A stretch of 64,000 nt of DNA from Desulfatitalea tepidiphila (GTDB taxonomy: Bacteria; Desulfobacterota; Desulfobacteria; Desulfobacterales; Desulfosarcinaceae). The position numbers and the translations under genes are program-made. Positions 1 to 64,000 of the stretch are shown here, piece by piece. The DNA lies in assembly GCF_001293685.1 (NCBI RefSeq), contig NZ_BCAG01000006.1, positions 558,001-622,000 of the forward strand. The letters are read 5' to 3'. Each line of letters starts with the position of its first letter. Within the stretch, counting starts at the first letter, position 1. The notes under the pieces were generated by a model. It was given only the letters and a program-made list of their open reading frames with translations, did not search any database and was not told where the DNA came from.

Positions 1-522
1 TCCATGTCCGACCGGGTGGTAGTGCTCAACGCGGGCCGCATCGAGCAGATCGGTGCGCCCAGTGAAGTGTACGAACAGCCCCGCAACCTCTACGTGGCGC
101 GCTTCGTGGGCGAAATCAACCTGCTCGACGGCGCGGTGGACCGCATCGACGGGGACCGCATCGTGCTGCAGATCGACCATCTCAAGGTGCAAGTGCGCAC
201 CGGCCGAAGCTTTGCCGTGGGCGACCGGGTACACGTGCTGCTGCGGCCCGAAGACCTGCGCGTGGAGACCCTGCGCGACCTGGCCGAGAATCCGGCCCTG
301 AAGAACAGCTTCACCGACGGCGGCTACTTCACCGGCACGGTGGAGGAGACCATCTACAAGGGCGCCACTTACGACGTGGCCATCGTGCTGGACAACGGCC
401 GCCAGATCCGGGCCACCGAGTTTTTCAACGCCGAAGACGCCACGGTCTACTTCCGCGCCGGTGACCGCGTGGCCGTGAGCTGGATCGAAGGGTGGGAGGT
501 GGTGCTGCCCCATGAAGGATAG
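1..522 (+). CDS. potA: Polyamine ABC transporter ATP-binding protein, C-terminal part (partial)
   Basis: This is the 3' end of an ABC ATPase gene whose beginning lies outside the window. The reading frame is open from base 1. What remains starts with the end of the ATPase domain (MSDRVVVLNAGRIEQIGAPS, the sequence after the H-loop) and continues into a TOBE domain, which in this family contacts the substrate or regulates ATPase activity. It overlaps the next permease gene by 11 bases and heads a potABCD order, so the function is energising spermidine/putrescine uptake at the inner face of the membrane. The ATP-binding motifs themselves cannot be seen here. The polyamine assignment rests on the family resemblance and the operon partners; related transporters of other small cations or amino acid derivatives are possible. 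Confidence 0.88.
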   Translation, partial: SMSDRVVVLNAGRIEQIGAPSEVYEQPRNLYVARFVGEINLLDGAVDRIDGDRIVLQIDHLKVQVRTGRSFAVGDRVHVLLRPEDLRVETLRDLAENPALKNSFTDGGYFTGTVEETIYKGATYDVAIVLDNGRQIRATEFFNAEDATVYFRAGDRVAVSWIEGWEVVLPHEG

Positions 523-1366
523 CCGCGTCTTCAAACGCCTGGTGATAGCCGCCGTGCTCGTCTGGATGGTGCTCTTCGCCTTTGCGCCCAACCTGCTGGT
601 GCTGATGGCCAGCCTGGGCCGCACCGGCGACACGGCCTTCGTGGTTCCCGGTCTCTCCCTGGACGCCTACCGCCGCCTGCTCGAACCGGTCTATGGCCAG
701 ATCCTGCTCTCCTCGCTCTACCTGGCCGGCGGCGTGACCCTAATCTGCCTGGTGTGCGGCTACCCCTTCGCCGCCATCCTGGCCCGCACCCGGCCGCCCT
801 GGCGTGGGTGGTTGCTGCTCCTGGTGGTAATCCCCTTCTGGACCAACTCCCTGGTTCGCACCTATGCCATGATCGCCATCCTCAATGCCAACGGCATCGT
901 CAATCGGCTGCTGACGGCCACGGGACTGATTTCAGCCCCCCTGCCCCTGATGTACACCACCGGCGCCGTGCTGGCCGGCCTTGTCTACACCCTGCTGCCC
1001 TTCATGGTGCTGCCCCTCTACGCGGCCCTGGAGCGCCTGGACCCGCGCTACGTGGAGGCGGCCCGCGACCTCGGCGCCACGCCGGCGCGCACCTTCGTGC
1101 GCATCGTGCTGCCCCTTACCATGCCGGGTATCGTCTCGGGCTGCATGCTGGTCTTTTTGCCGGCCGTGGGCATGTTCTACGTGGCCGACGTGCTGGGCGG
1201 CGCGCGCACCATGCTGCTGGGCAACTTCATCCGCGACCAGTTCCTCACCAGCCGCGACTGGCCCTTCGGCGCAGCGGCCAGCGTGGCCCTCACCCTGGTG
1301 ATGGGTCTCATGCTGCTGCTCTACTGGCGCAGCAACGTGCGCCTGGCCCGAAAGGAGCTGGCATGA
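512..1366 (+). CDS. potB: Polyamine ABC transporter permease PotB
   Basis: A 284-residue inner membrane permease with about six hydrophobic segments. The first is at residues 10-35. The cytoplasmic EAA loop that docks the ATPase is visible as EAARDLGATPARTF around residue 185. It is the first of two permease subunits of a PotABCD-type importer. The start ATG lies inside the 3' end of the ATPase gene (11-base overlap), and the stop overlaps the next start by 4 bases (ATGA type), indicating translational coupling. Length fits the family (about 275-300 residues). Substrate is inferred from family and context only. Confidence 0.9.
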   Translation: MKDSRVFKRLVIAAVLVWMVLFAFAPNLLVLMASLGRTGDTAFVVPGLSLDAYRRLLEPVYGQILLSSLYLAGGVTLICLVCGYPFAAILARTRPPWRGWLLLLVVIPFWTNSLVRTYAMIAILNANGIVNRLLTATGLISAPLPLMYTTGAVLAGLVYTLLPFMVLPLYAALERLDPRYVEAARDLGATPARTFVRIVLPLTMPGIVSGCMLVFLPAVGMFYVADVLGGARTMLLGNFIRDQFLTSRDWPFGAAASVALTLVMGLMLLLYWRSNVRLARKELA

Positions 1367-2130
1367 AGCGCCCGGTCAAGATCGCCTACGCGGCCCTGGT
1401 CTACCTCTTTCTCTACCTGCCCCTGGTGGTGATGGTGATCTACTCGTTCAACGCCTCGCGCTTTTCCATGCGCTGGAAGGGCTTCACCCTGCAGTGGTAC
1501 GACCACCTGCTGCACAACGCCACCCTGCTCCAGGCCGCGGCCCACTCCCTCTACATCGCCTTCCTGGCCGCCACCGCGGCCAGCCTGGTGGCCACCATCA
1601 CGGCCCTGGCCATCTATCGATGGCGCTTCACCGGCCGCAAGACCATCCACGCCGCGCTCTTCGTCATGATGATGTCGCCGGACATCGTCATCGGCATCTC
1701 CCTGCTGGTCCTCTTCATGGCCCTGGCCCTGCCCCTGGGCTTCTGGACCCTGCTCATGGCCCACGTGACCCTCTGCGTCCCCTTCGTGGCCATCACCGTG
1801 CACAGCCGGCTGCACGGCTTCGACCCGCATCTCATCGAAGCGGCCCGGGACCTGGGCGCCGGCGAGGCCGAGGTTTGGCGCCACGTCGTCATTCCCATGA
1901 CCATGCCCGCGGTGCTGGCCGGCTGGTTCATGAGCTTCACCCTCTCCCTGGACGACGTGATCATCTCCTTCTTCACTACCGGACCGACCTTCGAAGTGCT
2001 GCCCCTGCGCATTTACTCCATGGTGCGCCTGGGGCTCAAACCCGAAGTCAACGCGCTCTGCGCCGTCATGATTCTCATCACCGCCGTCGCCGTGGTGGCG
2101 ACGCAAAGTCTGTTAAAGGAGCGAAAATGA
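1363..2130 (+). CDS. potC: Polyamine ABC transporter permease PotC
   Basis: A 255-residue membrane permease, second of the pair. The start is the ATG at 1363, within an ATGA overlap with potB; a longer open frame upstream merely shadows potB. The N-terminal membrane segment is LVYLFLYLPLVVMVIYSFN. The EAA loop is EAARDLGAGEAEVWRHVV around residue 158. The conserved stretch SFTLSLDDVIISFF, typical of PotC proteins, is present. It should form the membrane channel together with PotB and be energised by PotA. The stop codon overlaps the start of potD (ATGA). Confidence 0.92.
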   Translation: MKRPVKIAYAALVYLFLYLPLVVMVIYSFNASRFSMRWKGFTLQWYDHLLHNATLLQAAAHSLYIAFLAATAASLVATITALAIYRWRFTGRKTIHAALFVMMMSPDIVIGISLLVLFMALALPLGFWTLLMAHVTLCVPFVAITVHSRLHGFDPHLIEAARDLGAGEAEVWRHVVIPMTMPAVLAGWFMSFTLSLDDVIISFFTTGPTFEVLPLRIYSMVRLGLKPEVNALCAVMILITAVAVVATQSLLKERK

Positions 2131-3164
2131 AACGATGGATCGTTCTGTTGTCGGCAATTTTGATCGTGGGCACGGCCTGCATCGCCGGGGCCGCCGAAAA
2201 GAACCTCTACATCTACTGCTGGTCCGAATACATTCCCGAAGCGGTCATCGAGCGCTTCACCGAAAAGACGGACATCCAGGTGCACCTCTCCACCTATGAC
2301 AGCAACGAGGCCATGTACGCCAAGGTGAAAATGACCGGCAAGGGCTACGACCTGATCGTGCCCTCCACCGACTTCGTGGCCCGCATGCGCCGCGAGGGGA
2401 TGCTGGTGCCTCTGGACAAGAGCCGCCTGACCGGGCTTGGCAACCTAGCGCCCCGACTGCTCGACCGGCCCTTCGATCCGGGCAATGTCTACAGCGTGCC
2501 TTACATGTGGGGCTCCACGGGCATTGCCGTCAACACGATTGATCCGGCCGCGGCCGGCGTGACCGCCTTTGCCGACCTTTGGAAACCCGAACTCAAGGGC
2601 AAGCTGTTGCTGCCCAACGACATGCGCGGCGTGCTGGGCATGGGGCTCAAGCGCCTGGGCTACTCGCTCAATGACACCGACCCGGCCCACATCCAGCAGG
2701 CCTGCGACCTGCTCAAGCCGCTCATGGCCGGCGTGCGCGTCTTCGACTCCGACTCGCCCAAGCAGGCCCTGCTCAACAACGAAGTGCAGGCCGCCGTTCT
2801 GTGGAACGGCGAAGCCTACATCGCCGCCGGAGAGAACCCGGCCCTGCGCTATGTCTACCCGGCCGAAGGCTTCGCTCTGTGGCTCGACAGCCTCTGCATC
2901 CCCAAAGGCGCGGCCCACATCGAAGCGGCCCATCGCTTCATCGACTATCTGCTGCAGCCCGACGTGGCCGCCGAGATCAGCATGGAGATGGGCTACTCCT
3001 CGCCCAACCTCAAAGCCATGGCCCTGCTGCCTGCCGACGTGCGCACCAACCCCATCGTCTACCCCGGCGAGGCCGACCTGGCCCGCGGCGAGTTCGAGGT
3101 GGACCTGGGCGAAGCGGCCCGCGCCTACGACCAGTGCTGGACCGGCCTCAAGGCCGGCAATTGA
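2127..3164 (+). CDS. potD: Periplasmic spermidine/putrescine-binding protein PotD
   Basis: A 345-residue extracytoplasmic binding protein. It has a signal peptide (MKRWIVLLSAILIVGTACIAGAA); a Cys at residue 18 could make it a lipoprotein, but the lipobox is poor. The mature protein begins KNLYIYCWSEYIPEAV, matching the first strand of PotD proteins, followed by the ligand-site stretch TYDSNEAMYAKV. The start is the ATG at 2127 overlapping the potC stop, preceded by AAAGGAG. It delivers polyamines to PotBC. The four genes form a compact, translationally coupled operon. Confidence 0.92.
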   Translation: MKRWIVLLSAILIVGTACIAGAAEKNLYIYCWSEYIPEAVIERFTEKTDIQVHLSTYDSNEAMYAKVKMTGKGYDLIVPSTDFVARMRREGMLVPLDKSRLTGLGNLAPRLLDRPFDPGNVYSVPYMWGSTGIAVNTIDPAAAGVTAFADLWKPELKGKLLLPNDMRGVLGMGLKRLGYSLNDTDPAHIQQACDLLKPLMAGVRVFDSDSPKQALLNNEVQAAVLWNGEAYIAAGENPALRYVYPAEGFALWLDSLCIPKGAAHIEAAHRFIDYLLQPDVAAEISMEMGYSSPNLKAMALLPADVRTNPIVYPGEADLARGEFEVDLGEAARAYDQCWTGLKAGN

Positions 3165-3212
3165 GGCCGGCCGTGGCCCCACGACTTCAAAACCCAATGG
3201 AAGCGTTTGACC

Positions 3213-4697
3213 ATGCCCTCTGACAGCAGCATTTCTTCCACCGACGCCTGGCTGAAGGCGGCGCCCGACCACCCCGCCGCCTCGCTGCTCGACCGCCTGC
3301 GCCGCTGGCCCGACCTCGAGCCCGACCCGGCGACGCGCCAAAACGAACGCGACGCCTGGACCCGGACCGTGACCGACCGCCGCGCCGCCGGCCGACCCAG
3401 GAGAATCCTCTTCGTCCACGGCCAGCTGCCCGGAGAAACCGGCTCCGGCGTCTACCTGCAGCAGATCTCGGCCGAAGCGCTCCGCCGCGGCCTGGACCTC
3501 TACGTCCTGTCGGCCGGCTACCATACCCTCACCTCGGCCGACATCCCCGGCGTGCCCGACAACCGCATCTTCACCTGCCGATTCACTCCTCCGGGCCAGA
3601 CGCCCCAGCCCGGCGCCGTGCAGTCTCCCATCTCGGGCATGTCCGTGGTCATGCCCTACCCGGTCAAGGCCTACCGCGACCGCAGCGAAGAAGAACTCGT
3701 CGACCTGCTCACCGTCTTCGGCGGCCGCCTGGCCGAACGGATAGCCTGCCTGCAACCCGACATTCTCCACGTGGACCACCTCTGGTTTCTCAACGGCCTG
3801 GCCCGCCTCATCGCCCCCTGGATCCCCCTGGTGGCCTCGTGCCATGGCACGGCCTACAAGCTCATCGCGGATGCGCCCCGCTTCCGCGAAGTGGTGGTGC
3901 CCTGCGTGGCCAGCGCCGACCACGTCTGCGCCATCTCCCCCCAGACCCTGGCCGAGTGCGTGGAGACCTTCCAAATTCCCGAAAAGCGCATCACCATCGA
4001 AGGCTACGGCTTCGAACCCGATCTTTTCTACTTCCAACCCGTTGATCGCGACGGCGTCCTCCGGCGCCACTTCAATTACCAACCGCCGCCCGGCAGCCGC
4101 CTGGCCGTCGCCGTAGGCAAATTCGTAGACTGGAAAGGCTTCAAGGAGTTGACCCTTGCCGTGGGCCATCTGCGCCGCCAGGGCCACGACCTCGCCTGCC
4201 TCATCGTGGGCGAAGGCGACCCCCAGAGCCGGATCGATCTGCAAGCGTTCATCGACGGTCAGGGCCTGACCGACCACGTTCGCCTGCCAGGCAAAGTGGC
4301 CCGCACCGACCTGCCGGACATCTACCGCAGCGCGGACCTCTACGTCCTGCCTTCCCACGTGGAACCTTACGGCCTGGTGCTCATGGAGTCCCTGGCCTGC
4401 GGCACGCCCAGCATCTTCGCCCGCACTGGCGGCCCGCCCGACTTCGTGCCGCCGACGCTCACCGACGAAGGCCTGGCCGTGATGGTCGATCCCATCCGGC
4501 TCGACCCCGACGGCCAGGCCGATCCCAAAGATCGCGAAGCCTATGCCCGGCGCCTGGCCGAGGGCATGGCAACGACTTTAAGCAAGCCAATTACCGATAC
4601 GGATCGCCTGCGCATCGCCGCGGCCATGCAACACCTGAGCTGGGGCCGGCTGGTGGAGAATCTAATCGGAATTTACGATCGATTGAGTGTCTTTTAA
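3213..4697 (+). CDS. Glycosyltransferase family 4
   Basis: A GT-B fold glycosyltransferase of 494 residues. The N-terminal domain starts with RRILFVHGQLPGETGSGVYL, a typical acceptor-domain opening with a glycine-rich loop. The C-terminal nucleotide-sugar domain has the VGKFVDWKGF strand and the E-x7-E motif in EPYGLVLMESLACGTPSI, as in retaining GT4 enzymes such as sucrose-phosphate synthases and phosphatidylinositol mannosyltransferases. The start at ATG 3213 is preferred because GGAAG lies 9 bases upstream; an in-frame TTG at 3207 is too close to it. The acceptor and sugar cannot be told from the sequence. It follows potD by 48 bases and could be cotranscribed, but a role in polyamine metabolism is not implied. 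Confidence 0.85.
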   Translation: MPSDSSISSTDAWLKAAPDHPAASLLDRLRRWPDLEPDPATRQNERDAWTRTVTDRRAAGRPRRILFVHGQLPGETGSGVYLQQISAEALRRGLDLYVLSAGYHTLTSADIPGVPDNRIFTCRFTPPGQTPQPGAVQSPISGMSVVMPYPVKAYRDRSEEELVDLLTVFGGRLAERIACLQPDILHVDHLWFLNGLARLIAPWIPLVASCHGTAYKLIADAPRFREVVVPCVASADHVCAISPQTLAECVETFQIPEKRITIEGYGFEPDLFYFQPVDRDGVLRRHFNYQPPPGSRLAVAVGKFVDWKGFKELTLAVGHLRRQGHDLACLIVGEGDPQSRIDLQAFIDGQGLTDHVRLPGKVARTDLPDIYRSADLYVLPSHVEPYGLVLMESLACGTPSIFARTGGPPDFVPPTLTDEGLAVMVDPIRLDPDGQADPKDREAYARRLAEGMATTLSKPITDTDRLRIAAAMQHLSWGRLVENLIGIYDRLSVF

Positions 4698-4717
4698 CCC
4701 ACTGAAAGGAACGCAAC

Positions 4718-4984
4718 ATGGCCGTGGGTTGGTCACGGGACGGGGCGGTGCAGGATCAGATAGACGCCGGTGTGCAGGATGCGGTCAAGTTGGCCCGAAG
4801 CCGGCTGCCTGACGGTGAAAGCCTGACGCACTGCGAGCTATGCGGGGAAGCCATCCCCGAAGCCCGCCGCAAGGCGATTCCCGGCGTTCGCCTGTGCGTC
4901 GCCTGCCAGGCTGAGCTTGAGAAGCGGCAGGCGCCACTACCGAGCATCAACCGGCGAGGCAGCAAGGACAGCCAGTTGAAGTGA
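4718..4984 (+). CDS. DksA/TraR-type C4 zinc finger protein, small
   Basis: An 88-residue protein with the C4 zinc finger CELCGEAIPEARRKAIPGVR followed by LCVACQ, characteristic of the DksA/TraR family. It is much shorter than DksA (about 150) and lacks the long coiled coil, so it resembles the short TraR/YbiI group, which bind RNA polymerase near the secondary channel. The first 30 residues are predicted helical (DAGVQDAVKLARSRL). The start ATG has GAAAGGA about 8 bases upstream. It lies 20 bases after the glycosyltransferase gene. The function is inferred from the family; effects on particular promoters are unknown. Confidence 0.8.
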   Translation: MAVGWSRDGAVQDQIDAGVQDAVKLARSRLPDGESLTHCELCGEAIPEARRKAIPGVRLCVACQAELEKRQAPLPSINRRGSKDSQLK

Positions 4985-5169
4985 GCCCTGGGAACAAGGG
5001 GGGAGTAACCGTTTGATTTTGATAGTCACCCAATGAACCGTCTTGATCAGGAAGACTGTTTCCAAAACTCCGGCATCAATTATGGGGGTTCTCGACGAGC
5101 CCGGATCCCTTGCACTAGTGCTCCAGCGAAATGTCACTGGCCGCCAAGTCGGCCGCCGGCTTCTAAATC

Positions 5170-5805
5170 CTATCGATCGACTTCCACCGGCAGCCGCCCA
5201 TAGCCTTCCAGGGCCTCGGCCATAATGGTTGCGATACGGTCCATGTGGCGGCGCACTTCTGCGCTGTCGCGGCCGGGGTAATTGCGGAAGGTGATGAGGA
5301 CGCCGTTCAACGCGGCGAAACAGGCGTGGGCCAGGGCGCGTTTGTGGCGGCCGGCGCCGCAGTGGTCCAGGACGCGCTCGAACAGGTCCAGAACGGCGCG
5401 GGCGGCGTCGTTGAGTTGTTCAAGCGGTCGGCCGGTCAGGCGGCCGTCCAGCATGAAGTGGGTCATCATGCGGAAGTAGTGATCGTTTTCGGTGAGAAAA
5501 GAGATGAATTCGAGACCGAAGGCCGTGAGGTCGGTAATCTTGCCTTTGGAGATGCGCGCGTCCACCCGTGCGATGATCTGCCGGGTGCCGGCCACGAACG
5601 CCGCCACGAAAAGGCTCCGCTGGTCCGGAAAGTAGCGGTACAACGACGAGACGGCGATGCCGGCTTCGTTGGCGATGTCGCGCATGCTCACCGTCTCGAA
5701 CGGCTTGCGGCCATAGACCCGCTCGGCGGCGCACAGGATAACGTTCTGGCGCTCGAGGCGCTCCTTTTTGCGCTGGTGGGCGAATGTGGTCGCTGCGGTG
5801 GCCAT
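5170..5805 (-). CDS. TetR/AcrR family transcriptional regulator
   Basis: A 211-residue one-component regulator. The N-terminal helix-turn-helix is clear: AAERVYGRKPFETVSMRDIA followed by NEAGIAVSSLYRYFPDQRSLF at about residues 25-70. The remaining all-helical part would be the ligand and dimer domain. It lies 6 bases downstream of the acyl-CoA dehydrogenase gene on the same strand, so the two are probably one transcript. A perfect 7+7 palindrome sits upstream of the dehydrogenase (7449-7465) and is a likely operator. The natural inference is acyl-CoA-responsive autorepression, as in FadR/PsrA-like TetR proteins; the effector is not visible in the sequence. Confidence 0.88.
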   Translation of the reverse strand: MATAATTFAHQRKKERLERQNVILCAAERVYGRKPFETVSMRDIANEAGIAVSSLYRYFPDQRSLFVAAFVAGTRQIIARVDARISKGKITDLTAFGLEFISFLTENDHYFRMMTHFMLDGRLTGRPLEQLNDAARAVLDLFERVLDHCGAGRHKRALAHACFAALNGVLITFRNYPGRDSAEVRRHMDRIATIMAEALEGYGRLPVEVDR

Positions 5806-5811
5806 CTCGGT

Positions 5812-7410
5812 CTATCCCCGGTCTTCCACCATGGCGGCCGCCACGTCCTGATAGGCGTGATAGAGCCGGTGACAGCATTGATCCCAGCGGGCACAGGCGT
5901 CCAATGCCTCAGGGCTCATTTCATACAGACCAGGGCCGGAAAGAATTGCGGTGATCTCCTGCTGCAGCGCTTTGACGACCTCCTCGGGCGCCCCGGTAAG
6001 AATGTTGGCGACGAAGCGGTCCGGGGCATACCAGGCCGAAGCGTTCTGCAGGTCCCGGTGGATCTGGGCCAGCAGCACGTTGCGCGGCCCTTCCCACAGC
6101 TCGTTGACCGCGGCGTCCCGATAGAGGCGGGGCAAGGCGGAAAAATCCTCCATCACTCCGTGGCCGCCGAAAAGGCTCATGGCCAGGCGCAGGACATCGG
6201 GGGCATCCAAGCTGGTGGCCATCTTCTGCAGCATGATCAGCTCGCGAATGTCGAACCGCCGCCGCTTTATATCGTCGGATTCCGGTGCGTCGGAGACGCC
6301 GACGAGACCGCCGGGCAGGGCCAGGATGTCGCCATAGAGCCGGAAGGCGCCGGCCAGGGTGCGTTTGGCCGCCTTTTCGATGGTCGCCAGTTGGCCGGCT
6401 ACCATGGGCATTTTGGCGAGGGAGACGCCGAACGCTTCCCGAAAGTTGCAGTACCGGGCCGCCTCGCGCCAGGCACGCATCATGCTGGCGGCTCCGGAAA
6501 GGCCGACGGTCAGTCGCGAGTAGGTCAGCACGATACCGACCATGTTGGCCAGGCCGCGCTCCAACGGGCCCACCGGGTAGGCCAGGGCGCCGTCAAGGGT
6601 CAGCTCCGCGGTGGTCAGCTCGCTGGTGCCCATCTTCCACTTGATGCGATCGATGGTGAAGCCGTTGCGCCGCTCTCGCGCCTTGTCGCCCGGCAGCCAG
6701 GAGGGCATCACGAACAGACCCACCTTTTCCGAGCCTGTGGGCTTGGCCGTTACCATGGCATAGTCGGCGTGGGTGGCCGAGCAGAAGAACTTGGTGCCAT
6801 AGAGCCGCCACCGTCCGCCTTCTTGCCGCGCTTCGAGCAGATTGGCACGGACGTCCGAGCCTCCCTGGATCTCCGACAGGTATTGGGCGCCGATTCCGAA
6901 GCGGCCGTCCCGGCCCTCCTTGCAGTGGGTTAAAATGGCTTGAATCTCGGGCACATCGGCGAAGCGCGCCAACACAGCCACCAGGCCTTCGGTGCAGGTC
7001 AGAGGACAGGAGATGCAGGCCTCGCCGTTCTGATAGATGAGGTACATCTTGATAAAGCGCACCCACGGATGGGTCTTGTCCGAAAAGAGGGCCTCGCTGA
7101 ACACTTCCTGCTCCATTACCTCGGTTTCGTGAGGCCGTACGATGCGGTCGATGCGACGGCCGTGGCCGTCGTAGTGCATCATCCAGGGCCGCTTCTCCGG
7201 CCATGCGATGGATTCGGCCATGTCGCGCCAGCGGAAAGAGGCCTTGCTGGAAATCTCGCGGGCAGCGGCATCCACCTCGGCGGCATGCTCACCGGTGAAC
7301 ACGCGCACCGCCTTTTGCGCGAAGGGGTCTTCGGCGTAGTAATCGCAATGTTCCCGCCAGGCGAGAAAATCGTCGAATCCATATGGGTTGTTAGAATTGG
7401 GGCAGCTCAT
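5812..7410 (-). CDS. Acyl-CoA dehydrogenase (long form, about 530 aa)
   Basis: A 532-residue flavoprotein that would introduce a trans-2 double bond into an acyl-CoA and pass electrons to ETF. It is longer than the classical 380-residue enzymes. Recognisable parts are the FAD/substrate region YLSEIQGGSDVRANLLEA, the KFFCSATHADYAMVTAKPTG strand, and the C-terminal region SLFGGHGVMEDFSALPRLYR typical of the extended ACAD group. The start ATG at 7410 has AGGAGG 8 bases upstream. It is cotranscribed with the TetR regulator that follows it. The substrate cannot be predicted from sequence alone. Confidence 0.88.
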   Translation of the reverse strand: MSCPNSNNPYGFDDFLAWREHCDYYAEDPFAQKAVRVFTGEHAAEVDAAAREISSKASFRWRDMAESIAWPEKRPWMMHYDGHGRRIDRIVRPHETEVMEQEVFSEALFSDKTHPWVRFIKMYLIYQNGEACISCPLTCTEGLVAVLARFADVPEIQAILTHCKEGRDGRFGIGAQYLSEIQGGSDVRANLLEARQEGGRWRLYGTKFFCSATHADYAMVTAKPTGSEKVGLFVMPSWLPGDKARERRNGFTIDRIKWKMGTSELTTAELTLDGALAYPVGPLERGLANMVGIVLTYSRLTVGLSGAASMMRAWREAARYCNFREAFGVSLAKMPMVAGQLATIEKAAKRTLAGAFRLYGDILALPGGLVGVSDAPESDDIKRRRFDIRELIMLQKMATSLDAPDVLRLAMSLFGGHGVMEDFSALPRLYRDAAVNELWEGPRNVLLAQIHRDLQNASAWYAPDRFVANILTGAPEEVVKALQQEITAILSGPGLYEMSPEALDACARWDQCCHRLYHAYQDVAAAMVEDRG

Positions 7411-7448
7411 GCGGGCCCTCCTCTTTTTTTGCGATTAAGAGTCACTCT

Positions 7449-7465
7449 TGAGAACAGCGTTCTCA
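7449..7465. promoter_or_regulatory. Palindromic operator candidate for the TetR regulator
   Basis: TGAGAAC-AGC-GTTCTCA is a perfect inverted repeat with 7-base arms, located 39-55 bases upstream of the acyl-CoA dehydrogenase start. Size and symmetry are typical of TetR-family sites, and a TetR gene is the second gene of the same transcript. Binding is inferred. Confidence 0.6.
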
Positions 7466-7560
7466 TTTGAACATTACCATTCTGCGCTGTCAACAAACGA
7501 TTTCGAACGGGCTCGGAACGACACGCGCAGAGCTTGCCTTGGGACCATCCTGATAAAACT

Positions 7561-7590
7561 GAAAATGCCGCCCGCAGGGGCGGCATTTTC
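7561..7590 (-). terminator. Rho-independent terminator of the lipoprotein gene
   Basis: A perfect 13-bp stem, GAAAATGCCGCCC with its complement, and a 4-base loop (GCAG). On the minus strand it is followed by a T-containing stretch (AGTTTTATC). It lies 34 bases past the end of the minus-strand lipoprotein gene. Confidence 0.8.
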
Positions 7591-7623
7591 ACTATCTTCT
7601 TACATAGCGATGACTTTTCGCGC

Positions 7624-7995
7624 TTATCCCTTGGGAAGCAGCATTTTTTTCTGGCCGCTCTTTTCGAAGGCGAGTTTGAAGCTGCTCCCGTTGTCGTCCC
7701 AGATTTGCCTCAGGGTCCACAGCTCGGGCTGACCGCTGCCATTTTTGACCTTCAGGTTGACCTGGTATTTGTCCATGAGGATCTTGTCGACGTTGACCGA
7801 ATAGGCTTGCTCGCCGACTTTAATGGACTTGGCATCGCCCGCCAGATTGATTTCAATGGTGGCGTTGTCCTGTGTGTTCTCCCATTGACCGCTGACTTCT
7901 TTTAAGATGTCGGCTGAGCCGGAACATCCGCTCAAAACGAGGCCAACTGCAAAAACAACGGTCAAAAACAGGCAAAGTAGGTGGTTTGTTCTCAT
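7624..7995 (-). CDS. Small lipoprotein, function unknown
   Basis: A 123-residue predicted lipoprotein. The signal peptide ends in the lipobox LSGC (Cys at about residue 24), so it should be lipid-anchored at the periplasmic face of a membrane. The rest is a small, mostly beta-strand domain (GQWENTQDNATIEINLAG and so on) reminiscent of small lipocalin-like or DUF-type domains that begin with a GxW motif; I do not recognise a specific family. Start ATG with AGGAG about 9 bases upstream, and a strong terminator downstream, so it is a single-gene unit. Confidence 0.75.
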   Translation of the reverse strand: MRTNHLLCLFLTVVFAVGLVLSGCSGSADILKEVSGQWENTQDNATIEINLAGDAKSIKVGEQAYSVNVDKILMDKYQVNLKVKNGSGQPELWTLRQIWDDNGSSFKLAFEKSGQKKMLLPKG

Positions 7996-8190
7996 GGCTG
8001 GGTTACTCCTTTCGTTTTTATCGATTCATGTGGATGGCGCTGACACCGGAAAATCTATCGGTCGCCAAGCACATTTTTTAACGGGATATCGACCCTTGTG
8101 GGGTTACCGGAAAAAACGATGGCGCTCGTTTTCGCGGATTTTAGGCGGCACCGGAGATGGGGGGGAGGCGCGCCTTGTTTCAGAAGAATT

Positions 8191-8598
8191 TCAACACAGC
8201 AGGGATTGCTGGCAGAGGTAGAGTTTGGGGGTCTGGTATAAGAACTCAGGCGGTTGTTTTCCATGCCGCTCGAAATGAAAGCGCACCAGACCGGATGACC
8301 GGCGGGATCGCGCCAGGGCATGGCAAAAATCATTGTCCTCTGTGAACTCGAAAAATTCAGGTCCCATGTAAAAGTCGTCCGCCAAGGTGCAGTGACTTTT
8401 GGGCTGGGGATTTCGGTACGCATGGGGGATGTGAGCCGTTGGGCTGCCGCAGAGGCGGGTGCAGGCAGGCGGCTGCGATGAATTCAGTCGGCGGGGAGGT
8501 ATGTGGCCCGCCCACATGGTGGTGGCCCAGATGATAGACAGGGCCATTAAGCATTTGAGTCCATGGCCTAGCCATTTGAATTGGTTTATTATTCTCAT
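8191..8598 (-). CDS. Doubtful hypothetical protein in a 7996-8772 gap
   Basis: A 135-codon open frame whose N-terminus has a hydrophobic segment (LMALSIIWATTMWAG), which could be a signal peptide. No ribosome binding site precedes the ATG, the upstream DNA is AT-rich, and another frame on the same strand (8055-8423) is equally open. I recognise no family. It may be a decayed secreted-protein gene. Apart from this the stretch from 7996 to 8772 shows no recognisable gene. Confidence 0.25.
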   Translation of the reverse strand: MRIINQFKWLGHGLKCLMALSIIWATTMWAGHIPPRRLNSSQPPACTRLCGSPTAHIPHAYRNPQPKSHCTLADDFYMGPEFFEFTEDNDFCHALARSRRSSGLVRFHFERHGKQPPEFLYQTPKLYLCQQSLLC

Positions 8599-8775
8599 TT
8601 TTATATTTTATCGAAATATATAAATTGAATTGTATTCAAAGTATATCAACTGTTCACCTCAGTCAATAAAAAAATCACCGTGGGTGCCTATCAGCGTGAA
8701 TGATTCGCGTTCAAGAATTGACGGCTCACCGGATTGCGGCTAAATTAAAAACTATATGTTTGCAAGGAGGCAGTG

Positions 8776-8907
8776 GTGCGGTCGGACATCGTCAAGGCCC
8801 TGACCGACTTTTTGTCCGGGCAGGCGAATGCCTGGCCTGTCAAGAGAACGTCCGTGAATAAATGGAAGGAGCGATCTGCAAATGAATCTGGTGGATTTGT
8901 ACCGTGA
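8776..8907 (+). CDS. Possible 43-aa upstream ORF overlapping the acyl-CoA synthetase start
   Basis: A short frame starting with GTG 5 bases after a perfect AAGGAGG and running past the ATG of the next gene, ending at TGA 8905-8907. The peptide begins VRSDIVKALTDFLSG. It might be a leader peptide whose translation affects the downstream start at 8882, or a chance frame after an orphan Shine-Dalgarno sequence. Nothing in the peptide is recognisable. Confidence 0.25.
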   Translation: MRSDIVKALTDFLSGQANAWPVKRTSVNKWKERSANESGGFVP

Positions 8908-10648
8908 CGCCATGGCCATCAACGGCACCTCTGATCATTCGCTACGACAGTCCAGGGCAGAGGCGTTTTTCGAAACCATCCGGAAAGCGACAATCCCGGA
9001 AAAATTCAACTGGGCGGCGGAGATTTTCGAGGGCGTGCACGTGCGCGAGCGCGGCGATCAGGCGGCCTTGATCTGGACCGATCTGGAAACGGGTGCCGAA
9101 GCGCGCTTCACCTATGCCCAGTTGGCCGCCAAAGGCAACCAGCTGCTCAACTGCCTGCGCAAGCACGGCGTGGATCACCATGGCAACATCTACATGATGG
9201 CCTCCATCGTTCCGGAGACCTGGTTCGCCAGCTTTGCGGCCGTCAAGGGTGGTCTGGTGACCGTGCCCACCGCCACCAACATGACCATGCGGGAACTCGA
9301 ATACCGATTCAAGACCTATGCGCCTGACGTGATCCTGGCGGACGAGGCGGCAACGGCTGTGCTGGACGAAGCTCTGGCCGCGGCCGGAAAAAAACCCAAG
9401 GTCAAACTGGTGCTCGGCGAAAAGGCCGGCTGGACCCCGTTTGAGGCCATCGCGGCGGAGGACGAACACGCCCAGGCCGCGGATACGCGCAGCGACGACA
9501 TGCTCTTCTGCTTTTTCACTTCGGGCACCACGGGCCAGCCCAAACGGGTGGCCCATACAGCTGTCTCCTATCCCCTGGGCCATCTGTCCACCGCCCTGTT
9601 CATCGGCTTTCAACCGGGCGACGTCCATCACAACCTCAGCGCGCCAGGCTGGGCCAAATGGGCCTGGAGCAGCTTTTTCGCCCCGCTGAACGTAGGTGCA
9701 ACGGCCACCGGCTTCGCCTTCAAGCAACTGGATGGCAAGGCTTACATCGATGCGGTCACCCGCCTGGGCGTGAACACCTTTTGCGCACCGCCCACCGCCT
9801 GGCGCATGTTCGTGCGTCTCGATCTAAAAGGCTTCGATTTCAGCCGCCTGAAATCATCGATGAGTGCCGGCGAACCCCTCAATGCGGAAATCATCGAAAT
9901 GTGGAAACGCCATACCGGCACGGAGATCCGCGACTTTTACGGCCAGACCGAATCCACGGCCATGATCGGCAATCCGCCTTGGATGGAGGGCCGCATGCGC
10001 TACGGTTCCTTCGGCCGGCCGTCGGGAATGTACGATGTGGTGCTGCTCGACGACGAAGGTCAGGAGATCGTACGTCCGGAGCAGACCGGGCACATCGCCG
10101 TGCGGGTGGACCGGTGGCGTGCGGTGGGATTGTTCGGTGAATACATGGGCGACCCGGACAAAATGGCGGCCGTGTTCAGGGGGAATTACTACTATACCGG
10201 CGACCGGGCCTATTTCGACGGCGACGGCTATTGGTGGTTCGTGGGCCGGGCGGACGACGTGATCAAATCGTCGGATTACCGGGTCGGTCCCTTCGAGGTG
10301 GAAAGCGCCCTGGTGGAGCATCCGGCAGTGCTCGAAGCGGCGGTGGTGGGCAGTCCGGACCCCAACCGCTACCAGCTGGTCAAGGCCTTTGTCATTTTGA
10401 ACAAAGGCTATGAACCCTCTCGGGAATTGGCCCTGGATCTGTTCCGCCACACTATGACCATCCTGGCCAAATTCAAAATGCCGCGCATCATCGAATTCGT
10501 GGAGGCGCTGCCCAAGACGATTTCAGGCAAGATCCGGCGCATCGAGCTGCGCGAGGATGAGATTATCCGCAAAAACAAGGGCGCCACGCCCAAGCAGACC
10601 GAGTTCTTCTACAAGGATTTCCCGGAATTAAGCAGCCGGAGGGATTGA
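8882..10648 (+). CDS. Acyl-CoA synthetase (AMP-forming, medium-chain/ACSM-like)
   Basis: A 588-residue ANL-superfamily ligase that activates a carboxylic acid with ATP and CoA. The P-loop motif FTSGTTGQPK is at about residue 210, the YGQTESTAMIGN motif (A5) at about 355, the YYYTGDRAYFDGDGYWWFVG segment (A7/A8) at about 440-460 and the catalytic Lys near the C-terminus in KTISGKIRRIEL. The tryptophan-rich WAKWAWSSFFAPL and this C-terminus resemble acetyl-/medium-chain (ACSM) synthetases. The start ATG is preceded by GGAAGGAG. It is monocistronic, with a hairpin downstream. The substrate (fatty, aromatic or short-chain acid) is open. Confidence 0.88.
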   Translation: MNLVDLYRDAMAINGTSDHSLRQSRAEAFFETIRKATIPEKFNWAAEIFEGVHVRERGDQAALIWTDLETGAEARFTYAQLAAKGNQLLNCLRKHGVDHHGNIYMMASIVPETWFASFAAVKGGLVTVPTATNMTMRELEYRFKTYAPDVILADEAATAVLDEALAAAGKKPKVKLVLGEKAGWTPFEAIAAEDEHAQAADTRSDDMLFCFFTSGTTGQPKRVAHTAVSYPLGHLSTALFIGFQPGDVHHNLSAPGWAKWAWSSFFAPLNVGATATGFAFKQLDGKAYIDAVTRLGVNTFCAPPTAWRMFVRLDLKGFDFSRLKSSMSAGEPLNAEIIEMWKRHTGTEIRDFYGQTESTAMIGNPPWMEGRMRYGSFGRPSGMYDVVLLDDEGQEIVRPEQTGHIAVRVDRWRAVGLFGEYMGDPDKMAAVFRGNYYYTGDRAYFDGDGYWWFVGRADDVIKSSDYRVGPFEVESALVEHPAVLEAAVVGSPDPNRYQLVKAFVILNKGYEPSRELALDLFRHTMTILAKFKMPRIIEFVEALPKTISGKIRRIELREDEIIRKNKGATPKQTEFFYKDFPELSSRRD

Positions 10649-10663
10649 TGCCGGATAAATGCC

Positions 10664-10694
10664 GGGCCGGAGGAATGTCTCTTCCCTCCGGCCC
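10664..10694 (+). terminator. Hairpin terminator after the acyl-CoA synthetase gene
   Basis: GGGCCGGAGG pairs with CCTCCGGCCC (10 bp, with one bulged base on the way to an AA/TT pair). It lies 16 bases after the stop codon. A weak T-run (GGTTTT) follows about 13 bases later, so termination may be partial. Confidence 0.5.
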
Positions 10695-10752
10695 GTCGCG
10701 TTAATGGTTTTGGTCAGGCGATGTTCGTCGCGGATCATCATGATATGAGGGT

Positions 10753-11850
10753 CTATCTCACCTTCATCTCAACCGGCGGCGCTTCCTGGGATTTGGCCAG
10801 GTGAGCGAGTTGCTCCCCGGTCAGCGGCGATCCGAATCCCACATACTGCCGCACCGGTTTTTCGGGACGCTTGATGGGAACCCAATTGCCCTCCACCAGG
10901 TCCTGGTATACGAAGTCATAGTCCACGCTGTCCACCACCGGAATGACCCCCTTGAGATTCATCAGTTTATTGTCTTCAAACCAGGTCATGCGAAGGCTGC
11001 CCTTGGCCGCCTGTTTCATGATGTCGGTCGCATGACAAGCCTGACATTTCTTTCCCTCCGCGGTGACGGCGTGGCTCATATGAGGGGCGAACATCAGGAA
11101 GGTTTTGTCCCCCTTGGCCACGAAGGTCTGCATGCTGGCAGAGGTCACCTTGCCCTTGTAGTTCATGAGAAAGAGCCAGCCCGAGACTGGGATCGCTTTG
11201 CGTTTTCCGGTCTTGACCATATGGTCAAAGTGGCAATTGGTGCAGCTGACCACGTGACGGATATGGCACGCCTTGCAGTCGAGTTTATCATGGTGAACGG
11301 TGTGGGCTTCGGTGGGCGTCACGTCCTCGTGGCAATTCTCGCACCGGGTATCCATTGCGCCCTCCTGCTTCATCGAGACGAATTCGGTCCCATCACCGTG
11401 CATCTCCAAGGCGGAGTGGCAATCCGCGCAGACCATGCCGGCAGCCACGTGGACATCGGGCTGCTTCTCCTTGTGGTTGATGCCGATCATGGCCTTTTCC
11501 CGTCCATGGCACTCGAGGCAGAGATTCTGGCTCCGGCCGGCGGCGGTGGAGTATTTATACAACTTGCACTCCTTCTGTGATATCTCGGCCTTATGGCAGC
11601 GATCGCACCCGCCTGCATGGCAGTTCTTGCAGGTCAGGTCGTTGTAAGGCACGCCGGTGAGCTGCTCCAACCCACCCTGTCCCTTGCTGTACCAATATTC
11701 CATTCCCTTGGCCGTGTAGTGGAGACTGGAGAGGTAGAAACAATCCTTCTCCTTGACATCCTTCGCGGCTTCCTGCGCTGCGCCGGAAATGAGAAAGACG
11801 CCAAACACCAGACCCGCAACTCCCATAGCTATTAAGACTGCCTTTTTCAT
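10753..11850 (-). CDS. Octaheme cytochrome c, periplasmic
   Basis: A 365-residue secreted cytochrome with a signal peptide (MKKAVLIAMG to about residue 25) and eight CxxCH haem motifs, at about residues 74, 82, 111, 141, 170, 192, 203 and 269. The C-terminal 90 residues lack haem sites. No active-site CxxCK variant of the hydroxylamine oxidoreductase/Otr type is visible, so all eight sites look like ordinary haem attachments. I start it at 11850 (MKK...) because GGAGG lies 4-5 bases upstream; an upstream in-frame start would add five residues. A role as periplasmic electron carrier is inferred. A sigma-54-like promoter precedes it and a sigma-54 regulator gene is divergent. Confidence 0.85.
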   Translation of the reverse strand: MKKAVLIAMGVAGLVFGVFLISGAAQEAAKDVKEKDCFYLSSLHYTAKGMEYWYSKGQGGLEQLTGVPYNDLTCKNCHAGGCDRCHKAEISQKECKLYKYSTAAGRSQNLCLECHGREKAMIGINHKEKQPDVHVAAGMVCADCHSALEMHGDGTEFVSMKQEGAMDTRCENCHEDVTPTEAHTVHHDKLDCKACHIRHVVSCTNCHFDHMVKTGKRKAIPVSGWLFLMNYKGKVTSASMQTFVAKGDKTFLMFAPHMSHAVTAEGKKCQACHATDIMKQAAKGSLRMTWFEDNKLMNLKGVIPVVDSVDYDFVYQDLVEGNWVPIKRPEKPVRQYVGFGSPLTGEQLAHLAKSQEAPPVEMKVR

Positions 11851-11910
11851 ATCGCCTCCCTGCATGTTTTAAGGAATTGGCCATTCATGGGACATCGTTT
11901 TCAATAGACA

Positions 11911-11926
11911 GTCAACAATCGTGCCG
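11911..11926 (-). promoter_or_regulatory. Sigma-54-like promoter upstream of the octaheme cytochrome
   Basis: On the minus strand CGGCAC-GATTG-TTGAC matches the -24/-12 consensus (TGGCAC-N5-TTGCA) with correct spacing. It deviates at the first base and in the -12 dinucleotide. It lies about 60 bases upstream of the cytochrome ATG. The 11851-12300 interval contains no gene I can support. An imperfect palindrome near 11968-11990 (GGTTTCGAA...TTCGAACC) could be an enhancer site. Confidence 0.5.
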
Positions 11927-12300
11927 AAGTGCGGTCGGGAGCGAATTTTTAATGGATTCAAACAGCGACGGTTTCGAAAATCAGTTCGAACCCTTTCTTG
12001 ACGTCATCCAGACGAGATCCACAATTTAATATTTTCAACAGGTTCTGGTTGCGGGATCACCTCCGGAAGGACGGCACTTGAATGTGTTCCAAGACGAACC
12101 AACTGGCGCATATCGAGTTTCTGTGGATATTGCAGGATTGTCGGCGGTGCGACATGGATCGAGTCGATGGGAACCAAATCTCCCGGATGCAAAAAAACGG
12201 GTGCAAAACACACCGTCTTTCGCTAATATAGCTTGTCATTGCACATCTCCCTTTTGAATCATGACATTTGGCATCGCCACCCCCGACGAGGAACCGGCTG

Positions 12301-13671
12301 ATGACCGCAACGCCGCGCTTTACGCCCGAAAAGCACTCACAGATCATCCTCAACAGCATCGCCGACGGGGTCTTCACCGTGGACCTGGATTTCCAGATCA
12401 CCTTTTTCAACTCGGCCGCGGAAAAGATCACCGGCTTCCATCGTGAGTCGGCACTGGGCCGACGTTGCGACACGGTGATGCAATCCAACATCTGCCACAA
12501 TGGGTGCGTGTTGCGAAAAGCCATCGAATCGCGAACCCCGGTTCAAAACGCACCCGTCTATATTCGGCGGGCGGACGACCAGATCATCCCCATTCATGTC
12601 CAGACCAATTTTCTGGAGGATTCGCAGGGGAATCTATTCGGCGGGGTCGAAACGTTCTGGGATTTGTCGGAGGTGACGCGGTTGAGGAAAGCGCTGTCCA
12701 GGCGCCGGTCGCTGAATGACATCGTCAGCAAAAATGTAAAAATGCAGCAGATCTTCTCCGTTCTGCCGCGCATCGCGGCGAGCCACAGCACCGTGCTGAT
12801 CGTGGGCGACAGCGGCACCGGCAAAGAACTCATCGCTCGCGCCATTCATGCCCACAGCCGCCACCGGCGGGGACCCTTTGTGGCCGTCAATTGCGGCGGC
12901 ATGCCTGAAACGCTCTGCGAATCCGAATTGTTCGGCTACTGCGCCGGTGCCTTCACGGACGCCAAAAAGGATAAGCCCGGGCGGTTCGCCATTGCTCAGA
13001 ACGGCACCATTTTCCTGGATGAAATCGGCGACATTCCCAGGGCGATCCAGACCCGTCTGCTGCGGGTGCTTCAGGACAAGTCCTATGAACCTTTGGGTGC
13101 CACCGGGCCGCAACCGACCAATGCCCGCGTCATCGCCGCGACCAATCGGAATATCGATTCGCTCGTGGAAAAAGGCATCTTCCGGGAGGATCTCTTCTTT
13201 CGCCTCAACGTGATCCGATTACGCCTGCCGCCCCTGTGTGAGCGTAAGGAAGACATTCCGTTGCTGGTGTATCACTTCATCAATCACCTCAACGTGCTGG
13301 AGAATCATCAGATTGCCGGGGTCACCCGGGAAGCCATGGCGGCCCTCATGCTCTACGACTGGCCGGGAAATGTACGGGAACTGGAAAATGCCATGGAGCA
13401 CGCCATGGTCTTGTGCACGGGAGATATGATCGGATTGGAGCATCTGCCGGACCACTTGATACAACCATTGCAGCACCGGCAGGCCAGGGACTTGAGCGGC
13501 CTGACCCTCAGGGAGGCCGAAAAGCGGATCGTCGAACAAGCGCTCCAACGCAACCAATGGCGCAAAATGGCCACGGCACGGGAACTGGGCATCGACAAGA
13601 ACACGCTACGCAGGAAAATCCTCCGTTTGGAAATTCAACCGCCCGCTGCCGGACGCCGATCAGACCGCTGA
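12301..13671 (+). CDS. PAS domain sigma-54-dependent transcriptional regulator
   Basis: A 456-residue enhancer-binding protein. It has an N-terminal PAS domain (about residues 10-110, [20 protein letters not shown]) with a cysteine pair region (SNICHNGC), a AAA+ domain with Walker A GDSGTGKE, sigma-54 contact loop GAFTDA (a variant of GAFTGA), Walker B TIFLDEIG and the arginine-finger region, and a C-terminal Fis-type HTH ([17 protein letters not shown]). The start at ATG 12301 has GAGGAA 7 bases upstream. The PAS domain with SNICHNGC could sense redox or bind a cofactor, but this is inference. It is divergent from the octaheme cytochrome and probably its activator. Confidence 0.85.
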
Positions 13672-13684
13672 TCCTTCCTCGATC

Positions 13685-14158
13685 TTAAAACACATATTTT
13701 GCCACCAGATAGACCTGCCAGGCGATGACGGCCGAGAAAATCACCGTAAACAGGCTCAGAAACGAGCGCACGCGGATATTCAAACCGCGCAACCGATAGT
13801 AGTTGAGCAGCAGCACGATGGTGACGGCGGCCGCCGTGAGCGAATATTTCACCACCACGAAATAGACCGACCCGGCTTTGAGAAAATAGTCCATGATCGG
13901 GTTGAGTTCGATGGCGCCATGGGACACCAAAAAAAGGGTCATGACCGCGTCGCCGAGGCTCAGCAACAGGATAACGGCGGCCGCGATCAACAGGGGCTTG
14001 GGGTATTGATCGAGCAGGACCACCTTGCGCCGATCCTCCGAGCGCCGCAAATCGCGCCGTCGGCCGAATTTCATGCCCGTGAATTGTTTCTGTGGTCTGC
14101 GTCGGTCCGTATGCGACCGTCGTTCCACAAAAGGCATTGATTCGATGGCATCGGGCAT
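13685..14158 (-). CDS. DUF5658-like membrane protein
   Basis: A 157-residue protein with a basic, arginine-rich N-terminus (ERRSHTDRRRPQ, GRRRDLRRSEDRR) and three hydrophobic segments at about residues 55-80, 95-115 and 130-152. The stretch LSLGDAVMTLFLVSHGAIELNPIMDYFL is split here as LSLGDAVMTLFL and GAIELNPIMDYFL and is typical of the DUF5658 family, whose function is unknown. It is convergent with the sigma-54 regulator (13 bases apart). Confidence 0.75.
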   Translation of the reverse strand: MPDAIESMPFVERRSHTDRRRPQKQFTGMKFGRRRDLRRSEDRRKVVLLDQYPKPLLIAAAVILLLSLGDAVMTLFLVSHGAIELNPIMDYFLKAGSVYFVVVKYSLTAAAVTIVLLLNYYRLRGLNIRVRSFLSLFTVIFSAVIAWQVYLVAKYVF

Positions 14159-14532
14159 GGCGGCGTCCTATCGGATGGGGACAAGTCCTGCTTTGACAAT
14201 CCTCGTTCATGGCAGCGGCCTGCATCTCCTGCTCAACCCCCGGCACCCATACCAGAGGCGCCCGGGGGCATTCCCTGATGAAAAAAAAGGAAGCAAGATG
14301 CCGCAGGCCGTCTTCGTGACAAAAAGAAATGCATCAAGAAGTATGCCACCCACATCTTGTTGTTTTCATTGATGCCGCACACAACATGGCCGAACAGACG
14401 CGTGTGATTTATTACCCATGAGGAAATAATTTACACACCTTCAATGCGTCGTTGGCCCCAATGTAGCTGGCCGGCATGACCGCTGCCGGTCCGTCCCCTG
14501 GTCGCGTTGGACACGCGCTGAAATGGATCTTA
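14159..14532. other. Intergenic stretch, nothing recognised
   Basis: 374 bases between the DUF5658 gene and the MacB-type permease gene. I see no convincing gene, RNA or long inverted repeat; short open frames lack ribosome binding sites. Confidence 0.5.
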
Positions 14533-15735
14533 TCACTCGTGCCGCAGGGCGTCGATGGGATTGAGGCTGGCGGCCCGCAGAGCCGGAAAGTAGCCAAACA
14601 ACACGCCGATGGCGGCGGAGAAGGCAAAAGAGAGCAGGTTGATTCCGGGACTGAACAGGTAAGGGATGTTCATCAACCCTGCGAGAAAAATGGAAGCGGT
14701 CGTGGCGAGCACGATGCCGACCAGGCCACCGAGACTCGACAGGACCACCGCTTCGATGAGAAACTGCAGCAGCACCTCCCTCTCCATGGCGCCGATGGCC
14801 AGGCGGATGCCGATTTCACGGGTGCGCTCGGTGACCGATACCAGCATGATGTTCATGATGCCGATGCCGCCCACCAGCAGGCTCACCGCGGCCACGGCGC
14901 CGAGCAGCATGGTCAGAATCCTGGTGGTGCTGGTGAGGGTTTCAGCGATCTGGCGGGTGTCCATGACGCGGAAGTCATCCTCCTCTATGTCGCCGATGTT
15001 GCGCCGTTCGCGCAACAACAGGATGAGCTGAGCCTTGGCGGCGTCGATGGCGGCATTGTCCCGCACCGACACCATGATCCGGTTGATGTCCTGGCTTCCG
15101 CTGAGGCGGCGCTGCACGGTGCGCAAGGGCATCACCACACAATCGTCCTGATCCTGGCCCATGGCCGACTGCCCCTTGGTTTTGAGCAGGCCGATCACCT
15201 CGCAGGCGAATTGTTTGATCCGGATGTCGCTGCCCACCGGATTCTGGCCGCCGAACAGCTTTTCACGCACGGTTTCGCCGATCACGCACACCGCCTTGCC
15301 GGCCCGCTCCTCGGTTTCGCTGAAGTCCCGGCCCGCCGCCAGTTCCCAGTTACCGGCCGGAAAATAGTCGTTGCTGGTGCCGTACACGACGGTGGACCAG
15401 TTGTTGGCCTGGTACACGGCGGTCACACTCTTGGTCACCATGGGCGCGACATGCTCGGCGGGGGTGATCTGCTCGCGGATGGCCTCCAGGTCCAAGCGTT
15501 TGAAGTTGGGGGCGCCCGAGCCGCCCGGTCCGAAACGCTGGCCCGGGATCACCATGAGCAGGTTGCTGCCCATGCTGGAGATCTGGTCGGAAACGGATTT
15601 TGTGGCGCCGTTGCCCAGGGTGACCATGGTGATCACGGCGGCCACGCCGATGACGATACCGAGAATGGTGAGAAAAGAGCGCATCAGGTTTCGCCGGATG
15701 GCGCGCAGCGCCAGGAACAGCGTATTCCATACCAT
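14533..15735 (-). CDS. MacB-type ABC transporter permease
   Basis: A 400-residue FtsX/MacB-like permease. The N-terminal membrane helix (ALRAIRRNLMRSFLTILGIV) is followed by a large periplasmic MacB core domain (to about residue 260) and then three helices with the conserved VGGIGIMNIMLVSVTERTRE and EIGIRLAIGA segments. Unlike E. coli MacB, where the ATPase is fused, the ATPase is encoded separately upstream; the genes overlap by one base (TGATG). It should form a tripartite efflux pump with the adaptor and outer membrane factor encoded upstream. Substrates may be peptides, macrolide-like compounds or lipoproteins. Confidence 0.9.
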   Translation of the reverse strand: MVWNTLFLALRAIRRNLMRSFLTILGIVIGVAAVITMVTLGNGATKSVSDQISSMGSNLLMVIPGQRFGPGGSGAPNFKRLDLEAIREQITPAEHVAPMVTKSVTAVYQANNWSTVVYGTSNDYFPAGNWELAAGRDFSETEERAGKAVCVIGETVREKLFGGQNPVGSDIRIKQFACEVIGLLKTKGQSAMGQDQDDCVVMPLRTVQRRLSGSQDINRIMVSVRDNAAIDAAKAQLILLLRERRNIGDIEEDDFRVMDTRQIAETLTSTTRILTMLLGAVAAVSLLVGGIGIMNIMLVSVTERTREIGIRLAIGAMEREVLLQFLIEAVVLSSLGGLVGIVLATTASIFLAGLMNIPYLFSPGINLLSFAFSAAIGVLFGYFPALRAASLNPIDALRHE

Positions 15736-16439
15736 CAGGTGTCCTCCCCCTTGCGCCGGTCGCTCTCCACCCGGCCGTCGACGAAGCGGATCACGCGCTT
15801 GGCATAGTCAGCAATATCAGGCTCGTGGGTGACCATGAGCACGGTGATGCCTTGATCACGGTTGAATGCCGTGATCAGCTCCATGATCTCCTGACTGGTG
15901 CGGGTGTCGAGATTGCCGGTGGGCTCATCGGCCAGCAGCACGTCGGGCCGGGTGACGATGGCGCGGGCGATGGCCACCCGCTGCTGCTGGCCGCCGGACA
16001 ACTCGGCCTGGGTGTGGTGTTCCCAGCCCAGCAACCCCACCTGCTGAAGGGCGAGACGCGCCGCCTCATGGCGGGCGGCGGCCGGCTCGCGGCGGTAGAT
16101 CAGCGGCAGCTCGACGTTCTCCAGGGCCGTGGTGCGCGACAACAGGTTGAACCCCTGGAAGACGAACCCGAGATAATAGCGCCTCAGAATGGCGCGTTGG
16201 TTGCGCGACAGTCGTTCCACGTGCACCCCCTGAAATTCATAACTGCCGCTGGTGGGGGTGTCGAGGCAGCCGAGAATGTTCATAGCCGTTGATTTTCCGG
16301 AACCGCTGGGCCCCATGATGGCGACGAATTCGCCGGCCTCGATGGCCAGATCGATCCCTTCGAGCGCCTTGAAGGCGGCCGGGCCACGGCCGTAAGTCTT
16401 GGAGATACCGGACAAACGGATCAGAGGGGCCGCACTCAT
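15735..16439 (-). CDS. MacB-type ABC transporter ATP-binding protein
   Basis: A 234-residue ATPase of the LolD/MacB class: Walker [11 protein letters not shown]-loop FVFQGFNLL, signature [14 protein letters not shown], Walker [14 protein letters not shown]-loop MVTHEPD. The start is the ATG at 16439 (MSAAPLIRL), within an ATGA overlap with the adaptor gene; the open frame further upstream is a shadow of that gene. It energises the permease that follows. Confidence 0.92.
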
Positions 16440-17731
16440 TTCGAACTCCCCAGCGTCTCGGTGATGACCGGCATGCCGGCCTGCAGCGATCCGCCCGTGA
16501 TCTCGGTCAGCCGGCCGTTGGTGGCGCCGGTCTGAACCTCGATCGCCACTGGCCGCCCCTCTTTGAGCACCCACACCCGCGGCCTGCCGTTGGGAGCCTT
16601 GGTCTGGGCCTTGGGTGTCTGCCGCGGCGGCCTTGGCATCAGCGCGCCGACCACGCCGCGGCTCGATTTCTTCGCACCCGCACCGCTTTCGGGCGGTGAG
16701 AAACGTAATGCGGCGTTGGGTACCAGCAAGACGTTTTCCCGCGTCAAGGTCGTGATTTCGGCAGTGCCTGTCATGCCCGGCCGCAACGAGAGATCGGCGT
16801 TGTCCACCGACAGCACGGTGAGATAGGAGATCACGCCGTCCTTTTCCTGGGATCCGAAACTGACCCGGGTGATCACCGCGTCGAAGCTGCGCCCCGGCCA
16901 GGCATCGACGGTGAAGACGGCCTTCTGACCGGCCTGGACCTGCCCCACGTCGGCCTCGTCCACATCCACCTGCAGTTCCATCTTCGCCAGGTCCTCGGCC
17001 AGGGTGAAGAGCACCGGCGCCTGGAACGAAGCGGCCACGGTCTGGCCCGGTTCCACTTCCCGGGCAAGGACCACGCCGTTGATGGGAGAGCGAATGCTGG
17101 CCTTCTGGAGATTGGTTTCGTCCGATTGTAGATTGGCCCGTGCCTGGGACACGCTCGCCCGGGCGCTGGCCGCATTGGCCTGGGCCCGTTTGAGATTGGC
17201 CTCGGCGGTGTCCATTTCGCTCTTGGACGGCACCTTGCCGCCCGAAAGCGCCGAAACCTGACGGAAACGCGCCAGAGCAGCGTCTGTTTCGGCTACCGTG
17301 GCCTCGGCCTGCAACACCTGCGCCTCGGCCGCGTTCAGATTGGCATGCGATTTGGCGACCGCATCCTGCAGCTTGGACAGGTCCAGGCGGGCCAATATCT
17401 GCTCCTTAGCCACCCGGTCATTGACGTCCACGAAGACCTGCTCGATGATGCCGGACAGCTCGCTGCCCACATCCACCTGATTGGTCGGCTGCAGGTTGCC
17501 GGTGGCCGACACCTTGACCACCAGGTTGCCGATGGCGGCCGGCTCGCTCTTGTAGCGCGTTTCGATCGACTGCTCTCCGGAACGCAAGAAGAAAAGAAAG
17601 ATGCTCGCGATCATGATCAAAATGGTAGCCAGCCCGAACCAGAGGCGCTTGGTACGCCCGGCGGCATGGCGATCGACAAGGTGTTGCAGGTCGGGGTTCG
17701 GTCTGTTTAGAGAAGCATGGGAATCGTTCAT
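16436..17731 (-). CDS. MacA-like periplasmic adaptor (membrane fusion) protein
   Basis: A 431-residue HlyD/RND-type adaptor. One N-terminal membrane anchor (about residues 29-47), a split lipoyl domain, a long helical hairpin (NLNAAEAQVLQAEATVAE, with heptads to about residue 195), a beta-barrel domain and a membrane-proximal domain. A proline/lysine-rich insertion (about residues 365-400, PRPPRQTPKAQTKAPNGRPR) is unusual. It bridges the inner membrane ABC permease and the outer membrane factor. The start overlaps the stop of the outer membrane gene by 4 bases. Confidence 0.88.
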   Translation of the reverse strand: MNDSHASLNRPNPDLQHLVDRHAAGRTKRLWFGLATILIMIASIFLFFLRSGEQSIETRYKSEPAAIGNLVVKVSATGNLQPTNQVDVGSELSGIIEQVFVDVNDRVAKEQILARLDLSKLQDAVAKSHANLNAAEAQVLQAEATVAETDAALARFRQVSALSGGKVPSKSEMDTAEANLKRAQANAASARASVSQARANLQSDETNLQKASIRSPINGVVLAREVEPGQTVAASFQAPVLFTLAEDLAKMELQVDVDEADVGQVQAGQKAVFTVDAWPGRSFDAVITRVSFGSQEKDGVISYLTVLSVDNADLSLRPGMTGTAEITTLTRENVLLVPNAALRFSPPESGAGAKKSSRGVVGALMPRPPRQTPKAQTKAPNGRPRVWVLKEGRPVAIEVQTGATNGRLTEITGGSLQAGMPVITETLGSSK

Positions 17732-19179
17732 GGTATGTCCTTGCCGTCTTCAGGAGAATTGCCGGGCGGCGACCAGCCGCCGCCCAGAGCCTTGTATAAG
17801 CGGATCAGCGCCAGCAGGCCGTCGGCGCGGGTATTGGCGAGGTTGTCCGACACGGACAGCACTGTACGTTCGGTGTTGAGCACGGACTGGAAATCGATCA
17901 ATCCGGCACTGTAGTTCTGCCGCGCTAGTTCGGCCGCATTTTCGGCGGATGCAACGGCGGATGCCAGCGCCCGGGTGCGTTCATCATTGCGGGCGATGGC
18001 CACCAGCGCGTTTTCCACCTCCTGCAGGGCCGTGAGCACCGCTTGTTCATAAGCCACCAGCGCCTGCTCGCGCACGGCGTTCTGGATGCGCACCTGGTTG
18101 CGCAGGCGCCCGGCGCTGAACACCGGGGCGGTGATGCCGGCCAGCAGGGAAGCCGTGGCGGCCCCGCGATTGCCCAGCGCGCTGAGTTCCAGCGCCTCGA
18201 CGCCGATGGATCCCGAGATTTTGAACGCCGGATAGCGCGCGGCTTCGGCCACGCCCACGCGGGCCGTTTCAGCCGCCAGTTTGCGCTCGGCGACGCGCAC
18301 ATCGGGACGTTGACGCAAGGTGTCGGCCGGGATGCCCACGGCGATCCGCTCGGGGGCGGCAGGCAGAGGTGCGGGATCGGCCAGTCGCCCATGCAGGGTT
18401 CCCGGGGGGTAGCCCAGAAGAATATCCAGGCGGTGTTCGGCCTCGGCCAGGCTGATCTCCAGGCTGGGGATCTGGGACCGCGTCTGTTCAAGATTGGTGC
18501 GCGCCTGTTCGACGTCCTGCAGGCCGACGAGTCCGGCCTGGTAACGCCACAAGGTGATTTGCAAGGTTTCGCTTTGGCTGGCCAGGTTGTCCCGGGCGAT
18601 GCCGAGCCGGGTCTGCAGGGCGCGAACCTCCACATAATTCAAGGCCGTTTCCGCCGCCAGGGAAACCCGGGCGTCGTGAAGGTTCTCCACGGATGCCGCC
18701 AAATCGGCATCGGCAGCCTCGACGCCCCGGCGCACCCCGCCGAAGACATCCAATTCCCAGGTGGCATCGAACCCCGCGCTGTAGAGACTGCGCGTGTCGC
18801 CGCTGCCGGTCTCCTCGCTCGAACGACTGCGCCGGGCGGTGCCGGAAGCGGTCACGCTGGGATATCGGTCCGATGCGGCCACCGCACGGCGGGCCCGGGA
18901 CTCACGCAGGCGGGCCTGGGCGTTGCGCAGATCGGGTGCGGCCTGCAAGGCTTCATCCACCAAGGCGGACAGCAGGGGATCGTTGAGTCCCTGCCACCAG
19001 TGGCTCAATGCCTCCGTACCGGCGGCATGCGTCACCGGATGGGCGGCCGGATCGACCCGCTGCCAGACGGCCGGCACTTCGAGTTCGGGGGGCACGTAAT
19101 CCGGGCCGACGGTCATGCACGCCGTCAAGAGCACGCAGGCCAGCAGAATCAACAGGTGGTAAGGACGCAATGCATTCAT
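17728..19179 (-). CDS. TolC/NodT-type outer membrane efflux lipoprotein
   Basis: A 483-residue outer membrane factor with lipobox LTAC (Cys at about residue 21) and two OEP repeats. Conserved pieces are ALNYVEVRALQTRLGIARDN, IPADTLRQRPDVRVAERKLA and the C-terminal YSAGLIDFQSVLNTERTVL. It forms the exit duct of the pump encoded by the next three genes and is the first gene of that operon. A sigma-54 response regulator is encoded just upstream in the same orientation and probably controls it. I did not find a clear -24/-12 promoter in 19180-19409. Confidence 0.9.
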   Translation of the reverse strand: MNALRPYHLLILLACVLLTACMTVGPDYVPPELEVPAVWQRVDPAAHPVTHAAGTEALSHWWQGLNDPLLSALVDEALQAAPDLRNAQARLRESRARRAVAASDRYPSVTASGTARRSRSSEETGSGDTRSLYSAGFDATWELDVFGGVRRGVEAADADLAASVENLHDARVSLAAETALNYVEVRALQTRLGIARDNLASQSETLQITLWRYQAGLVGLQDVEQARTNLEQTRSQIPSLEISLAEAEHRLDILLGYPPGTLHGRLADPAPLPAAPERIAVGIPADTLRQRPDVRVAERKLAAETARVGVAEAARYPAFKISGSIGVEALELSALGNRGAATASLLAGITAPVFSAGRLRNQVRIQNAVREQALVAYEQAVLTALQEVENALVAIARNDERTRALASAVASAENAAELARQNYSAGLIDFQSVLNTERTVLSVSDNLANTRADGLLALIRLYKALGGGWSPPGNSPEDGKDIP

Positions 19180-19409
19180 ACGGAAGAGTCTCTGGGTCTC
19201 CGGGTTGTGTGATCCGATGAAACGAACCTTTTACACCCCCATTTGTAAAATAAAAAGGGTTCTCGTGTTCGACGGTCCGGGCGTCGCCATCTGTTGCAAC
19301 GTCGCTTGACACCTTTGGACGACAGCAGGGGCAAAATAGTTTACGATGTAATGTAGAAAATTCTTGGATGGGTGGGCATGCGAGCCCCTCGTCGTTGACA
19401 CAGCCGTAT

Positions 19410-20972
19410 TCAGGGCCGTCGAATGCCGAGTTTCCTCATGCGGCTCCGGAGGGTGCTGGGATTGATGCCAAGGACCCTGGCGGCGCCCCGCGGCCCCTCG
19501 ATTCTCCACCCTGTCTCCTGCAGGGTCTGGACGATGAAATCCCGCTCCACGTCGACGAGGGACTTCGGCTGCGGGGCATCGGGTTCTTTGCACGTGTCGG
19601 TAAGATCCGAGGCAATGGTGGTGACGTCGAGGGGCTCGGCCAGCCGCAGCTCGGGGCCGTTGCTCACGATGACCGCCCTTTCAATGACATTGATCAACTC
19701 GCGTACATTGCCGGGCCAATCGTAGGCTTCGAGCGCTTTCATGGTATCCGGCGGAATGTCTTCGACGCACTTGCCAAAGCGTTTGCTGAATTTATCGGTG
19801 AAAAACTTCGCCAGCAAGGGGATATCCTCCCGTCGCTGCCGGAGCGGCGGGAGGGTCACGGGAAAGGCGTTGAGTCGATATAAAAGGTCCTTTCTGAACC
19901 GGCCCTGATGGACCTCTTCCTCGAGGTTTTGATTGGTGGCGGCGATCACCCGGACGTCCACCTTGACGGTGCGCGGGCTGCCCAAACGCTCGAATTCTCC
20001 GTCTTCGAGAATCCTGAGGAGCTTAGTCTGCTGTTCGAGGGGTAATTCGCCGATCTCATCGAGAAAAATCGTGCCGCCGTGGGCCAGTTCGAATCGGCCG
20101 ATCTGCCTGGCGGTGGCGCCGGTGAAGGCGCCTTTTTCCCTGCCGAAGAGTTCGCTTTCGATGAGGTTCGCAGGCAGGCCGGCGCAGGTCACGTTCACGA
20201 AAGGCTTATGCCGGCGGTCGCTCTCCGCGTGCAGCAAGTGAGCGAATACCCCCTTGCCGGTCCCCGTCTCACCCACAAGAATCACGGTGGTGCTCGTACG
20301 TGCGACCTGACGGATCCGGTGCATGGCGTATTTAATAGGATCACTCGTGCCGATGATCTCTCCATGTCCCTCTTTCAGTTTGATCTCACCACGGAGGTAG
20401 ATGTTCTCGGCTTCCAGTTTCTCCTTTAACGACTTGATCGTGTTGAAGGCTTTGCGGAGCTCTTTTTCAGCCGCATTGCGTGCTTTGACTTCCTTCCCCA
20501 ATTGCACCATTTTGTGCTCGAGCTTATTCACCAGCCGTTCGTTATAGAGCTTGAGCATCTCGTCTTCCTGGAGGGGTTCAATTGGCAACGCCTTGTCGCG
20601 GCGCTGGGCAACGGCCATGACATCGCGGATTTCCGCCATCAAGGCATCCGGTTCGCATGGTTTTACGATGAAACGATCCGCACCGAGCTTGAAGGCAAGG
20701 GCCTCGTCCTTGGCGCTGGTATAGGTGGCGGTATAAATGATGATGGGAATGTGGCGCAGGGACTCGTCGGTCTTGATGTGCCGGCACAACTGAAAGCCAT
20801 CCATGACCGGCATGAGGATATCGCTGATGATCAGATCTATCCGGCCGTCCGCAAGCCGTTCGAGGGCCTCGGCACCGTTCGCAGCCGGCCGCACCTCATA
20901 ACCGCTGCCCTTGAGCAGCTGATCCAAAAAATAGAGGTTGTGTTCATTGTCATCCACGATAAGGACGTTCAT
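19410..20972 (-). CDS. Sigma-54-dependent response regulator (REC-AAA-HTH)
   Basis: A 520-residue NtrC-type regulator. Receiver domain at residues 1-120 with phosphoacceptor Asp51 ([14 protein letters not shown]); a long coiled coil (about 135-190); AAA+ domain with [14 protein letters not shown] and FLDEIG; C-terminal Fis HTH ([18 protein letters not shown]). The extended coiled coil between receiver and AAA domain is longer than usual. It is the third gene of a kinase-receiver-regulator row and lies immediately upstream of the efflux operon, its likely target. Confidence 0.9.
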
Positions 20973-21003
20973 CGTGTTTCTCCGCTGTCCGCTCCAACAC
21001 CGG

Positions 21004-21366
21004 TCAAAAAAACCGCCGGATCTCCTCGGCGAATGTATCCGGGTTGATCGGCTTCTCGATATAGCCCGTGGCCCCGCCGGCCAAAATGCGTTCCCGGTCC
21101 CCTACCATGGCATAGGAGGTCACCGCGATAATGGGCACACCAACGAGTTCCCGATACCGCTTGAGCTCGGCCATCACGGCATAGCCGTCCATTTCAGGAA
21201 GCTGGATATCGAGCAGTATGGCCCTGGGCTTGTGGTGCAGCGCCAACTGAATACCGTCGAGGCCGTTGCGCGACCCGAGAATCGCAAAGCCGTTCTTTTC
21301 GAGCAAAAAAGTCATCAGGTATAAATTCTGTTCGTTGTCTTCGATGATCAGCAGCACGTCGCTCAT
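21004..21366 (-). CDS. Single-domain response regulator (REC only)
   Basis: A 120-residue CheY-like receiver with acidic pair IEDNE at residues 8-12, phosphoacceptor Asp53 (LLDIQLPEMDG), Thr/Ser83 region and Lys105 (EKP). The start at 21366 overlaps the kinase stop by 4 bases. It probably relays phosphate from the sensor kinase, either as an intermediate or as an adaptor. Confidence 0.9.
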   Translation of the reverse strand: MSDVLLIIEDNEQNLYLMTFLLEKNGFAILGSRNGLDGIQLALHHKPRAILLDIQLPEMDGYAVMAELKRYRELVGVPIIAVTSYAMVGDRERILAGGATGYIEKPINPDTFAEEIRRFF

Positions 21367-23051
21367 GACCCTTCTCCTGAATTCAAAGGAAAGTGAACGG
21401 TAAACATGCTGCCTTGCCCCAAGCGGCTTTGCACTTCGATGACACCGCCCATCATCTCGACAAGCTTCTTGGAGATAGAGAGTCCCAGGCCGGTACCTTC
21501 GTATTTGCGGCCCAGCCGGACATCGATCTGGTGGAAGGGCTCGAAAATGCGCTGCAGGTGTTCGGGTGCGATACCGATACCCGTATCGGAAACCAACAGG
21601 CGGCAATGCCCGTTTTCGATGCGGCACGACACGTCCACGCTGCCCCTATCCGTGAACTTGACGGCATTGTTGAGGAGGTTGAGGATGACCTGTTCCAGAC
21701 GACGCTGGTCCGTGGTTGCGGTGGCCACATCGTCTGCGATGGCCAGATTCAAATCGATGCCTTTTTTAACGGCCGCCGGTGTGACCAGTCGGACCGTCTT
21801 TTCAATTGAATCCCTCAATCCGAAAGAAGAGATCGAAAGCGCGAACTGGCCCGCCTCGATCTTGGAAATATCCAGCACGTCGTTGATCAGCGCCAGAAGG
21901 TGCCTGGCGCTGCCCTGTACCATGCCCATCTGTTTTTGCTGCTCGGGATTCAGAGGCCCTGCCAACCCCTGCAGCAAAATGCCGGTAAAGCCGATGATCG
22001 AGTTGAGCGGCGTGCGCAATTCGTGGGACATAATTGCCAGAAAGGTGGACTTGATCCGGTCGGCGGCCTGGGCTTTTTCCACCGCAGCGGCCAGTTCGGC
22101 GGTCCGCTGGACGATGCGCTGTTCCATCTCCAGGTTGATCTGCCTCAACTCCCGGGTGCGGGCATTCACCTGACGCTTTAAAAGGACACCTCCGGCCAGG
22201 CTCATCAAGAGGATAGCGCCCAAAACCCAGCCGAGTGTCGCAACCCATGCCGGCAACTCGTACTTGACATCCTCGGCGATCCATCGCTTCAGAGACCCAT
22301 AATAGACCGATTGGGTGTTGCTTTTCATGTTTACAAGATGATCGTCAATGGCGTCCAGCAGGTGTTGGGGGACGGATTGTGATGCCGCGAAGAACAAATT
22401 GGAGGGGTGAAACACCACCGTGGTATCCTCCAAGCCATATTTTTGGGCGTGCATCAGTCCATAAAAACGGTTGGTAATGGCCGCATCGCATTGACGCGCG
22501 GCGACCATTGCGAATATGGTTTTATAGTCCGGCACCGGGGTGATGGTCGCATGGATCCCGAATCCCGCAGTGAGTCGGACGAAGGCGGCTTCCTGAACCG
22601 AGTGGTCTAAAACGGCAATTCGTTTTCCATTGAGGTCCAGGATCGATCGGATGCCGCTGCCCTTGGGGGCGTAAACCTGAAACCAGGAGGAGAGGACCGG
22701 CTGCTTGTGAAACGCATATATACGGGCCCGATCGGCGGTATAGGCCACATCGGGCATCAGATCGATGCCGCCTTTGGCCAGAAGGTCCAATCCTTCGGTC
22801 CATGTACCGATCACATAGCGAAGCGTCCAGTCTTCGCGCTCGGCGATGTGCTCGATGATGTCGATGAAGATGCCGGCGGGTTCGCCGGATTCCGAAACAA
22901 ACACCTTGGGCGCATTTTCATACACGCCGACGGTCACCACCGGGTTGTCGGCCTTCGCCGATGACATCCCGGGGAAAAGCAGCATCAATATGAGAAATGA
23001 CCGTATGGGCGATAGCCGGACGCGATGATCCGCGAGTTCAAAAAATGTCAT
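21363..23051 (-). CDS. Sensor histidine kinase with periplasmic solute-binding domain
   Basis: A 562-residue membrane kinase. After a signal-type hydrophobic segment (residues 17-33) comes a solute-binding protein family 3-like domain (about 37-262; VGVYENAPKVFVSESGEPAG, with DLMPDVAYTADR). A membrane helix follows at about 270-292, then a coiled coil, HisKA with His343 (MSHELRTPLNS) and HATPase (NLLNNAVKF, DTGIGI, GTGLGLSI). The start at ATG 23051 has AGGAG about 9 bases upstream. It senses a small molecule in the periplasm and signals to the two regulators encoded downstream. The ligand is not predictable; amino acids bind related domains. Confidence 0.9.
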   Translation of the reverse strand: MTFFELADHRVRLSPIRSFLILMLLFPGMSSAKADNPVVTVGVYENAPKVFVSESGEPAGIFIDIIEHIAEREDWTLRYVIGTWTEGLDLLAKGGIDLMPDVAYTADRARIYAFHKQPVLSSWFQVYAPKGSGIRSILDLNGKRIAVLDHSVQEAAFVRLTAGFGIHATITPVPDYKTIFAMVAARQCDAAITNRFYGLMHAQKYGLEDTTVVFHPSNLFFAASQSVPQHLLDAIDDHLVNMKSNTQSVYYGSLKRWIAEDVKYELPAWVATLGWVLGAILLMSLAGGVLLKRQVNARTRELRQINLEMEQRIVQRTAELAAAVEKAQAADRIKSTFLAIMSHELRTPLNSIIGFTGILLQGLAGPLNPEQQKQMGMVQGSARHLLALINDVLDISKIEAGQFALSISSFGLRDSIEKTVRLVTPAAVKKGIDLNLAIADDVATATTDQRRLEQVILNLLNNAVKFTDRGSVDVSCRIENGHCRLLVSDTGIGIAPEHLQRIFEPFHQIDVRLGRKYEGTGLGLSISKKLVEMMGGVIEVQSRLGQGSMFTVHFPLNSGEGS

Positions 23052-23225
23052 CACACGGCTCCTGGTGAATGAAAGCCATGACGGGTCAAGCTGCTGGTCG
23101 TTTGGACGGACACGAAATATTGACGACACCGTAAGAAGTCCAATATCTGCGTTGCGCTCATTCCGTCGTCCTTGCGGCGTACCACAAGTTCGCCTCAGGA
23201 CACGGGATTTCGCGCGCCTTGATCT

Positions 23226-23460
23226 TGAACTTCTTACGGCGCCGTCCGGCAACGACTTTTTACAAGTCCATCAAATATTACCACAAGTGATTTCAAAAAT
23301 CGGATTTTTGAGATGGTTTGTAGTATGATCTTAAAAATTCATCAACATCCAACAGCTGATTACAACATCCCGGCACTGAAACGATTTGCCGGAAATTAGC
23401 TTATCAAGGAAATTGATGGCTATGTAAAACGTCGTTGTCGGACGGCGCCGTCAAAATTGA
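23226..23460. repeat. Long inverted repeat between the kinase and transglycosylase genes
   Basis: Two about 45-base arms in inverted orientation, roughly 23226-23272 and 23411-23460. Both contain ACGGCGCCGTCC and CAACGAC, followed by a TTTTACA and CCATCAA-like end. About 140 bases lie between them. The left arm continues outward (23125-23225) into repeat-like sequence. This resembles a small non-autonomous repeat element; copies elsewhere in the genome cannot be tested here. Confidence 0.6.
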
Positions 23461-23486
23461 ACGAGTGCCGATTGGGCTGCATATCA

Positions 23487-24779
23487 ATGAAAAGATCACG
23501 AAACTGGATGTGGCGCGAGGGACTTGCCCTGGTCGCGGCAGCCGTCGTTCTCCTGTCGCCGGCACTGTGCCGGGCCAGCGAACCGGGGGGACAGGCCGCC
23601 GGCCAGGATGGCGCGAATGAAGTCGTCGAGGACCCGGCGTTCGCTGCGTGGTTGGCGGAGCTCCGCCAGGAGGCGCGAGGGAAAGGCATCTCCGAAGCCA
23701 CGCTGAATGCGGCACTACGGGATATCGTACCGTTGGCCAAGGTGATCGAACTCGATCGCCGTCAGCCGGAATTCACCCAGACCTTCTGGGACTATCTGGA
23801 GCTGCGCGTCAGCGATGAGCGTGCGAAACTGGGACGCCGGCTGCTGGCCAGGCATCGCGCCCTGCTGAATCGAATCCAGGCCCATTATGGCGTGCCATCG
23901 CGCTATCTGGTGGCTTTCTGGGGCCTGGAGACCAACTTCGGCGCCCATATGGGCAGCTTCCCGGTGATCCAAACCCTGGCGACCCTGGCCTATGACCATC
24001 GACGCAGCCAATTTTTCCGGACCCAACTCCTGGATGCCCTGCGTATTATCGATCAAGGCCACATCCTGCCCGATGCGATGACCGGCTCATGGGCAGGTGC
24101 CATGGGGCACATGCAATTCATGCCGGCCACGTTCAATCGACACGCCGTGGATGATAACGGCGACGGCCGTATAGACATCTGGGGCAGCCTGCCAGATGCC
24201 TTTGCCTCGGCAGCCAACTATCTCTCCGATATGGGCTGGCGACCGGGCCAGACGTGGGGCCGCGAGGTGCGCCTGCCCGAGAACTTCGACCTGACGCTGG
24301 CAACGATGGAAAAAACAAAGGGCGTGGAAGAGTGGTCGGCTTTGGGTGTGCGGCGCGCCGACGGCGGCGCTTTGCCCAGGCGAGATATGGACGGTGCCAT
24401 CGTGCTGCCCCAGGGCCGCAAAGGTCCGGCCTTTCTGGTCTACGACAACTTCCGGGTCATGCTGCGGTGGAACCGATCCATCAACTACGCCCTGTCCGTG
24501 GGCCATCTGGCGGACCGCATCGTCGGAATGCCGCCGCTTTCGACCGGCCGGGATGCGGCGCACGCGCCGCTGGCATACCAGGAGATCAAAGAGATACAGC
24601 AGCTTCTCAACCGCCTCGGATTCGATGCCGGCGCGGCGGACGGCTTGCCGGGCCCCCGGACGCGCGCCGCCATCCGCGACTTTCAACGGGCCCATGGCTT
24701 GCCGCCGGACGGCTATCCGGCGCCAGAGCTGCTCCGGGATCTTCGGCTCCAGGCACCGCCTCCCCCTCGTGAAGGGTAA
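23487..24779 (+). CDS. Lytic murein transglycosylase (MltB family)
   Basis: A 430-residue periplasmic peptidoglycan lyase. Signal peptide at about residues 1-38; an SLT_2 domain with the catalytic Glu in FWGLETNFGAHMG, followed by SWAGAMGHMQFMPATF and the VDDNGDGRIDIW stretch typical of MltB. A C-terminal peptidoglycan-binding domain 1 (LLNRLGFDAGAADGLPGPRT, about residues 365-420) is present. It cleaves glycan strands forming 1,6-anhydro-muramic ends. The ATG at 23487 (MKRSRN) is preferred because it starts a proper signal peptide. It is divergent from the sensor kinase across the inverted repeat. Confidence 0.9.
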   Translation: MKRSRNWMWREGLALVAAAVVLLSPALCRASEPGGQAAGQDGANEVVEDPAFAAWLAELRQEARGKGISEATLNAALRDIVPLAKVIELDRRQPEFTQTFWDYLELRVSDERAKLGRRLLARHRALLNRIQAHYGVPSRYLVAFWGLETNFGAHMGSFPVIQTLATLAYDHRRSQFFRTQLLDALRIIDQGHILPDAMTGSWAGAMGHMQFMPATFNRHAVDDNGDGRIDIWGSLPDAFASAANYLSDMGWRPGQTWGREVRLPENFDLTLATMEKTKGVEEWSALGVRRADGGALPRRDMDGAIVLPQGRKGPAFLVYDNFRVMLRWNRSINYALSVGHLADRIVGMPPLSTGRDAAHAPLAYQEIKEIQQLLNRLGFDAGAADGLPGPRTRAAIRDFQRAHGLPPDGYPAPELLRDLRLQAPPPPREG

Positions 24780-24859
24780 AGAAAATACACAGGCCTGCAC
24801 GCACACCGTGCCATATCCATTGACTCGTCCAATCAAATCGACATCAAGGAGGTTTTAGA

Positions 24860-25276
24860 ATGATGGAAAAATCAATTGCAAAGGAAGTATTGAATCCACC
24901 CGGCTGGAAAAAACCACGCGGCTACGCCAACCTGGTCAAGACCACCGGGGGGACGACGCTGTTTGCCGCGGGACAGGGCGCGTTCGACGCCCAGGGCCAT
25001 CTGGTCGGCGAGGGTGATATCTGCCTGCAATACGACCAGATATTCAAAAACGTGCAAGAGGTCCTGGCGCTTGGGGGCGCCCAAATGACCGACATTGTGA
25101 GAATGACAATCTATTGCACCGACCGTGATGCATTTTTCGCCAGAGGAAAGGAGTGCGGCCAAATTTTTAAAAAGTACTTTGGCGATTACTGCCCGGCCAG
25201 TACTTTTGTGGAGATCAACAAGCTGTTTGTCGACGGCATGCTGCTCGAAATCGAGGCGACGGCGGTCATCGGATAA
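24860..25276 (+). CDS. RidA/YjgF/Rid family protein
   Basis: A 138-residue Rid-family protein, about 10 residues longer than E. coli RidA. Conserved features are the start motif with FAAGQGAFDAQG, the NVQEVLALGGAQMTDIVRMT stretch, and the C-terminal PASTFVEINKLFVDG with a trailing acidic residue (EIEATAVI). The Arg that binds the substrate carboxylate in RidA (usually in CxR) is not obviously present: the stretch here reads YCPASTF, so it may belong to an Rid subgroup without imine deaminase activity. AGGAGG lies 8 bases before the start ATG. Confidence 0.85.
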   Translation: MMEKSIAKEVLNPPGWKKPRGYANLVKTTGGTTLFAAGQGAFDAQGHLVGEGDICLQYDQIFKNVQEVLALGGAQMTDIVRMTIYCTDRDAFFARGKECGQIFKKYFGDYCPASTFVEINKLFVDGMLLEIEATAVIG

Positions 25277-25328
25277 TCAGGCCGGTCGGGGACCCGGAAT
25301 GCGGCGCGCCCTGCGTCCGGGAGCTCCG

Positions 25329-25805
25329 ATGGTTCGAGAGCTCTTTTCGGCTCCGGCCTCACTATTTACTGAAAATGGATTGAGTCGAGGACGCGTGAAT
25401 AGATCCGGACGATATGATGTTACCATTCGCAGGCTCATCGATCTGATCATGAAAATGACGCCGGATGAGCGCGGCCTGCTGCTCACAGAGGCGGAGCGCA
25501 TCAAAACTAAACTGCGGGCCACCCGCAGAAATTGCTGCGTGCCGATTCTGCTGCATTATGCCGGAGAAGCACATCCCGCCACCGTGACAAACCTGAGTTT
25601 TACGGGCGCATTCGTGGAATGCTACATTCCGGTGAAAATCGGAGATGCGGTCACCGTTGACTTCAAAAACATCGACGGTTGTTCCGATCTGAAATTAGAT
25701 GCCCGCATCATTCACGCAAACACATGGGGAATTGGCATCCGTTACAACACCGTGCGTTCCAAGGCGGCGCGTTTTCTGCAAAGATGCTTGGACGAATTTA
25801 GGTAG
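25329..25805 (+). CDS. PilZ domain protein
   Basis: About 158 residues with an N-terminal helical segment (RRLIDLIMKMTPDERGLLL) and a C-terminal PilZ beta-barrel beginning RATRRNCCVPILL. The usual RxxxR is present as RATRR/N-like and the second motif is NLSFTGAFV (relating to [D/N]xSxxG). Such domains bind cyclic-di-GMP. The start is uncertain: ATG 25329 has a fair ribosome site, and GTG 25395 with GAGG is an alternative. The second PilZ protein at 30112 is separate. Confidence 0.7.
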   Translation: MVRELFSAPASLFTENGLSRGRVNRSGRYDVTIRRLIDLIMKMTPDERGLLLTEAERIKTKLRATRRNCCVPILLHYAGEAHPATVTNLSFTGAFVECYIPVKIGDAVTVDFKNIDGCSDLKLDARIIHANTWGIGIRYNTVRSKAARFLQRCLDEFR

Positions 25806-25913
25806 TCTGTTTTTGATCACCCCGAGCCGGGCTTAAATGGCTTTCATTCAGACTACTGTTGATGCGTCGCCGTTCGGATTCGTCCCACCGCCCATACGCA
25901 TGAGCCGAATCGG

Positions 25914-27431
25914 TCAGGCACCCGCCAACATCGATCGGCTGTCCCGCCCCATTTTGAGCAGGCTGACGATCAGCACCGTGAATTCGAGGCGTCCGAGAAA
26001 CATGGCGAAAATTTCGGCCCACAGGGCGGCGTCCGGCATTCCAGCGGACGTCACGCCCACGGAAAGGCCCACCGTTCCGAGGGCCGAAGCGAACTCGAAG
26101 AGCGCGTCGCCCAGATCGTGCCCGCAAGCGCACAGGACCATGACGCCCAGCAGGTAGGTGACCAGGTAGAGAAATACGAAAACCGCCACCTGGCGCACCC
26201 TGGCGTCATCCACCGCCACCCGATGGGTGCCCTCCTGAATCGAACAATCGATGACGGCGGTGCGCGGGAGAAGGGAGCGCCTGATTTCCCATACGAACAG
26301 CTTGCAAAAGAGATAGAACCGGAACTGCTTGATGCCGCCGGCCGTGGAGCAGGTCCCACCGCCGATCAGCATCAGCAGGATCAACAGGAATAGGCCGACG
26401 GCGTTCCAATGCATGCCGCTCACGGTGGAAAATCCGGTGGTGGTCAGAGCGGCCACAGTTTCGAAAACAGCGACCCGGAGCGCTTTTCCAGATTCAGGCC
26501 CGAGCTGGGACTCGGGCTGGAACCCAAGCTGAGAATAGACCTCCTGGCTTGTCAGCAGGAACAGGACGGCCGTGGCCAGGGGAATGAGGATCACCATCAG
26601 GCGGACTTCACCATTTTTCGCGACGAAACCGAACTTGCCGCGCCAGAGAAACCAGGCGGTCACGAAGCTCAGGTTTCCGAGCAGCATGAGCGGCAGGCTG
26701 ACCGCCTCTATGACAGGTGAATCCCAGTGGCCGATGCTCTCCGCGCGCGTCGAAAACCCGCCCGTCGACACCGCGGCAAAGGCATGGTTGAGGGCATCGA
26801 AGGCCGACATGCCGGCCCACCAGTAGGCCAGCGTTCCGGCCAGCGCATAAACCGTATAGATGGTCATAACCAGGCGGGCGGATCGGCGCACTTCGGGGAC
26901 GAGTTGCTCGCTTCGTCCTTCGGCGCTGGAGAGGCCCACGCCGGTAGGGCCCACGATGGCCGACATCATGATGATGGCCAGTCCCGCGCCGCCGGCCCAT
27001 TGCATCACGCTGCGCCACAGCAGGATCATGGGGCTGGCGCGGGTCACGTCCACGACCGTCAGCCCCGTGGTGGTCCATCCGCTCATCGACTCGAAAAGGG
27101 CCCTGGAGAAGGTCAGCTCCGAAAGCATGACAAATGGCCACGCCGAAAAACCAATGACGGTCATCCAGCTCAAGAGAACGATGATGCCGCCCTCTTGAAT
27201 CGACAGGGAGACGTCTGCCGCGGGGCGGAAGATGCGCCATAAGCCAGCCCCCAAAAGGGCGCATGCGGCGGCCGGAAAAAGGAACGCCGGTGCCTGGGCG
27301 GCCTGATCCGGATGCACGGCCAGGACCAGAAGCGGCGTCACCATCAACCCCCCGGCCATCAGAAGGATCACGCCCACGGATGAAAGAATCGCCGCGTATT
27401 GACCTTTGAGATATGCTTTTTCCCGCAACAC
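25914..27431 (-). CDS. trkH: Trk-type potassium uptake protein TrkH
   Basis: A 505-residue membrane protein with four pore loops: SMSGWTTTGLTV, AAVSTGGFST, AALTTTGFSTV and ALGTVGLSVGV. Each holds the filter glycine of the K+-transporter superfamily. About ten hydrophobic segments are visible. The start is a GTG at 27431 just 7 bases after the upstream TrkA gene. It should move K+ with gating by the TrkA-type proteins encoded by the two preceding genes. Confidence 0.9.
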   Translation of the reverse strand: MLREKAYLKGQYAAILSSVGVILLMAGGLMVTPLLVLAVHPDQAAQAPAFLFPAAACALLGAGLWRIFRPAADVSLSIQEGGIIVLLSWMTVIGFSAWPFVMLSELTFSRALFESMSGWTTTGLTVVDVTRASPMILLWRSVMQWAGGAGLAIIMMSAIVGPTGVGLSSAEGRSEQLVPEVRRSARLVMTIYTVYALAGTLAYWWAGMSAFDALNHAFAAVSTGGFSTRAESIGHWDSPVIEAVSLPLMLLGNLSFVTAWFLWRGKFGFVAKNGEVRLMVILIPLATAVLFLLTSQEVYSQLGFQPESQLGPESGKALRVAVFETVAALTTTGFSTVSGMHWNAVGLFLLILLMLIGGGTCSTAGGIKQFRFYLFCKLFVWEIRRSLLPRTAVIDCSIQEGTHRVAVDDARVRQVAVFVFLYLVTYLLGVMVLCACGHDLGDALFEFASALGTVGLSVGVTSAGMPDAALWAEIFAMFLGRLEFTVLIVSLLKMGRDSRSMLAGA

Positions 27432-27438
27432 CTATCCC

Positions 27439-28101
27439 CTATTTGCGATCCCCCATGAGCACCTCGATCACGGTGTCATGGTTTTCAGGCAGGGTGATCA
27501 GCACCAGGCGGTCGCCGGCCAGTAACTGGGTGCCCCCCCGGGGGACGATCGGCCGATCGTCCCGAATGGCGACGGCAACCAGGGCATCGTCCGGCAGGAC
27601 GATGTCCTTCAAAAACTTTCCAGCCACCGGGGCATCGCGGTCGAGCACCATCTCCGTCACATTGACCCGGCCTTGGCCGACCGGCAGCAGAGTGATGATC
27701 TGCTCCAGAGATGCCCGCTCTTCGATCAACCGGCTGACGATCTGGGTGGTCGAAAAGGCGGAAACCCCCAACTTCTCGAAAATCGGCTCGTTGTCCGGAT
27801 CATTGGCCAGGGCGATGGCCCGGGGCACACCGAACTGCATGGCGGCCAACTGGCAAATCACCAGATTGTCTTGATCATAGGGGGTGATGGCGAACACCAC
27901 GTCGGCTTCCCTGGCACCGGCCTCCTTGAGGATCATGGCATCGCTGCCGTCACCGCAAATGACCAGCGCGGAAAGCTTCCGGGCCAATTGAACGCACTCC
28001 GCCGGGTTCCGGTTGATGACAACCACTTCATACCCCTTGGCCTTGAAATGACGGCATAGGAAATAGAGCGTCTTGCCGGCACCGACGATGAGAACCTTCA
28101 T
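27439..28101 (-). CDS. trkA: Trk system regulatory protein TrkA (RCK: TrkA-N plus TrkA-C)
   Basis: A 220-residue cytoplasmic RCK protein. Rossmann motif MKVLIVGAGKTLYFLCRHF at the N-terminus (GxGxxx type), a glutamate/aspartate after strand 2 (VINRNP), and a C-terminal TrkA-C domain (about residues 140-220). It gates TrkH in response to nucleotides. It overlaps the smaller TrkA-N gene by 4 bases and precedes trkH by 7 bases, one operon. Confidence 0.88.
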   Translation of the reverse strand: MKVLIVGAGKTLYFLCRHFKAKGYEVVVINRNPAECVQLARKLSALVICGDGSDAMILKEAGAREADVVFAITPYDQDNLVICQLAAMQFGVPRAIALANDPDNEPIFEKLGVSAFSTTQIVSRLIEERASLEQIITLLPVGQGRVNVTEMVLDRDAPVAGKFLKDIVLPDDALVAVAIRDDRPIVPRGGTQLLAGDRLVLITLPENHDTVIEVLMGDRK

Positions 28102-28538
28102 GGCAGCCCCTCTTCCGGTACTGCCCCACCGCCGGCCACGCTGCCGACCAACGCCGCGGCGACCAGTGCTGTCGGGCAGACGGTCTCAATGCCATGCTGT
28201 TTGTAAATCTGCTCCCGACGGGGATCGAAAACCCTGGCCAACACATGGGCGACGTGGAACAGTTTGCCGGCGATCTGGGCCACCATCAAGTTGACATTGT
28301 CCTCCCGCGCTGTGGCCAGCAAGACATCGGCCTCGTCCAGCTTGGCCTCCCGAAGCACCGCCAATTCGGTCGCATCCCCCACGACGCGAAAACCACTGAA
28401 ATCGGATGACAGATCGCCGAACGTCTCTTCGTTCGAGTCGATCACCACGACCGAATGCCCCGCGCGGCTCAGGTGGTTGGCCAGGTAGGACCCCAGGCGA
28501 CCACACCCGACGATCACGATATAAAGGCTCTCCTTCAT
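28098..28538 (-). CDS. TrkA-N domain protein (half TrkA)
   Basis: A 146-residue protein with only the NAD-binding TrkA-N domain: YIVIVGCGRLGSYLANHL with GxGxxG, and VVVIDSNEETF as the acidic end of strand 2. It lacks TrkA-C. Together with the next gene it recreates two RCK units, as in full-length E. coli TrkA which has two tandem halves. It is the first gene of this potassium operon. I place the start at ATG 28538; a TTG upstream is less likely. Confidence 0.85.
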   Translation of the reverse strand: MKESLYIVIVGCGRLGSYLANHLSRAGHSVVVIDSNEETFGDLSSDFSGFRVVGDATELAVLREAKLDEADVLLATAREDNVNLMVAQIAGKLFHVAHVLARVFDPRREQIYKQHGIETVCPTALVAAALVGSVAGGGAVPEEGLP

Positions 28539-28793
28539 GTCCACCACTGTCCTGCAAATGGTCAAAAAAACGTGCGACGAAAATAGGGGTGCAATATGGA
28601 AATGAATGATGAATATATCATATTTGAATTGGACCGGACCTTATTTCAAGGTCTTTTTTTTTCAGTGCCCTCCGACCCCGGATTCGGCCGGCAGCGAACA
28701 AACCCCAGGATCGTTCAGGCATTGACGCACGGCAAGCGTTTTGGCATAGTCTCCGCTCGGTAAAATCGAGCTCATTCCTGGAAAACGGAGACC

Positions 28794-29705
28794 ATGAAGA
28801 CCTTATCCATCCTGTTCGGACCCATGAAAGTCCCTTTCTTGCTGCTGACACCGGTCTGCGTGATCCTGGGCGCGGCGACCGCCTATTACACCCAAGGCGC
28901 TTTTCGCGTGGCGTGGTTCCTGATGGCCCTGGCCGGCGGACTCTTTGCCCATATCAGTGTCAACGCCCTCAACGAATACGAGGATTTCAAGTCCGGCCTC
29001 GACTTGCAAACCACCCGCACCCCCTTTTCGGGAGGCAGCGGGACCCTGCCGGCAAACCCTGGCAAAGCCGGGTGGGCGGCAGCCACGGGCTTTATCACGC
29101 TGGCCCTGACCGTCGCGGTCGGAATCTACTTTCTCCTGGCGAGGGGGACCGGATTGCTCTTGGTCGGTATTCCCGGGGTGCTGGCCGTCTATCTTTACAC
29201 CCGTTGGCTGACGCGCGACCCGCTATTGTGCCTGCTGGCCCCGGGAATCGGGTTCGGCCCGTGCATGGTCATGGGCGTCGATTTTGTTCTGACAGGCACC
29301 TACGGCAGGGTAGCCCTGGCCGCGTCCCTGGCCCCATTCTTCCTGGTGAGCAACCTGCTGGTGATCAACCAGTTCCCGGACCTTGAACCGGATGCGGCCG
29401 TTGGGCGACGCCATCTGATGATCGTACACGGGAAACGCGCCGGCGTCATCGTTTACGGGGCGTTTCTTGCTGGTGCCTACCTGTCGGTGGTCGTGGCCTG
29501 GCTGGCAGGGCTCTTTCCGGCGGCGGCGCTCATCTGCCTGGCCACCATTCCCCTTGCGTTGAACACCTATGCCGGCGTGTCCAGGAACAGCCATGCAGGA
29601 ATAGAGGCCCTTTTGCCCTATATGACCCGAAATGTGATCATCACCCTCGTCACACCGACGCTTCTGGCCCTGGGAATCTTTTCCGACCGGCTTCTGGCAG
29701 GGTGA
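28794..29705 (+). CDS. UbiA family prenyltransferase (MenA-like)
   Basis: A 303-residue membrane prenyltransferase with about eight hydrophobic segments. The two Asp-rich motifs for Mg-diphosphate are NALNEYEDFKSGLD (about residue 61) and NQFPDLEPDAAVGRR (about 190). The arrangement is close to 1,4-dihydroxy-2-naphthoate octaprenyltransferase (MenA), which attaches the prenyl chain of menaquinone, the usual quinone of sulfate reducers. Other UbiA members are possible. It is a single-gene unit, divergent from the TrkA-N gene. Confidence 0.82.
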   Translation: MKTLSILFGPMKVPFLLLTPVCVILGAATAYYTQGAFRVAWFLMALAGGLFAHISVNALNEYEDFKSGLDLQTTRTPFSGGSGTLPANPGKAGWAAATGFITLALTVAVGIYFLLARGTGLLLVGIPGVLAVYLYTRWLTRDPLLCLLAPGIGFGPCMVMGVDFVLTGTYGRVALAASLAPFFLVSNLLVINQFPDLEPDAAVGRRHLMIVHGKRAGVIVYGAFLAGAYLSVVVAWLAGLFPAAALICLATIPLALNTYAGVSRNSHAGIEALLPYMTRNVIITLVTPTLLALGIFSDRLLAG

Positions 29706-29780
29706 CCTTGGTGCAACCGCCGCCAGGGCAGATCGATCCCTGGCCTCGGGCGATCATCGGGCCTTGCGCTTATCGGCGAA

Positions 29781-29807
29781 AAATGACACAGTCTGAATCT
29801 GTCATTT
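29781..29807. repeat. Inverted repeat, operator or terminator
   Basis: AAATGACA...TGTCATTT, 8-base arms with an 11-base interior that pairs two more bases. It lies 75 bases after the UbiA stop and about 45 bases before the ribbon-helix-helix gene, whose protein type often binds such palindromes. Confidence 0.4.
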
Positions 29808-29851
29808 CCGTGAGCCACACGGGCTAACCCTGCAATGGAAAGGGACCCACT

Positions 29852-30028
29852 TTGACCGATAAATCTGATCCAATCAAGTGTTCAGACGATACTGAGCAAA
29901 TCGTCATCAATCTCCCCTGTCGGCTGGTCGAACGGGTGAAACGATATGGGGATGAACATGGCAACACCATCACCGGTGTGGTCATAGAAGCGCTGGATGC
30001 TTTGTTGGGAGGACGAACGGTCAAATAA
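29852..30028 (+). CDS. Small ribbon-helix-helix (CopG/Arc-type) DNA-binding protein
   Basis: A 58-residue protein starting with TTG 29852, with GGAAAGGGA upstream. The core QIVINLPCRLVERVKRYGDE followed by ITGVVIEALDALL fits a ribbon-helix-helix fold: one N-terminal beta strand (QIVINLP) and two helices separated by a turn. Such proteins are dimeric repressors, frequently autoregulatory or antitoxins. No toxin gene follows. The palindrome at 29781-29807 is a possible operator. Confidence 0.7.
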   Translation: MTDKSDPIKCSDDTEQIVINLPCRLVERVKRYGDEHGNTITGVVIEALDALLGGRTVK

Positions 30029-30111
30029 CCGCATTTCCCGAATCAACACCGGCACCCATGATACTTTCAGACGATTCCCATGGGCCGTATGGAAAGTGAA
30101 TTTATTTTATC

Positions 30112-30465
30112 ATGTCAACCGTTAACGACAAATTCAACAAAGATCGCCCGGATCGGCGTAAAAATCCTCGCATTGCATTTCATGTTCCAGTCAGCGTGAT
30201 GGGCATGAACCAAACGGCAAAGGTCGTCGATTTCAGTCTCAACGGTTTTTTCATTCAAATGGATGCTGCCGGACAGGTTCAAGAGGGACAGCAGATCCGT
30301 CTCGCATTGAGATTTCCCCATGAAAAAGCGAGCACGATCCTCAAGGCAAAGGTTGTTCGAACCGAGAAGAATGGGTTCGGGTGCCAATTCCTCGATTTGA
30401 ATCCATCGCTCATGGATCTGTTGGAAAAGAACTTCGATATCTTCAGCGCAACACTTCCAATCTGA
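30112..30465 (+). CDS. PilZ domain protein, c-di-GMP effector type
   Basis: A 117-residue protein that is nearly only a PilZ domain. Both c-di-GMP motifs are present: RRKNPR (RxxxR) at about residues 15-20 and DFSLNGFFI ([D/N]xSxxG) at about 40-48. It probably binds c-di-GMP and acts on a partner, such as motility or polysaccharide proteins. Neighbours give no clue. Confidence 0.85.
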   Translation: MSTVNDKFNKDRPDRRKNPRIAFHVPVSVMGMNQTAKVVDFSLNGFFIQMDAAGQVQEGQQIRLALRFPHEKASTILKAKVVRTEKNGFGCQFLDLNPSLMDLLEKNFDIFSATLPI

Positions 30466-30538
30466 TGAAATCCAAATCCATGCGCCTGGCAGGGAAACGA
30501 GCCGCCAGCCGATCATGGCCGCTGTACTGAACCGAATC

Positions 30539-31195
30539 TTATTTCAAGGCCTTGATTTTTCGAATATCCTCGGATTTTCCCAGAATGATGAGGATGTCGC
30601 TGTCTTTGATGACGAAAGACGCCGGCGGCACCAATACGAAATTTTCCGGCACGAGCTCTTTGATGGCAATGATATGGACATTGTATTTGGCCCTCAAATT
30701 CAGCTCCTTTAGATTCTTCCCGATAAAATCCCGGGGCGGGCCGGCCTGAATCAGATCGTAATCCTCTGACAAGGGAATGAAATCCAGGATATTGGGCCTC
30801 GACAGACCTCTGGAGATGCGTATGGCCATATCCCGTTCCGGATGGATGATTTGGGTCGCGCCCACACGCTTCAAAATTTTCTCATGATCTTCGTCCAATG
30901 CCTTTGCCAGGATATTCTTCACCCCGATTTCGTGCAAATAGAGGCAGATCAGGATGCTGATGCTGATTTTGGTGCCCGTGGACACGATCACGCCGTCCAT
31001 GTGTTCCAACCCAAGGGACTTGAGTGCCTCCTTGTCCGTCGCATCGATCAATACCGCCTCCGTGCAATAGGCATCGATGGCCTGCACCCGGCCTTTGTCG
31101 GTGTCGATGGCCAACACCTCGTTATTGTCTTCATACAAGGCCTTGGCCGCATGGAATCCAAAATTGCCCAATCCGATCACCGCAAATCGCTTCAT
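30539..31195 (-). CDS. ktrA: KtrA-type potassium channel regulator (RCK)
   Basis: A 218-residue RCK protein: MKRFAVIGLGNFGFHAAKAL (GxGxxG), AIDTDKGRVQAI, and a C-terminal RCK_C domain (from about 140). It is the typical cytoplasmic gating ring of KtrB. It lies 13 bases downstream of the KtrB-like gene in the same operon. It is independent of the TrkA proteins at 27-28.5 kb. Confidence 0.88.
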   Translation of the reverse strand: MKRFAVIGLGNFGFHAAKALYEDNNEVLAIDTDKGRVQAIDAYCTEAVLIDATDKEALKSLGLEHMDGVIVSTGTKISISILICLYLHEIGVKNILAKALDEDHEKILKRVGATQIIHPERDMAIRISRGLSRPNILDFIPLSEDYDLIQAGPPRDFIGKNLKELNLRAKYNVHIIAIKELVPENFVLVPPASFVIKDSDILIILGKSEDIRKIKALK

Positions 31196-31208
31196 ACGCG
31201 TGCTCCTT

Positions 31209-32579
31209 TTACCCGATCATCAGATTCTCTTCGGCGTGTTCGATGCCATTGACCGAACCGGTGCCCACGAGAATGTAGGAGAAGGTGAGCACGCCGACGC
31301 GTCCGACGATCATCATCACGATGATCCAGCATTTTCCCCACGTGTTGAGCGTCGGGGTCACACCCATGGACAACCCCACGGTGCCGAAGGCCGAGACTGT
31401 CTCGAAGAGAAACTTGAGGAAATCCCCCTGTCCATCATTGAGTGAAGACGGATCCACGGTGTTGCCGACGAGGATCATGAACAGAACGAAACCAATGATG
31501 CCGGTGGACATCAGGACCAGCGATACACTGCGGGTCACGGTCTCGCGGGGGATGCTTTTCTTGAAAAGGTTGACCCGCCGCTGTCGCCGCAAGCGGCTCA
31601 CGGTAAAAACAGCCAGCAACGCCAGGGTGGTGGTCTTGACGCCGCCGCCGCAGGAACCGGGGGATGCACCGAAAAACATGAGAAAAATCATCATGGCCAG
31701 GGTAGCGCTTTTCAGGGAAGCGATGTCAACGGTATTGAAGCCTGCAGTTCGGCAAGTGATCGACTGAAAAAGCGGCGTCAGGATGCGATGCCCAACGGAT
31801 GCACCTTCGTTTGGGCTGAATTGCTCCAAAAAGGCGATCATCAGGGCGCCGGCGACGATCAGCGACAAGGTGGTCAACAACACCGTCTTGGTTTGAATCG
31901 AGAGCCGGCATCGCTGCCGTTTGCGCATTTTGAACCAGCACTGAAGATCGTAAAGCACCGGAAAACCGATTCCGCCGACGACGATCAGCCCGCACAGGGC
32001 TGCATTGAGAAGCATGTCGCCGCTATATCGCATCATGCTGTCGGAAAACAACGCGAAACCGGCGTTGCAGAATGCCGAGATGGAATGAAACATGCCCGTG
32101 TAAGCGGCTTGCAAGAGCGGCATCTCCCGGTTCCAGTGAAGGGTCAGGATCATGCCGCCGATGATTTCCACGCCGGCCGTCAGCAGGATGATGCTCTTGA
32201 TCATCTGGAATATATCGGCCCGGGGGGTGTGCGAAAACAGATCCTGCATGGCCATCCGATGGCGAATGGAGATGCTTCGGCCGATCCATTGGAAAAGCAT
32301 CACGGAGATGGTCATCACTCCCAATCCACCGATTTGAATCAGCACCAAGATGACACATTGGCCGAAAACAGAGAAAAAGCCGCCGGTGTCAACGACTACA
32401 AGACCGGTCACGCAAACGGCGGAGGTGGCCGTAAAAAGGGCATCGATCCACGAGATATGACCGGTGTTCGTCGAAAACGACAGTTTCAGCAGAAGCGCCC
32501 CGATCCATATCACCAGCAAAAAACTGCCCAGGACCAACGTTGCCGGATGCATTTTGAGAACTCGACCGCGAACCGTCAT
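31209..32579 (-). CDS. ktrB: KtrB/TrkH-type potassium uptake protein
   Basis: A 456-residue K+ transporter subunit with pore loops ATSAVCVTGLVVV, SISAFCNAGFALFS, SITCRTAGFNTVD and TVSAFGTVGLSMGV. All have the filter Gly. It is shorter than TrkH, like KtrB, and adjacent to ktrA. Start at ATG 32579 (MTVRGR). It supplies K+ (often Na+-coupled in KtrAB). The presence of two different systems suggests adaptation to changing osmolarity; this is inference. Confidence 0.88.
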   Translation of the reverse strand: MTVRGRVLKMHPATLVLGSFLLVIWIGALLLKLSFSTNTGHISWIDALFTATSAVCVTGLVVVDTGGFFSVFGQCVILVLIQIGGLGVMTISVMLFQWIGRSISIRHRMAMQDLFSHTPRADIFQMIKSIILLTAGVEIIGGMILTLHWNREMPLLQAAYTGMFHSISAFCNAGFALFSDSMMRYSGDMLLNAALCGLIVVGGIGFPVLYDLQCWFKMRKRQRCRLSIQTKTVLLTTLSLIVAGALMIAFLEQFSPNEGASVGHRILTPLFQSITCRTAGFNTVDIASLKSATLAMMIFLMFFGASPGSCGGGVKTTTLALLAVFTVSRLRRQRRVNLFKKSIPRETVTRSVSLVLMSTGIIGFVLFMILVGNTVDPSSLNDGQGDFLKFLFETVSAFGTVGLSMGVTPTLNTWGKCWIIVMMIVGRVGVLTFSYILVGTGSVNGIEHAEENLMIG

Positions 32580-32771
32580 AACCCTACCCTCGGATGGTGG
32601 ATCATGCGCCATCGCTTCGGCGCAGTGTTGCACACGGCCTTAGCAATATGGATGCCTCTGATTTTAAAGGTTTAATATAACAATGAAATTTCTTTAAGGT
32701 GGGACTTGTAATGCGCCGATGGCGCGAAAAACATTGAATTCTGCAAGAAATCGACCTTGCAACATGCAAGG

Positions 32772-34097
32772 TCAATCCAACTGGTATTTTTTACGCTTGC
32801 GCCATAAGGTGGCCGGGTCGATTCCCAGGACTCTGGCCGCTTCATCGAGTGAACGGGCATGGGAGATCACCTGTTGGATGTGGACCCGCTCGATTTCCGC
32901 CAAACTCTTGAAAACGGTTTCGCTGGAAGCGGAAGGGTTGAAGTTTGCAATGTGAGGCGGCAGATCGCCGATGTTGAGCTCTGCCGTCGTGGCCATGATG
33001 ACGGTCCGCTCGATGGTGTTGATCAATTCCCGGACATTGCCCGGCCAGGTATAGTTTTGCAACCGAACCATCGCCTCTTCTGAAAAGCGTTGGACCGCTT
33101 TTCCGTTCAAACGCGCGGATTGCTTCAAATAATGCTCGGCCAAAAGCGTGACATCCTCGGGTCTTTCCCGTAAAGGGGGCAAAAAAAGCTCGAGCACATT
33201 CAATCTGAAATAGAGGTCTTCTCTGAAAACCCCGTCACGGACCATCTCCTCCAGGTCCTTGTTGGTGGCGGCAATGATACGCACATCCACGGTGTGCGGC
33301 TTGGGGTCGCCGACACGTTCGAACTCCCGGTGCTGAATGAATCGAAGCAGCTTGCCCTGCACCGCCAGCGGGATTTCAGACACTTCATCGAGGAACACGG
33401 TGCCGCCTTCGGCCAGCTTGAGCTTGCCCTCCTTGTCCCGAAGCGCACCGGTAAATGCCCCTTTGACATGCCCGAACAGGTCGCTTTCCAACAGGCTCTC
33501 CTGAAGTGCAGCGCAATCGACGGTCACCAAAGGTCGGCCGGTTCTCGGGCTCCAGTCATGAATCAAACGCGCCAGCAACCCCTTGCCGGTCCCACTCTCG
33601 CCGCTGATTAAGACGATCGCTTCGGAATCTGACGCCTGCCGTGCGGTTTGCAGAATCTTTCGCATGCGCTGATTCCGGGTCAAAATGCCGCCTTCGGAAA
33701 AAATCCCCTTGAGCGTCGCGATCTCCACTTCCATGCGATGAAATCGTTTCAGCCGCTCCAGCACCAGATCGAGCTGGCCGGGAACAAAGGGTTTGGGCAG
33801 GTAATCGAAGGCCCCCATTTTCACGGCACTGACCGCTGTATCGATGGTGGCGTAGGCTGTGATCATCAACACCTGGGTCTTGATGCCGCTGGCCATGATC
33901 TCTTTGAGCACATCGAGGCCATTGCGGTCCGGCAGCTTCATGTCGAGCAAGACCAATTCCGGCGATGTGCTGCGCAACTGCCGCAGGCCCTCTTCGCCGG
34001 AGGTCGCCTTGACCACGTCGAAGCCCTTGTCTTCGAGATACAATTCCAGTGTGGTCAATATGTTGACATCATCATCAATGATCAGCGCTTTGGTCAC
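32772..34097 (-). CDS. Sigma-54-dependent response regulator, NtrC family
   Basis: A 441-residue regulator. REC domain with Asp52 ([13 protein letters not shown]) and acidic triad DDD; AAA+ with [20 protein letters not shown] and the [19 protein letters not shown] stretch; Fis HTH ([20 protein letters not shown]). I start at GTG 34097 because GGAGGG is 6 bases upstream; ATG 34115 is an alternative. It overlaps the kinase gene by 23 bases. Targets may include the neighbouring ktr operon, which lies downstream on the same strand. Confidence 0.9.
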
Positions 34098-35607
34098 GCC
34101 TGCCCTCCATTTCATCGGGGATCCAGAAGGTAAAGCAGGTGCCGGCACCCACCGTGCTTTCCACATCGATGTCGCCGCCGTGTTGCTCGATGATATCCTT
34201 GACGATGGCCAGGCCGAGGCCGATCGTACCCGCTTTGCCGCGTTCTGAAAACTGGGTGAAGCGGTCGAAGATATGCGGCAGGAATTGCGGGTTGATGCCG
34301 CTGCCGGTATCGATGCATTGAAAATAGAAACGGGTTCCCTGCCGGTACGCTTTGATGACGACCCGACCGCCCCGGTCTGTGTACCGCAACGCATTTCCCA
34401 CCAGATTGGTAATGACCCAGGGGAAACGAAAAGAGTCGATGGTCACCGGCGGCAGGCCGGCAGGAATGTCGATATCGATCACAACCCCCCTGTTTTCCGC
34501 TTGTTTGATCAACGGCGCGGTGCATTCCTGAATCACCGCGGCCATGTCCAATGTCTCCTTGGGACGCGGCGGCGACATGGCTTCGAGTCGGGACAAGTCC
34601 ACCAGTTCATTGATCAGGGCCGTCAGCCGGGCACAATCGTCATGGGCAGTGGCAATGAGCCTGGCCCGCTTTTCGGCGGCAAGATGGTCGCCCCTGCTCT
34701 GGAGCATCCCGATCCCCATGGCCAGGGAGGTCATGGGGGTTTTGAGCTGGTGGGAAATGTCGGCGATGAATCGCCCCTTGGCCTCCTCGCTTCTGCGCAC
34801 TTTCTCTCTTTCGGTGGCGATGATCTCATCCCGGTGCTGATCGTACTGTTTCAGGCGATTGAACAGGCGGTTGAACGTATCGGTCAAGTACCCGATTTCA
34901 TCGTCGGTTCGGGATTGGACCACAGGATAGGGTCCGCTGCCCTCCTGGATGCTCAGCAGTTGGCCGGCAAGCGTCATGATGGGCCTGGCAATGCGATACG
35001 AAAAGAAGTAGCTCAACACCAGGATGGCGACGATGATGACCCCGAAAAGAATCGCCGTATTCCGTTGCGCCTGGCTCGCCAGCATACGGGTCTCCTGCTC
35101 TGCCCGCTCCATGGCGTTTTCGTTGATGGCCACCAGATCGTCGAGGAGAAAGACCATCTGCGCGGTGAGCGCCAGAAAATCGGTGAAGCGATCGTCGGGC
35201 CATGGCGCATCCAGTCGGCTTTGTTCGAGAGAATCGACCAGCGGTTCGTACCGGGCGTAACTCTCCAGCAGACGATCGATCAATTCACGCTCACCCGGCT
35301 CGGTGACGTTCTCTTGGCAAACGTTCAGATTGTCGCCCAATGTCATCAGCGTTTCCTGAGACACTACGATGGCCTTTTGACGCCGGGAAATATGAACCAG
35401 CAACGGATGACGAATCTCTTCGAGTGCTTTCCGGGCTTCCTGGGCGGCCCGGATGCTCTTGTAGTTTTTGGAAAGGATCTTCTCGGCGCTTTCGCCCAGC
35501 GAATTCAAATATTGGTTGTTGATCAGCACAGCCCCGAACAAGGCCAGCGTAGGCACCAGGCAGACCAGAAAGATCTTGAATCGTATAGGATAGCGGATGG
35601 CATTCAT
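34075..35607 (-). CDS. Sensor histidine kinase (HAMP, HisKA, HATPase)
   Basis: A 510-residue membrane kinase. TM1 about residues 12-30, a helical periplasmic sensor domain of about 150 residues (four-helix bundle type), TM2 about 185-203, HAMP 205-256, phospho-His286 (ISHQLKTPMTS), HATPase motifs NLVGNALRY, DTGSGINP and TIGLGLAI. It pairs with the NtrC-type regulator whose gene overlaps its 3' end. The signal is unknown. Confidence 0.9.
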   Translation of the reverse strand: MNAIRYPIRFKIFLVCLVPTLALFGAVLINNQYLNSLGESAEKILSKNYKSIRAAQEARKALEEIRHPLLVHISRRQKAIVVSQETLMTLGDNLNVCQENVTEPGERELIDRLLESYARYEPLVDSLEQSRLDAPWPDDRFTDFLALTAQMVFLLDDLVAINENAMERAEQETRMLASQAQRNTAILFGVIIVAILVLSYFFSYRIARPIMTLAGQLLSIQEGSGPYPVVQSRTDDEIGYLTDTFNRLFNRLKQYDQHRDEIIATEREKVRRSEEAKGRFIADISHQLKTPMTSLAMGIGMLQSRGDHLAAEKRARLIATAHDDCARLTALINELVDLSRLEAMSPPRPKETLDMAAVIQECTAPLIKQAENRGVVIDIDIPAGLPPVTIDSFRFPWVITNLVGNALRYTDRGGRVVIKAYRQGTRFYFQCIDTGSGINPQFLPHIFDRFTQFSERGKAGTIGLGLAIVKDIIEQHGGDIDVESTVGAGTCFTFWIPDEMEGRRDQSADH

Positions 35608-35716
35608 CGGCGTTGTATGGGCCGCATGGCATTTGGCCTCTTGATACGGTTGACGTTAACTCTTTTATGGGGTTTGCAGACACAAATCAATACATCGTCA
35701 GTAAAATGACCACCCA

Positions 35717-35749
35717 TAAAAAAGGCAGAGCCTCAATCGAGGCCCTGCC
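35717..35749 (-). terminator. Strong rho-independent terminator (minus strand)
   Basis: GGCAGAGCCTC pairs with GAGGCCCTGCC (10 of 11 bp, one A-C mismatch) around loop AATC. On the minus strand the hairpin runs directly into TTTTTT at 35722-35717. It ends the small-gene operon that comes from 37-36 kb and insulates the sensor kinase gene. Confidence 0.85.
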
Positions 35750-35824
35750 CTATATCAACCGCCCTATCGGCGGAGTGGATTTATTTGCCTGTTGGATGAA
35801 GCTCTGCCATTGTCATGTTGGCGG

Positions 35825-35917
35825 TTACAGCTTGCAAGCTGCCATCGCCGTTCGGCCGTTGATGCATCGATTGACGAAGTAGCCTAGTACCATCAGCGTC
35901 AGCATGATTCCGATCAT
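35825..35917 (-). CDS. 30-aa single-helix membrane peptide
   Basis: ATG with GGAAGGTG about 5 bases upstream, stop TAA. The peptide MIGIMLTLMVLGYFVNRCIN and a short basic tail would form one membrane helix. It resembles the second helix of the tiny membrane protein at 39874 (IMLPLGIGVGYVVYW). No family is recognised. It lies 18 bases after a 44-codon gene in the same direction and before the strong terminator. Confidence 0.6.
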   Translation of the reverse strand: MIGIMLTLMVLGYFVNRCINGRTAMAACKL

Positions 35918-35935
35918 AAGGCACCTTCCTTTGGT

Positions 35936-36070
35936 TTATCCCTGAACATCGATTCCCAGGTCACAGCCCAGATGCTCATCGGGATTATCGCAGTTGAAAT
36001 TGGCTTCACGTGTATCCACGTGTCCTTCATTCCTGTCGTCGAAGTAGTCTTGGGTTCTATTTTCGGCCAT
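35936..36070 (-). CDS. 44-aa acidic protein with two cysteines
   Basis: ATG 36070 is preceded by an excellent Shine-Dalgarno (GAGGTGA, 5 bases away). The peptide begins MAENRTQDYFDDRNEG and ends with NPDEHLGCDLGIDVQG. It is strongly acidic, hydrophilic and has two Cys (FNCD and LGCD). I recognise no family. Its good ribosome site and position in a row of minus-strand small genes make it likely to be real. Confidence 0.65.
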   Translation of the reverse strand: MAENRTQDYFDDRNEGHVDTREANFNCDNPDEHLGCDLGIDVQG

Positions 36071-36198
36071 GATGTCACCTCTCTGGTTGATTGTTTATGG
36101 GTTATGGGTTTGGTGCTTTCGTTTTGTTTGACCATAAGATGCGGCCTGGTGAGAAATTGGCAATGCGGACCGTTTGGCCGTATATTGGCAGGCCAAAC

Positions 36199-36330
36199 CT
36201 ACCATTGTGACCGTCTATAGTCGGATTTGGAGGTCGCCAGCCGCCTTCGAGGAACGTAAATCTCCGCTACCGCCAGAATGGCGAAAACACCGAGAAAGGC
36301 GCCGAAGCGAATGATGGTTTCAATTACCAT
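36199..36330 (-). pseudogene. Sterol desaturase/fatty acid hydroxylase N-terminal fragment
   Basis: A 43-codon frame ending in TAG. The peptide (MVIETIIRFGAFLGVFAILA, then VPRRRLATSKSDY) closely matches how sterol desaturase-family membrane proteins begin: a hydrophobic helix, then PRR and TSK before the next helix. The full-length enzymes have about 270-300 residues, and the His-cluster part is missing. After the TAG no frame continues the homology. It is probably a decayed remnant; a functional short peptide cannot be excluded. Confidence 0.5.
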
Positions 36331-36365
36331 TTCGAATCGATCCACCCAAGCAACAGATCGTAGGG

Positions 36366-36677
36366 TCAAAAATTGAAAATCTTGTCGGCCTCCATGGCGA
36401 TTCCGTATAAATCATCCATCCAGCCGATTGGGCATGTTCCTGATCCCACAAGACCGTGGGCTTTCATGCAGACCCCTCAGACATAGAAGTCGCCCTGGAA
36501 CTGATTGATCTGTCCCATGACATCGAAATCTTCGCTGCCGGCCCGTTCGAAACAAACGCCTTTGCCAAGCATGAACACGCTGACCTCATCCCCCTTATTG
36601 ACGCCGACATTGGCCAGTCGCATGGCGTTGTAGATGGTCTCTCCGTCGTCGGTGCAAATGATAAACAACACTTTCAT
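36366..36677 (-). CDS. DsrE-like selenoprotein (in-frame UGA = Sec67)
   Basis: Read up to the first UGA this is a 66-residue DsrE-type start (MKVLFIICTDDGETIYNAMR). The same frame continues after UGA 36479-36477 for 36 codons to UGA 36366, giving a 103-residue protein of normal DsrE length. The continuation GVCMKAHGLVGSGTCP, then MDDLYGIAMEADKIF, is exactly the C-terminal half of DsrE-like proteins. The UGA falls where relatives have the first Cys of CGxC, so the motif becomes UGVC. A SECIS-like hairpin follows (36445-36460). Shine-Dalgarno GGAGGAG is 7 bases before ATG. DsrE-like proteins act in sulfur transfer and redox; the exact partner is unknown. Selenocysteine is inferred; the alternative is a nonsense mutation. 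Confidence 0.82.
36445..36460 (-). promoter_or_regulatory. SECIS-like hairpin of the DsrE-like gene
   Basis: On the minus strand CCCAC-GGTCTT-GTGGG, a 5-bp stem with a 6-base loop opening with GG. It starts 17 nt after the UGA (loop at 22-27), inside the distance range of bacterial SECIS elements, and has the loop guanine that SelB recognises. Confidence 0.6.
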
Positions 36678-36792
36678 TCTTTTCTCCTCCGACGACTGCT
36701 TTCAGACAAAAAATTCTCCATTCTACCGCCATCGCTGACCGCGTCATGGGGCCCCCACACCGCGTTCAAAAGCTTCTGCCGAAAAGGCCGAC

Positions 36793-37110
36793 TCATCTCC
36801 TCCGCCCACCGTCGCTCCATAAAGGATCCTCACCAAAACGTTCTATCCACCACTCTTCGGCCGATCGGTGCCTTCTCACCGTATTCTCAGAAAAAGAGTA
36901 TTGATACTGAAGGCAGTACTCCATGATCGTTTCATAGGCCGAAACGATCTTGCGGGTCATCTCGGCGCAGGCCTCCTTGTTATCACCACATTTGTCAGGA
37001 TGCCACTTGGCCAGAAGCCTCCGGTAGTTTCGTTTGATCGACGCCATGTTCGCCGTATCAGGAAGCCCGAGGATTTTTCTGGCAGCGGAAATTTCTTCGT
37101 ACTTGCTCAT
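36793..37110 (-). CDS. J-domain (DnaJ-like) protein, small
   Basis: A 105-residue protein with a J-domain at about residues 8-70 and an intact HPD motif (LLAKWHPDKCGDN), so it can stimulate a DnaK-type ATPase. No zinc-finger or C-terminal substrate domains. The C-terminus is charged (ERFGEDPLWSDGGRRR). The start at ATG 37110 (MSKYEE) is preferred; upstream codons shadow nothing recognisable. It may deliver clients of the neighbouring small redox genes to DnaK; this is a guess. Confidence 0.8.
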   Translation of the reverse strand: MSKYEEISAARKILGLPDTANMASIKRNYRRLLAKWHPDKCGDNKEACAEMTRKIVSAYETIMEYCLQYQYSFSENTVRRHRSAEEWWIERFGEDPLWSDGGRRR

Positions 37111-37224
37111 TTTGATCGATACCTTCGCCCATGAACTTTGCCAGTCACAAATCGACCATCCCGGAAACCTTGCCGTTCCACTGCCCTGGATTTGCTGGAG
37201 TTGTAAGGCCAACAGGCCGCCGGG

Positions 37225-37881
37225 TTATCCATCCGCGTCTTTCGGGGGCCGGGTATTGATCCGCGTGTAAATGTGCCGGGCCGTATACAAGGCGCCCAAT
37301 GGATTATGGGCCAGCACCCGGTCTTTCACCGCCAGAACCGTGACCGGGGCCTTGGCGTGCTTGATAAACAGCGTATCATCGCCGACGCACAATCCGAGAA
37401 GAACATGCAGATCGCACCCTTCCGCATCGAGCACCGCAGCCTGGCCGATGGGATTGCACATGGGCTGGCGAAATCCCGCGACGATTTTCTCTTCTTCCGG
37501 AAGAGACACATCATCGGAGCTCAAAGCGCCGCACATGCAGCACGCGGAAGCCACCTCAAAGCCGGCATTCAATAGCACGTGAGAAAAAAGACGGGCCTCT
37601 TCCGAAAGGCCGACACAAAAAGCCACGCCTATCTTTCGATGCCCTTGAAGCCGGACATATTCGACGGTTTCTTCTACCCGGGTGAGTTTGCCATACTCCT
37701 TCCAGGTCCGGGCCACATCCTGGGCCATGCGCTGGTTTTCTGCCGTCTGCAAAGTCTCTTTAGCCTGGCCCAGAAGATCGGAATGGTGAACCGACGGGCA
37801 GAAGGGCGGAGGATTGCTCAGGTCGCCCTTGAAACAACTTTTTTTGGGGCAGTCGCTGCACATGGAGGATTTGCTTTTCAT
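37225..37881 (-). CDS. DUF1847 family cysteine-rich protein
   Basis: A 218-residue protein typical of DUF1847 in length and layout. An N-terminal Cys cluster, CSDCPKKSC and further PFCP, is followed by a conserved domain with KIGVAFCVGLSEEARLF, ASACCMCGA, and CNPIGQAAVLDAEGCDLHV. The Cys clusters suggest metal or Fe-S binding. Function is unknown; the family is common in anaerobes. I use ATG 37881, seven bases after AGGAG. It sits just downstream of an FMN reductase gene and upstream of the J-domain gene, all on the minus strand. Confidence 0.75.
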   Translation of the reverse strand: MKSKSSMCSDCPKKSCFKGDLSNPPPFCPSVHHSDLLGQAKETLQTAENQRMAQDVARTWKEYGKLTRVEETVEYVRLQGHRKIGVAFCVGLSEEARLFSHVLLNAGFEVASACCMCGALSSDDVSLPEEEKIVAGFRQPMCNPIGQAAVLDAEGCDLHVLLGLCVGDDTLFIKHAKAPVTVLAVKDRVLAHNPLGALYTARHIYTRINTRPPKDADG

Positions 37882-37930
37882 TGTCATGCTCCTTGATCTG
37901 AGGTGGATAGCTGAAATCCCTTTTCCATTT

Positions 37931-38500
37931 TTAGTGTGCGATCCGATGGACCATGCCCACCATGGCCTTTCCAAGGGACTTGGCTTCGCCAAGGGCCGTG
38001 CTTCCCGGGCCGCCGCCCGTTCCCTCGCGCACATCTCCTTTTTCCAAACCGTACCCGATGCATCCGCCGACCGTGATCATCCGTTGAGCCGTAAACCAGC
38101 TGTACAGCAAACTCAACACCTGCCCGGCGCCGACCCGTCTCACGGCGACAGCAGCACCTGCGACCTTGCCGCGCAACTTTCCAGTCCGATAGCATGCATA
38201 GGTACGGTCCATGACCGCCTTGGCCTGGGCGCTCACATTGAGAAAATAGACCGGCGTGCCGAATATGATCCCATCAGCCAACTCAAGTTTTTGATAAATC
38301 TCCTGCATATCATCCTCGATCACACAGATGCCATCGACCGCGCAAGCCCCGCATGCATCACACGGGCTGATCTGTTTGTCGGCCACGCACACCCATTCGG
38401 TTTGAGCCCCCTTCTCCCTGGCGCCGCTCAATGCCGCCTCTACCAGTATCTCCGTGTTCCCTGCTTTTCGGGGACTGCAGACCAGGCCCAAAATTTTCAT
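37931..38500 (-). CDS. NADPH-dependent FMN reductase/flavodoxin-like protein, copy 1
   Basis: A 189-residue iron-sulfur flavoprotein-like reductase. The FMN-binding loop is CSPRKAGNTEILVE near the N-terminus (residues 10-23), then a Cys cluster CDACGACAVDGIC (about 47-60) that could hold an Fe-S cluster, as in the Isf family, and FGTPVYFLNVSAQAKAVMDR. The start ATG 38500 is 8 bases after AAAGGA. A paralogue is at 52536-53105 (about three quarters identical by eye). Likely role: electron transfer from NAD(P)H or ferredoxin to a small acceptor. Confidence 0.82.
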   Translation of the reverse strand: MKILGLVCSPRKAGNTEILVEAALSGAREKGAQTEWVCVADKQISPCDACGACAVDGICVIEDDMQEIYQKLELADGIIFGTPVYFLNVSAQAKAVMDRTYACYRTGKLRGKVAGAAVAVRRVGAGQVLSLLYSWFTAQRMITVGGCIGYGLEKGDVREGTGGGPGSTALGEAKSLGKAMVGMVHRIAH

Positions 38501-38732
38501 CGGCATTTCCTTTCTAAAATTAGTCTTAGAACTTTTTGGGTGAACAAAACGATTCTAACAGATGGGATTCAAGAATGTAAACGGGAGTCCAACATTTGGC
38601 CTTGATTCCCTACACAAGCCGCTGTTGAACTGCTATAATTATTTTTTTTGGAGTTGGACCGACGGCGGTGACACTTTGAAGCCATCCCCTCTGAGGGGTC
38701 GGGTCTTCACTCGTTTATCGAGGATAAAACCC

Positions 38733-39275
38733 GTGCCCAAAACAATCAGACACCGGTTCGCTCATATCTGCATACTGGTAAAGGATATCGATGCGGCCAT
38801 CGAACATTGCGCCCGCATCTAAAAAGCAGTGGCACCCCAGTTGCTCGAGGAAAAAGTCGTCAAGAAGGAAGGGCGCATGGGGAATGACCATTATCTGACG
38901 CTATTCTTTCCCGCCACTGGAGATGCCTGCGATATTCAGCTCTTACAGCCGATAAACGCCGATTCGGCTGCCGCGCAGCGATTGGCTGACCATGGAAAGG
39001 GCCTTCACCAAATTGCTTTTACCACGGGCCATCTTGAGGATGCCTTTCGAGAGCTTAAAAAACAGGGTGTGCAGCTGCATGGCGACAATTTCCTCAAGGA
39101 CGGCAGCAACCCGAAGTTGCAACTTGTCTGGATACATCCGAAATACGCTCACGGCGTGCTGATCGAGGTGATGGACGAGTATCGACTGGAGGATGGATTG
39201 ATTAAGGAAATGCAGAGTGCAATCCCAAGTCGGGTAGCTGGTCAAGGTCAAACCGAAGAAGCCTCCGTTTTTTAA
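38733..39275 (+). pseudogene. VOC-family (methylmalonyl-CoA epimerase-like) gene with nonsense codon
   Basis: A frame beginning with GTG 38733 (GAGGAT upstream) gives VPKTIRHRFAHICILVKDID, the first strand of VOC epimerases with a metal-ligand His. It is broken by TAA 38820-38822 and continues in frame as KAVAPQLLEEK through GLHQIAFTTGHLEDAF to the C-terminal HGVLIEVMD, where the other metal ligands lie. A single TTA-to-TAA change explains the stop (RILKAV expected). Because it is TAA and not UGA, selenocysteine does not apply. Restart at GTG 38829 would yield only the later part. Function is probably lost. Confidence 0.75.
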
Positions 39276-39313
39276 AGTGGTACGGATGTGAAGACGCTGA
39301 TGGGGCGGGGTGG

Positions 39314-39583
39314 ATGAAAATGGGCGCTGATAATTGGGTGGTGTATTTGCTTCGGTGTGTGGATGATTCTCTATACTGCGGCATTACAAACGACCTGGAA
39401 AAGCGATTATTGAAGCATAACTCAGGCAAGGGTGCCAAGTATACAAGATCCCGGTTGCCTTTAGTGTTGGTCGGTGTCAGTTCAGAAATGACAAGGAGCG
39501 AGGCATTGAAATTGGAATACCGTTTGAAAAAGACCTCGGCGGCCGACAAGAAAGGTGTATTGGAACGATTGAACCCAGACTGA
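39314..39583 (+). CDS. GIY-YIG endonuclease-domain protein, copy A
   Basis: An 89-residue single-domain GIY-YIG protein of the UPF0213/YhbQ group. The GIY..YIG equivalents are VYLLRCVDDSLYCGITND, Arg in LEKRLLKHN, then KYTRSRLPLVLVG and the Glu in ALKLEYRLK. The active-site Tyr, Arg and Glu appear present. Members are weak or structure-selective nucleases. It is the first gene of a cassette repeated in inverted orientation at 40324-41055. Start ATG 39314; ATG 39320 is possible. Confidence 0.85.
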   Translation: MKMGADNWVVYLLRCVDDSLYCGITNDLEKRLLKHNSGKGAKYTRSRLPLVLVGVSSEMTRSEALKLEYRLKKTSAADKKGVLERLNPD

Positions 39584-39603
39584 TCAAACGAGGTAATGAG
39601 CTG

Positions 39604-39837
39604 ATGCTCCCCAATATCAGTGAGGAAGACTTGGCGACAGACCTTATCTGCCATTGTTTCAATTGCACCGAAGAGGATATTGAACTGGACCTCCGACAAA
39701 ACGGCAAGTCTACCATACTGGAGAAAATCATCGCTGAAAAAAAGCTTGGTGGATGTCAATGCGCTGTTAAAAATCCCAAAGGGCGCTGATGTCTTTCCGA
39801 TGTCCGCCAGGTGGTGGAGAAATTTTTAACTCATTGA
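39604..39837 (+). CDS. BFD-like [2Fe-2S] selenoprotein, copy A (UGA = Sec62)
   Basis: A 77-residue protein if UGA 39787-39789 is decoded. The first part has LICHCFNCTEEDIELDLRQN and GGCQCAVKNPKGR, a BFD-like [2Fe-2S] domain with Cys17, Cys19, Cys51 and Cys53 as likely ligands. Directly after come UGA and CLSDVRQVVEKFLTH, then UGA stop. Relatives read KNPKGR-C-C-L..V at this point, so Sec62-Cys63 replaces a Cys-Cys pair. The second copy keeps the same UGA and the same downstream codons. A hairpin at 39803-39818 fits a SECIS. Likely a small electron-transfer or metal-delivery protein. GAGG lies about 10 bases before the ATG. The Sec call is inferred but well supported. Confidence 0.85.
39803..39818 (+). 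promoter_or_regulatory. SECIS-like hairpin, BFD copy A
   Basis: TCCGCC-AGGT-GGTGGA forms a 6-bp stem (one G-U) with a 4-base loop containing G at position 2. The loop lies 20-23 nt after the UGA, the right distance for bacterial selenocysteine insertion. The same hairpin occurs in copy B. Confidence 0.65.
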
Positions 39838-39873
39838 AATTTAAAAATCAAAAAATCTTCGAGGAATTCTCAC

Positions 39874-40032
39874 GTGCTCCCCAAAATCATCGGCATCATA
39901 TCCGCCATTCTCGCAGTCGGCGTCTATGCCTGCAAATTCAGAGAGACGCCCCTGTGCCGGCCATGAATCATGTTGCCGCTTGGCATCGGCGTCGGGTACG
40001 TTGTGTATTGGATGGTGAGACGGATGATTTAA
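39874..40032 (+). CDS. Tiny two-helix membrane protein with CxxU motif, copy A (UGA = Sec31)
   Basis: GTG start with GAGGAA 8 bases upstream. The frame reads VLPKIIGIISAILAVGVYA (helix 1), a loop KFRETPLCRP, UGA 39964-39966, then IMLPLGIGVGYVVYW (helix 2), ending at TAA 40030. Decoded with Sec it is 52 residues with a CRPU (CxxU) redox motif between two membrane helices. The inverted copy B keeps C28, the UGA and nearly all downstream residues, with mostly synonymous changes. The hairpin 39987-40003 is a SECIS candidate. The alternative is two coupled mini-genes, the second starting at the ATG two codons after UGA. Confidence 0.68.
39987..40003 (+). promoter_or_regulatory. SECIS-like hairpin, membrane peptide copy A
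   Basis: CGGCGT-CGGGT-ACGTTG: 6-bp stem with two G-U pairs, loop 27-31 nt after the UGA. In copy B the same stem is fully Watson-Crick (CGGCGT...ACGCCG), so the pairing is maintained despite base changes. Confidence 0.6.
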
Positions 40033-40112
40033 AAGCATCAATCCTTACCCACTTGGGGTTTTACCCTGATTGATCGTTTCGGTGTTGGGTATTAAAAAGC
40101 AGCCAAAACAAA

Positions 40113-40140
40113 AAGGGCTCAGATCGATCTCTAAGCCCTT
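40113..40140 (+). terminator. Terminator after cassette A
   Basis: AAGGGCT...AGCCCTT, 7-bp stem with a 14-base loop, followed by GTTTTCATTTT. It lies 80 bases past the membrane peptide gene, closing the GIY-YIG/BFD/membrane peptide transcript on the plus strand. Confidence 0.65.
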
Positions 40141-40150
40141 GTTTTCATTT

Positions 40151-40198
40151 TGGTGATCCCAAGGGGATTCGAACCCCTGTTACTGGCGTGAGAGGCCA
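40151..40198 (-). tRNA. tRNA-Glu(CUC) 3' fragment, likely attachment-site remnant
   Basis: Read on the minus strand this is the 3' part of a tRNA-Glu: anticodon loop CTCTCAC with 4 paired bases on each side, a variable loop, a perfect T-arm AGGGG-TTCGAAT-CCCCT, and an acceptor 3' strand TGGGATC followed by ACCA. The 5' half (acceptor 5' strand and D-arm) is absent, and the DNA there is unrelated. Such 3' tRNA fragments are the usual mark left when an integrative element uses a tRNA gene as its attachment site. It is not a functional tRNA. Confidence 0.75.
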
Positions 40199-40323
40199 TT
40201 CCAGTAAGTATCCCGCCTGATTTTATTACCTTTTTTGACCATTAAAATCCGTTTAAGGGAACCAAAAGCCGTCAAAAAAGCCGTCAACTTTGAAGGCGGA
40301 TTTACGGCGTGGTTGAGCTGTTT

Positions 40324-40500
40324 TCATCGTTCGAGACCCATGAAAATAGCTCGTTTCACCACCCAATAAACGGCGTACCCGACGCCGATACCAAGGGGCA
40401 ACATGATTCATGGTCGGCACAGGGGCGTCTCTCTGAATTTCCACGCATAGACGCTGACTGCGAGAATGCCGGATATGATGCCGATGACTTTGGGGAACAT
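40324..40500 (-). CDS. Tiny two-helix membrane protein with CxxU motif, copy B (UGA = Sec31)
   Basis: ATG 40500; MFPKVIGIISGILAVSVYA, loop KFRETPLCRP, UGA 40410-40408, then IMLPLGIGVGYAVYWVV, ending at UGA 40324. Decoded length 58 residues. It differs from copy A by mostly synonymous or conservative changes on both sides of the UGA, which indicates selection on the protein beyond the UGA. The ribosome binding site is weaker than in copy A (GAGATA for GAGGAA). Hairpin 40371-40387 is the SECIS candidate. It is the last gene of the minus-strand HU/GIY-YIG/BFD/membrane peptide row. Confidence 0.65.
40371..40387 (-). promoter_or_regulatory. SECIS-like hairpin, membrane peptide copy B
   Basis: CGGCGT-CGGGT-ACGCCG on the minus strand, perfect 6-bp stem, loop 27-31 nt after UGA with G at loop position 2. 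Confidence 0.6.
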
Positions 40501-40538
40501 GTAAGAATATCTCGAAATATATTAAATTTATAATAATA

Positions 40539-40772
40539 TCAATATGTTATGTATTTTTCCACCACCTGGCGGACATCGGAAAGGCATCAGCGCCCTTTGG
40601 GATTTTTAACAGCGCATTGACATCCACCCATGCGCTTTTCGGAAAGAATTTTCCCCATAATCGTGGACTTGCCGTTTTGTCGCAGATCCAGTTCAATATC
40701 TTTTTCGGTGTAATTGAAACAATAGCAGATAAGGTCTGTCATCAAGTCTTCCTCATTGATATTGGGGAACAT
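40539..40772 (-). CDS. BFD-like [2Fe-2S] selenoprotein, copy B (UGA = Sec62)
   Basis: 77 residues when UGA 40589-40587 is read as Sec. MFPNINEEDLMTDLICYCFN begins the BFD-like domain; GGCQCAVKNPKGR is followed by UGA and CLSDVRQVVEKYITY, then a UGA stop. Compared with copy A, Cys17, Cys19, Cys51, Cys53, Sec62 and Cys63 are kept, while Cys22 is replaced by Tyr, so Cys22 is not an essential ligand. Changes after the UGA are synonymous or conservative (F/Y, L/I, H/Y). The hairpin at 40558-40573 is identical to that of copy A. Confidence 0.85.
40558..40573 (-). promoter_or_regulatory. SECIS-like hairpin, BFD copy B
   Basis: Same TCCGCC-AGGT-GGTGGA hairpin as copy A, loop 20-23 nt after the UGA. 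Confidence 0.65.
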
Positions 40773-40791
40773 GTGAACATTACCTCATTTC

Positions 40792-41055
40792 TCAATCTGC
40801 GTTCAATCGTTCCAATGCAACTATCTTGTCGGCCGCCGAGATCCTTTTTAAACGATACTCCAATTTCAATGCCGCGCTCTTTGTCATTTCGGAACTGACC
40901 CCGACTAACCTCAGCGGCAAACGGGACCTTGTGTATTTTGCGCCCTTGCCGGAATTATGTTTCGATAATCTTTTTTCCAGGTCCTTGGTGATGCCGCAGT
41001 ATAGAGAATCATCCGCACATCGAAGCAAATAGACGACCCAATTATCAGGGACCAT
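40792..41055 (-). CDS. GIY-YIG endonuclease-domain protein, copy B
   Basis: An 87-residue paralogue of the protein at 39314 (NWVVYLLRCADDSLYCGITK, KYTRSRLPLRLVG, ALKLEYRLKR). The nuclease core residues are kept. It starts 3 bases after the stop of an HU/IHF-like gene, so in this copy the nuclease is translationally linked to a DNA-bending protein. Low divergence from copy A suggests a fairly recent duplication with continued selection. Confidence 0.85.
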   Translation of the reverse strand: MVPDNWVVYLLRCADDSLYCGITKDLEKRLSKHNSGKGAKYTRSRLPLRLVGVSSEMTKSAALKLEYRLKRISAADKIVALERLNAD

Positions 41056-41058
41056 GTT

Positions 41059-41340
41059 TCACCCAGCCCGATCCACCCGCTGCTTCAACTCCGTTCCCGC
41101 TTTAAAAAACGGCAGCTTCTTTTGTTTGACGACGACCTTCTCACCCGATCTGGGATTGCGCCCGGCATATGAATCATATGTTTTGATGTGAAACGAGCAC
41201 AGTCCCCGGATTTCAACCCGGTCCCCCTTTTCGAGTGCCTTGGCCATTTCGCCGAAAAATATCTCGACACACTTGGTTGCTTCGGTCTTGGTCAGATTGT
41301 GGGAATCTTGCAGGGCGTGGATAAGTTCGAGTTTGTTCAT
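41059..41340 (-). CDS. HU/IHF family DNA-binding protein
   Basis: A 93-residue histone-like protein, normal length. Recognisable are MNKLELIHALQDSHNLTKTE at the start, EIFFGEMAKALEKGDRVEIRG, and the arm region GRNPRSGEKVVVKQKKLPFF with the intercalating Pro (RNP). It resembles IHF-beta/HU of Desulfobacterota. It bends DNA and may assist recombination of the neighbouring element. It is upstream of GIY-YIG copy B. A 39-residue truncated relative is at 42678. Confidence 0.9.
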   Translation of the reverse strand: MNKLELIHALQDSHNLTKTEATKCVEIFFGEMAKALEKGDRVEIRGLCSFHIKTYDSYAGRNPRSGEKVVVKQKKLPFFKAGTELKQRVDRAG

Positions 41341-41465
41341 GGTTGTGTGTTCCTAATTGTGCTTTTGAATTATCTGCAGAATTCCTTGGGAACGGCATCA
41401 AGGAATTTGAGTGCTGATAGATCGAGGTTGAAAAAACTCATTTCCGGCAGAAAGGCACCAGGGAT

Positions 41466-42404
41466 TCATCGAGATAAGAAATCCATTGCCAATTTATTAA
41501 ATTTTTCAGGATACTCTTCCTGGGGCGTATGACCCGCATTTTCGAAGAGGACCAAAGTAGAGCTGGGCCAGAGTTTATTCAAATATTGCGAATTCTCCAA
41601 GGGAACAGCTTTGTCTTCTTTTCCGTGTACGATTAAAATTGGTTTGTTCAATTTAGCCAGCATCTGAGCCTCGTTTTCCACAAATGGCGGTTTTAGAACA
41701 TTGCGAAGAATATGCATCAATCCAGCATATGAACCTTCAATACAAAGTGGCTGAGTGACTTCACTTACATAATCATCTGTCACTTTGCTGCCATCATATA
41801 ACCATAATGTTTTCAGGTTGTTTTTCACTAAACCATCCCCTGGGATAGCATTTAGAAATTCTCCAACGAAAGGAAGCTGATAGATCCTCCCTGTTATTGT
41901 CTCAGGGTACGGAACCACAGCCGGGTCTACCAATATCAATCTATTTATTCTCTCGGGATTAATTGCAGCCACATAGACCGAAATCCCTCCCCCCATCGAT
42001 TGACCTATAAGGGATGCTTTTTGTATATTCAAGGCATCCATAAATCCCGTAACCTGTTTTGCGTAGCGCTCGAAGCTGTACTCGGTCTCGTTCAATCTTT
42101 CGCTAAATCCCCAACCAAAAAGATCGATGACATAGATCTTGAAATGCTCAGCCAGAGCATCTAAGTTTTTCTTCCACATCACGGTATGGTATAGAAACCC
42201 ATGAATTAGTATTACGGGCTCCCCATTCCCCTTCTCGATATAGTGGACTTTTTTGCCATCTAAAGAAACAAATTTGCCTTTAGCAAATTTCCCGGCAGCC
42301 TCCTCATATGTGCAAGTTTCTTTTGAGGTGAAAATGGGAAGGGTTACAACTGTTAACGCAATCAGACCAAAGCACACCAATAGAACAATGATGAAAGTTT
42401 TCAT
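41466..42404 (-). CDS. Alpha/beta hydrolase, membrane-anchored or secreted
   Basis: A 312-residue alpha/beta-fold hydrolase. N-terminal hydrophobic segment (IIVLLVCFGLIALTVVTLPI) as signal or anchor. Oxyanion motif HGFLYHT, nucleophile Ser in GQSMGGG (about residue 141), acid Asp in HGKEDKAVP, His in NAGHTPQEE. Typical of esterases/epoxide hydrolase-like enzymes; substrate unknown. It is a stand-alone minus-strand gene in an AT-richer stretch, and the 42405-42677 interval beyond its start contains nothing I recognise. Confidence 0.85.
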   Translation of the reverse strand: MKTFIIVLLVCFGLIALTVVTLPIFTSKETCTYEEAAGKFAKGKFVSLDGKKVHYIEKGNGEPVILIHGFLYHTVMWKKNLDALAEHFKIYVIDLFGWGFSERLNETEYSFERYAKQVTGFMDALNIQKASLIGQSMGGGISVYVAAINPERINRLILVDPAVVPYPETITGRIYQLPFVGEFLNAIPGDGLVKNNLKTLWLYDGSKVTDDYVSEVTQPLCIEGSYAGLMHILRNVLKPPFVENEAQMLAKLNKPILIVHGKEDKAVPLENSQYLNKLWPSSTLVLFENAGHTPQEEYPEKFNKLAMDFLSR

Positions 42405-42677
42405 GATGCCCCCTTAGGTTTGCACTTATGATTGAACCTGTCAGTCAATTGGTCATCATTATGCCAAAACCTGCTCCCGATAAAGATATTGCTGAAACCC
42501 AACGAACACATTGTTGATTTCCATAGCAGGACCTAAATCGGCCAAGGCATAGGCAATGGAATCGTTATATTTGAGACGCAATAGCGGTGTCAGGTTGGAT
42601 GTATCCAACCCTTAAACCCCCACATTGAAATAGTGTGAAAGCACGAAATCGAGAAACACTTGCTGTTTGCTGTTGAA

Positions 42678-42797
42678 TCAAGTTTTGGTGATTGTCTTGG
42701 CCATTTCACCGAAAAATATATCGACACACTTGGTTGTTTCGGTCTTGGACAGGTTCTGGGATTCTTTCAGGGCCTGGATAAGTTCGAGTTTGTTCAT
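42678..42797 (-). pseudogene. Truncated HU/IHF gene
   Basis: 39 codons closely matching the start of the HU gene at 41340-41059 (MNKLELIQALKESQNLSKTE, then CVDIFFGEMAK), after which homology stops abruptly and the frame ends in TGA. The DNA-binding arm is missing. It is a partial duplicate, pointing to a rearrangement breakpoint near 42690. Confidence 0.8.
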
Positions 42798-42991
42798 TGT
42801 GTCTCCCTGTTATCGGTATGAGTTGAATGCACCACTGCAACCTGCTATCGTAACCTGGGACGCAGACTATTTGAAACCATTGAAAACGGAAAAATAGAAC
42901 GATAAAAAGTGATGGAGAAAGCCGCTCGAAATTCTCCTCCTGAGAGAGTGAACTGCTCGGGAAGATTTTGACTTTTACAGAAGGAGCGGAC

Positions 42992-43507
42992 ATGATCTCG
43001 GCAACCTATAACCCAAAGGAATTTTCGGTGTCGGTCAAGGATAGTAGATACGATGAGATTATCCTGTTGGCCAATCGGGAGACGCTTAATACTTGGAGCC
43101 AGTCTGATACGAATCAGGCATATGCATCTTTATCACCACATTTGAATGTTTTTCGGGACGTGATCCCAAGTTTTTTAATTCGGTGGCGTAATGTACTTGG
43201 ATTGACAGATAAGAGCTCAGCGGCCCCACCTTTACCATGTATCTTGCCACCTGTCTCTTCTAAAACGGAAGTGATGTGCCTTGAAATGGCAGCATCAAGA
43301 GTCAGGAAGCCGGGCTTTTCACTTTTTTTATTTGAAGCTGGCGTTGGTTTTAATTGTGAAGCAAAAAGGTCATTGAAGGAGAGATATTTTTGCCCCATGC
43401 CCAAAATCATTGCTCTTTCAACGGCATTCTCGAGTTCACGTACATTTCCCGGCCAGGGGTATGCCATCAAGCGCTCTAATTCATCCGGCATCAAATATGG
43501 TGTGTAG
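42992..43507 (+). CDS. Possible truncated gene, N-terminal part only
   Basis: ATG 42992 has a good AAGGAG 6 bases upstream; MISATYNPKEFSVSVKDSRY looks like a real protein start, but beyond 43114 the frame runs antisense through the 3' end of the sigma-54 regulator gene. So at most about 40 codons are original, and a downstream part has probably been lost. No family is recognised. Confidence 0.25.
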   Translation: MISATYNPKEFSVSVKDSRYDEIILLANRETLNTWSQSDTNQAYASLSPHLNVFRDVIPSFLIRWRNVLGLTDKSSAAPPLPCILPPVSSKTEVMCLEMAASRVRKPGFSLFLFEAGVGFNCEAKRSLKERYFCPMPKIIALSTAFSSSRTFPGQGYAIKRSNSSGIKYGV

Positions 43508-44670
43508 CCAAACTTCATGTCTTTTGATTTTTCAAGGATAAAATGTTGCAGCAATGCGGGGATATCCTCTTTTCGTTCTCGAAGGGGGGGAATAGATATA
43601 GGGAAAACGTTCAATCGGAAAAAAAGATCTTCGCGGAACTTTCCACTTTCAAGCATTAATTTTAAATCCCGGTGAGTTGCCGCGATCACCCGGATATCTA
43701 ATTTTATTTTTTCAGTGCCACCCAATCTCTGGATTTCTTTCTGTTGCAGAACCCTTAAAAGTCTGACCTGTGCGTCGGGCATCAACTCGCCGATTTCGTC
43801 AAGGAAAATGGTCCCGCCCTGGGCCCTCTCAAACATGCCGCGCTTCTGGGAGATAGCTCCGGTAAACGCGCCCTTCTCAAATCCGAACAATTCACTGTCC
43901 ATTAGGGAAGGTGGAATAGCTCCGCAGTTGACTGTCAGCATCGGCCCATCTTTGCGCATGGAAAAATTATGAATGGCACCTGCAATGATCTCTTTCCCGA
44001 CGCCGGTTTCCCCCAGCAGAAGCACAGGGCTGTCCAATGGTGCCACCTGTCGCACCAGTTTCATTGTTGAACCCAGTCCTAAATCACTCCCCACTACTAT
44101 CTGGCCGGCACGCCGCCGCAACTCATTTTGGAAATACCGACTGTCATCTTCCAGTGATTCTTTGAGTTTTTCTAACTCCCTGTGTCGCATGCTGTTGGTC
44201 AATGCAACAGCAAAAGGTTTGTTCAATGTCTGGACGAGATCAAGATGCTCCTTTAGAAAACTACTGGTGGGATTACAAGCAACCAGTAAAACCCCCATGA
44301 GCTTTTTACCCAAGATAAGATCCATGATGATGCCGGCCATATCTTCGGCGCCACCGATATTTTGTGCTGCTGTTCGAGTACCATTGTAATCCCCAAGACG
44401 CTCAACCATCCAAACATGGATAGCCCTCCGCCTTTCTATATCTTTGCGCACCTCGTTCGGAAGTATATTCTTTAAAGAACATTTCGTCCCGCCTTCGACA
44501 GTGGCAAAGGCAACCGTCTCGAGAATCCCAGTTTCATGTTCATATAGGTGTAAAGAAAGCAGATCGGCAGGCATGTATTTGCGTATACACAACAAACATT
44601 TCCATAGAGATACTTCGAGATCCAGGCTCCCACATATTGATAGAGTAGCTTCGCGGAAAAAATCGCCCAA
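43114..44670 (-). CDS. GAF-type sigma-54-dependent regulator
   Basis: A 518-residue activator: an N-terminal GAF-like sensory domain (about 20-180, MPADLLSLHLYEHETGILET), AAA+ with [22 protein letters not shown] and a C-terminal Fis HTH (GGAAELLSVNPSTLRHRI). It is divergent from the beta-oxidation operon; two palindromes and a -24/-12 promoter lie between, so it most likely activates that operon in response to its substrate or an acyl-CoA. This is the FhlA/XylR-like design without receiver. Confidence 0.88.
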   Translation of the reverse strand: MGDFFREATLSICGSLDLEVSLWKCLLCIRKYMPADLLSLHLYEHETGILETVAFATVEGGTKCSLKNILPNEVRKDIERRRAIHVWMVERLGDYNGTRTAAQNIGGAEDMAGIIMDLILGKKLMGVLLVACNPTSSFLKEHLDLVQTLNKPFAVALTNSMRHRELEKLKESLEDDSRYFQNELRRRAGQIVVGSDLGLGSTMKLVRQVAPLDSPVLLLGETGVGKEIIAGAIHNFSMRKDGPMLTVNCGAIPPSLMDSELFGFEKGAFTGAISQKRGMFERAQGGTIFLDEIGELMPDAQVRLLRVLQQKEIQRLGGTEKIKLDIRVIAATHRDLKLMLESGKFREDLFFRLNVFPISIPPLRERKEDIPALLQHFILEKSKDMKFGYTPYLMPDELERLMAYPWPGNVRELENAVERAMILGMGQKYLSFNDLFASQLKPTPASNKKSEKPGFLTLDAAISRHITSVLEETGGKIHGKGGAAELLSVNPSTLRHRIKKLGITSRKTFKCGDKDAYA

Positions 44671-44700
44671 TGAGATACCTCCTATTGAAGTTTTTAAACT

Positions 44701-44712
44701 GTCATATATGAC
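44701..44712. promoter_or_regulatory. Enhancer site 1: perfect palindrome
   Basis: GTCATATATGAC, a perfect 12-base palindrome in the divergent region, 31 bases from the regulator start. It is repeated exactly at 44742-44753. Confidence 0.65.
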
Positions 44713-44741
44713 GTATTTATCAAGAATGGCAACATCAAATT

Positions 44742-44753
44742 GTCATATATGAC
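44742..44753. promoter_or_regulatory. Enhancer site 2: perfect palindrome
   Basis: Second copy of GTCATATATGAC, with the same flanks (T before, G after). Centres of the two sites are 41 bases apart, close to four helical turns, so bound dimers would sit on the same face. It lies about 86 bases upstream of the sigma-54 promoter. Confidence 0.65.
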
Positions 44754-44838
44754 GATTGATAGGGAATGCAATTCAAAATCGATGCGCAAAAAACTTTTAT
44801 CTGGTTGTTTATATAGCTTAAAAATTGGGTTTACGGTT

Positions 44839-44854
44839 TGGCACCTTTTTTGAT
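44839..44854 (+). promoter_or_regulatory. Sigma-54 promoter of the beta-oxidation operon
   Basis: TGGCAC-CTTTT-TTGAT; -24 element perfect, -12 element TTGAT instead of TTGCA, correct spacing. It lies about 50 bases upstream of the CoA-transferase start and downstream of the two palindromes. Confidence 0.65.
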
Positions 44855-44902
44855 TAAAGTTTAGCATAGTCGCAAACAAAATTATACATCAAGGTGGCCA
44901 AC

Positions 44903-46024
44903 ATGCGGGCATTATCGGGATTGAAGGTTTTGGATTTGAGCATGAATCTTCCTGGGCCATATTTGACTTGGCTTCTAGCGGCTTTCGGGGCGGACATCCT
45001 TAAGATTGAAAACCCCCAGGCGCCAGATCCCACTCGCGTTTTGGAATCAGACCCCCTTCATCCTTTTCCGCTCTTTGGTTTGCTTAACAGTGGGAAAAAG
45101 AGCATTACCCTGAACCTGAAGGATGCGGGTGGCAAAGAAATCTTCAATAGACTCTTAGGCCGCTACGACATCCTTGTCGAAGGTTTTCGACCAGGCATCA
45201 TGGAAAAATTGGGGTTGGGCTATGATGACCTAAAAAAAATACAGCCGCGGATTATTTATGTCTCGATCTCTGGATTCGGACAAAAAGGTTCTTACCGGTT
45301 AAAGGCTGCGCATGATCTGAACTACCAAGCGTTAGCCGGTTGCTTTCATTCAGCCATTATCGCCGGCACCGTTCCTCAGGTTCCCAGCATACCGATTGCC
45401 GACCTAGCTGGTGGCAGCCTTTTTGGGATTTTCGGACTCCTGTCGGCTGTTATTCAGCGCGGATATTCAGGAGTCGGGCAACACGTAGATATTTCAATGT
45501 TCGACAGCGTCTTTTCACTGAATTTACTGGGACTGTGCAATTATTTAACGAGGCAGATATGCCCAGATAGGGCAGACAGCTTCCTTTGCGGCACCCAACC
45601 GTTTTACAATATCTATCAAACCATGGATGGTCGACACATCACTTTGGGTGCCGTTGAGTTCAAGTTCTGGAAAAATTTTTGCCTTGCGGTCGAACGCGAG
45701 GATCTGGTTTCTCGCCAATTCGGAGGTGAGCCAGTAATAAAAATAATATCTGAAATCATGGGAAAACGGTCATTGTTTGATTGGTGTCTGATTTTCAAGA
45801 ACGTGGACACCTGCGTCGAGCCCATTTTATCGATCGAAGAAGTTATGGATTCCGGAATAAAAAAGTTCCGCTCGGAACTGCAACCTCCGTTTCACCTGTC
45901 AGATTCCATTTCTGCGGAGTATGTCCCACCCCCCGAACTTGGCCAGCATAATGAACAAATTCTGAAGGAAATAGGTTTCTCCAAGAAAGATATTGAGGAT
46001 TTATTGGATCGAGGCGCCATATGA
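44903..46024 (+). CDS. CaiB/BaiF family CoA-transferase
   Basis: A 373-residue class III CoA-transferase, first gene of the operon. Conserved parts are LKVLDLSMNLPGPYLTWLLA near the start, the ENP segment (ADILKIENP), SGKKSITLNLKD, ILVEGFRPGIMEKLGLGYDD, and the catalytic Asp region ADLAGGSLFGIFG (about residue 168). It moves CoA between carboxylates (for example succinyl-CoA to the pathway acid). Single subunit, whereas benzylsuccinate CoA-transferase has two paralogous ones. Start ATG 44903 with AAGGTGG 5 bases upstream. A fragment of a second copy is at 52281. Confidence 0.9.
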   Translation: MRALSGLKVLDLSMNLPGPYLTWLLAAFGADILKIENPQAPDPTRVLESDPLHPFPLFGLLNSGKKSITLNLKDAGGKEIFNRLLGRYDILVEGFRPGIMEKLGLGYDDLKKIQPRIIYVSISGFGQKGSYRLKAAHDLNYQALAGCFHSAIIAGTVPQVPSIPIADLAGGSLFGIFGLLSAVIQRGYSGVGQHVDISMFDSVFSLNLLGLCNYLTRQICPDRADSFLCGTQPFYNIYQTMDGRHITLGAVEFKFWKNFCLAVEREDLVSRQFGGEPVIKIISEIMGKRSLFDWCLIFKNVDTCVEPILSIEEVMDSGIKKFRSELQPPFHLSDSISAEYVPPPELGQHNEQILKEIGFSKKDIEDLLDRGAI

Positions 46025-46125
46025 AGCTGATTTAAAATGACGAACCGTTTTACGACGAGCGGCCATTTAATGCATGGGGGAACTTCTATTAACATTGACT
46101 CAGAACTTTAAAAAGGAGACAAAAA

Positions 46126-47787
46126 ATGACCTATTCAATCATCAACGGCATGGCATCAACGTCAGGTGACAATTATCAGCTCAATACTTCGACTATAATA
46201 AAATATGCGGCAAATACCTTCCCAGAGGTAGAGGTGATTTCCCGTCAAATAGACGGTAAGCTTTTCCGCTACAATTACAAAGAGGCCCACGAGAGAATAA
46301 AGAAAATGGCGAATGCACTTATCCGTCTCGGCGTAAAACCGGGGGATCGCATAGGAGTGATGGAATGGAACACACATCATCACTTTGAACTGTATTTCGC
46401 GATTTCAGGGATAGGGGCCGTAGTGCTCCAACTGAACCTGCGTCTTTCGCCTGTAGATTTGGCTTATGTCATCAATCACAGCGAAGCAAAATTTGTGTTC
46501 GTAGGCGACTCGCTTTTACCGCTTATGGAGTCCATTTCCGACAAGATTCCGACAGTAAAGGGCTTTGTGGTTATTACTGAAAAAAAATTAGATGAGATTA
46601 AAACCAACCTTCATCCCGTTTTGAGTTACGAAAGAATTCTGGAAAAGGAAGATTCTAATTTCGAATGGCCCATGGTAAATGAAAAATCCGCATACAGCGC
46701 CTGCTATACTTCGGGAACAACAGGAAAACCAAAGGGTGTTTATTATTCTCACAGAAACATCTATCTGCACACCATGATGATGGTAATGTCGCAGAGACTC
46801 TGCCTAAAGGATACGATCATGCAGATAGTTCCGATGTTTCATGGTCAAGGATGGGGCGTCTGGCTATCCGCTCCCATGGTCGGGGCAAAACTAGTCTTTC
46901 CAGGACGCTACACTATGGAAACCACGGACATCCTTGTAGACCTGATGATCTCGGAAAAGGTGACGTTCAGTAGTGGTGCGCCCGCAATCTTTTTGCCCAT
47001 GCTCGATTACATTCGCACCTTACCCAAAAAACCTGATTTTACAGGGTTACGCATGGTTTCCGGTGCCACGGAACCGCCCCTGTCGATGATGCGGGGGTAC
47101 TGGGAACTTGGAAAAGCGGAAATTGTTCACGCTTATGGCGCAACAGAAACGACTCCTCTCGTTTTGGTAAATTCCTTTAAACCGACAATCAAGGGCTGGT
47201 CCATGGAAGAACAGTGGAATAATCAAAAAAAACAAGGTCTTTTGGTTCCGGGACTCGATCTGAAAATAGTTGGCCCAGATGGGAATCAAGTCCCTGCCGA
47301 CGGAGAAACGGTTGGAGAACTGCTTGTCAGGGGTCCCTGGATAACGGCCAGTTATTACAATGATCCCCGAACCGAAGAGTGTTTTGAGGATGGCTTTTGG
47401 AAAAGCGGTGATGCAGGGACCATCGACAAATATGGTTATGTTAAAATCACAGACAGGATCAAGGATGTCATCAAAAGTGGTGGAGAATGGATTTCCTCCA
47501 TTGATCTTGAAAACGCTATCATGGGTCATGTGGATGTCAAAGAGGCTTGTGTCGTCGGCCTTGCGCATCCAAAATGGCAGGAACGCCCTGTGGCCTTTGT
47601 TGTTTTACGAGAGAATGCTGAGGGCAAAATCAGCAAGCAGGACATCTTAGATTCTATTGGCGAGCAGTTTGCAAAATGGCAGCTTCCGGACGAGGTGGTT
47701 TTTGTGAAGCAACTCCCTAAAACCAGCGTAGGCAAGTTGGATAAAAAAACCCTTCGCTCACAACACACAGACTTCTTCATAAATTAA
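46126..47787 (+). CDS. AMP-dependent acyl-CoA synthetase
   Basis: A 553-residue fatty-acid-type CoA ligase: TSGTTGKPKGVYYSHRN (P-loop, about residue 196), AYGATETTPLV (A5), W..SGDAGTIDKYGYVKITDR (A7/A8) and C-terminal catalytic Lys in KTSVGKLDKKT. It activates the pathway acid with ATP, an alternative to the CoA-transferase encoded upstream. AAAGGAG is upstream of the start. The chain-length preference is not evident. Confidence 0.9.
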   Translation: MTYSIINGMASTSGDNYQLNTSTIIKYAANTFPEVEVISRQIDGKLFRYNYKEAHERIKKMANALIRLGVKPGDRIGVMEWNTHHHFELYFAISGIGAVVLQLNLRLSPVDLAYVINHSEAKFVFVGDSLLPLMESISDKIPTVKGFVVITEKKLDEIKTNLHPVLSYERILEKEDSNFEWPMVNEKSAYSACYTSGTTGKPKGVYYSHRNIYLHTMMMVMSQRLCLKDTIMQIVPMFHGQGWGVWLSAPMVGAKLVFPGRYTMETTDILVDLMISEKVTFSSGAPAIFLPMLDYIRTLPKKPDFTGLRMVSGATEPPLSMMRGYWELGKAEIVHAYGATETTPLVLVNSFKPTIKGWSMEEQWNNQKKQGLLVPGLDLKIVGPDGNQVPADGETVGELLVRGPWITASYYNDPRTEECFEDGFWKSGDAGTIDKYGYVKITDRIKDVIKSGGEWISSIDLENAIMGHVDVKEACVVGLAHPKWQERPVAFVVLRENAEGKISKQDILDSIGEQFAKWQLPDEVVFVKQLPKTSVGKLDKKTLRSQHTDFFIN

Positions 47788-47877
47788 GTCTATAGGCGTT
47801 AATTTTTTTCAATTCAAAAAAAGCTACTTGCAAAACGTAAAATAATTTATCAATGGCCCATTATGAGGAGATCTAGA

Positions 47878-49035
47878 ATGAATTTCGATTTCACAACGGA
47901 ACAAGAGATGATTCGTAGGGAAGTACGCCGTTTTGCCCAGAAGGAGATCGCCCCTATTGCCGAGGAGATCGAAAGAACAGGCGCCTACCCCTACGATATC
48001 ATAAAAAAAATGGGTGAACTTGGCTTCATGGGCATTCCGTTTCCCGAAGCTTACGGGGGTACAGGCGGAGATTGGGTTTCGATGCACTTGTGTATTGAAG
48101 AAATTTCACGGGTTGATGGCGCCTTAGGCGGCCTTCTTGATGTCACGACAAGCGTAGTTGCCCAAGAAATTGCGGTTTTCGGCACAGAAAAGCAAAAACA
48201 ACAATGGCTAATTCCCTTGGCACAGGGAAAAGAAATCGGGGCCTTTGGTTTAACGGAACCGAACTCGGGCTCCGATGCCGGGGCACTTCAAGCCACCGCC
48301 GAATTAAAAAATGGTGAATGGGTGCTCAATGGCACAAAACAGTTTATAACCAATATCGGTCTTGAGAATGCTTCCATGATTATCGTGGCGGCCAGGGTCA
48401 AAGAAGGAGAAAGAGCGGATACCATTTCGACTTTCATTGTTCCCAAAAACTCACCAGGTTTTACCTTGGGGGAACGTTATAGAAAAATGGCTTGGAACAG
48501 TTCCGCTACTCATGAAGTCATTTTGTCCGATTGTCGCGTGCCAAAAGAAAATTTGCTTGGGGATCCCAAACGGGGGTTTGCACAGCATTTAGCTGTGCTG
48601 GAGACTGGACGCATCAGCATTGCCGCCATTGCCGTGGGTGTGGCACAAGCCTGCCTGAATGAAGCTCTAAAATACGCTCAAGAGAGGAAGCAGTTCGGGC
48701 GCCCAATTTTCGATTTTCAGGCGATCCAGTTCAAGCTGGCCGACATGGCTGTGTCGATCGAACTGGCCAGAAACCAATACCTTAAAGCCGCATGGCTCAA
48801 AGACCAGGGCAGACCATACGACTTTGAAGCCTCCGCAGCAAAACTTTTCGCATCGGAAATTGCAGAAAAAGTGGCCAGCGATGCACTTGAGATTCACGGC
48901 GGAAATGGCCTGATGGAAGAATATCCGATTTCGCGCTACTACAAAGGAGTTAAAATCCTTCAGATCGTCGAAGGCACCTCTGAGATCCAGCGCCTGATCA
49001 TCGGAAGGATTCTATCCGGAAAACACAACAAATAG
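47878..49035 (+). CDS. Acyl-CoA dehydrogenase (classical length)
   Basis: A 385-residue flavoprotein dehydrogenase with FAD/ETF motifs GAFGLTEPNSGSDAGAL and RYRKMAWNSSATHEVI, and C-terminal IHGGNGLMEEYPISRYYKG with the probable catalytic Glu. It makes the 2,3-double bond of the CoA ester. Start at ATG 47878 (MNFDF), with GAGGAG before it. It is similar in kind to BbsG-type and short/medium-chain dehydrogenases; it is distinct from the 532-residue enzyme at 5.8 kb. Confidence 0.92.
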   Translation: MNFDFTTEQEMIRREVRRFAQKEIAPIAEEIERTGAYPYDIIKKMGELGFMGIPFPEAYGGTGGDWVSMHLCIEEISRVDGALGGLLDVTTSVVAQEIAVFGTEKQKQQWLIPLAQGKEIGAFGLTEPNSGSDAGALQATAELKNGEWVLNGTKQFITNIGLENASMIIVAARVKEGERADTISTFIVPKNSPGFTLGERYRKMAWNSSATHEVILSDCRVPKENLLGDPKRGFAQHLAVLETGRISIAAIAVGVAQACLNEALKYAQERKQFGRPIFDFQAIQFKLADMAVSIELARNQYLKAAWLKDQGRPYDFEASAAKLFASEIAEKVASDALEIHGGNGLMEEYPISRYYKGVKILQIVEGTSEIQRLIIGRILSGKHNK

Positions 49036-49049
49036 GGAGGAAATTGCAA

Positions 49050-49817
49050 ATGATGCTCGCAAATAAAGTGGTCGTCGTCACGGGAGGCGCATCCGGACTC
49101 GGTGAGGCTTGCGCACGGATGTTTGTGGAGAACGGTTCTAAGGCGGCGCTCCTGGATCTTTCCGAGGACAACGGGAACAGGCTGGCAAATGAACTCGGCA
49201 AAGATGCCCTCTTCTGCAAAACCGATGTTACGGACGAAAATGAGGTTGAAAACGCCCTGAATCTCACAATGGAAAAATTTGGTGCAATTCACATCGCCAT
49301 CAATTGTGCCGGCACCGGAACACCGGCCAAAGTGATCGGCAAAAACGGTCCGCTCTCAATCGCCAGTTTCAGAAAAGTGATCGATATCAACCTCGTGGGG
49401 ACAATGATCGTGGTCGCCCGGGCGGCGGCCAAAATGCTAATGAACAAACCCCAAGAGGATGGCGAAAGAGGCGTTGTCATCAATACCGCTTCGGCAGCGG
49501 CATTTGATGGGCAGATCGGTCAGGCCGCCTACAGCGCTTCAAAGGCCGCCGTAGTCGGGATGACCCTGCCGATCGCACGCGAATTCGCCGAATATGGAAT
49601 TCGGATCAATACCATTGCCCCCGGCCTTTTCGACACCCCCATGTTGGCAGGTTTGAAGCAGGAAGTCAGAAACGCCTTAGGGAGAATGGTACCCTTCCCG
49701 AAACGATTGGGCCTACCAAGAGAATATGCCTTGTTAGCTAAGCACATCGTCGACAACCCGATGTTGAATGGAGAAACGATCCGCCTGGATGGTTCATTGC
49801 GAATGGCAGCCAAGTAA
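49050..49817 (+). CDS. Short-chain dehydrogenase, 3-hydroxyacyl-CoA dehydrogenase type
   Basis: A 255-residue SDR: TGGASGLGEACARMF (cofactor loop), NCAGTG, NTASAAAFDGQIGQAAYSASK with catalytic Ser-Tyr-Lys, and a C-terminal PFPKRLGLPREYALLAKHI typical of HSD10-like 3-hydroxyacyl-CoA dehydrogenases. NAD preference is suggested by the HSD10 similarity. It oxidises the hydroxyacyl-CoA made by the hydratase encoded next. GGAGG lies 9 bases before ATG 49050. Confidence 0.9.
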   Translation: MMLANKVVVVTGGASGLGEACARMFVENGSKAALLDLSEDNGNRLANELGKDALFCKTDVTDENEVENALNLTMEKFGAIHIAINCAGTGTPAKVIGKNGPLSIASFRKVIDINLVGTMIVVARAAAKMLMNKPQEDGERGVVINTASAAAFDGQIGQAAYSASKAAVVGMTLPIAREFAEYGIRINTIAPGLFDTPMLAGLKQEVRNALGRMVPFPKRLGLPREYALLAKHIVDNPMLNGETIRLDGSLRMAAK

Positions 49818-49855
49818 ACTCCCATTCATATCGGTTCTACAGAGAGGTGTTCAGA

Positions 49856-50638
49856 ATGAATTTTGAAACCATTTTGTTTGAAACGGTCAACAATATTGCC
49901 TTTATAAGACTTAACCGGCCGGACAGATTGAATGCTCTCAATCAAAAAATGATCAATGAAATGGGTCAGGTCATGGACGCGATTGCCGAGGATGAAAGCA
50001 TTGGCGCGGTTATCATCACCGGCAATGAAAGGCTATTTGGCGCCGGTGCCGACATTAAAGAGATCAAAGGCTTGAATTCACCAGTGGCCGTTCATGCGTT
50101 TTTTCGTACCAGCGAAGTAATGTTCAACAAAATAGAAAATTTAAATAAGCCGACCATTGCTGCCGTCTGTGGACCGGCTTTGGGCGGCGGGTGCGAGCTT
50201 GCATTAGCGTGCGATATCAGAATTGCCGCCGAAAACGCCCTCTTCGGCCAGCCGGAAATTAAAATTGGGGTGATCCCCGCAGGAGGTGGGACACAACGCT
50301 TACCTCGTCTTGTGGGAATCGGCCGGGCAAAGGAACTGCTATATTCCGGCGATCCGATAGATGCTGTTGAGGCCTTTCGAATAGGATTGGTGAATAAGGT
50401 CACCTCCGTTGAGCAACTGCTTCCGGAAGCAAAAAAAATGGCCCAGAAATTCGTTGAGCGTCCTGCTTTTGCCCTAAAAATGCTCAAATCAGCAATTAAT
50501 CAGGGCATAAATATGGACCTTAGAAGCGCTCTTTCATATGAGATGCGTTGCTTTGAAATTCTTTTTTCCACCGAAGATCAAAAAGAGGGTATGAGCGCCT
50601 TTATGGAAAAAAGGCAAGCCGCATTTAAAGGAAAATGA
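49856..50638 (+). CDS. Enoyl-CoA hydratase/isomerase
   Basis: A 260-residue crotonase: oxyanion stretch FGAGADIKEIKG, GPALGGGCELALACDI, GVIPAGGGTQRLPRLVG with the glutamate positions around (GQPEIKIG). It hydrates the enoyl-CoA formed by the acyl-CoA dehydrogenase. Start ATG 49856, preceded by GAGAGGTG. Standard length. Confidence 0.92.
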   Translation: MNFETILFETVNNIAFIRLNRPDRLNALNQKMINEMGQVMDAIAEDESIGAVIITGNERLFGAGADIKEIKGLNSPVAVHAFFRTSEVMFNKIENLNKPTIAAVCGPALGGGCELALACDIRIAAENALFGQPEIKIGVIPAGGGTQRLPRLVGIGRAKELLYSGDPIDAVEAFRIGLVNKVTSVEQLLPEAKKMAQKFVERPAFALKMLKSAINQGINMDLRSALSYEMRCFEILFSTEDQKEGMSAFMEKRQAAFKGK

Positions 50639-50659
50639 TGAAATGTGGAGGTGAATCAA

Positions 50660-51070
50660 ATGACCATTATATTTCACCCTGGCGTGATGGAAGAAAGAAA
50701 CGGTCGTTGGGTCCAGATCGGCCGAAAGTGCAGTTCCTGTGGAAAAACTTCCTTTCCCGTGACCGAGCTTTGCCCGTTCTGTTCATCCGAAAACGGCGAA
50801 ATGGTGCCTCTCAGCCGAACGGGTACGTTGTTTTCTTTTTCAATTACCAGGGTTCCAGTCGGACCCTATAAACCACCGATTGTCGCAGGTTTCGTAGACC
50901 TCCCCGAAGGTACCCGCATATTTGGTCAGATTCATGCCGCCCCCGATGAGATCAAAACCGGCATTCTGATGACCATGAAAACAGGCGTCCTTTGGACCGA
51001 AAAAGATGGAACAGAGGTCATGGGCTATTACTATGAGCCTATTAAGACAGATGTCGGAGGTGCGGAATGA
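50660..51070 (+). CDS. DUF35 (OB-fold, zinc ribbon) thiolase partner
   Basis: A 136-residue DUF35 protein. The rubredoxin-like zinc ribbon CSSCGKTSFPVTELCPFC (about residues 25-42) is followed by an OB-fold acyl-CoA binding domain (GYYYEP at the end). DUF35 proteins form complexes with thiolase-like enzymes, as in BbsAB of anaerobic toluene degradation and Ltp2 aldolases. It overlaps the thiolase gene by 4 bases, consistent with such a complex. Start ATG 50660 after GGAGGTG. Confidence 0.88.
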   Translation: MTIIFHPGVMEERNGRWVQIGRKCSSCGKTSFPVTELCPFCSSENGEMVPLSRTGTLFSFSITRVPVGPYKPPIVAGFVDLPEGTRIFGQIHAAPDEIKTGILMTMKTGVLWTEKDGTEVMGYYYEPIKTDVGGAE

Positions 51071-52233
51071 TGCGAAGCGTATATGTTCTTGGAATCGGAC
51101 AAACTGTTTTCGGCAGGCATGCAGACATGACAGTTAATGATTTAGCGGCTGCCGCGACACTGGCCTCCGTCAGAGATGCCGGCATCTCTCCAAAAGAATT
51201 TCAAACGGCTTTTTGCGGATGCATACACAGTCCGCCAACGGTTGTTGAATCTTCATTAATTCGCCTGGGCATCGGGCGGATCCCCATGTATACTGTTGAA
51301 AATGCCTGTGCCAGCGGCTCCAGTGCGGTACATCTACTGTTCCGCGAAATCGCCTTGGGTGGCTGCGATGTGGGTCTCGCATTGGGTGTCGAGTCGCTAT
51401 CCGCTTATAACAAAAAATTCGGCAAAGGATTGATTGGCATCGAAGGCGACTTGGACGCAAAATCAGGGCTGACCATGCCCTCATTTTTCGCAATGTTATG
51501 CAATCGCTTGATCCAGGAACGCGGTGCGACACTCCAAGATATTTGCTATCCCTCCATCAAAAATCACAAAAACGGTATGACCAATCCGTATTCGCAGTAT
51601 AAAAAGGAAGTTTCCTTTCAAGAAATCATGAAATCTCCCATGATTGCCGATCCGATTACGGTGTTGCAGTGTTGCCCGCAAAGCGATGGCGCAGCTGCTG
51701 TTATCCTTTGCTCAGAGGAATATTTCAAAAAGAATAACAAGAAAGCACATCGTGCGCCGGTCAAAATCGGAGGGTCGGTCATTTCTGTCAGCGGCGCGCA
51801 TGACTCCTCTTTCGACCCTCTGTCTTTAGAGGCCAATATCATGGGCGTGAAAGATGCATGTGAAATGGCCGGCGTAAACCCACAAAAGGATATCAATGTG
51901 GTCGAAATGCACGATGCCTTCTCAGGGGAGGAGCTGTCGGCTTACGAGATGCTTGGTCTCTGCGACGCTGGGGAAGGTGTTTCACTGGCGCGTTCCGGCG
52001 CTGTAGAGATGGGTGGGCGGTGCCCTGTAAACCCTAGCGGCGGATTGCTATCCATGGGTCACCCTTTGGGGGCATCAGGAGTCCGTGTTGTGATTGACAT
52101 TGCGCGCCAGCTTTGGGGAGAAGCTCCTAATCAGGTGGAAGGAGCGAAAGTCGGGATGGCGCAAATGCTTGGTGGTGTCCTATCAGGAATCGCATCCCCT
52201 GTTGTCGCAGGGGTTCACATACTGGTCAAGTAA
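51067..52233 (+). CDS. SCP2/lipid-transfer-type thiolase
   Basis: A 388-residue thiolase-fold enzyme with catalytic Cys in ENACASGSSAVHL (about residue 80), His in VVEMHDAFSGEE and SMGHPLGASG. It lacks the C-terminal CxG Cys of classical thiolases, as in SCP-x/BbsB-type thiolases. With the DUF35 protein it should cleave the 3-oxoacyl-CoA by thiolysis (or retro-aldol, if like Ltp2). Last gene of the operon. Confidence 0.9.
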   Translation: MMRSVYVLGIGQTVFGRHADMTVNDLAAAATLASVRDAGISPKEFQTAFCGCIHSPPTVVESSLIRLGIGRIPMYTVENACASGSSAVHLLFREIALGGCDVGLALGVESLSAYNKKFGKGLIGIEGDLDAKSGLTMPSFFAMLCNRLIQERGATLQDICYPSIKNHKNGMTNPYSQYKKEVSFQEIMKSPMIADPITVLQCCPQSDGAAAVILCSEEYFKKNNKKAHRAPVKIGGSVISVSGAHDSSFDPLSLEANIMGVKDACEMAGVNPQKDINVVEMHDAFSGEELSAYEMLGLCDAGEGVSLARSGAVEMGGRCPVNPSGGLLSMGHPLGASGVRVVIDIARQLWGEAPNQVEGAKVGMAQMLGGVLSGIASPVVAGVHILVK

Positions 52234-52280
52234 TTAAAATAGAACCAAGAAGAAAGTGGAGAGTTGACGTCACAAAATGA

Positions 52281-52376
52281 TCCTTTTCCGCTCTTTGGTT
52301 TGCTTAACAGTGGAAAAAAGAGCATTGCCCTGAACCTGAAAGATGCGGGTGGCAAAGAAATCTTCAACCTGTCAGA
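52281..52376 (+). pseudogene. CoA-transferase gene remnant with internal deletion
   Basis: About 86 bases are nearly identical to 45061-45146 of the CoA-transferase gene (only a few substitutions and one missing G), then the sequence jumps to CCTGTCAGA, found near 45894 of the gene. So it is a second, internally deleted copy of that gene at the end of the operon. Confidence 0.8.
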
Positions 52377-52535
52377 CATCTACTGCCATTCACAGGTCTT
52401 GGATAGCAGTGGTACGATATGATATTTGAAAATTAAGATCCCACTTTAAGATTAAAGAAAAATCCAATGAATCGATATGACAAAGAGGCCAATCTCGGTT
52501 GAACGACTTCTAATTTTCACAAAAGGAAAATATCG

Positions 52536-53105
52536 ATGAAAATTATAGGTCTGGTATGCAGTCCTCGAACAGGGGGGAACACCGAAATACTGGTCGAGGA
52601 GGCTTTGGCCGCCGCCAGGGATAAAGGGGCCCAAACCGAATTGGTGCGGGTGGCCGACAAACAGATCCTTCCGTGCAACGCCTGCAACGGTTGCTCCGAT
52701 GATGGGCAATGTGTGATCGAGGACGACATGCAGGAAATCTATCAAAGACTCGAAGCTTCGGATGGGATTATTTTCGGTACGCCGGTGTACTTTATCAATG
52801 TCAGCGCCCAGGCCAAGGCGATTATGGATCGGACCTACGCGCTCTATCAAAAGAGGAAATTGCGCGGGAAGGTTGCTGCCGCTGCCGTCGCGGTAAGACG
52901 GGTCGGTGCCGGACAAGTGTTGGCTCTGATGTGTACATGGTTTACAGTCCACCAGATGATCACTGTCGGCGGATGCATTGGGTACGGTTTAGAAAAAGGA
53001 GCGGTCCGAGAGGGGACGGGCGCAGGCCCGCGGAGCACGGCCCTTGGCGAGGCTAAGTCCATTGGAAAAGCCGTGGTCGACATGATTTACCGAACTACAA
53101 AATAG
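52536..53105 (+). CDS. NADPH-dependent FMN reductase/flavodoxin-like protein, copy 2
   Basis: A 189-residue paralogue of the protein at 37931-38500 with the same parts: CSPRTGGNTEILVEEALAAA, the Cys cluster CNACNGCSDDGQC, FGTPVYFINVSAQAKAIMDR. Divergence is modest. Close to the beta-oxidation operon but separated by 300 bases with a remnant. It may serve as an electron carrier. Start ATG 52536, AAAGGAAA upstream. Confidence 0.82.
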   Translation: MKIIGLVCSPRTGGNTEILVEEALAAARDKGAQTELVRVADKQILPCNACNGCSDDGQCVIEDDMQEIYQRLEASDGIIFGTPVYFINVSAQAKAIMDRTYALYQKRKLRGKVAAAAVAVRRVGAGQVLALMCTWFTVHQMITVGGCIGYGLEKGAVREGTGAGPRSTALGEAKSIGKAVVDMIYRTTK

Positions 53106-53226
53106 ACTGAGGAAAAAAGAATCGCGGTCATCCACAAAACCCGAATAATAAAAATCTGGATTGGTCATACCGTATCTGTCACAAGTGGTTGCTATATTGG
53201 CCTCAATTAGATCAAAGGAGGCCACC

Positions 53227-53332
53227 ATGACCGACTCTACGAGCATAGGGGGATTTTCCCAATTCCGAAATCCAGTTTGACCAAGGTTTCAGCAACACCG
53301 ATGCCTGTTACGAATATTTAGCAGAGGTTTGA
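53227..53332 (+). mobile_element. IS1595-like transposase N-terminal remnant
   Basis: ATG 53227 follows a perfect AAAGGAGG. If one G in the GGGGG run (53248-53252) is ignored, the frame reads DFPNSEIQFDQGFSNTDACY then EYLAEV, the standard opening of IS1595-family transposases (FxxxxAxxEYL, normally followed by RWPDGF and a zinc ribbon). It ends in TGA. Hence both a frameshift and a truncation; the rest is gone. The remaining 53333-53539 shows nothing recognisable. Confidence 0.6.
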
Positions 53333-53539
53333 TTACACTGTTGTCCAAAATAGAACTCAAAATGGCCTGGGCCGGTTGTCATTTCGAGTGGTTATACGCA
53401 AATGGTCTCATTTATATCAAACAGGTTGTCGATTTTTTGATGGCGCTACGTAACCCCCTTTAACGGTAGTAGAATTTGAATAGGCTTTCTCGATTGTCTT
53501 ATCTCAAAAAGTAAGATCTCCTTTTAGGATATTTAGAAA

Positions 53540-54178
53540 ATGGGAATCCAAGATCGCAGGGAAAGAGAAAAGGAACAACGGCGAAATCAGATCATCGTGG
53601 CTGCCAGAAGGGTTTTTCATGAAAAAGGTTTCACTAATGCGACGATAAAAAATATTGCGAATGAGGCTGAATTGGGTTTCGGTACGTTGTACCTCTACTT
53701 CAAGAACAAGGAAGAGTTATTCGTTGCACTTTCCTTGCGAGTCTTCCATTATTTAAATATGCGCATCTCTCATATTATAAAACAAGGCAATTTAAGTAAG
53801 ATGCAACAACTTGACGCGCTAAAAAATGTACTGATCGATGTATATAATTATGACCCCGTGGTTACCATAAATATGTATCACCTGCAGTCTAGTCAGACGT
53901 TAAAAAATCTTCCAGAGGATTTGCTCGATGAGATAACAAATCTGGCGCGTTACTCAACCATTGCCATTGCTAAAATTTTCGAGGAGGGTGTTGATGCCGG
54001 CCTGTTCATCAAGAAGAATCCCTTCGCGCTGGCAGATATCTTTGGGGCTCTTTTTTCCGGTATCGTCTTATGGGAGACGAGCAAAAATATTTTGGATGAT
54101 AAAAAAAACCATTTGAAATCGACGCTTGGAACTGCTTATGAGATTTTTAGCCGGGGTATTTTAGCGCAACCATCCTGA
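53540..54178 (+). CDS. TetR family transcriptional regulator
   Basis: A 212-residue TetR protein with an HTH near the N-terminus ([20 protein letters not shown], then [16 protein letters not shown]). The C-terminal ligand domain is AT-rich in codon use, like its neighbours. It may control the beta-oxidation genes, as TetR proteins often do, but no palindromic site was found near it. ATG 53540. Confidence 0.85.
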
Positions 54179-54315
54179 AATTTTTTATCAGAGACAATCA
54201 CTCCGGAATATATTTGATTACGGCAAAGGAAGAGTCGGTGGGGCCACAGTTTGGCATTTTTTGGCAGTGCATACCTATTCCTTAAGCTCGCAAGTATTAA
54301 AATTATTTCAAAATA

Positions 54316-54350
54316 ATGGCCCGGCACCCTTTCCAAGCCCACCGGGCCAT
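54316..54350. terminator. Bidirectional hairpin between TetR and DUF932 genes
   Basis: ATGGCCCGG and CCGGGCCAT, perfect 9-base arms with a 17-base loop, between two convergent genes. T-richness is low (minus strand leads into TTATTTTGAAA). Confidence 0.6.
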
Positions 54351-54384
54351 ATCCTACTTCATAGAAAACAAACCAAATTCCAAC

Positions 54385-55314
54385 TCAGTTCAACATCCCC
54401 AATATATTCCCGCCAACCCGACTCAACCTGAAACTGGACTCCGCCGGTAATCCTTCCATCTGCGCTGCTCTGGTATACGTGTTGACCACATGGAACATGG
54501 TCTCTCCTGCTTCCTGCGGCCATGCCCACTCCACAGCATCCTTTTCACCACTGTTCAAAGCGAACTGACGATTGAAGCTGGCCAGGGTCGATTCGGGATT
54601 ATCCACCCGGGATTCCAACGACAGACGGAATTGTTCCCGCTGAGCGCCCAACTCCAGCGACACCTTGTCCATCACGATGGGAAACTCGCTCAAAATCTTG
54701 GTGCTCACATGCCGATACGAGGCAGAGACATCAGATTTAGCCACCAGACCATTGGTGCAAACCAGTCTCAACACGAATGCCGCAATGGAAAGCGATGCCA
54801 GGCCCACCTCCGAATTTGATATCGATATGCCCGGTTTGAATTTGTCGCCATTGATATCGAACGCCTTTTGTCCATCAGGGATGCTCAATGACATGAACTC
54901 TGTATCCAGATGACATTGAACCGGGGTCTCGGGCTTGTACCCCAAAGAATCCAAACACTCCATGACTTCGAAATTGTCCACGGGAATATACTTGGTGGTA
55001 AACACCGCTCGCACCTCATGCCCATCGAACCGGAACAGCAGCTGGTCATTTTTCTCATGCTTGATCCAGTGGTTCAAATTCATCGCCTGTACATCGGAAG
55101 GACATCGGGTCAAATACGGATATGGGATTCCCAGACGATTGGATATGGAGCGCTGTGCTACAGGCCTTAATGGATGGGGCTCACCCGCAATGCGAACGAC
55201 ATCCAGGTTATCAAACGATATGTCCGGCACGGCGATGTTCTGATCGAAACAGTTGACTGACATCGCATCCACGCGGTCGAACACTTTGCCAAGGGTAGTC
55301 AAATTGGGTTTCAT
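54385..55314 (-). CDS. DUF932 family phage/plasmid-type protein
   Basis: A 309-residue protein resembling DUF932/phage-plasmid-like family in layout: SISNRLGIPYPYLTRCPSDV, RFDGHEVRAVFTTKYIPVDN, and CTNGLVAKSDVSASYRHV. Such genes sit in plasmids, phages and integrative elements; function unknown. The start ATG 55314 has AAGGAG 6 bases before it. It is the last of a minus-strand replication/recombination block. Confidence 0.65.
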   Translation of the reverse strand: MKPNLTTLGKVFDRVDAMSVNCFDQNIAVPDISFDNLDVVRIAGEPHPLRPVAQRSISNRLGIPYPYLTRCPSDVQAMNLNHWIKHEKNDQLLFRFDGHEVRAVFTTKYIPVDNFEVMECLDSLGYKPETPVQCHLDTEFMSLSIPDGQKAFDINGDKFKPGISISNSEVGLASLSIAAFVLRLVCTNGLVAKSDVSASYRHVSTKILSEFPIVMDKVSLELGAQREQFRLSLESRVDNPESTLASFNRQFALNSGEKDAVEWAWPQEAGETMFHVVNTYTRAAQMEGLPAESSFRLSRVGGNILGMLN

Positions 55315-55464
55315 ACGATTCTCCTTTAAAGGTTGATTTCCGGAAGATGCGCCTTTCACCACCTGGCGCATTAAATTTCCCCTGACGACTCTAACAGGGT
55401 GCGTATCCAGACAAGCGGACGGGTGGCTTCCGGAAAATTTGAATTTATGGATTATTGGTGATGA

Positions 55465-55647
55465 TCAACGACTGGATTGGTTCTTTTCGATTTTACAATG
55501 GGTGGGATTGGATCTGCGAGGATTGATACTCAGTGGGTTTGATTCTGAACGGTCAAATTGATCACCAAGACAACGATCCCGTTTACGATTGCCATGCAGT
55601 TTACTTCTGAGCTTACAGGTCGTCATCTTTTCAAACGGATACGCCAT
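55465..55647 (-). CDS. 60-aa basic protein, unknown
   Basis: ATG 55647 has a strong GGAGGTGA 5 bases upstream. The peptide starts MAYPFEKMTTCKLRSKLHGN and is rich in Arg, Lys, Asn and Ser, hydrophilic. No family is recognised. Position within the phage/plasmid-like block and the excellent ribosome site are the only support. Confidence 0.5.
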   Translation of the reverse strand: MAYPFEKMTTCKLRSKLHGNRKRDRCLGDQFDRSESNPLSINPRRSNPTHCKIEKNQSSR

Positions 55648-55661
55648 ATGGTCACCTCCAT

Positions 55662-56138
55662 CTAATCGGGCAGATCAGGTTCACCCAGATCAAACAGACA
55701 GATCGAAATGGGCATGGATACGGTTGGATAGAGCGATTCCACATCCTCTTTGACCATGCTCACGATATCGCCATAGGGACTTTTTTCACTTCGTTTGGCG
55801 GTCAACATGAGGATCCCTGCTTCGATGTTGCCCTTGTCATAACCGATCTGAAGGCGCATCAAGCCCTCCAGGATGTACTCGTAGGCGCTAAAATGCCCAT
55901 CTATGGCCACGCCGTGCTTAAACCCCTTGTATTGATAACGGCGACCGGCAATGACATTGAGACATCCACTTTCACGCCATCCCATTTCATCCAAGGCAAG
56001 ACGTAGCAGCTCTTTTCGATATAGCGATCCTTGCAGGGCGGTAAACACATATTCCATGGTCATGGCCACATCCGAGACCATTGCCTTTTGCTCGATGATC
56101 TTGTCTGCATCTCTGAAATGAATCAGCTGAAAATCCAC
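55662..56138 (-). CDS. Unknown protein of the recombination block
   Basis: A 158-residue protein beginning with GTG 56138 (AAAGGAGG 8 bases upstream): MDFQLIHFRDADKIIEQKAM, later GHFSAYEYILEGLMRLQIGY. It looks like a soluble alpha/beta protein. I do not recognise a family. It is cotranscribed between the UvrD helicase and the basic 60-aa gene. Confidence 0.6.
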   Translation of the reverse strand: MDFQLIHFRDADKIIEQKAMVSDVAMTMEYVFTALQGSLYRKELLRLALDEMGWRESGCLNVIAGRRYQYKGFKHGVAIDGHFSAYEYILEGLMRLQIGYDKGNIEAGILMLTAKRSEKSPYGDIVSMVKEDVESLYPTVSMPISICLFDLGEPDLPD

Positions 56139-56248
56139 GATGGGACCTCCTTTTATATAAGGTGTGATATCGATAATGGGGTAACGATAGAACGGGTGCT
56201 GTAGCGGTTCTAAGAAGGTTTAAGAATGGTTTTTAAGCGGTTCGATCC

Positions 56249-58096
56249 TCATCGCTTGCCCAGGATCTCATCGAGAAAGATCGATTTTTTGGCGGCTTGT
56301 CCCAGATAGTTCAACGGGTATGAAAGAAACAGCAAGGTCATGGCCCGGGAAATGGCCACAAAACATATGCGCCTTTCTTCTTCAATGTTCCCCTTTTTGC
56401 TGGGCATCAATCCCTCGACCAGACCGATGACAAACACCACGGCAAACTCCAGACCCTTGGCCTTGTGCACGGTCATCAAACTGACCCCCTCTTTATCGTC
56501 ACCGACTGTCTCATCGGTGAAGCTGTCGGTATATTCCAGAAAGGCGCCGATGGTCGAATAACGGGTAGCTGCCAACTGGAGCTGATTGATGTTGGAGATC
56601 TTGATGTCATCGGGACTGGGGATATCTTCATCCACGACAAATCGATCATAATCCCAGGTGGTGCGTATCTTTTGAATCACCTCCACGGGTTCAAGAGATG
56701 GGGCACTTTCAATCAGTGGGTCCATGAAGTTAACGAATGTTTTGATATTTTTCCGGACAAAGGGCAATTCGACGATCATGGATTTCAATCCCGCATAAAG
56801 ATGAATTCCCCGTCGCCGGCAAAACTCTTTTAACTGGTCCTTGATCTTGTTGCTGACATAGCGGACAGGCACATTGAGGATATTCAATAGCGCCTCGTCT
56901 GCTTCATCGCTATCGGGGGAAGCGATCACCCGCAGATAATCCAGCAAACACTTGACCTCGTGACGATCATAAAAGGTCCGGCCGCTTTGAATGTGATACG
57001 GGATCTTGTTTTGCAAAAAGGCCTCTTCCACATACCGGCTCTGGAAATTGGCCCGATACAAAACGGCAATGTCGCTGTATTGATAACCACGGCGCTCGAT
57101 AAGATCCACGATTTCATTGACCACGCCCATGGCTTCAGTCTCTTCATTGGATGCTTCCAGTACAACGATATCATCTCCATCGGGATTGTCGGTCTTCAAT
57201 TCCTTGTGGATCTGTTTGACGTTGTGATGGATCAGGTTCTGGCAGGCACGAAGAATCTGGGGTGTGCTGCGATAGTTCAAATCGAGGATGAACTGTTTGG
57301 CCTCTGGGAACATGGATTGAAAGTTTAAGATGTTGCCCACAGACGCTCCGGTAAATGAATAGATCGCCTGATGGTCATCGCCGGCCACCCAGAAACTCGA
57401 TGGACGAATCCCCTCTCTGATCAACAGGCGAAGGATCTCAAATTGTACCGGGTTGGTGTCCTGAAACTCATCGACCAGGATGCTGGTAAAGGTCTCCTGG
57501 TATTTTTCCCGCACCTGATCGTTGTCCCTAAGCAGGTAATAGGTTTCAAGGAGCAGATCATCAAAATCAAGCAGCATCTTTTTACGCTTTTGGTCATCGT
57601 AGGCCTGATAGACGTTCGCGATCTTTTGCATGGTCCCATCGCCTTCAAACAGCGCCTTAAACTCCGTCGCATCGATGATGTTGTTTTTGGCCAGAGAGAT
57701 TTCTCGAAGAACGGTTCCCACGGTCAAATCCTTTACCTTCAATGCCTGCATCACCTTTTTCATGAAGACCATCTGCTCTTTGCCTGACAGGATTTCAAAC
57801 ACGCGGCCTTCCATTCCCAAAAGCAGATGACAAAACGAATGGATGGTCGAAAGTTTTACCCGAGAGGATAGATCCCCCAGGACCGGCACCAGTCTTGATC
57901 GCATTTCATCCGAGGCATTTCGCGTAAAGGTCAGGCCCAGGATGTTTTCAGGGGCAATGCCGTATTCTGTGATCAGTATTCCGATTCGCTCCATCATGGT
58001 CCTGGTTTTACCTGATCCGGGCACTGCGATCACGGCAGCGATGCCCTCTTTAAACTGGGCGGCTTCCTGTTGTTTGGGATTTAATTCATCGCTCAT
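56249..58096 (-). CDS. UvrD/Rep-type DNA helicase
   Basis: A 615-residue superfamily 1A helicase: Walker A VIAVPGSGKTRTMMERI, motif II ILVDEFQDTNPVQF, motif III GDDHQAIYSFTGA, motif IV NYRSTPQIL, motif V/VI LMTVHKAKGLEFAVVF and RRICFVAISRAM. It is shorter than UvrD (720), typical of element-borne versions, and unwinds DNA 3' to 5'. It overlaps the next upstream small gene by 4 bases. With SSB, Cas4-like nuclease and SWIM protein it forms a recombination/replication module. Confidence 0.92.
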   Translation of the reverse strand: MSDELNPKQQEAAQFKEGIAAVIAVPGSGKTRTMMERIGILITEYGIAPENILGLTFTRNASDEMRSRLVPVLGDLSSRVKLSTIHSFCHLLLGMEGRVFEILSGKEQMVFMKKVMQALKVKDLTVGTVLREISLAKNNIIDATEFKALFEGDGTMQKIANVYQAYDDQKRKKMLLDFDDLLLETYYLLRDNDQVREKYQETFTSILVDEFQDTNPVQFEILRLLIREGIRPSSFWVAGDDHQAIYSFTGASVGNILNFQSMFPEAKQFILDLNYRSTPQILRACQNLIHHNVKQIHKELKTDNPDGDDIVVLEASNEETEAMGVVNEIVDLIERRGYQYSDIAVLYRANFQSRYVEEAFLQNKIPYHIQSGRTFYDRHEVKCLLDYLRVIASPDSDEADEALLNILNVPVRYVSNKIKDQLKEFCRRRGIHLYAGLKSMIVELPFVRKNIKTFVNFMDPLIESAPSLEPVEVIQKIRTTWDYDRFVVDEDIPSPDDIKISNINQLQLAATRYSTIGAFLEYTDSFTDETVGDDKEGVSLMTVHKAKGLEFAVVFVIGLVEGLMPSKKGNIEEERRICFVAISRAMTLLFLSYPLNYLGQAAKKSIFLDEILGKR

Positions 58097-58383
58097 GCTG
58101 CCTGATCCTCCTTTTCAAGGTTGCGAATCGTGTTGATGGCCATTTTGATGCGGAAGCGCTTGGCCACCAGCTCATTGATCCGGGAACTGGTCTTGTCTTC
58201 CTGAATCAGTTTGGACAGCGCCTTGCCGTAATCTTTATGAAGCTCCTGCAGAAATGACACGACAGCCTCGGGTGGATGGCGTCTTAGCAACAACTCCACA
58301 TTGACGATCTGATAAACTCGGTCCCCGTCCGACTGCATGAACGTTAAAAACGATTGAACGTCATGGATGGCTCGCTTGGTCAT
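58093..58383 (-). CDS. 96-aa helical protein between helicase and nuclease genes
   Basis: ATG 58383 with AAGGAG 7 bases upstream, overlapping the nuclease 3' end (22 bases) and the helicase start (4 bases). Sequence MTKRAIHDVQSFLTFMQSDG, then LHKDYGKALSKLIQEDKTSS; predicted helical, charged. No family recognised. The tight overlaps suggest a subunit or accessory of the helicase-nuclease pair. Confidence 0.65.
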   Translation of the reverse strand: MTKRAIHDVQSFLTFMQSDGDRVYQIVNVELLLRRHPPEAVVSFLQELHKDYGKALSKLIQEDKTSSRINELVAKRFRIKMAINTIRNLEKEDQAA

Positions 58384-59188
58384 ACTCTTCTCCTTCCAGA
58401 TAGGCGTCACAGGCCTGTTTATAGGCGCATCCCTTGCACTTCCAGCTGGTATCGTTGGCCACAAAGACTCCCTTTGAGATCCCATCCCATACTTGAGCGG
58501 CCTTTTTGATCAGGCGCCGTTCATCAATGTCAGTCCGCGTGGTCCAGTATTGTTCAAATTTGGGTGTTTTGGTTTTAATCAAGGTGTCGAATCGAAGCAG
58601 GATCTCACGGTCGGCGTATCCATTTTGCCTGGCCGCGATCTGATACATGGTCAGTTGCTGGTTCTGGTCCACTTCGTCTTTCGAATAGGCCCGGCCGCTG
58701 GTTTTAAAGTCCGTGATGATGATGGTGCCGGCACTGTCCTGTTCGACCAGATCCATGGCCCCGATGATGGGAATATCGATACCGGGAAGAGTAAAACTGA
58801 ACGCCTCTTCTATGGCCAGGATGGTAAAATCGTCATCGGGCAGTTTGGTATACCAGGCAGTCAATAGATCTCTTCCAAACATCAAAAGGGAGTTGTAATC
58901 GTTGCCGTCCGCATACCGGATATCATCGCGTCCCCTTGCCATATCCAGCCAGGTGAACACGAAAAACTCGTGGACATCTTTTAGAAGCATCCGATCGCCC
59001 ATCATTTTCGCCTGGTAGAAATTTTCAAGCACCCGATGAATGCAGGTGCCAAACTCAAGGGCATCGGATTTAAATTCCATAGGCAGTTTGTCGACGCGGC
59101 CGAATTTATACAGTTGCGAGCACTCCACATATTCGTTGATGCTCGATGCCGATAGGTGCGGCGTTTGCCTAAGCTCACTTAAAACCAT
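58361..59188 (-). CDS. PD-(D/E)XK nuclease, Cas4/RecB-like with Fe-S cysteines
   Basis: A 275-residue nuclease of the PDDEXK_1 type: N-terminal LSASSINEYVECSQLYKFGRV with first Cys; catalytic core GAMDLVEQ... and IIITDFKTSGRAY (D-x-K), QLTMYQIAA (motif with Gln/Tyr), and a C-terminal Cys cluster CKGCAYKQAC. One plus three cysteines match the Fe-S staple of Cas4/AddB. No cas1/cas2 or CRISPR array is present, so it works in recombination with the UvrD helicase, not adaptation. Confidence 0.88.
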   Translation of the reverse strand: MVLSELRQTPHLSASSINEYVECSQLYKFGRVDKLPMEFKSDALEFGTCIHRVLENFYQAKMMGDRMLLKDVHEFFVFTWLDMARGRDDIRYADGNDYNSLLMFGRDLLTAWYTKLPDDDFTILAIEEAFSFTLPGIDIPIIGAMDLVEQDSAGTIIITDFKTSGRAYSKDEVDQNQQLTMYQIAARQNGYADREILLRFDTLIKTKTPKFEQYWTTRTDIDERRLIKKAAQVWDGISKGVFVANDTSWKCKGCAYKQACDAYLEGEEYDQASHP

Positions 59189-59247
59189 TATCAGTTCCTC
59201 CTCATAGGCATCCTAAAAACGCAGGATACGGCGCTTTTTTAAAACAC

Positions 59248-59298
59248 AAAGGCGATAGGCATCCGGTTGACTCGCTTTAGGATCTGCCTATCGCCTTT
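59248..59298 (-). terminator. Hairpin between SWIM and nuclease genes
   Basis: AAAGGCGATAGGCA and TGCCTATCGCCTTT, perfect 14-base arms with a 23-base loop, in the 145-base gap between minus-strand genes. A T-rich stretch (TGTGTTTTAAAA) follows on the minus strand, so it may end or attenuate the transcript from the SSB and SWIM genes. Confidence 0.6.
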
Positions 59299-59333
59299 AA
59301 AATGGCATACGTTAAGGATCTGCTTTAATTCCC

Positions 59334-60317
59334 TTAGGCAGCCGTCTGAAGTTGCCGGATGAAGGCCGAAGCATCGCTGCTGGTTAGGTTGTCAAGCGTC
59401 ACACCATAGGATTCTTCAACCATGCACTCGATCTCTTCCACGCTTATTCCCCGGCGTCTGGACAGATTGAATATGGCACGGCGCTGCGCCTCACTCATCC
59501 CAGCACGGGCAGGACTCTTTGAAGCAACATTTGTAACAGGCTCCTCTTGGGGCTGGTTTTCCACGGCAGGCGCCACTTGCGCTGCGTCTTGGGTTTCTTT
59601 TTCATCTGCAACAGCACTCTTTTTCGGCGCCTTTGCAGCAGCTTTCCTCGCCGGTTTGGATTGCGCTTTAGGATGCTCATGATTTCCCCCTTCGTTAATC
59701 GCTTCGTTGATGTCAGCGAGTTCTTCCAATGCCGTCATGCCCACATTGGTATAGGACCGGAGCGCTCTTGCAATGGCACGGGTACTGGCCATCCTGAGCA
59801 GATGTTTTGATACCTTGCTGGAACAATTGGAGGGATTGGCGTCTCCGATGTCAGAATACGTCTCACCCAGCTTGGACATCACAGTGGCCCGACAGACAGC
59901 AAAATTCCCATTGTCACTGGTGGGCATCTGAACGATTTCAACTTCGATGCTGGAAATCCCTTTTTGATGTCCCAGATCGAGCAGGCCGGGATATTTGACA
60001 AATTCCTTTCCCTCGATCTTGGTGATCCAGCGTTCATCCAGTTTGGGAGCTTGCCGTTCCAGAAATGTGGCGCCTTCGACTTGTTTTTGGGGAATGGCGT
60101 TGTATACGGCAAGGATATGCTTGCATTTAAAATCGGGTGCCTTTTTCACATTGCGGGCATAGTCTCCGCAGGTGCAAGAATCTCCGGCATCGCTGATGAT
60201 CACGTTGTATAAAATCTTGCCCTCGCTGCTTTCAACGAAGTATTGTCCGTCATCGCTTTGCAGCACTTTAAGTTGTTCCGCTTTCTGGTTTCTTTTCTGT
60301 ATCTCTTTTGCCGTCAT
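59334..60317 (-). CDS. SWIM zinc finger protein with annealing-protein-like domain
   Basis: A 327-residue protein. An N-terminal SWIM-type zinc site (CTCGDYARN...CKH, about residues 48-66) is followed by a central domain with MASTRAIARALRSYTNVGMT (about 175-195), a stretch typical of phage/plasmid proteins related to Rad52/RecT-type annealing factors. A low-complexity Ala/Lys/Pro linker follows (about 215-270), then a C-terminal helical domain (SEAQRRAIFNLSRRRGISVE) resembling those at the end of such annealing proteins. Probably binds single-stranded DNA during recombination. Start ATG 60317 after GGAGGAAG. Confidence 0.65.
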   Translation of the reverse strand: MTAKEIQKRNQKAEQLKVLQSDDGQYFVESSEGKILYNVIISDAGDSCTCGDYARNVKKAPDFKCKHILAVYNAIPQKQVEGATFLERQAPKLDERWITKIEGKEFVKYPGLLDLGHQKGISSIEVEIVQMPTSDNGNFAVCRATVMSKLGETYSDIGDANPSNCSSKVSKHLLRMASTRAIARALRSYTNVGMTALEELADINEAINEGGNHEHPKAQSKPARKAAAKAPKKSAVADEKETQDAAQVAPAVENQPQEEPVTNVASKSPARAGMSEAQRRAIFNLSRRRGISVEEIECMVEESYGVTLDNLTSSDASAFIRQLQTAA

Positions 60318-60423
60318 GCTTCCTCCGTTTCTCCGTGAGTATGATTTTGAGCCAGTCGAGCAGCTCAAGTCCAATTGCGATGATCAGTTCAACGGTTCTT
60401 GTTTTCATCGCCCTCCTTGTGGT

Positions 60424-60768
60424 TCAGATGGGGACATCATCGGGTGGGTTGTCGCCAAATCCCCTGCCGTCTGTTTTGATAAACTCGATGGTATTGGCAA
60501 TGAGCTGGATCGATGAGCGGGTGACGCCTTCATCTGTTTCCCACTTATTCTGGTCCAAGATGCCGACCACAGCGATGCGGGCGCCTTTATGCAGATGACG
60601 CTCGGTGATTTCTGCCAGTTTTTGAAAGCAGGTGATCTTGATCCAGCCGGTCTTTTTTTTCGATGACCTGAAGGCCAGGTTAAATGTCGCTACCGGGTCG
60701 CCCTCGCTGGAATAGAAAATCTCGGGGTCGGCACCCAAGTTGCCGGTTAAAATGCAGGAATTGAGCAT
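60424..60768 (-). CDS. ssb: Single-stranded DNA-binding protein
   Basis: A 114-residue SSB: MLNSCILTGNLGADPEIFYS, ATFNLAFRSSKKKTGWIKIT and HLHKGARIAVVGILDQNKWE, the OB fold of bacterial SSB. It ends ...NPPDDVPI, which resembles the acidic DDxPF C-terminal tip with the last Phe replaced by Ile. It is shorter than chromosomal SSB, typical of mobile elements. First gene of the minus-strand block; the divergent 60769-61053 region is AT-rich (TTAATATATATAG near 60830) and likely holds its promoter. Confidence 0.88.
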   Translation of the reverse strand: MLNSCILTGNLGADPEIFYSSEGDPVATFNLAFRSSKKKTGWIKITCFQKLAEITERHLHKGARIAVVGILDQNKWETDEGVTRSSIQLIANTIEFIKTDGRGFGDNPPDDVPI

Positions 60769-61053
60769 GGATTTGCCTCCTTGGTTGGGGTGATGGATTT
60801 TGGTGGGTGGGTTTGGTGGTCTATTGGGGATTAATATATATAGATGGGGGCGGAGTGGAGGGATATAGGTGCGCAGTAAGGGGGGATTTAGGCCTGTATT
60901 TCAGCCGATATGACACACAGCATACAACTTGCTTGAATGATTGATCAATCCAGTCCGATGCCGATCATAAATTATTGACAACACGCCAACTTATGTTATC
61001 CTGCCCAGGTAATTTCCAAGTCGCCAGACCAACCCCACGAGCAGGTCAGTCAA

Positions 61054-61263
61054 ATGCCGAGCAGAAAACGCCAGGTCCTCGATTGTCTCTCCAAAAGGAC
61101 GCTGGCGGACCTGTCCCAGGCTTTTGGATACACGGGATCCTCCGCGTTAAACAAGAGTGAGTTGGCCGGTAGCAAATCGGCTGGAAAAGGGCTTGGTAAA
61201 ACCGTCGAAGCTGGCCGAAGTGCAGTTGGACAATTTCTGCACCAAGATGACCGGAGACGATAA
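61054..61263 (+). CDS. Possible 69-aa gene upstream of hsdM
   Basis: ATG 61054; MPSRKRQVLDCLSKRTLADL then SQAFGYTGSSALNKSELA resembles the helical SAP-like start found in some proteins next to type I or DNA-modification systems. The rest is Ser/Gly-rich and may be frame-shifted. No clear ribosome site. It could be a broken gene. Otherwise 60769-61360 shows no coding sequence I can support. Confidence 0.35.
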   Translation: MPSRKRQVLDCLSKRTLADLSQAFGYTGSSALNKSELAGSKSAGKGLGKTVEAGRSAVGQFLHQDDRRR

Positions 61264-61360
61264 ATGAATTCAGCCCTCGGAAACTCTGTAGACCGAGGTG
61301 TCAATCCCACCCGGGAAGCCGCTCAAACATCAAGGAATTCAGATTAGAACGGAGATATGC

Positions 61361-63721
61361 ATGTCTAACGGAGATCTTAACTGGATCGCAAATTTTATCT
61401 GGGGTATTGCGGACGACGTCCTGAGAGACGTCTACGTTCGCGGCAAGTACCGCGACGTGATTTTACCCATGACCGTCATCCGCAGGCTTGATGCATGCCT
61501 GGAGTCGACGAAGCAGGATGTTCTCAGGATGAGCGAACAACTCGACAAGGCAGGCGTCGCCAATAAAGATGCCGCACTTTGCCAGGCTGCTGGTCCGGAT
61601 GCTAATCACGCTTTCTACAACGACTCGCCGTTCACGCTTCGCGACCTCCAGGCCCGCGCCAAGCAGCAGCAGCTCAAGGCCGACTTTGAAGCCTACCTTG
61701 ATGGCTTCAGCCCGAACGTTCAGGAAATACTCGATAAATTCAAATTCCGCAACCAGATTCCTACGCTGGTTGACGCAGATGCGCTTGGCCCGCTCATCGA
61801 GAAATTCCTTAACCCCGACATCAACCTCAGCCCACATCCGGTGCGCGATGCCGACGGCAACCTTCGCTTGCCAGGGCTGGACAATCATGCCATGGGCACA
61901 ATCTTTGAAGAGTTGATCCGCCGCTTCAACGAGGAGAACAACGAGGAGGCCGGCGAACACTTCACTCCCCGCGACGTTGTCCGTTTGATGGCCAACCTGA
62001 TTTTCTGGCCCATCGCCGACGATATTCAGTCTGCCACATACCGGGTTTACGACGGCGCATGCGGTACCGGTGGAATGCTAACCGTGGCAGAAGATACCCT
62101 TCGCGATCTCGCCAACAATAGGGGCAAGGACGTCTCCATCCATCTGTTCGGCCAGGAGGTCAACCCCGAGACCTACGCCATCAGCAAGGCCGACCTGCTG
62201 CTCAAAGGCGAAGGCCAGGGTGCTGAGAATATGAAGTTCGGTTCGACGCTCTCCCGTGACGCCTTTCCCTCCGGCGAATTTGACTTTATGCTCTCCAATC
62301 CGCCGTACGGTAAGAGCTGGAAGATGGACCTCGACCGCATGGGCGGCAAGAAGGACATGTCTGACCACCGCTTCGTCGTGCAGCACGACGGTGACGAACT
62401 GTCACTCATCACCCGCTCCAGCGACGGTCAGCTCCTGTTTCTCGTCAACAAGCTGACAAAGATGGTCGAGGCCAGCGATAAGAGTCCCCTCGGCAGCCGT
62501 ATCGCCGAGGTCCATAACGGCTCTTCCCTGTTCACCGGTGATGCAGGTTCGGGCGAGTCCAACATCCGTCGCTGGATCATCGAGAACGACTGGTTGGAAG
62601 CCATCATCGCACTACCGTTGAATATGTTTTACAACACCGGCATCGCCACCTACATCTGGGTACTCACCAACTCCAAACCGGACCACCGCCAGGGCAAGGT
62701 CCAGCTCATCGATGCCACAGGGATTTATCACCCCCTTCGCAAGAACATGGGCGCGAAGAACTGCGAGCTTTCCGACGACCAGATAAAACAGATCTGCGAG
62801 ATGTTTCTCGCTTTCGAGGAGACCGAGCAGTCGAAAATCTTCCCTAACAAGGCCTTCGGATACTGGAAGATTCGCGTCGAACGCCCCCTGCGTCTGCACA
62901 GCCAGCTGACCCGCAAGGCGATCCAACGCCTGCGCTACGCTTCTGGTGACGAGGACATCCGCCAGGCCCTACACGAGGAATTCGGCGATGGGCTTTTCGA
63001 GGATTTCTCGTCTTTGCGCGAGCCGGTTGAGCAGACCCTCAGCGACTGGAGCAACAATGGCAACGAGGACTCCGACGGAGACGAAGACAGCGACACGCCC
63101 AGACGAAACACCATCCCGGAGAAGAGGCGTAAGAAGCTGCTCAAGGGCGAAACCTGGAAGCGGGATAAGAAACTCTACGATGCTGCCCGCGCACTGCGGG
63201 AGGAACTTGGCGATGACCTCTTCACCGACCACAACATTTTCCGCGAAGCCGTTAGCGATGGGTTGAACAAACTGGGCATCACCCTGTCCGCCACCGAGCA
63301 AAAGATTATCCTCAATGGTGTGAGTTGGCGAGTGGAGGACGCCCCCCCGGTCATCAAGAGGTCCCACAGACCCGGCAAGACCGAAGTCGACCTCCTGCGA
63401 GGCTTGTATGCCAACCCTGACGGCGGTTCTGGACTGGTGCTGGAATACGAACCCGACAGCCAACTGCGGGACAACGAGCAAGTGCCGCTGCTGGAGGAAG
63501 GGGGTATCGAAGCGTTTTTCCGCCGCGAAGTCCTGCCGTATGTACCGGACGCCTGGATCGACGAGTCAACAACGAAACTTGGCTACGAAATTTCCTTCAC
63601 CCGGCACTTCTACAAGCCGCCAGAGATCCGGCCGTTAGAAGAGATCAAGGCCGATCTGCTCAAATTGCAGGAGGAAGGTGAAGGCCTGTTGGAAACAATC
63701 GTGGGAGGGAAGAAGGCATGA
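61361..63721 (+). CDS. hsdM: Type I restriction-modification DNA methyltransferase (HsdM)
   Basis: A 786-residue N6-adenine methyltransferase. An N-terminal HsdM_N helical domain (NWIANFIWGIADDVLRDVYV) precedes AdoMet motif I YDGACGTGGML and catalytic motif IV LSNPPYGKSW. It is longer than the usual 500-550 residues: about 230 residues follow with an acidic linker (NEDSDGDEDSD) and a further domain. It methylates the host DNA at a bipartite site chosen by HsdS. The start ATG 61361 has GGAG 7 bases before it. The stop overlaps hsdS by 4 bases. Confidence 0.93.
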   Translation: MSNGDLNWIANFIWGIADDVLRDVYVRGKYRDVILPMTVIRRLDACLESTKQDVLRMSEQLDKAGVANKDAALCQAAGPDANHAFYNDSPFTLRDLQARAKQQQLKADFEAYLDGFSPNVQEILDKFKFRNQIPTLVDADALGPLIEKFLNPDINLSPHPVRDADGNLRLPGLDNHAMGTIFEELIRRFNEENNEEAGEHFTPRDVVRLMANLIFWPIADDIQSATYRVYDGACGTGGMLTVAEDTLRDLANNRGKDVSIHLFGQEVNPETYAISKADLLLKGEGQGAENMKFGSTLSRDAFPSGEFDFMLSNPPYGKSWKMDLDRMGGKKDMSDHRFVVQHDGDELSLITRSSDGQLLFLVNKLTKMVEASDKSPLGSRIAEVHNGSSLFTGDAGSGESNIRRWIIENDWLEAIIALPLNMFYNTGIATYIWVLTNSKPDHRQGKVQLIDATGIYHPLRKNMGAKNCELSDDQIKQICEMFLAFEETEQSKIFPNKAFGYWKIRVERPLRLHSQLTRKAIQRLRYASGDEDIRQALHEEFGDGLFEDFSSLREPVEQTLSDWSNNGNEDSDGDEDSDTPRRNTIPEKRRKKLLKGETWKRDKKLYDAARALREELGDDLFTDHNIFREAVSDGLNKLGITLSATEQKIILNGVSWRVEDAPPVIKRSHRPGKTEVDLLRGLYANPDGGSGLVLEYEPDSQLRDNEQVPLLEEGGIEAFFRREVLPYVPDAWIDESTTKLGYEISFTRHFYKPPEIRPLEEIKADLLKLQEEGEGLLETIVGGKKA

Positions 63722-64000
63722 TTGACACGATGAAGCCTTATCCCGAATACAAGGAAAGCGGGCTACCGTGGATCGGCAGCATTCCAAAGCACTGGGACAG
63801 TTTGCCCCATCGGGCGATTTTTGAGGAGATCAAGGAACAGGGGCATGTTAATGAACCACTTCTCTCTGTGACGATTGGTAGAGGCATTATCCGTCAAGAA
63901 GACCTCTTGGCGAATTCGTCCAAGAAGGACTCGTCCAATCTCGACAAGTCAAAGTACAAACTCGTTGATCCAGGCGACATCGCCTACAACAAGATGCGCG
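63718..64000 (+). CDS. hsdS: Type I restriction specificity subunit HsdS (partial)
   Basis: The frame is open from ATG 63718 to the window end (94 codons). It starts MIDTMKPYPEYKESGLPWIG and continues SIPKHWDSLPHRAIFEE, the classical N-terminus of HsdS target-recognition domain 1 (ESGLPWIGxIPxHW). The rest of TRD1, the spacer and TRD2 lie outside the window. It is ATGA-coupled to hsdM. hsdR is not in the window. Confidence 0.9.
   Translation, partial: MIDTMKPYPEYKESGLPWIGSIPKHWDSLPHRAIFEEIKEQGHVNEPLLSVTIGRGIIRQEDLLANSSKKDSSNLDKSKYKLVDPGDIAYNKMR

Follow-up and report, generated by a model that had tools for sequence, protein, structure and literature searches.

Consecutive candidate selenoprotein genes, one of CopZ/BFD type and one of a putative new membrane family, in an inverted duplication of Desulfatitalea tepidiphila

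Within a 64,000-nucleotide stretch of the Desulfatitalea tepidiphila genome, the whole of which is referred to as the window, two BFD-like genes on opposite strands are interrupted by a UGA at the same codon, which raises the question of whether this codon ends the protein or encodes selenocysteine (Sec). The two copies are located as follows:

39604–39837, plus strand: BFD-like (CopZ-type) [2Fe-2S] predicted selenoprotein gene, copy 1; 77 codons, UGA codon 62 at 39787–39789
40539–40772, minus strand: BFD-like predicted selenoprotein gene, copy 2; UGA at 40589–40587

As originally predicted, both frames continue past the UGA for 15 more codons, with the coordinates, the shared UGA (codon 62) and the tails as claimed, and the codon differences between the copies after the UGA are exactly the synonymous (TGT/TGC, GAG/GAA, ACT/ACA) and conservative (F/Y, L/I, H/Y) ones that had been listed. 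These differences had been taken as a mark of translation; they are present, but comparing two copies proves little, since both lie within an inverted repeat (39210–40022 versus 41168–40352; 818 aligned bases, 83% identity). For this reason, the likeness of the two window copies alone is not evidence of translation. Their location in the arms of such a repeat, together with an identity that does not differ between the two sides of the UGA (85.8% before it, 84.4% after it), is consistent with an alternative reading, in which the UGA is an ordinary stop and the tail is conserved only through recent duplication. The additional claim that the tail lacks a start codon does not hold in the strict sense, as two in-frame GTG codons are present (the 8th and 9th after the UGA), which leaves the selenoprotein reading unchanged. 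Stronger evidence than the two-copy comparison is provided by the sequences of distant homologues, namely by the UGA/Cys column, the tail pN/pS and the covariation of a downstream hairpin. The genome also contains a third BFD-like copy (C3:652467–652697).

The Sec machinery, for which a search had been proposed, is complete in this genome. Profile searches recovered selA (620 bits, cut-off 267.9), selB (374.3 bits, cut-off 242.25) and selD (380.4 bits, cut-off 125), the last of which itself has one in-frame TGA, and tRNA-Sec was found with a score of 73.4 (gathering 47). The presence of the machinery is by itself weak evidence, because selA is found in 359 of the order's 389 genomes; with so few genomes lacking it, a test for association between selA and the UGA form had no power. 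One genome (G285; 96% complete, 750 contigs) carries the UGA form of the BFD gene, yet selA was not found in it. Among 38 large ORFs of the window, 23 end in TGA, 9 in TAA and 6 in TAG; UGA is thus a normal stop here, and a change of the genetic code is not the explanation.

Homologues of the BFD-like protein carry chiefly UGA or Cys at codon 62. A family search matched 13 of 30 genomes in 16 rows, of which all full-length ones (10/16) have an in-frame TGA and the other six are partial matches without it. When homologues were aligned by tblastn, UGA followed by C-L stood at the same column in 11/11 close homologues, and Cys-Cys in 5/5 homologues of other lineages, which by their record titles are Bacteroidia, Methanonatronarchaeales, Atribacteria, Sumerlaeota and one deltaproteobacterial MAG. 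The closest eight homologues outside the genome itself are about 53–70% identical. Ten columns are invariant in 16 aligned rows, including C16, C18, C53, U/C62 and C63. Among the 389 genomes of the order, 130 contain a match (E ≤ 1e-4), with an in-frame TGA in every row above 70 bits among the matches listed. When 365 genomes sampled from the phylum were searched, 68 contained a match (E ≤ 1e-6), and TGA is present in all rows above 70 bits among the matches listed except those of G476 and G443, whose loci read Cys-Cys. Eleven fetched loci without TGA have Cys at the Sec position in seven cases and Ser in one, and three gave no motif. The proposal that the UGA stands for the first Cys of a Cys-Cys pair is therefore borne out, with Cys in 5/5 homologues from other lineages and in 7/11 loci without TGA.

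Searching 91 fetched loci by motif yielded 58 distinct sequences, 53 with UGA and five with Cys. At the Sec position the motif allows U and C alone, and any other residue would have been missed. The tail is open in 53/53 UGA sequences, for which the motif that collected them selects. Its consensus in these sequences is U-C-[LIV]-x-D-V-[RH]-[QR]-V-V, and second codon positions are the most conserved. In 18 of the 53 sequences, the tail has a pN/pS of 0.414, whereas column shuffling gives a mean of 0.983 and 0/200 shuffles are as low. By its substitution pattern, the tail evolves as coding sequence. Relatives with a plain stop and an unconserved tail had been named as evidence that would speak against Sec; on checking, homologues were found to keep the tail as protein. 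The ordinary-stop reading is contradicted by this low pN/pS in homologues from many families of the phylum, by the Cys that takes the place of UGA in other lineages and by the tail being open throughout, though the collecting motif selects for it; we consider that reading very improbable.

The original prediction also placed a 6-bp hairpin with a G-containing loop 20–23 nt after the UGA. This structure was recovered in both copies as TCCGCC-AGGT-GGTGGA, with its loop at nt 20–23:

39803–39818, plus strand: SECIS-like hairpin of BFD copy 1; 6 bp, loop AGGU
40558–40573, minus strand: SECIS-like hairpin of BFD copy 2; 6 bp

Across the 53 sequences, the hairpin is paired in 95.0% of cells, with all six pairs in 37 sequences and five pairs in 16. 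The commonest loop is AGGU (36 sequences), followed by GGGU (12); the SECIS loop of E. coli fdhF also starts with AGGU. Two-sided changes occur in 11 cells (C-G to U-A in eight sequences, C-G to A-U in three), and the covariation score and the count of two-sided cells were reached by 0/500 shuffles, which ignore relatedness. Two of the five covariation measures were not above the shuffles (158/500 and 156/500). These results also bear on the reading that the UGA is read through as a residue other than Sec, by Trp or near-cognate decoding. The identity of the inserted residue is predicted from sequence, which leaves some room for such decoding, but the counterpart in homologues is Cys and not Trp, the Sec machinery is complete, a conserved hairpin lies within the expected range after the UGA, and UGA terminates large ORFs of the window as described above; we therefore give decoding as another residue hardly any weight. 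The selenoprotein reading of both BFD-like copies is well supported by the machinery, the conserved UGA, the Cys counterparts, the tail that evolves as coding and the hairpin.

The predicted BFD selenoprotein is related to several known families. All four cluster-ligand Cys positions of the BFD-like [2Fe-2S] domain are present (C16, C18, C53 and U/C62-C63). The best NCBIfam match of the two copies is NF047645 (CopZ_Nterm_CC; 3.4e-14 and 6.3e-15), which covers positions 81–137 of 138 with 53.2 and 55.6 bits, below the cut-off of 100, the N-terminal 80 positions being missing; the BFD proteins would have Sec where this family has its first Cys. NF045877 (CopZ_Nterm_CU, the Csac_0668 family, selenoprotein form 2) shares the same domain and is also a selenoprotein family, but its residue order is C-U, whereas that of the BFD proteins is U-C, and the scores are 29–31 bits against a cut-off of 190. 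With Pfam Fer2_BFD (PF04324), the copies score 13.6 and 15.1 bits, below the gathering score of 26. The only PDB sequence relative of the BFD profile is 2hu9 (1.1e-6), which we take to be the Archaeoglobus CopZ N-terminal domain. Its residues C75, C77, C109 and C118-C119 align with C16, C18, C53 and U62-C63; 2hu9 is a two-domain fragment with Cys-Cys, in contrast to the Sec-Cys predicted here. An AlphaFold model of the BFD protein is small, helical and confident (pLDDT 84.3), and a Foldseek search with it against the PDB gave no match at E ≤ 0.001. By these relationships, the protein would work like a CopZ-type [2Fe-2S] protein and bind a cluster, and Sec62 would sit beside, or be, one of the cluster ligands.

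This selenoprotein is of a kind already known, namely form 1 of the CopZ family with a GxUC motif. In Table 1 of a 2026 review, one entry reads “(2Fe-2S)-binding protein (CopZ family) form 1” (cd10141, GxUC; PMC13188914), and PMC9312934 includes this form as well. The review's entry refers to PMC2398784 (PMC13188914), in the main text of which a word search found neither CopZ nor 2Fe-2S. Likened by motif, the BFD protein shares the GxUC of form 1 (as K-G-R-U-C) and has a BFD-like Cys framework (PMC13188914). Unlike the listed entry, it is a stand-alone single domain of 77 residues, occurs in three copies in this one genome and lies beside a second UGA-containing ORF.

This second ORF, which we call CRPU after its CRP-U-I motif, is found directly 3′ of each BFD copy:

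39874–40032, plus strand: small membrane ORF CRPU, copy 1; GTG start, 52 codons, UGA at 39964–39966, stop TAA
40324–40500, minus strand: CRPU, copy 2; ATG start, 58 codons, UGA at 40410–40408, stop TGA

The GTG of copy 1 (39874) is preceded by GAGGA. The original prediction is silent on the second UGA-bearing ORF, as it is on the prior listing of the BFD family. A low-confidence prediction (pLDDT 69.0, two rows) places helices of CRPU at 3–23 and 29–51, and the modelled protein is probably a two-helix membrane protein. Diverged copies do not have the ATG needed for an overlapping-frame start (ATGA) at the CRPU UGA, and this reading was rejected on that ground.

An order-wide search matched CRPU in 17 of 389 genomes, with TGA-bearing rows in 11 and weak rows without TGA in six; phylum-wide, it matched 2 of 395 genomes, the genome itself and one weak match without UGA. 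The codon and hairpin counts for CRPU draw on 18 rows out of the 32 listed, the 14 left out being fragments, degenerate or doubtful. The internal codon of these rows is UGA in 17 and TGT (Cys) in one, with no TAA or TAG, and the terminal stops vary among TAA, TGA and TAG. The sole Cys counterpart (C3:652746) is in the same genome and has an uncertain start. Possible Cys homologues in two other genomes (G039 and G611) turned out on reading to be doubtful fragments. Decayed or partial CRPU copies are found in the same genome at C3: 29256, 130130, 653931, 1057594, 1075742, 1076912 and 1098216, several of them within a 40-kb stretch. In two genomes of one family, a 62-residue ORF, very similar in both, lies near CRPU on the opposite strand (L133:6709–6897 and L140:6065–6253).

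Downstream of the CRPU UGA, a candidate hairpin of the form GGCGU-loop-ACGC[CU] starts 21 nt after the UGA and is paired in 18/18 rows:

39988–40002, plus strand: candidate SECIS hairpin of CRPU copy 1; weak, with two G-U pairs, not the lowest-energy hairpin in a scan
40372–40386, minus strand: candidate SECIS hairpin of CRPU copy 2; GGCGU-CGGGU-ACGCC

The energy scan ranked this hairpin best in 15/18 rows and another one in 3/18, including copy 1 of the window. Across the 18 rows, no pair is changed on both sides, and a control slid by +3 covaries more (0.195 versus 0.149); the CRPU hairpin is therefore to be regarded as conserved rather than proven.

CRPU might also be read as a decaying repeat, or as a 30-residue peptide that ends at the UGA. 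Many copies in the genome are partial or contain stops, all matches but one weak one fall within a single order, hairpin covariation fails to show, and the single Cys copy may be altered at its start, all of which would fit decay. Against this, the homologues in G223, G031, G172 and G047, which are 58, 50, 50 and 38% identical to the reference, retain C28, U31, I32, the G-V-G-Y of the tail and their start codons. The tail pN/pS is 0.491 against a shuffled mean of 0.963 (13 of the 18 rows), 0.520 against 1.024 when the hairpin codons are removed, and, for the seven sequences that diverge most, 0.489 against 0.999, with 0/200 shuffles as low in each case. On these values, the CRPU tail evolves as coding. 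Furthermore, the internal codon is never TAA or TAG, whereas the terminal stops vary. Decay or termination at the UGA thus appears unlikely, though less remote than the two alternatives weighed for the BFD gene.

CRPU, read as a small UGA-containing membrane protein, has no clear counterpart in the collections searched. No Pfam family, PF02411 included, matched 15 CRPU members at E 0.01, and no NCBIfam family covers CRPU, for which a single member had a weak hit to a bacteriocin model (0.0062). A search of PHROGs produced one match, also weak (0.022), and no CRPU was found in plasmids and viral contigs. A literature word search for small or transmembrane selenoproteins together with Desulfo returned no paper on such proteins. 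The mercuric transport protein selenoprotein (PF02411) is a small membrane protein. As listed in Table 1 of the review, the putative mercuric transport selenoprotein (PF02411; C/SxxU) is the small membrane CxxU entry closest to CRPU (PMC13188914). The same table, which by the review's text comprises 119 families or subfamilies, names no CRPU-like entry (PMC13188914); one of its unnamed hypothetical entries may still be related to CRPU despite the lack of a model match. CRPU is thus likely to represent a new family of selenoproteins, a candidate that would have been widely missed and that occurs in several families of one order.

Both pairs of genes are preceded by further small genes:

39314–39583, plus strand: GIY-YIG domain gene upstream of BFD copy 1 (PF01541, 1.7e-18)
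40792–41055, minus strand: GIY-YIG domain gene upstream of BFD copy 2 (PF01541, 4.6e-18)
41059–41340, minus strand: HU-family DNA-binding protein gene (PF00216, 2.5e-26), first of a four-gene run

This minus-strand run has the order HU, GIY-YIG, BFD-U, CRPU, with gaps of 3, 19 and 38 nt. An HU remnant lies upstream of copy 1 (about 39235–39290), where it overlaps the 3′ end of a glyoxalase-like ORF (38829–39275), and between the repeat arms there is a stretch resembling a tRNA 3′ half (about 40165–40215, minus strand), which was not called by ARAGORN and is possibly an old attachment site. GIY-YIG, BFD, CRPU, HU and glyoxalase segments recur in varied combinations in the same genome and in G003, like shuffled cassettes.

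Elsewhere, the gene immediately preceding CRPU is HU in G079, where the two abut, and in G223, at a distance of 28 nt; these are two of the 10 regions listed. In G031 CRPU is located between an M48 peptidase and cydA. Around the BFD gene of other genomes, for which 34 regions out of 40 fetched could be placed and 109 of 133 neighbour proteins were scanned, no partner stands out. Among the 25 listed of 103 Pfam families, the commonest neighbours are rhodanese and nitrogenase-type oxidoreductase (four members each), followed by MauE, DoxX, ArsR-type and TetR (three members each). Within the genome itself, the BFD-UGA frame of the third copy (C3:652467–652898) lacks a terminal stop and runs in frame into the Cys-CRPU, the ATG of which is out of frame with the joint reading. 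By joining both in one frame, this copy hints that the BFD and CRPU products belong together.

Taken together, the sequence evidence makes it very probable that two small selenoprotein genes, BFD followed by CRPU, stand one after the other in each arm of the inverted duplication, and it points to actual Sec insertion at either UGA. The hairpin about 13 nt past the UGA would guide SelB with tRNA-Sec to insert Sec at UGA codon 62 of the BFD protein, so that Sec62 would form the first residue of the U-C pair (C-C in relatives) of a 77-residue CopZ/BFD-like protein. UGA codon 31 of CRPU would likewise be read as Sec, creating a redox-type C-R-P-U (CxxU) motif between two helices. More tentatively, the pair may work together as a thiol/selenol relay that passes electrons or metal(loid)s between membrane and cytoplasm, a possibility to which we attach limited confidence; a membrane-linked relay is favoured because of the in-frame join of BFD and CRPU and the neighbours of CRPU (HU, M48 and cydA).

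The group to which the host belongs is already known for large selenoproteomes (PMC13188914). The BFD form is common in the phylum, with UGA in most strong rows among the matches listed, and gene annotation cuts genes of the BFD and CRPU types at the UGA or omits them. Sec beside a [2Fe-2S] ligand would offer a testable case of selenium tuning an iron–sulfur site. If CRPU is real, selenoproteins reach down to two-helix membrane peptides that are invisible to gene callers. If the whole reading is true, two tiny selenoproteins encoded in one operon (HU, GIY-YIG, BFD-Sec, CRPU-Sec) would form a single membrane redox relay.
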